Shown here: positions 1-6,681 of the stretch, in pieces
Numbering within the stretch: position 1 is the stretch's first letter
Layout: each line of letters begins with the position of its first letter
Assembly: GCA_016839955.1 (NCBI GenBank)
Contig: JAEOTI010000505.1
Coordinates: 1-6,681, forward strand
Direction: 5' to 3'
DNA from: Candidatus Hodarchaeota archaeon
GTDB taxonomy: Archaea; Asgardarchaeota; Heimdallarchaeia; Hodarchaeales; YT1-057
DNA: 6,681 nucleotides
Program-made: the position numbers and the translations under genes
The notes under the pieces: generated by a model
Databases searched by the model: none
What the model was told of the DNA's origin: nothing
Seen by the model: only the letters and a program-made list of their open reading frames with translations

Positions 1-279
1 AAATTTTCGGAAGATTTCATTATTTGCTGTTTCATGGGAAGTTGTATTATGAGGATTAGAAAAGCAGGCAAGATGGATGTTGAAAAAGCCTCCATTATTG
101 AAAAAATCACTTAAGTTCTTTGAATTAATATTACGAACTACCATGCCAATGAAGTTTTGAATAGCGAGAGAAGAGACTCTTAACTCGATAAAATCAATAT
201 AACCTCTAACATTTTCAAAACTCCTATCTAAAAATTCAATATTAGATGGGATATAACCAATGTTTTTGGAGAGAGGCAT
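1..279 (-). CDS. Unrecognised protein, N-terminal 93 residues (runs off the window)
   Basis: This reading frame opens at an ATG 17 bases after the stop codon of the PAPS-reductase-like gene and stays open for 93 codons to the window edge, so the C-terminus is missing. A GTGAG motif at 284-288 gives a Shine-Dalgarno match about four bases before the ATG. The short gap and shared strand make it the last visible gene of the same operon. The translation starts MPLSKNIGYIPSN and is mixed hydrophobic and polar, with no signal peptide, clear membrane span, Walker motif or cysteine cluster. I do not recognise the family. Its position directly after the sulfur-enzyme gene suggests a role in the same system, but that rests on context alone. 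The open frame and Shine-Dalgarno support a real gene; the function is unknown. Confidence 0.7.
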   Translation of the reverse strand, partial: MPLSKNIGYIPSNIEFLDRSFENVRGYIDFIELRVSSLAIQNFIGMVVRNINSKNLSDFFNNGGFFNIHLACFSNPHNTTSHETANNEIFRKF

Positions 280-296
280 ATAACTCACACGAGGAT

Positions 297-2201
297 TTAA
301 GCACCTGATAATTGAGATTCTTCATCTAATACTGAATGTTGAGTTAATCTTGTAGTTGAATACTTAACTTTCCTATCAATCAGAAGTCTATCAGGCTTAT
401 AATGAAGGGCGACACATCCCATCTTTAAAAGTTCACCTGAGGTACATTTTAAACAATGGGTACATTTTGTTGAATCTACTACAAATTGTTCATCAATAAT
501 TTTGATTGCTCCGTTTGGACATAGCCCTACACATGCAGCACATTTAATGCAATTGTAAGATTTGTTTAATTGGCGGATTAGTCTCCCTCTAAGGATTCGT
601 TTTTTATGCTTATTTTTTTCAAAGATTTTGTATTGAAGTCTATTAGACCCTTCAAAATATCGAATAGTAAACTTTTTTCCTTCTATTTTAAATAATGTCC
701 GATCTCCGATGGGAATCCCTTTAGGTTGGCCAAATATCTTGAGAAATTCGTATGAATCGCTTGTTAACGGATAATCTAACGATATTACCATCATTTCCGC
801 CTGTTTGCATGGATTCGATTCATTATCGAAAGAGTTTTCTTTAGAAAAATCATCTTGGTGTTTTGTGAAGGAGTCATCTGTTTCCATTGTTTCGAATTCA
901 TTAGAATTAGAATGTGAAATATCACCGATTATTCTATTATGATATTTAACCCTTCGACCTTTCCATACTTGATCATAAATCCAATCTTCCGCATAATTAT
1001 GATCTGTTTCTTTTGAAATTGATTTAGAAAAATCTTGAAGGTGTTTATACCATTTCTTAGCTTTTTCAGGTCGGATTTTCTCAAACAGGTAAGTATCGAA
1101 AAGGCCATTATTTGGACAAGCCCAACAACCTACTCGTGCAAATCCTTCTTCATATAGAGGATTTAATGGTAAATTTTGCCATAATGTATAAAGCCAAACA
1201 TCGATTTCTGTCCAAATTAAAATGGGATAGGCGCTATATTGTCTTTGGAGTTTAGTATTCTGATGTTCCCGTGGATATTCAGCTCTTACATTCGATTCTT
1301 CTCTTCTAATCCCATCAAAACTTAAAGTACTGGTAGATAATGTTGAATAGTACTGATTAGCTGGTGCTGCTTTTTGTGTTGAACAACACCAACGCATTAT
1401 TCGGCTTGGGGGCCCTAATTCTTTGCAAAGAGCTAGGAAATTATTCTTAGACTTTGCCTCAATCACTTTTCCGAAAATGGCCCTATATTTTTCGTCTATT
1501 TCCCTGACATAGTCTACTGTTTCTTGGTATTCAATATCTGTGTTTGAAAAAAGTAATGATATCTCGCCCAATGCTTTTTTGACTAAATGAGCGGTCACAG
1601 CACTATCTTTGCCACCGCTAAACGAAGCTAATATCTCATACCCTCTTTTTTTCTTAGCAACTCTTTTGATAAATCTTATTGCTTCAGCTTCTAATTTCTC
1701 AAGTTTTTGTATATTTCCCTCAATTAGCTTTTGACGATAATCAGGATCTTCCCAAAAATATCCGTTGATTTTGCATTGAGAGCGTCTAATACTAATTTGG
1801 TTATGTATTTCATCAATCTCCAATTTTCGATTCATTAATTTCCAATCATTTGTATTTTCATCATTAACCAGAGCTAACTTGAAATGCGCTAATCCCCTTG
1901 ACATTTCAGAGTAAAGAAAATTACGGCTACGATAGAGAATTCTGGGAAATCTTGCTTCCCGGTCTTTTTTGGTCTCTTCTTCTCCTTTTCCTCCTATATT
2001 GATCTTATTTACGAAGAGATCCTTGTACATCTTATATTCTTTCCTTCCAACAGGTTTTACACGAGAAGGAAAATCGACGACAATATGTGATTTCGTCCGT
2101 AAACCCTTCTTACCTCTTTCAAGTTTTTCTGTTAAATATTTCCCGCATTCCCTTTGAATTAAGGGGACATTACACTCTGTACACCATTTAAATGCTCTCA
2201 T
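297..2201 (-). CDS. PAPS-reductase-like PP-loop enzyme with N-terminal Cys motif and C-terminal 2x[4Fe-4S] ferredoxin-like domain
   Basis: Predicted soluble enzyme of 634 residues in the PAPS reductase/DndC-like ATP pyrophosphatase superfamily, which activates substrates with ATP for sulfur transfer or reduction. From the N-terminus, C7-x2-C10 and C19 resemble a zinc-binding start. The PP-loop SGGKDS is at 195-200. A CC pair (272-273) and C359-x2-C362 form the CC...CxxC layout that binds [4Fe-4S] in APS reductases. GIRREES begins at 297. A polar, probably disordered linker spans about 429-463. Two ferredoxin motifs follow: C551/554/557/561 and C580/583/586/596. The ATG at 2201 is preferred over the one at 2216 because it overlaps the ATPase stop as ATGA, has GGGAG about eight bases upstream, and puts the first CxxC where this archaeal family usually has it. 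Overall layout recalls archaeal proteins such as MJ0066. The substrate (DNA, tRNA or a small sulfur compound) cannot be read from sequence. Confidence 0.9.
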   Translation of the reverse strand: MRAFKWCTECNVPLIQRECGKYLTEKLERGKKGLRTKSHIVVDFPSRVKPVGRKEYKMYKDLFVNKINIGGKGEEETKKDREARFPRILYRSRNFLYSEMSRGLAHFKLALVNDENTNDWKLMNRKLEIDEIHNQISIRRSQCKINGYFWEDPDYRQKLIEGNIQKLEKLEAEAIRFIKRVAKKKRGYEILASFSGGKDSAVTAHLVKKALGEISLLFSNTDIEYQETVDYVREIDEKYRAIFGKVIEAKSKNNFLALCKELGPPSRIMRWCCSTQKAAPANQYYSTLSTSTLSFDGIRREESNVRAEYPREHQNTKLQRQYSAYPILIWTEIDVWLYTLWQNLPLNPLYEEGFARVGCWACPNNGLFDTYLFEKIRPEKAKKWYKHLQDFSKSISKETDHNYAEDWIYDQVWKGRRVKYHNRIIGDISHSNSNEFETMETDDSFTKHQDDFSKENSFDNESNPCKQAEMMVISLDYPLTSDSYEFLKIFGQPKGIPIGDRTLFKIEGKKFTIRYFEGSNRLQYKIFEKNKHKKRILRGRLIRQLNKSYNCIKCAACVGLCPNGAIKIIDEQFVVDSTKCTHCLKCTSGELLKMGCVALHYKPDRLLIDRKVKYSTTRLTQHSVLDEESQLSGA

Positions 2202-4087
2202 GAAATATTCTCCCATAATAGTATGTTTTCTTGAGCAATTACATCTTTTTCTAAGTCATGAAATTTTCCCAATCTAGTAACTATTAACAGATCCACTTTT
2301 TGTCCGATATAATCCACAATATGCTGAAAGCTTGTATCGTCAGCAGTATGCAATGTTTCATCAATTATGAAGAAAGGAAACTTTCGTAAAAATGCATTCT
2401 TGATTGAAAAGCCAACGATAATCGCAATTAATCGTCGTTCTAGACCAGAAAGTTCTTTAAAATCTCCAGGTATTCCTGTTTTCCGAATGATTTTAATATT
2501 GAAATTATCATCAAAACATATTTTTTTTAACCTAGGAATATTTAGCTCATCTATCATTTGTTCTAGATGGTTGTTTATCTTATCCAAGATATTTTCCTGA
2601 ACAGAAACAATTTTCTTTTGTAAGAACAAAGTTATCTGCTTTAAATTCCGCCGTTGAACATCATAGATTTTAAGCCACGATAATTGAGTTTTGATTTTAG
2701 CTAAATTTTCTTCAGTACCAATTAATTGCTTTTCCAGTTGTTTGAGTTCACCTTGAATTTCCCTTTCCATGATTTGAATCTCTTGTTTTTTTTCAGATTT
2801 ATTTCTTATTTGAACCTGAAGATCATCGTATATCGCCTGTAATTTTTCGATTTCAGTCTGTATATTACTTATGTTTTCTTGAGCTGCTTCTAAATTCCTC
2901 TGTTTGCGATTAATATCATTATTTAGTCTCTGAATTCTCTTTTTCAGATTCTTCTTATCTTTGGGAAGCCCAACTTTAAGATTATGAAGTTTCTTTTCAC
3001 ATTCTTCTCTTCTTTTTTGGAGTTCACTCATATTGTTGCTAATCGCCATTTTTTCTTCTTTGAAGCGGAGATTTTCGTCTTCAATGCTTTTCAGCTTTTG
3101 AGACAGCTTTTCTTTTGATATAATAGAACTACAATGTTGACATTCGATTGCATCGTTTGTTAAAGTCTGGGTGAAATTAGTTATCAGAAGCTCCCGTTGT
3201 GAGATTTCACTATTCCTTTCTCGCAATTTCACCCTTATTCTCGCAATTTCGTCATCTAGTCTTTCTATCTCTTCATTAAAAGAATCAATTCGATCTTTTG
3301 CAGAACTAAATTCGTCCCCGATTATTGCGAGTTCTAATTCCAACGTATCTTTTTTTCGTTTCAGAGCTGGTACAAGAGAGCTCAATTCTCTCTTTTTTTC
3401 CTTCAACTTGCTCAATCTATTTTTACTTTCACCCAATTCTTTGGAGATGCTCTTGAATTGTACCAGAATAGCTGGATCAGCCGTTTCAGAAACCTCAGAT
3501 AGTTGAAACTTTTCAAACTCCGTTTTCTTTTTATTGATGTTCGAAAGAAATTTCTTATGCTCAGTTTGTAAGCGACGCTTTTCCATTAGCAGTTTTTGTG
3601 ATTCTTTACCTTTTTCATCCCTGTAACGTGAATCTAGTTTTATACAAATGGCATAAGCTTTTTCATAATAGTTCAACTCCGTCATTCGTACAAACCAATC
3701 TTTTAAGATTGCGAAATCTCCCTTAATCACAGCGTCCATAAGTTCATGGTTTTCCGTTAGAAAAACAAGTTGAGTTGCGATTTCCTTTTTTGTTAACAAT
3801 TCTTGTTTCCTTATGCGAACTGTTCCATCCGATGTCCTTCCTAATTCTGCAAAAAATTTGTCGTTTCCATTTTTTAGGCTCACTTCCCCAGTTAAAGCAG
3901 ATGAATTCAAAAAATGAGGGTCAATTACTTTAGAAGATTTAGGTAATAGTAATTGGAAGGCATGTAGTAGGCTTGTTTTTCCTGCAGCATTAGGCCCTGA
4001 TATGATATTCGCTCCAGGTTTGAATCTAAAGGTATGTTTTCCAAAGAAATAACCAATATTTTCTATATTTAACTCCCATTCGTCCAT
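2198..4087 (-). CDS. SMC/Rad50-like ATPase with CxxC hook, resembling archaea-specific SMC-related (Sph-like) proteins
   Basis: Predicted 629-residue DNA-associated ABC-type ATPase. Walker A GPNAAGKTS is at 31-39. Two long charged coiled-coil arms (about 141-315 and 320-500) flank a central CQHC at 316-319, the position of a zinc hook that would dimerise two molecules. The C-terminal head holds the signature-like LSGLERR at 546-552 and Walker B FPFFIIDET at 570-578, with E577 as likely catalytic base. The N-terminal NIENIGYFFG, the stretch TENHELMDAVIKGDF and the weakly conserved final segment resemble haloarchaeal SMC-related proteins more than Rad50 or DndD, although DndD has the same general fold. 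The start is ATG, nine bases past the stop of the 53-residue gene, with a weak GGGA upstream. The ATGA overlap with the PAPS-reductase-like gene implies coupled translation and a joint role. ATPase assignment is firm; the subfamily is less certain. Confidence 0.92.
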   Translation of the reverse strand: MDEWELNIENIGYFFGKHTFRFKPGANIISGPNAAGKTSLLHAFQLLLPKSSKVIDPHFLNSSALTGEVSLKNGNDKFFAELGRTSDGTVRIRKQELLTKKEIATQLVFLTENHELMDAVIKGDFAILKDWFVRMTELNYYEKAYAICIKLDSRYRDEKGKESQKLLMEKRRLQTEHKKFLSNINKKKTEFEKFQLSEVSETADPAILVQFKSISKELGESKNRLSKLKEKKRELSSLVPALKRKKDTLELELAIIGDEFSSAKDRIDSFNEEIERLDDEIARIRVKLRERNSEISQRELLITNFTQTLTNDAIECQHCSSIISKEKLSQKLKSIEDENLRFKEEKMAISNNMSELQKRREECEKKLHNLKVGLPKDKKNLKKRIQRLNNDINRKQRNLEAAQENISNIQTEIEKLQAIYDDLQVQIRNKSEKKQEIQIMEREIQGELKQLEKQLIGTEENLAKIKTQLSWLKIYDVQRRNLKQITLFLQKKIVSVQENILDKINNHLEQMIDELNIPRLKKICFDDNFNIKIIRKTGIPGDFKELSGLERRLIAIIVGFSIKNAFLRKFPFFIIDETLHTADDTSFQHIVDYIGQKVDLLIVTRLGKFHDLEKDVIAQENILLWENIS

Positions 4088-4096
4088 TGATATTCC

Positions 4097-4258
4097 CTAG
4101 TCCAAATTCTTAACGAAATCATCTATAAGTTTCTCTGCTTCTTTTTCAGATGCTTTTGTTCCTCGTTTTAAGGCACTAATAACTTCATTTTTAATGAAGA
4201 TCTTAATTTTTTCGTCTAGGTTATCTTTAGCTTCATTTTTTCTAATTTTTGATCCCAT
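4097..4258 (-). CDS. Small charged helical protein, 53 residues, unrecognised
   Basis: A short frame from ATG (4258) to TAG (4097-4099), encoding a lysine- and glutamate-rich peptide that starts MGSKIRKNEAKDN and ends DDFVKNLD. It has no cysteine, signal peptide or membrane span and would be almost wholly helical. Support comes from an archaeal-type Shine-Dalgarno GAGGT six bases before the ATG, a position that exactly bridges the 111-residue gene (43-base overlap) and the ATPase gene (nine-base gap), and amphipathic spacing in the second half. Without it, an unexplained gap of more than 120 bases would separate two tightly packed operon genes. It may be a small partner of the ATPase, a place comparable to that of DndE beside DndD, but it shows no DndE similarity that I can see. 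Confidence 0.6.
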   Translation of the reverse strand: MGSKIRKNEAKDNLDEKIKIFIKNEVISALKRGTKASEKEAEKLIDDFVKNLD

Positions 4259-4551
4259 ATCTTTACCTCATTGATTTTTGCTGGAATTTGATGTGGATAT
4301 ATTGGAGTCTGTTTCCATATTGAAACCCAAGGATCAAATTTCTCTCTAATTTTTTTAATCAAATATAGTCCACGGGTGTTATTTTTTAGAATAATCCAAG
4401 GTTTGAAATCTTGGCTTTCTTCTCTTGACATCCCAGAAATTCTGACATCCATCTCGAGTATCGCTTCTTCATGTTTCTCAACTAGATAAAAGAGACATTT
4501 CTTCATGTTTTCGTTCTCTACAAAATTAATTAGTACAAATATTGAATCCAT
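4216..4551 (-). CDS. Unrecognised 111-residue protein, first gene of the SMC/PAPS-reductase operon
   Basis: A 111-residue frame with an ATG start, a GTGA motif about seven bases upstream and a TATA-like box a further 35 bases up, so it looks like the promoter-proximal gene. The N-terminal stretch MDSIFVLINFVENEN could be a buried beta strand. The middle has FKPWIILKN and the region after it has FDPWVSIWKQTP, rich in Trp and Pro, which suggests a small globular mixed alpha/beta fold. There is no cysteine cluster, nucleotide-binding loop or signal peptide. An internal ATG at codon 16 is a possible later start, but its Shine-Dalgarno is no better. The 3' end overlaps the 53-residue gene by 43 bases in another frame. 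I do not recognise the family. Since it leads the operon it could be a regulator or a target-binding subunit, which is inference from position only. Confidence 0.7.
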   Translation of the reverse strand: MDSIFVLINFVENENMKKCLFYLVEKHEEAILEMDVRISGMSREESQDFKPWIILKNNTRGLYLIKKIREKFDPWVSIWKQTPIYPHQIPAKINEVKIWDQKLEKMKLKIT

Positions 4552-4592
4552 GACAAGTCACTTTAAGTTAGCTTGATCAAATTATAACATTT

Positions 4593-4608
4593 CTTAAATA
4601 ATCGTTTT
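4593..4608 (-). promoter_or_regulatory. Candidate archaeal BRE/TATA promoter for the SMC/PAPS-reductase operon
   Basis: On the minus strand a purine-rich AAAAACGA directly precedes TTATTTAAG, a reasonable match to an archaeal BRE plus TATA box. Transcription would start about 25 bases downstream, near 4570, leaving a leader of about 20 bases that contains the GTGA Shine-Dalgarno of the 111-residue gene. A second box, TATAAATG at 4613-4620, is an alternative with a poorer BRE. AT-rich DNA makes such matches common. Confidence 0.4.
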
Positions 4609-4634
4609 TATCCATTTATAGCATAAAATCTTGA

Positions 4635-4670
4635 ATTGGGAATATTACCTAAGCCAGGATAACTATGACC
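4635..4670. repeat. Imperfect direct repeat, copy A
   Basis: This stretch and copy B at 4780-4816 both begin ATTGG and share the core CCAGGAT..A.TATG.CC, with 14 of 17 core positions equal and about two thirds equal over the full length. On the minus strand both could encode GHxxPGL in a broken frame. This might be two relics of one sequence, an operator-like pair upstream of the operon, or chance in AT-rich DNA. Confidence 0.25.
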
Positions 4671-4779
4671 TATGGAATCCCTGAACAATGCAAATAAATC
4701 TATAGTTTTTGAGAGGAGTAACTGCAAGCTCATAGCAATTCAATAGTGGATTTGGTTATAGATATTATTTATTCAAATT

Positions 4780-4816
4780 ATTGGTAATGCCTGTGTAATC
4801 CAGGATCAATATGGCC
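4780..4816. repeat. Imperfect direct repeat, copy B
   Basis: Partner of the stretch at 4635-4670, about 145 bases away in the same orientation. The best-conserved part is CCAGGATCAATATGGCC. No further copy was noticed elsewhere in the window. Confidence 0.25.
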
Positions 4817-4993
4817 CTGTGTAGATATTTGAAACACTTGTACTCAAAAAGCTTTTTATTCTATTTTTCGTTGCTTACGACATTAATTATGCATCAGCTC
4901 ATTCTATTTTGAATTTGACCAAACACATCTCATTTTAATGTTGAACACACCCTAATAGTCCGTAAAACCATTTTGACTTCCTTTGTAAGAGCT

Positions 4994-5095
4994 TTAACTC
5001 TCCTTCAGATAAGGAGGGAAGATAACTCCCAGTGTTTCACTAATAAACAGTGGTAGTACCTTAAATCGACGCTCTAATGTGAATGTCATACGCAT
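4994..5095 (-). CDS. Possible tiny ORF or gene remnant, 33 residues (47 if read from GTG at 5137)
   Basis: From ATG at 5095 the frame reads MRMTFTLERRFKVLPLF and ends at TAA after 33 codons. The same frame is open back to GTG at 5137, which gives 47 codons starting VKNVYQPQEV. An in-frame TAG lies two codons upstream of that GTG. The GTG sits inside a perfect AGGAGGTGA (5135-5143), so that motif cannot serve the GTG by normal spacing, and no start codon lies at the usual distance downstream. A palindromic TTTATAAA at 5157-5164 is about 25 bases above the GTG, so leaderless initiation there is possible. The sequence has a basic and hydrophobic character like an internal piece of a larger enzyme. 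It may be a fossil fragment, for example of a transposase, or a small real gene. I cannot tell which. Confidence 0.25.
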   Translation of the reverse strand: MRMTFTLERRFKVLPLFISETLGVIFPPYLKES

Positions 5096-5134
5096 GTTGT
5101 CTCCAATAACTTCCTGGGGTTGGTATACGTTCTT

Positions 5135-5143
5135 CACCTCCTA
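5135..5143 (-). promoter_or_regulatory. Perfect Shine-Dalgarno AGGAGGTGA without an obvious start codon
   Basis: On the minus strand this is full complementarity to the conserved 3' end of 16S rRNA, the strongest ribosome-binding sequence in the window. No ATG, GTG or TTG lies four to ten bases downstream; the next in-frame ATG of the open frame is at 5095. The site may be the remains of a gene whose start was lost. Confidence 0.45.
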
Positions 5144-5187
5144 AAGTATCCAGTCATTTATAAATCATCAAAAGTTGGTGTTCTGTT

Positions 5188-6021
5188 TTAACTTGATTTT
5201 TGACTGCTTTTTCGACCGAAAAAGATTTTATATTCTTTAGAGGCATAAAAACTATAATTGGTAATATCCAAGCAGCCATTTCTTAATGGAACTTCCAACA
5301 GGTGTAATTGAAAAATCCATGTCGGATCATGTTCAAATTGCAAGTATAAACCGAATATATCTTTATTAGGATATAAATTTCTTAGTAAGAGCATTGGAAA
5401 AACTATTTGATGAATACTAAAACTCTTTTCAATATCTTTTTTGGCCTCAATTGCAATAATAACTTTATCTGATTCTAAAATCGCATCACATTCCATTTGA
5501 GTCGAACTAATGTTAATTTTTTCTGAAGAGATGTAAATTTCTCCTTGAACATTGGTGTTTATTCTACCAGAGTGAGAAAATACGTGATTTTCACCTATAA
5601 TCTCGACCATAAATGCGCTAATTATTCCCGTTCTGATCGCAAGGAATATACCTGTTTCCTCATTTACTAGTTCAGAATTGATGAGTATCGAATCAGAATA
5701 AATAGGCCTAAAGGGGGGTCCTTTGTAAGAACTAAAATTCTGTGGTATTTTGGGAAAGAGAGATCCAATTTCTCTTTCCTCACCTGTTTTAGTCAGAACA
5801 CATTCTCCTGAGCCTGTTCTAAAAAGTTCTAATTTAAAATCCTTGAGAATTCCAGGCAATCTCTCTTGGCAATATTGAGGAATCATTCTTACAGGTCTTA
5901 AGTCTAATCTTCGGAAATCCTCTCTTTCAATCTTAAAAGTAATTGAATTTGGATCATTCAACCAAGGGTCTAATTTCAGTTTAATTTCTGGATCTTGCAG
6001 CAATTTTTCCCACTTTGACAA
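5188..6021 (-). CDS. Putative PD-(D/E)XK type II restriction endonuclease-like protein
   Basis: Predicted 277-residue cytoplasmic nuclease. From the TTG at 6021 the protein begins SKWEKLLQDPE. The catalytic signature is E177-C-D179 followed, after a hydrophobic strand KVIIAI, by E192-A-K194, the classic D...ExK arrangement of PD-(D/E)XK enzymes. A SGR at 151-153 before it, a Q205 on the following helix and a Tyr-rich end (NYSFYASKEYK) match my memory of a type II restriction enzyme family (DUF6997-like). TTG at 6021 is preferred to TTG at 6036 because GGGA (6028-6031) lies six bases upstream; no ATG is available and an in-frame stop lies just above. It follows the phosphorothioation-associated-domain gene on the same strand, so the two may work together. 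No modification methylase is visible. The nuclease fold is likely; recognition site and dependence on DNA modification are unknown. Confidence 0.75.
   Translation of the reverse strand: MSKWEKLLQDPEIKLKLDPWLNDPNSITFKIEREDFRRLDLRPVRMIPQYCQERLPGILKDFKLELFRTGSGECVLTKTGEEREIGSLFPKIPQNFSSYKGPPFRPIYSDSILINSELVNEETGIFLAIRTGIISAFMVEIIGENHVFSHSGRINTNVQGEIYISSEKINISSTQMECDAILESDKVIIAIEAKKDIEKSFSIHQIVFPMLLLRNLYPNKDIFGLYLQFEHDPTWIFQLHLLEVPLRNGCLDITNYSFYASKEYKIFFGRKSSQKSS
5936..5993 (-). repeat. Tandem-type duplication, coding copy (5' end of nuclease gene)
   Basis: This stretch encodes nuclease residues around PEIKLKLDPWLNDPNSITF. It is matched, with about 80 percent identity by eye and one single-base gap, by 6036-6091. 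The offset is 100 bases at the best block, where 24 of 26 bases agree (TTGGTTGAAT.ATC.AAATTCAATTAC on the minus strand). The coding copy is intact. Confidence 0.8.
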
Positions 6022-6035
6022 TAATATTCCCTTCA

Positions 6036-6091
6036 AAGGTAATTGAATTTAGATTATTCAACCAAGATTAATTTTTAGCTTAATTTATGGG
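6036..6091 (-). repeat. Degenerate duplicate of the nuclease gene's 5' end, lying just upstream of its start
   Basis: Partner of 5936-5993. Read in the matching frame it meets TAA at the second codon and later loses frame through a one-base deletion, so it is non-coding. Weaker similarity continues to about 6113 (GGGAATAATCTTTGAACGGCCC against the codons for WEKLLQDP), which suggests the original duplication was longer and reached the 3' end of the upstream gene. It fills most of the gap between the two genes. Confidence 0.75.
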
Positions 6092-6102
6092 CCGTTCAAA
6101 GA

Positions 6103-6663
6103 TTATTCCCGATTCGATATTATTCTTACATTCTTTCTTGGATTATTAGCCGTTTTTATCACTTTATGATCTTTAATGTTTACTCTGTTGAATCGAAGCC
6201 ATTCTTCCCATACTACCTTCCTACCCATTATTGTACCAAGTTTTTTGCCTTTAAAGAATGTTTCGTTATTTAATAGTCCCAATTCTTCTTCATTGCTCGT
6301 TAATTCAGCAAACCTTAAATAATACTTGTAATCTTTGTCAACAAAGAGTTCTTTCCGGTGGAGTATTTGTCCTCCTCCTTTTATTATGCGAACTGTTGGA
6401 GGGGAAATAGATAGGTTAATACTAATACTTTGTTTTAATTCGGGATGGCCTTTTTCATCAAATTGAGGATAATGCAGGAAAGAGACTCTTTTTTTCCGCA
6501 GATTAATCTTTACCAAGTTCCATTGATCTTTTTGAGCGGGGTTCAATATCCGTCTTGATATTTCATACAGATTCCGAAGTTCCTCCTCCAATGTATCAAT
6601 ATAGCTTCGATGCACATAAAAATCATCTGCTACTCTCTTACCTACCACTATCATTACTTCCAC
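6103..6663 (-). CDS. Stand-alone homologue of the C-terminal domain of DNA phosphorothioation-associated putative methyltransferases
   Basis: A 186-residue protein whose ordered motifs match what I remember of the C-terminal third of the TIGR04096 family: VGKR (7-10), YVHRS (16-20), a VK strand after WNL (48-52), YPQFD (65-69), GHPEL (72-76), ILHRKE (100-105), LTSNEEELGL (121-130) and a final LGT (142-144) leading to KDHKVIK. The bacterial proteins begin with a SAM-binding methyltransferase domain, which is absent here. The domain's biochemical role is not established as far as I know. Its family link is to the Dnd DNA-sulfur systems. The frame starts at GTG (6663) right after an in-frame TGA; ATG at 6654 is an alternative. 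No strong Shine-Dalgarno precedes GTG, so coupling to an upstream gene that ends at that TGA is likely. The nuclease gene follows on the same strand. Family call is from memory, without a search. Confidence 0.75.
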   Translation of the reverse strand: MEVMIVVGKRVADDFYVHRSYIDTLEEELRNLYEISRRILNPAQKDQWNLVKINLRKKRVSFLHYPQFDEKGHPELKQSISINLSISPPTVRIIKGGGQILHRKELFVDKDYKYYLRFAELTSNEEELGLLNNETFFKGKKLGTIMGRKVVWEEWLRFNRVNIKDHKVIKTANNPRKNVRIISNRE

Positions 6664-6681
6664 TCAATTAAAGTAAGAGAA

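What the first reader, a model, noticed from the sequence alone, without database searches (positions are those of the whole stretch)
1..6663. Candidate archaeal DNA sulfur-modification and restriction locus unlike canonical Dnd
Seen: a PAPS-reductase-like PP-loop enzyme coupled by ATGA to an SMC-like ATPase, with a phosphorothioation-associated domain and a PD-(D/E)XK nuclease upstream on the same strand. Known: in Dnd systems DndC (PAPS-reductase-like, Fe-S) works with DndD (SMC-like ATPase), and restriction proteins or TIGR04096 proteins often sit nearby. Inference: these genes form a modification plus restriction system in which an Sph-like ATPase replaces DndD and a ferredoxin-fused enzyme replaces DndC. 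No DndE, DndB or cysteine desulfurase is present in the window.
Basis: partly seen in the sequence, partly recalled or inferred. Interest (0 to 1): 0.75.

Follow-up and report, generated by a model that had tools for sequence, protein, structure and literature searches.

The report
Asgard sulfur-enzyme operon with SMC-like motor
This piece of Asgard archaeal DNA pairs an enzyme of the family that puts sulfur into the backbone of bacterial DNA with a DNA-handling motor protein of a kind not known to work with it, which may be another way of building such a marking system.

Summary
The window is Asgard DNA. The enzyme is BrxP/SspD-like: of 80 relatives kept by a capped genome scan (78 bacterial), 76 lie near an SspB/DUF4007 gene of phosphorothioation cassettes. 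That fusion in the DndC role is already known from type-4 BREX and part of Ssp. What looks new is the partner: SspB/DUF4007 and DndE were not found in the window or the draft genome of its closest kin, and the enzyme sits with small A, small B and ASRP, a module seen in Asgard and Thermoplasmatota. Leaving out the window's own kin, 2 of 11 other full-length Asgard ASRP loci lie within 5 kb of such an enzyme (expected 0.03). The nuclease and the TIGR04096-type domain are not core: the nuclease is truncated in the closest relative, the domain is in 1 of 227 Asgard genomes. Sulfur in DNA is inferred, not shown. Verdict: new variant of phosphorothioation-type systems, interest about 0.7.

The parts
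297..2201 (-). PAPS-ferredoxin enzyme (BrxP/SspD-type): PP-loop domain about 168-370 with SGGKDS, cysteines C277-C278 and C364-C367, middle alpha+beta domain, C-terminal ferredoxin-like domain (C556 to C591), N-terminal Cys-rich knuckle (residue numbers from the start at 2216)
2198..4087 (-). ASRP-type ATPase (Sph/ClsN kin) with a central CxxC hook (residues 316-319)
   Evidence: NF045487 2.9e-81, 273.9 bits; CxxC in 22 of 22 ASRPs aligned; dN/dS 0.26
4097..4258 (-). P4b, small B: 53-aa micro-gene just upstream of ASRP, overlapping P4
   Evidence: a 44-82 aa same-strand ORF ends within 50 bases of the ASRP start at 12 of 12 full-length Asgard loci, against 5 of 56 other long genes in the same regions; also at 2 of 2 Thermoplasmatota loci; sequence kinship between the small B ORFs not shown; selection not shown (0 synonymous, 3 other changes)
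4216..4551 (-). P4, small A: 111-aa partner gene
   Evidence: best hit outside the training set among 4755 ORFs for a model of 9 small-A proteins (E 0.0014, next unrelated 0.22), weakened to 0.14 when G083 is added; hhalign to the G083 small A 7.8e-5, probability 61%; dN/dS 0.06
1..288 (-). start of a downstream gene (runs off the window): xylose-isomerase-like TIM barrel fused to a SAM methyltransferase domain in L221; only found in the closest kin
   Evidence: L221 9103-10236: PF01261 3.1e-11 and methyltransferase domains; P0129, 71%, contig 29362
5188..6036 (-). DUF6997 PD-(D/E)XK-like restriction nuclease (accessory; start may be 6021)
   Evidence: PF22518 59.2 bits; REase_II 3.6e-9; truncated in L221
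6103..6663 (-). standalone domain of TIGR04096 (phosphorothioation-associated putative methyltransferase); no methyltransferase part found; frame opens right after a stop codon (read)
   Evidence: TIGR04096 5.5e-24, profile 323-477 of 478; cyanobacterial plasmid matches

Best explanation
The core is a four-gene Asgard operon (small A, small B, ASRP, PAPS-ferredoxin enzyme) that most likely installs sulfur in DNA, probably as backbone phosphorothioate. Proposed steps: (1) a host cysteine desulfurase encoded elsewhere supplies sulfur (inferred); (2) the PP-loop domain activates the target phosphate with ATP, and the CC...CxxC site, read as a [4Fe-4S] cluster, delivers the sulfur, with the ferredoxin domain handling electrons or extra clusters (inferred from family and fold); (3) a zinc-hook ASRP dimer with small A and small B loads on and scans DNA, in the place of DndD-DndE or SspB-SspC (inferred from gene order and analogy); (4) the DUF6997 nuclease and the TIGR04096-type domain are optional restriction or reader add-ons of this locus. 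Shown by sequence: the gene families, the operon layout, the recurrence of ASRP with PAPS-ferredoxin enzymes, and the family's link to phosphorothioation cassettes. Not shown: any chemistry.
For: Enzyme family: of 80 loci kept from the genome scan (78 bacterial, 2 archaeal), 76 have an SspB/DUF4007 homologue in the fetched stretch (up to 10 kb on each side), 59 an SspC-like gene, 59 a cysteine-desulfurase homologue. In Asgard, G034 has nuclease, PAPS enzyme, SspB, SspC and desulfurase together; G001 has PAPS enzyme, desulfurase and SspC on one contig. Tree (quick, LG+G4): the window enzyme lies outside the clade of the common Asgard enzymes (12 rows, support 100) and in a 40-row group (support 87) whose basal branch is the DUF4007-fused P0116/P0119. 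Pairing: ASRP and enzyme hits share contig lengths 29362, 8939, 48183 and 24755; adjacency is seen directly in the window and G052, and with divergent copies in G112 (0.6 kb) and G115 (2 kb), both with RWCC...CWxCP and ferredoxin cysteines. Leaving out G052:C397, the window's own kin, 2 of 11 full-length Asgard ASRP loci are within 5 kb of such an enzyme, expected 0.032, Poisson 5e-4 (with it 3 of 12, 8e-6). Module: small B ORFs at 12 of 12 Asgard ASRP loci against 5 of 56 control genes; small-A kinship. G052 also keeps a separate ASRP at C184 in the setting shared, by eye, with five other Asgard genomes, so the window type is a second, dedicated copy.
Against: 0 of the 80 scan loci contain an ASRP, so the family link speaks for the enzyme, not the pair. 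Known ASRPs act in cell shape (Sph3) and chromosome domains (ClsN), not DNA modification. The setting of the 24-row clade holding the window enzyme is unknown apart from the window clade and one short contig (G011, L234). ASRP P0124 (contig 205157) has no matching enzyme row among the 120 of 584 listed. 9 of 12 full-length Asgard ASRP loci have no such enzyme within 5 kb. No desulfurase, SspB or DndE in the window. L221's enzyme gene is read as two ORFs (573 and 81 aa). The chance estimate is post hoc and assumes evenly spread genes; G112 and G115 sit on long branches.
Confidence: 0.5

Rival explanations
1. The enzyme and the ASRP complex work together, but the sulfur goes to RNA, a protein or a cofactor; the ASRP complex scaffolds a nucleoprotein or cytoskeletal structure as Sph3 may do in Haloferax.
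Against: The phosphorothioation-cassette setting dominates the genome relatives that the scan kept (76 of 80), and the window enzyme is outside the clade of the common Asgard enzymes.
Confidence: 0.25
2. An ordinary type II restriction cluster next to an unrelated sulfur enzyme and chromosome protein; the neighbourhood is chance.
For: Nuclease and TIGR04096-like domain are separated from the core by about 0.64 kb, are not conserved with it, and are more diverged (88-93% against 96-97% DNA identity).
Against: This fits the nuclease half only: enzyme and ASRP overlap by ATGA, share four further contigs and recur in G112 and G115.
Confidence: 0.1
3. A remnant of a type-4 BREX or Ssp system whose SspB/SspC partners were lost or lie elsewhere in the genome; the ASRP is incidental.
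For: BrxP is the best PADLOC match; G034 and G001 show Ssp-type genes in the same phylum.
Against: No DUF4007 in G052, G112 or G115 (0 of 3; found in G034 and G001); selection keeps the enzyme and ASRP. The genomes are drafts, so absence is not certain.
Confidence: 0.1
4. A Lamassu-like abortive defence: the SMC-like ATPase senses foreign DNA, small genes are its partners, the PAPS enzyme is the toxic effector.
For: PADLOC LmuB matches the ASRP (1.2e-19); small partner genes and varied neighbours.
Against: The ASRP model scores far higher (274 against 69 bits); where the setting of related enzymes is seen here it is mostly that of modification cassettes.
Confidence: 0.05

Closest known systems
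Type-4 BREX (BrxP) and SspABCD single-strand phosphorothioation
   Same: the PAPS-type PP-loop enzyme with a middle alpha+beta domain and a ferredoxin-type C-terminus; best PADLOC match BrxP; the architecture is described for BrxP and part of SspD in PMC12839542 (passages)
   Different: no SspB/DUF4007, SspC, PglZ or BrxL among the window proteins; ASRP and two small genes instead
DndCDE phosphorothioation
   Same: a PP-loop enzyme beside a coiled-coil ABC ATPase with a small partner gene
   Different: DndC 32.9 bits (cut-off 290.4) and DndD 31 bits (cut-off 245.85); no DndE match in G052; DndD lacks the hook (PMC10853773, passages)
CxC ABC-ATPase-DndE systems (PbeABCD)
   Same: hook-bearing ABC ATPase with small partner genes, sometimes with cytosine methylases (PMC10853773, passages), as seen beside ASRP in G112
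   Different: hook is CxxC, not CxC; ASRP family scores best; no DndE match
ASRP family: Sph/Sph3-RdfA and coalescin ClsN
   Same: ATPase family, central CxxC (22 of 22 aligned)
   Different: linked to a sulfur enzyme; the family paper PMC9389158 has no occurrence of phosphoadenosine, neighbor, operon, sulfur or Dnd in its main text (part 1 of 4 read)

Membership tests
BrxP/SspD-type PAPS-ferredoxin enzyme | PP-loop PAPS domain plus middle domain plus ferredoxin region | tested here: met
   BrxP model positions 100-508 of 779 matched by residues 162-603; Fer4 models match below their cut-offs; AF2 model
Type-4 BREX / Ssp system | SspB/DUF4007 and SspC/BrxC genes | tested here: not met
   none among the six window proteins scanned; no DUF4007 in draft genome G052; SspC not searched in the rest of G052
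Type-4 BREX | PglZ and BrxL | tested here: not met
   no such match among the six window proteins; not searched in the rest of G052
Dnd system | DndC (TIGR03183) and DndD (TIGR03185) above cut-off | tested here: not met
   32.9 and 31 bits against 290.4 and 245.85
Dnd system | DndE | tested here: not met
   no TIGR03184 match among the window proteins scanned (P4b was not in that scan) or in G052 (where none of the 14 control genomes passes the cut-off); divergent DndE may be missed
Archaea-specific SMC-related protein (ASRP) | NF045487 above 300 bits | tested here: inconclusive
   273.9 bits, best model by far; seven other Asgard ASRPs score 184-365 bits
ASRP | N-terminal Walker A, C-terminal Walker B and signature motifs, coiled coil between | tested here: met
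   GPNAAGKTS near the N-terminus; ELSGLER and FFIIDE near the C-terminus (motifs read by eye, criterion from PMC9389158)
CxC ABC-ATPase | CxC hook | tested here: not met
   hook is ECQHC, CxxC
Type II restriction-modification | PD-(D/E)XK nuclease | tested here: met
   DUF6997 above cut-off, REase_II; catalytic motif read by eye
Type II restriction-modification | cognate DNA methyltransferase beside it | tested here: inconclusive
   the TIGR04096-type ORF lacks the methyltransferase part; the downstream gene has a SAM domain of unknown target in L221
DNA phosphorothioation | sulfur in the DNA backbone | not testable with these tools
   needs LC-MS or iodine cleavage

The most novel reading that the evidence does not exclude
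A further architecture for DNA sulfur modification beside Dnd and Ssp/BREX-4: an archaeal system whose DNA-scanning core is an ASRP zinc-hook ATPase with small subunits, often with a dedicated AAA ATPase, serving PAPS-ferredoxin enzymes (window type, G112, G115). In other genomes the same core may serve other partners, such as the C5 DNA methylase near it in G112.
Probability: 0.4. Interest if true: 0.85.

Novelty: new variant of a known kind. Interest (0 to 1): 0.7.

Why it matters
ASRPs are widespread archaeal ATPases known mainly from cell shape and chromosome organisation. If one branch serves a DNA sulfur enzyme, that gives ASRPs a third role, gives some Asgard archaea a likely DNA mark not mentioned in the Asgard defence survey searched here (PMC11291487, no hit in the main text for six terms), and makes testable whether the motor in phosphorothioation systems can be exchanged. 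The small A and small B genes give ASRP work two concrete candidate subunits.

Tried and rejected
Tried without result: viral-contig scan with the enzyme alone (no relative); wider viral scan gave mostly short PAPS-type proteins, used only as three tree rows; Rfam and tRNA scans empty; nuclease against plasmids, no match; an AT-rich pattern, of no use; ASRP in one Thermoplasmatota genome, only weak matches.

Rejected: that P4 is the repeat protein of G112/G115. That P4b equals the small B of the housekeeping-type loci by sequence (no match; position only). That P4 is a DndE: no family match; the single-sequence fold is too weak to judge (pLDDT 59.5). That the nuclease is a fixed partner. That the downstream TIM-barrel/methyltransferase gene is core: one relative among 2427 candidates, and the window-L221 comparison shows no purifying selection on 96 codons. 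DndC and SspD have no row in the fold lists shown; this excludes nothing. Topology tests of the trees were not run.

Dropped before counts: of 37 Asgard genomes with A2 matches, many matched only by a short stretch; I counted as ASRP the 12 full-length loci scoring 453 bits or more with a 22-row ASRP model (the model includes them; the best unrelated ORF has 113 bits). A partial ASRP at a contig end (G044, 288 aa, 339 bits) was left out of the 12; G044 has no PAPS-type match.
Full report
What is there. The window (6681 bases) is Asgard archaeal: a near relative of its ATPase is named Promethearchaeota (P0124, 53%), and contig G052:C397, from the phylum of the genome behind L061 (titled Heimdallarchaeota), matches it at 96% over 5.2 kb. 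No whole genome is held for the window itself. The genes are on the minus strand: TIGR04096-type domain (6663-6103), DUF6997 nuclease (6036-5188), P4 (4551-4216), P4b (4258-4097), ASRP (4087-2198), PAPS-ferredoxin enzyme (2201-297), and the first 96 codons of a further gene (288-1).

Its place in the family. In a quick tree of 86 rows the window enzyme sits with P0002-P0005 (support 100) inside a clade of 24 sequences; the few of these that bear a name or a genome are Asgard (P0012, P0037, L234 from G011), and their setting is unknown except for the short contig L234. The DUF4007-fused proteins P0116/P0119 branch at the base of the 40-row group that includes it (support 87), and the bacterial cassette enzymes form a neighbouring group. 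The common Asgard enzymes (roughly 600-690 aa) form a separate clade. 140 of 227 Asgard genomes have a match at 1e-30, so presence of such an enzyme alone means little.

The ATPase. NF045487 (ASRP) scores 273.9 bits, under its cut-off of 300 but far over DndD and SMC. Seven other Asgard ASRPs score 184-365. All 22 ASRPs aligned carry a central CxxC, read as a Rad50-like zinc hook. The window clade is a well-supported group (100/100) with G083 as sister (98/98); G112 and G115 form another (100/100); the tree warns of long branches.

The pair. ASRP and enzyme overlap by ATGA in window and L221. Protein searches return both on contigs of identical length: 29362, 8939, 48183, 24755; this shows shared contigs, not adjacency. 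ASRP P0124 (contig 205157) has no such row among the 120 of 584 listed. In 227 Asgard genomes I count 12 full-length ASRP loci; PAPS-ferredoxin enzymes lie within 5 kb at three: G052:C397, G112 (0.6 kb) and G115 (2 kb). Expected by even spread 0.037, Poisson 8e-6; without G052:C397, which is the window's own kin and was bound to show the pair, 2 of 11, expected 0.032, 5e-4. The test is post hoc. In Thermoplasmatota 2 of 292 genomes have an ASRP at 1e-40; one (G435) has a shorter PAPS-type PP-loop protein without ferredoxin 2.3 kb away on the other strand; in the other (G238) none is seen on its 7.7-kb contig.

The small genes. A 44-82 aa ORF on the same strand ends within 50 bases of the ASRP start at 12 of 12 full-length Asgard loci, against 5 of 56 other genes of 300 aa or more in the same regions. 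Both Thermoplasmatota loci have one as well; among five archaeal plasmid loci the picture is mixed, with unrelated-looking ORFs in two. Before it, at the six housekeeping-type loci, G097, G116, G083, window/G052 and G238, stands a small-A gene of about 110-130 aa (in G116 the start is unclear). A model of nine small-A proteins without the window finds P4 first outside its training set (E 0.0014 in 4755 ORFs; next unrelated 0.22), but adding the divergent G083 copy weakens it to 0.14, behind one unrelated ORF. Direct comparison with G083 gives 7.8e-5, with G097/G116 1.5e-3, with the housekeeping set nothing. P4 kinship is therefore probable, not proven. G112 and G115 have another small protein instead. 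Homologous AAA ATPases stand upstream at G083, G097, G112, G115, G238 and G435, and in G116; none was seen in the window or among the L221 ORFs.

Two ASRPs in one genome. G052 has the window-type locus and a second ASRP at C184 with neighbours that look by eye like those in G041, G043, G049, G050 and G051, with which it also groups in the tree. The PAPS-linked copy is thus additional. Three of five archaeal plasmid ASRPs viewed (Methanohalobium and two haloarchaea) lie beside RdfA, consistent with PMC10869688 (passages), where RdfA and Sph3 are needed for rod shape.

The outer genes. The nuclease is in 12 of 227 Asgard genomes. I viewed the surroundings in ten of them (eight regions, plus L236 and L221; G179 and G213 not viewed; some contigs are 5-6 kb): a PAPS-type enzyme is beside it only in G034 and G052. 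In L221 the nuclease is reduced to 158 aa. The TIGR04096-type domain is in 1 of 227. In the four bacterial plasmid proteins viewed that domain is N-terminal in proteins of about 670-750 aa, although the TIGR04096 model puts it at its C-terminal end; in Trichormus the gene lies beside PAPS, a large protein, DUF4007 and DndB genes, in the other three no such cluster is annotated within 7 kb apart from one desulfurase. So its tie to phosphorothioation is real but loose.

Selection. Window against L221: dN/dS P4 0.06, enzyme 0.19 (569 codons), ASRP 0.26, TIGR04096 domain 0.28, nuclease fragment 0.35, P4b 0 synonymous and 3 other changes, downstream gene 1.54 on 14 changes.

How it most likely works. 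Sulfur from a host desulfurase, transfer to DNA by the PP-loop enzyme with its iron-sulfur site, and scanning by an ASRP dimer with its small subunits. In Dnd the DndD-DndE pair and in Ssp SspC with SspB fill that place (PMC10853773, outline and passages); SspB is a nickase needed for single-strand phosphorothioation (PMC8092258, passages). What nicks or opens DNA here is unknown. Confidence: enzyme and ASRP form one functional unit about 0.8; that the product is sulfur in DNA about 0.5.

Prior print. Searches for PAPS reductase with SMC, archaea, phosphorothioate and ferredoxin, Asgard archaea with phosphorothioate, Asgard with defense systems, BREX and Dnd (no paper), and ASRP or PAPS reductase listed no paper whose title or abstract start describes the pair; most listed papers were not opened. 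The archaeal defence survey PMC12988326 was seen in passages. A 2020 classification of ABC ATPases (recalled; not held) could not be checked and may touch on it.

Noticed in passing
L231 (G112:C7) 12293-14641: A C5 DNA methylase (PF00145, 3.5e-58) and what looks by eye like an HhH-GPD glycosylase follow the ASRP-PAPS genes in the same direction.
   Followed up: partly
L236 (G034:C166) 885-15000: An Ssp-type cluster in an Asgard genome: DUF6997 nuclease, PAPS-ferredoxin enzyme, SspB, SspC, cysteine desulfurase, then a small AAA protein and large unknown proteins.
   Followed up: partly
L224, L223, L293, L222: ASRP cassettes with a dedicated AAA ATPase, small A and small B and unknown 273-351 aa proteins (homologous between L224 and L293), no PAPS-ferredoxin enzyme seen in the fetched stretch; possibly other systems built on the same core.
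   Followed up: partly
L225 9486-10490 and L231 9923-10393, 11873-12283: A small protein that occurs twice in L231 and looks like a tandem repeat in L225, near ASRP; no Pfam match.
   Followed up: partly
window 6066-6032 and 5966-5932 (minus strand): A similar stretch of about 35 bases occurs twice, 100 bases apart, across the start of the nuclease gene; seen by eye.
   Followed up: no
L221 1648-2360 and 2274-2993: Two short ORFs that look by eye like transposase remnants (the first has no Pfam match) and a leucine-rich-repeat-like ORF upstream of the locus in the closest relative.
   Followed up: no
L223 3882-7444 and L232 7914-11411: A Rad50-like ATPase with two partner genes in two Asgard genomes, in L232 near an ORF that looks by eye like a C5 methylase.
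   Followed up: no
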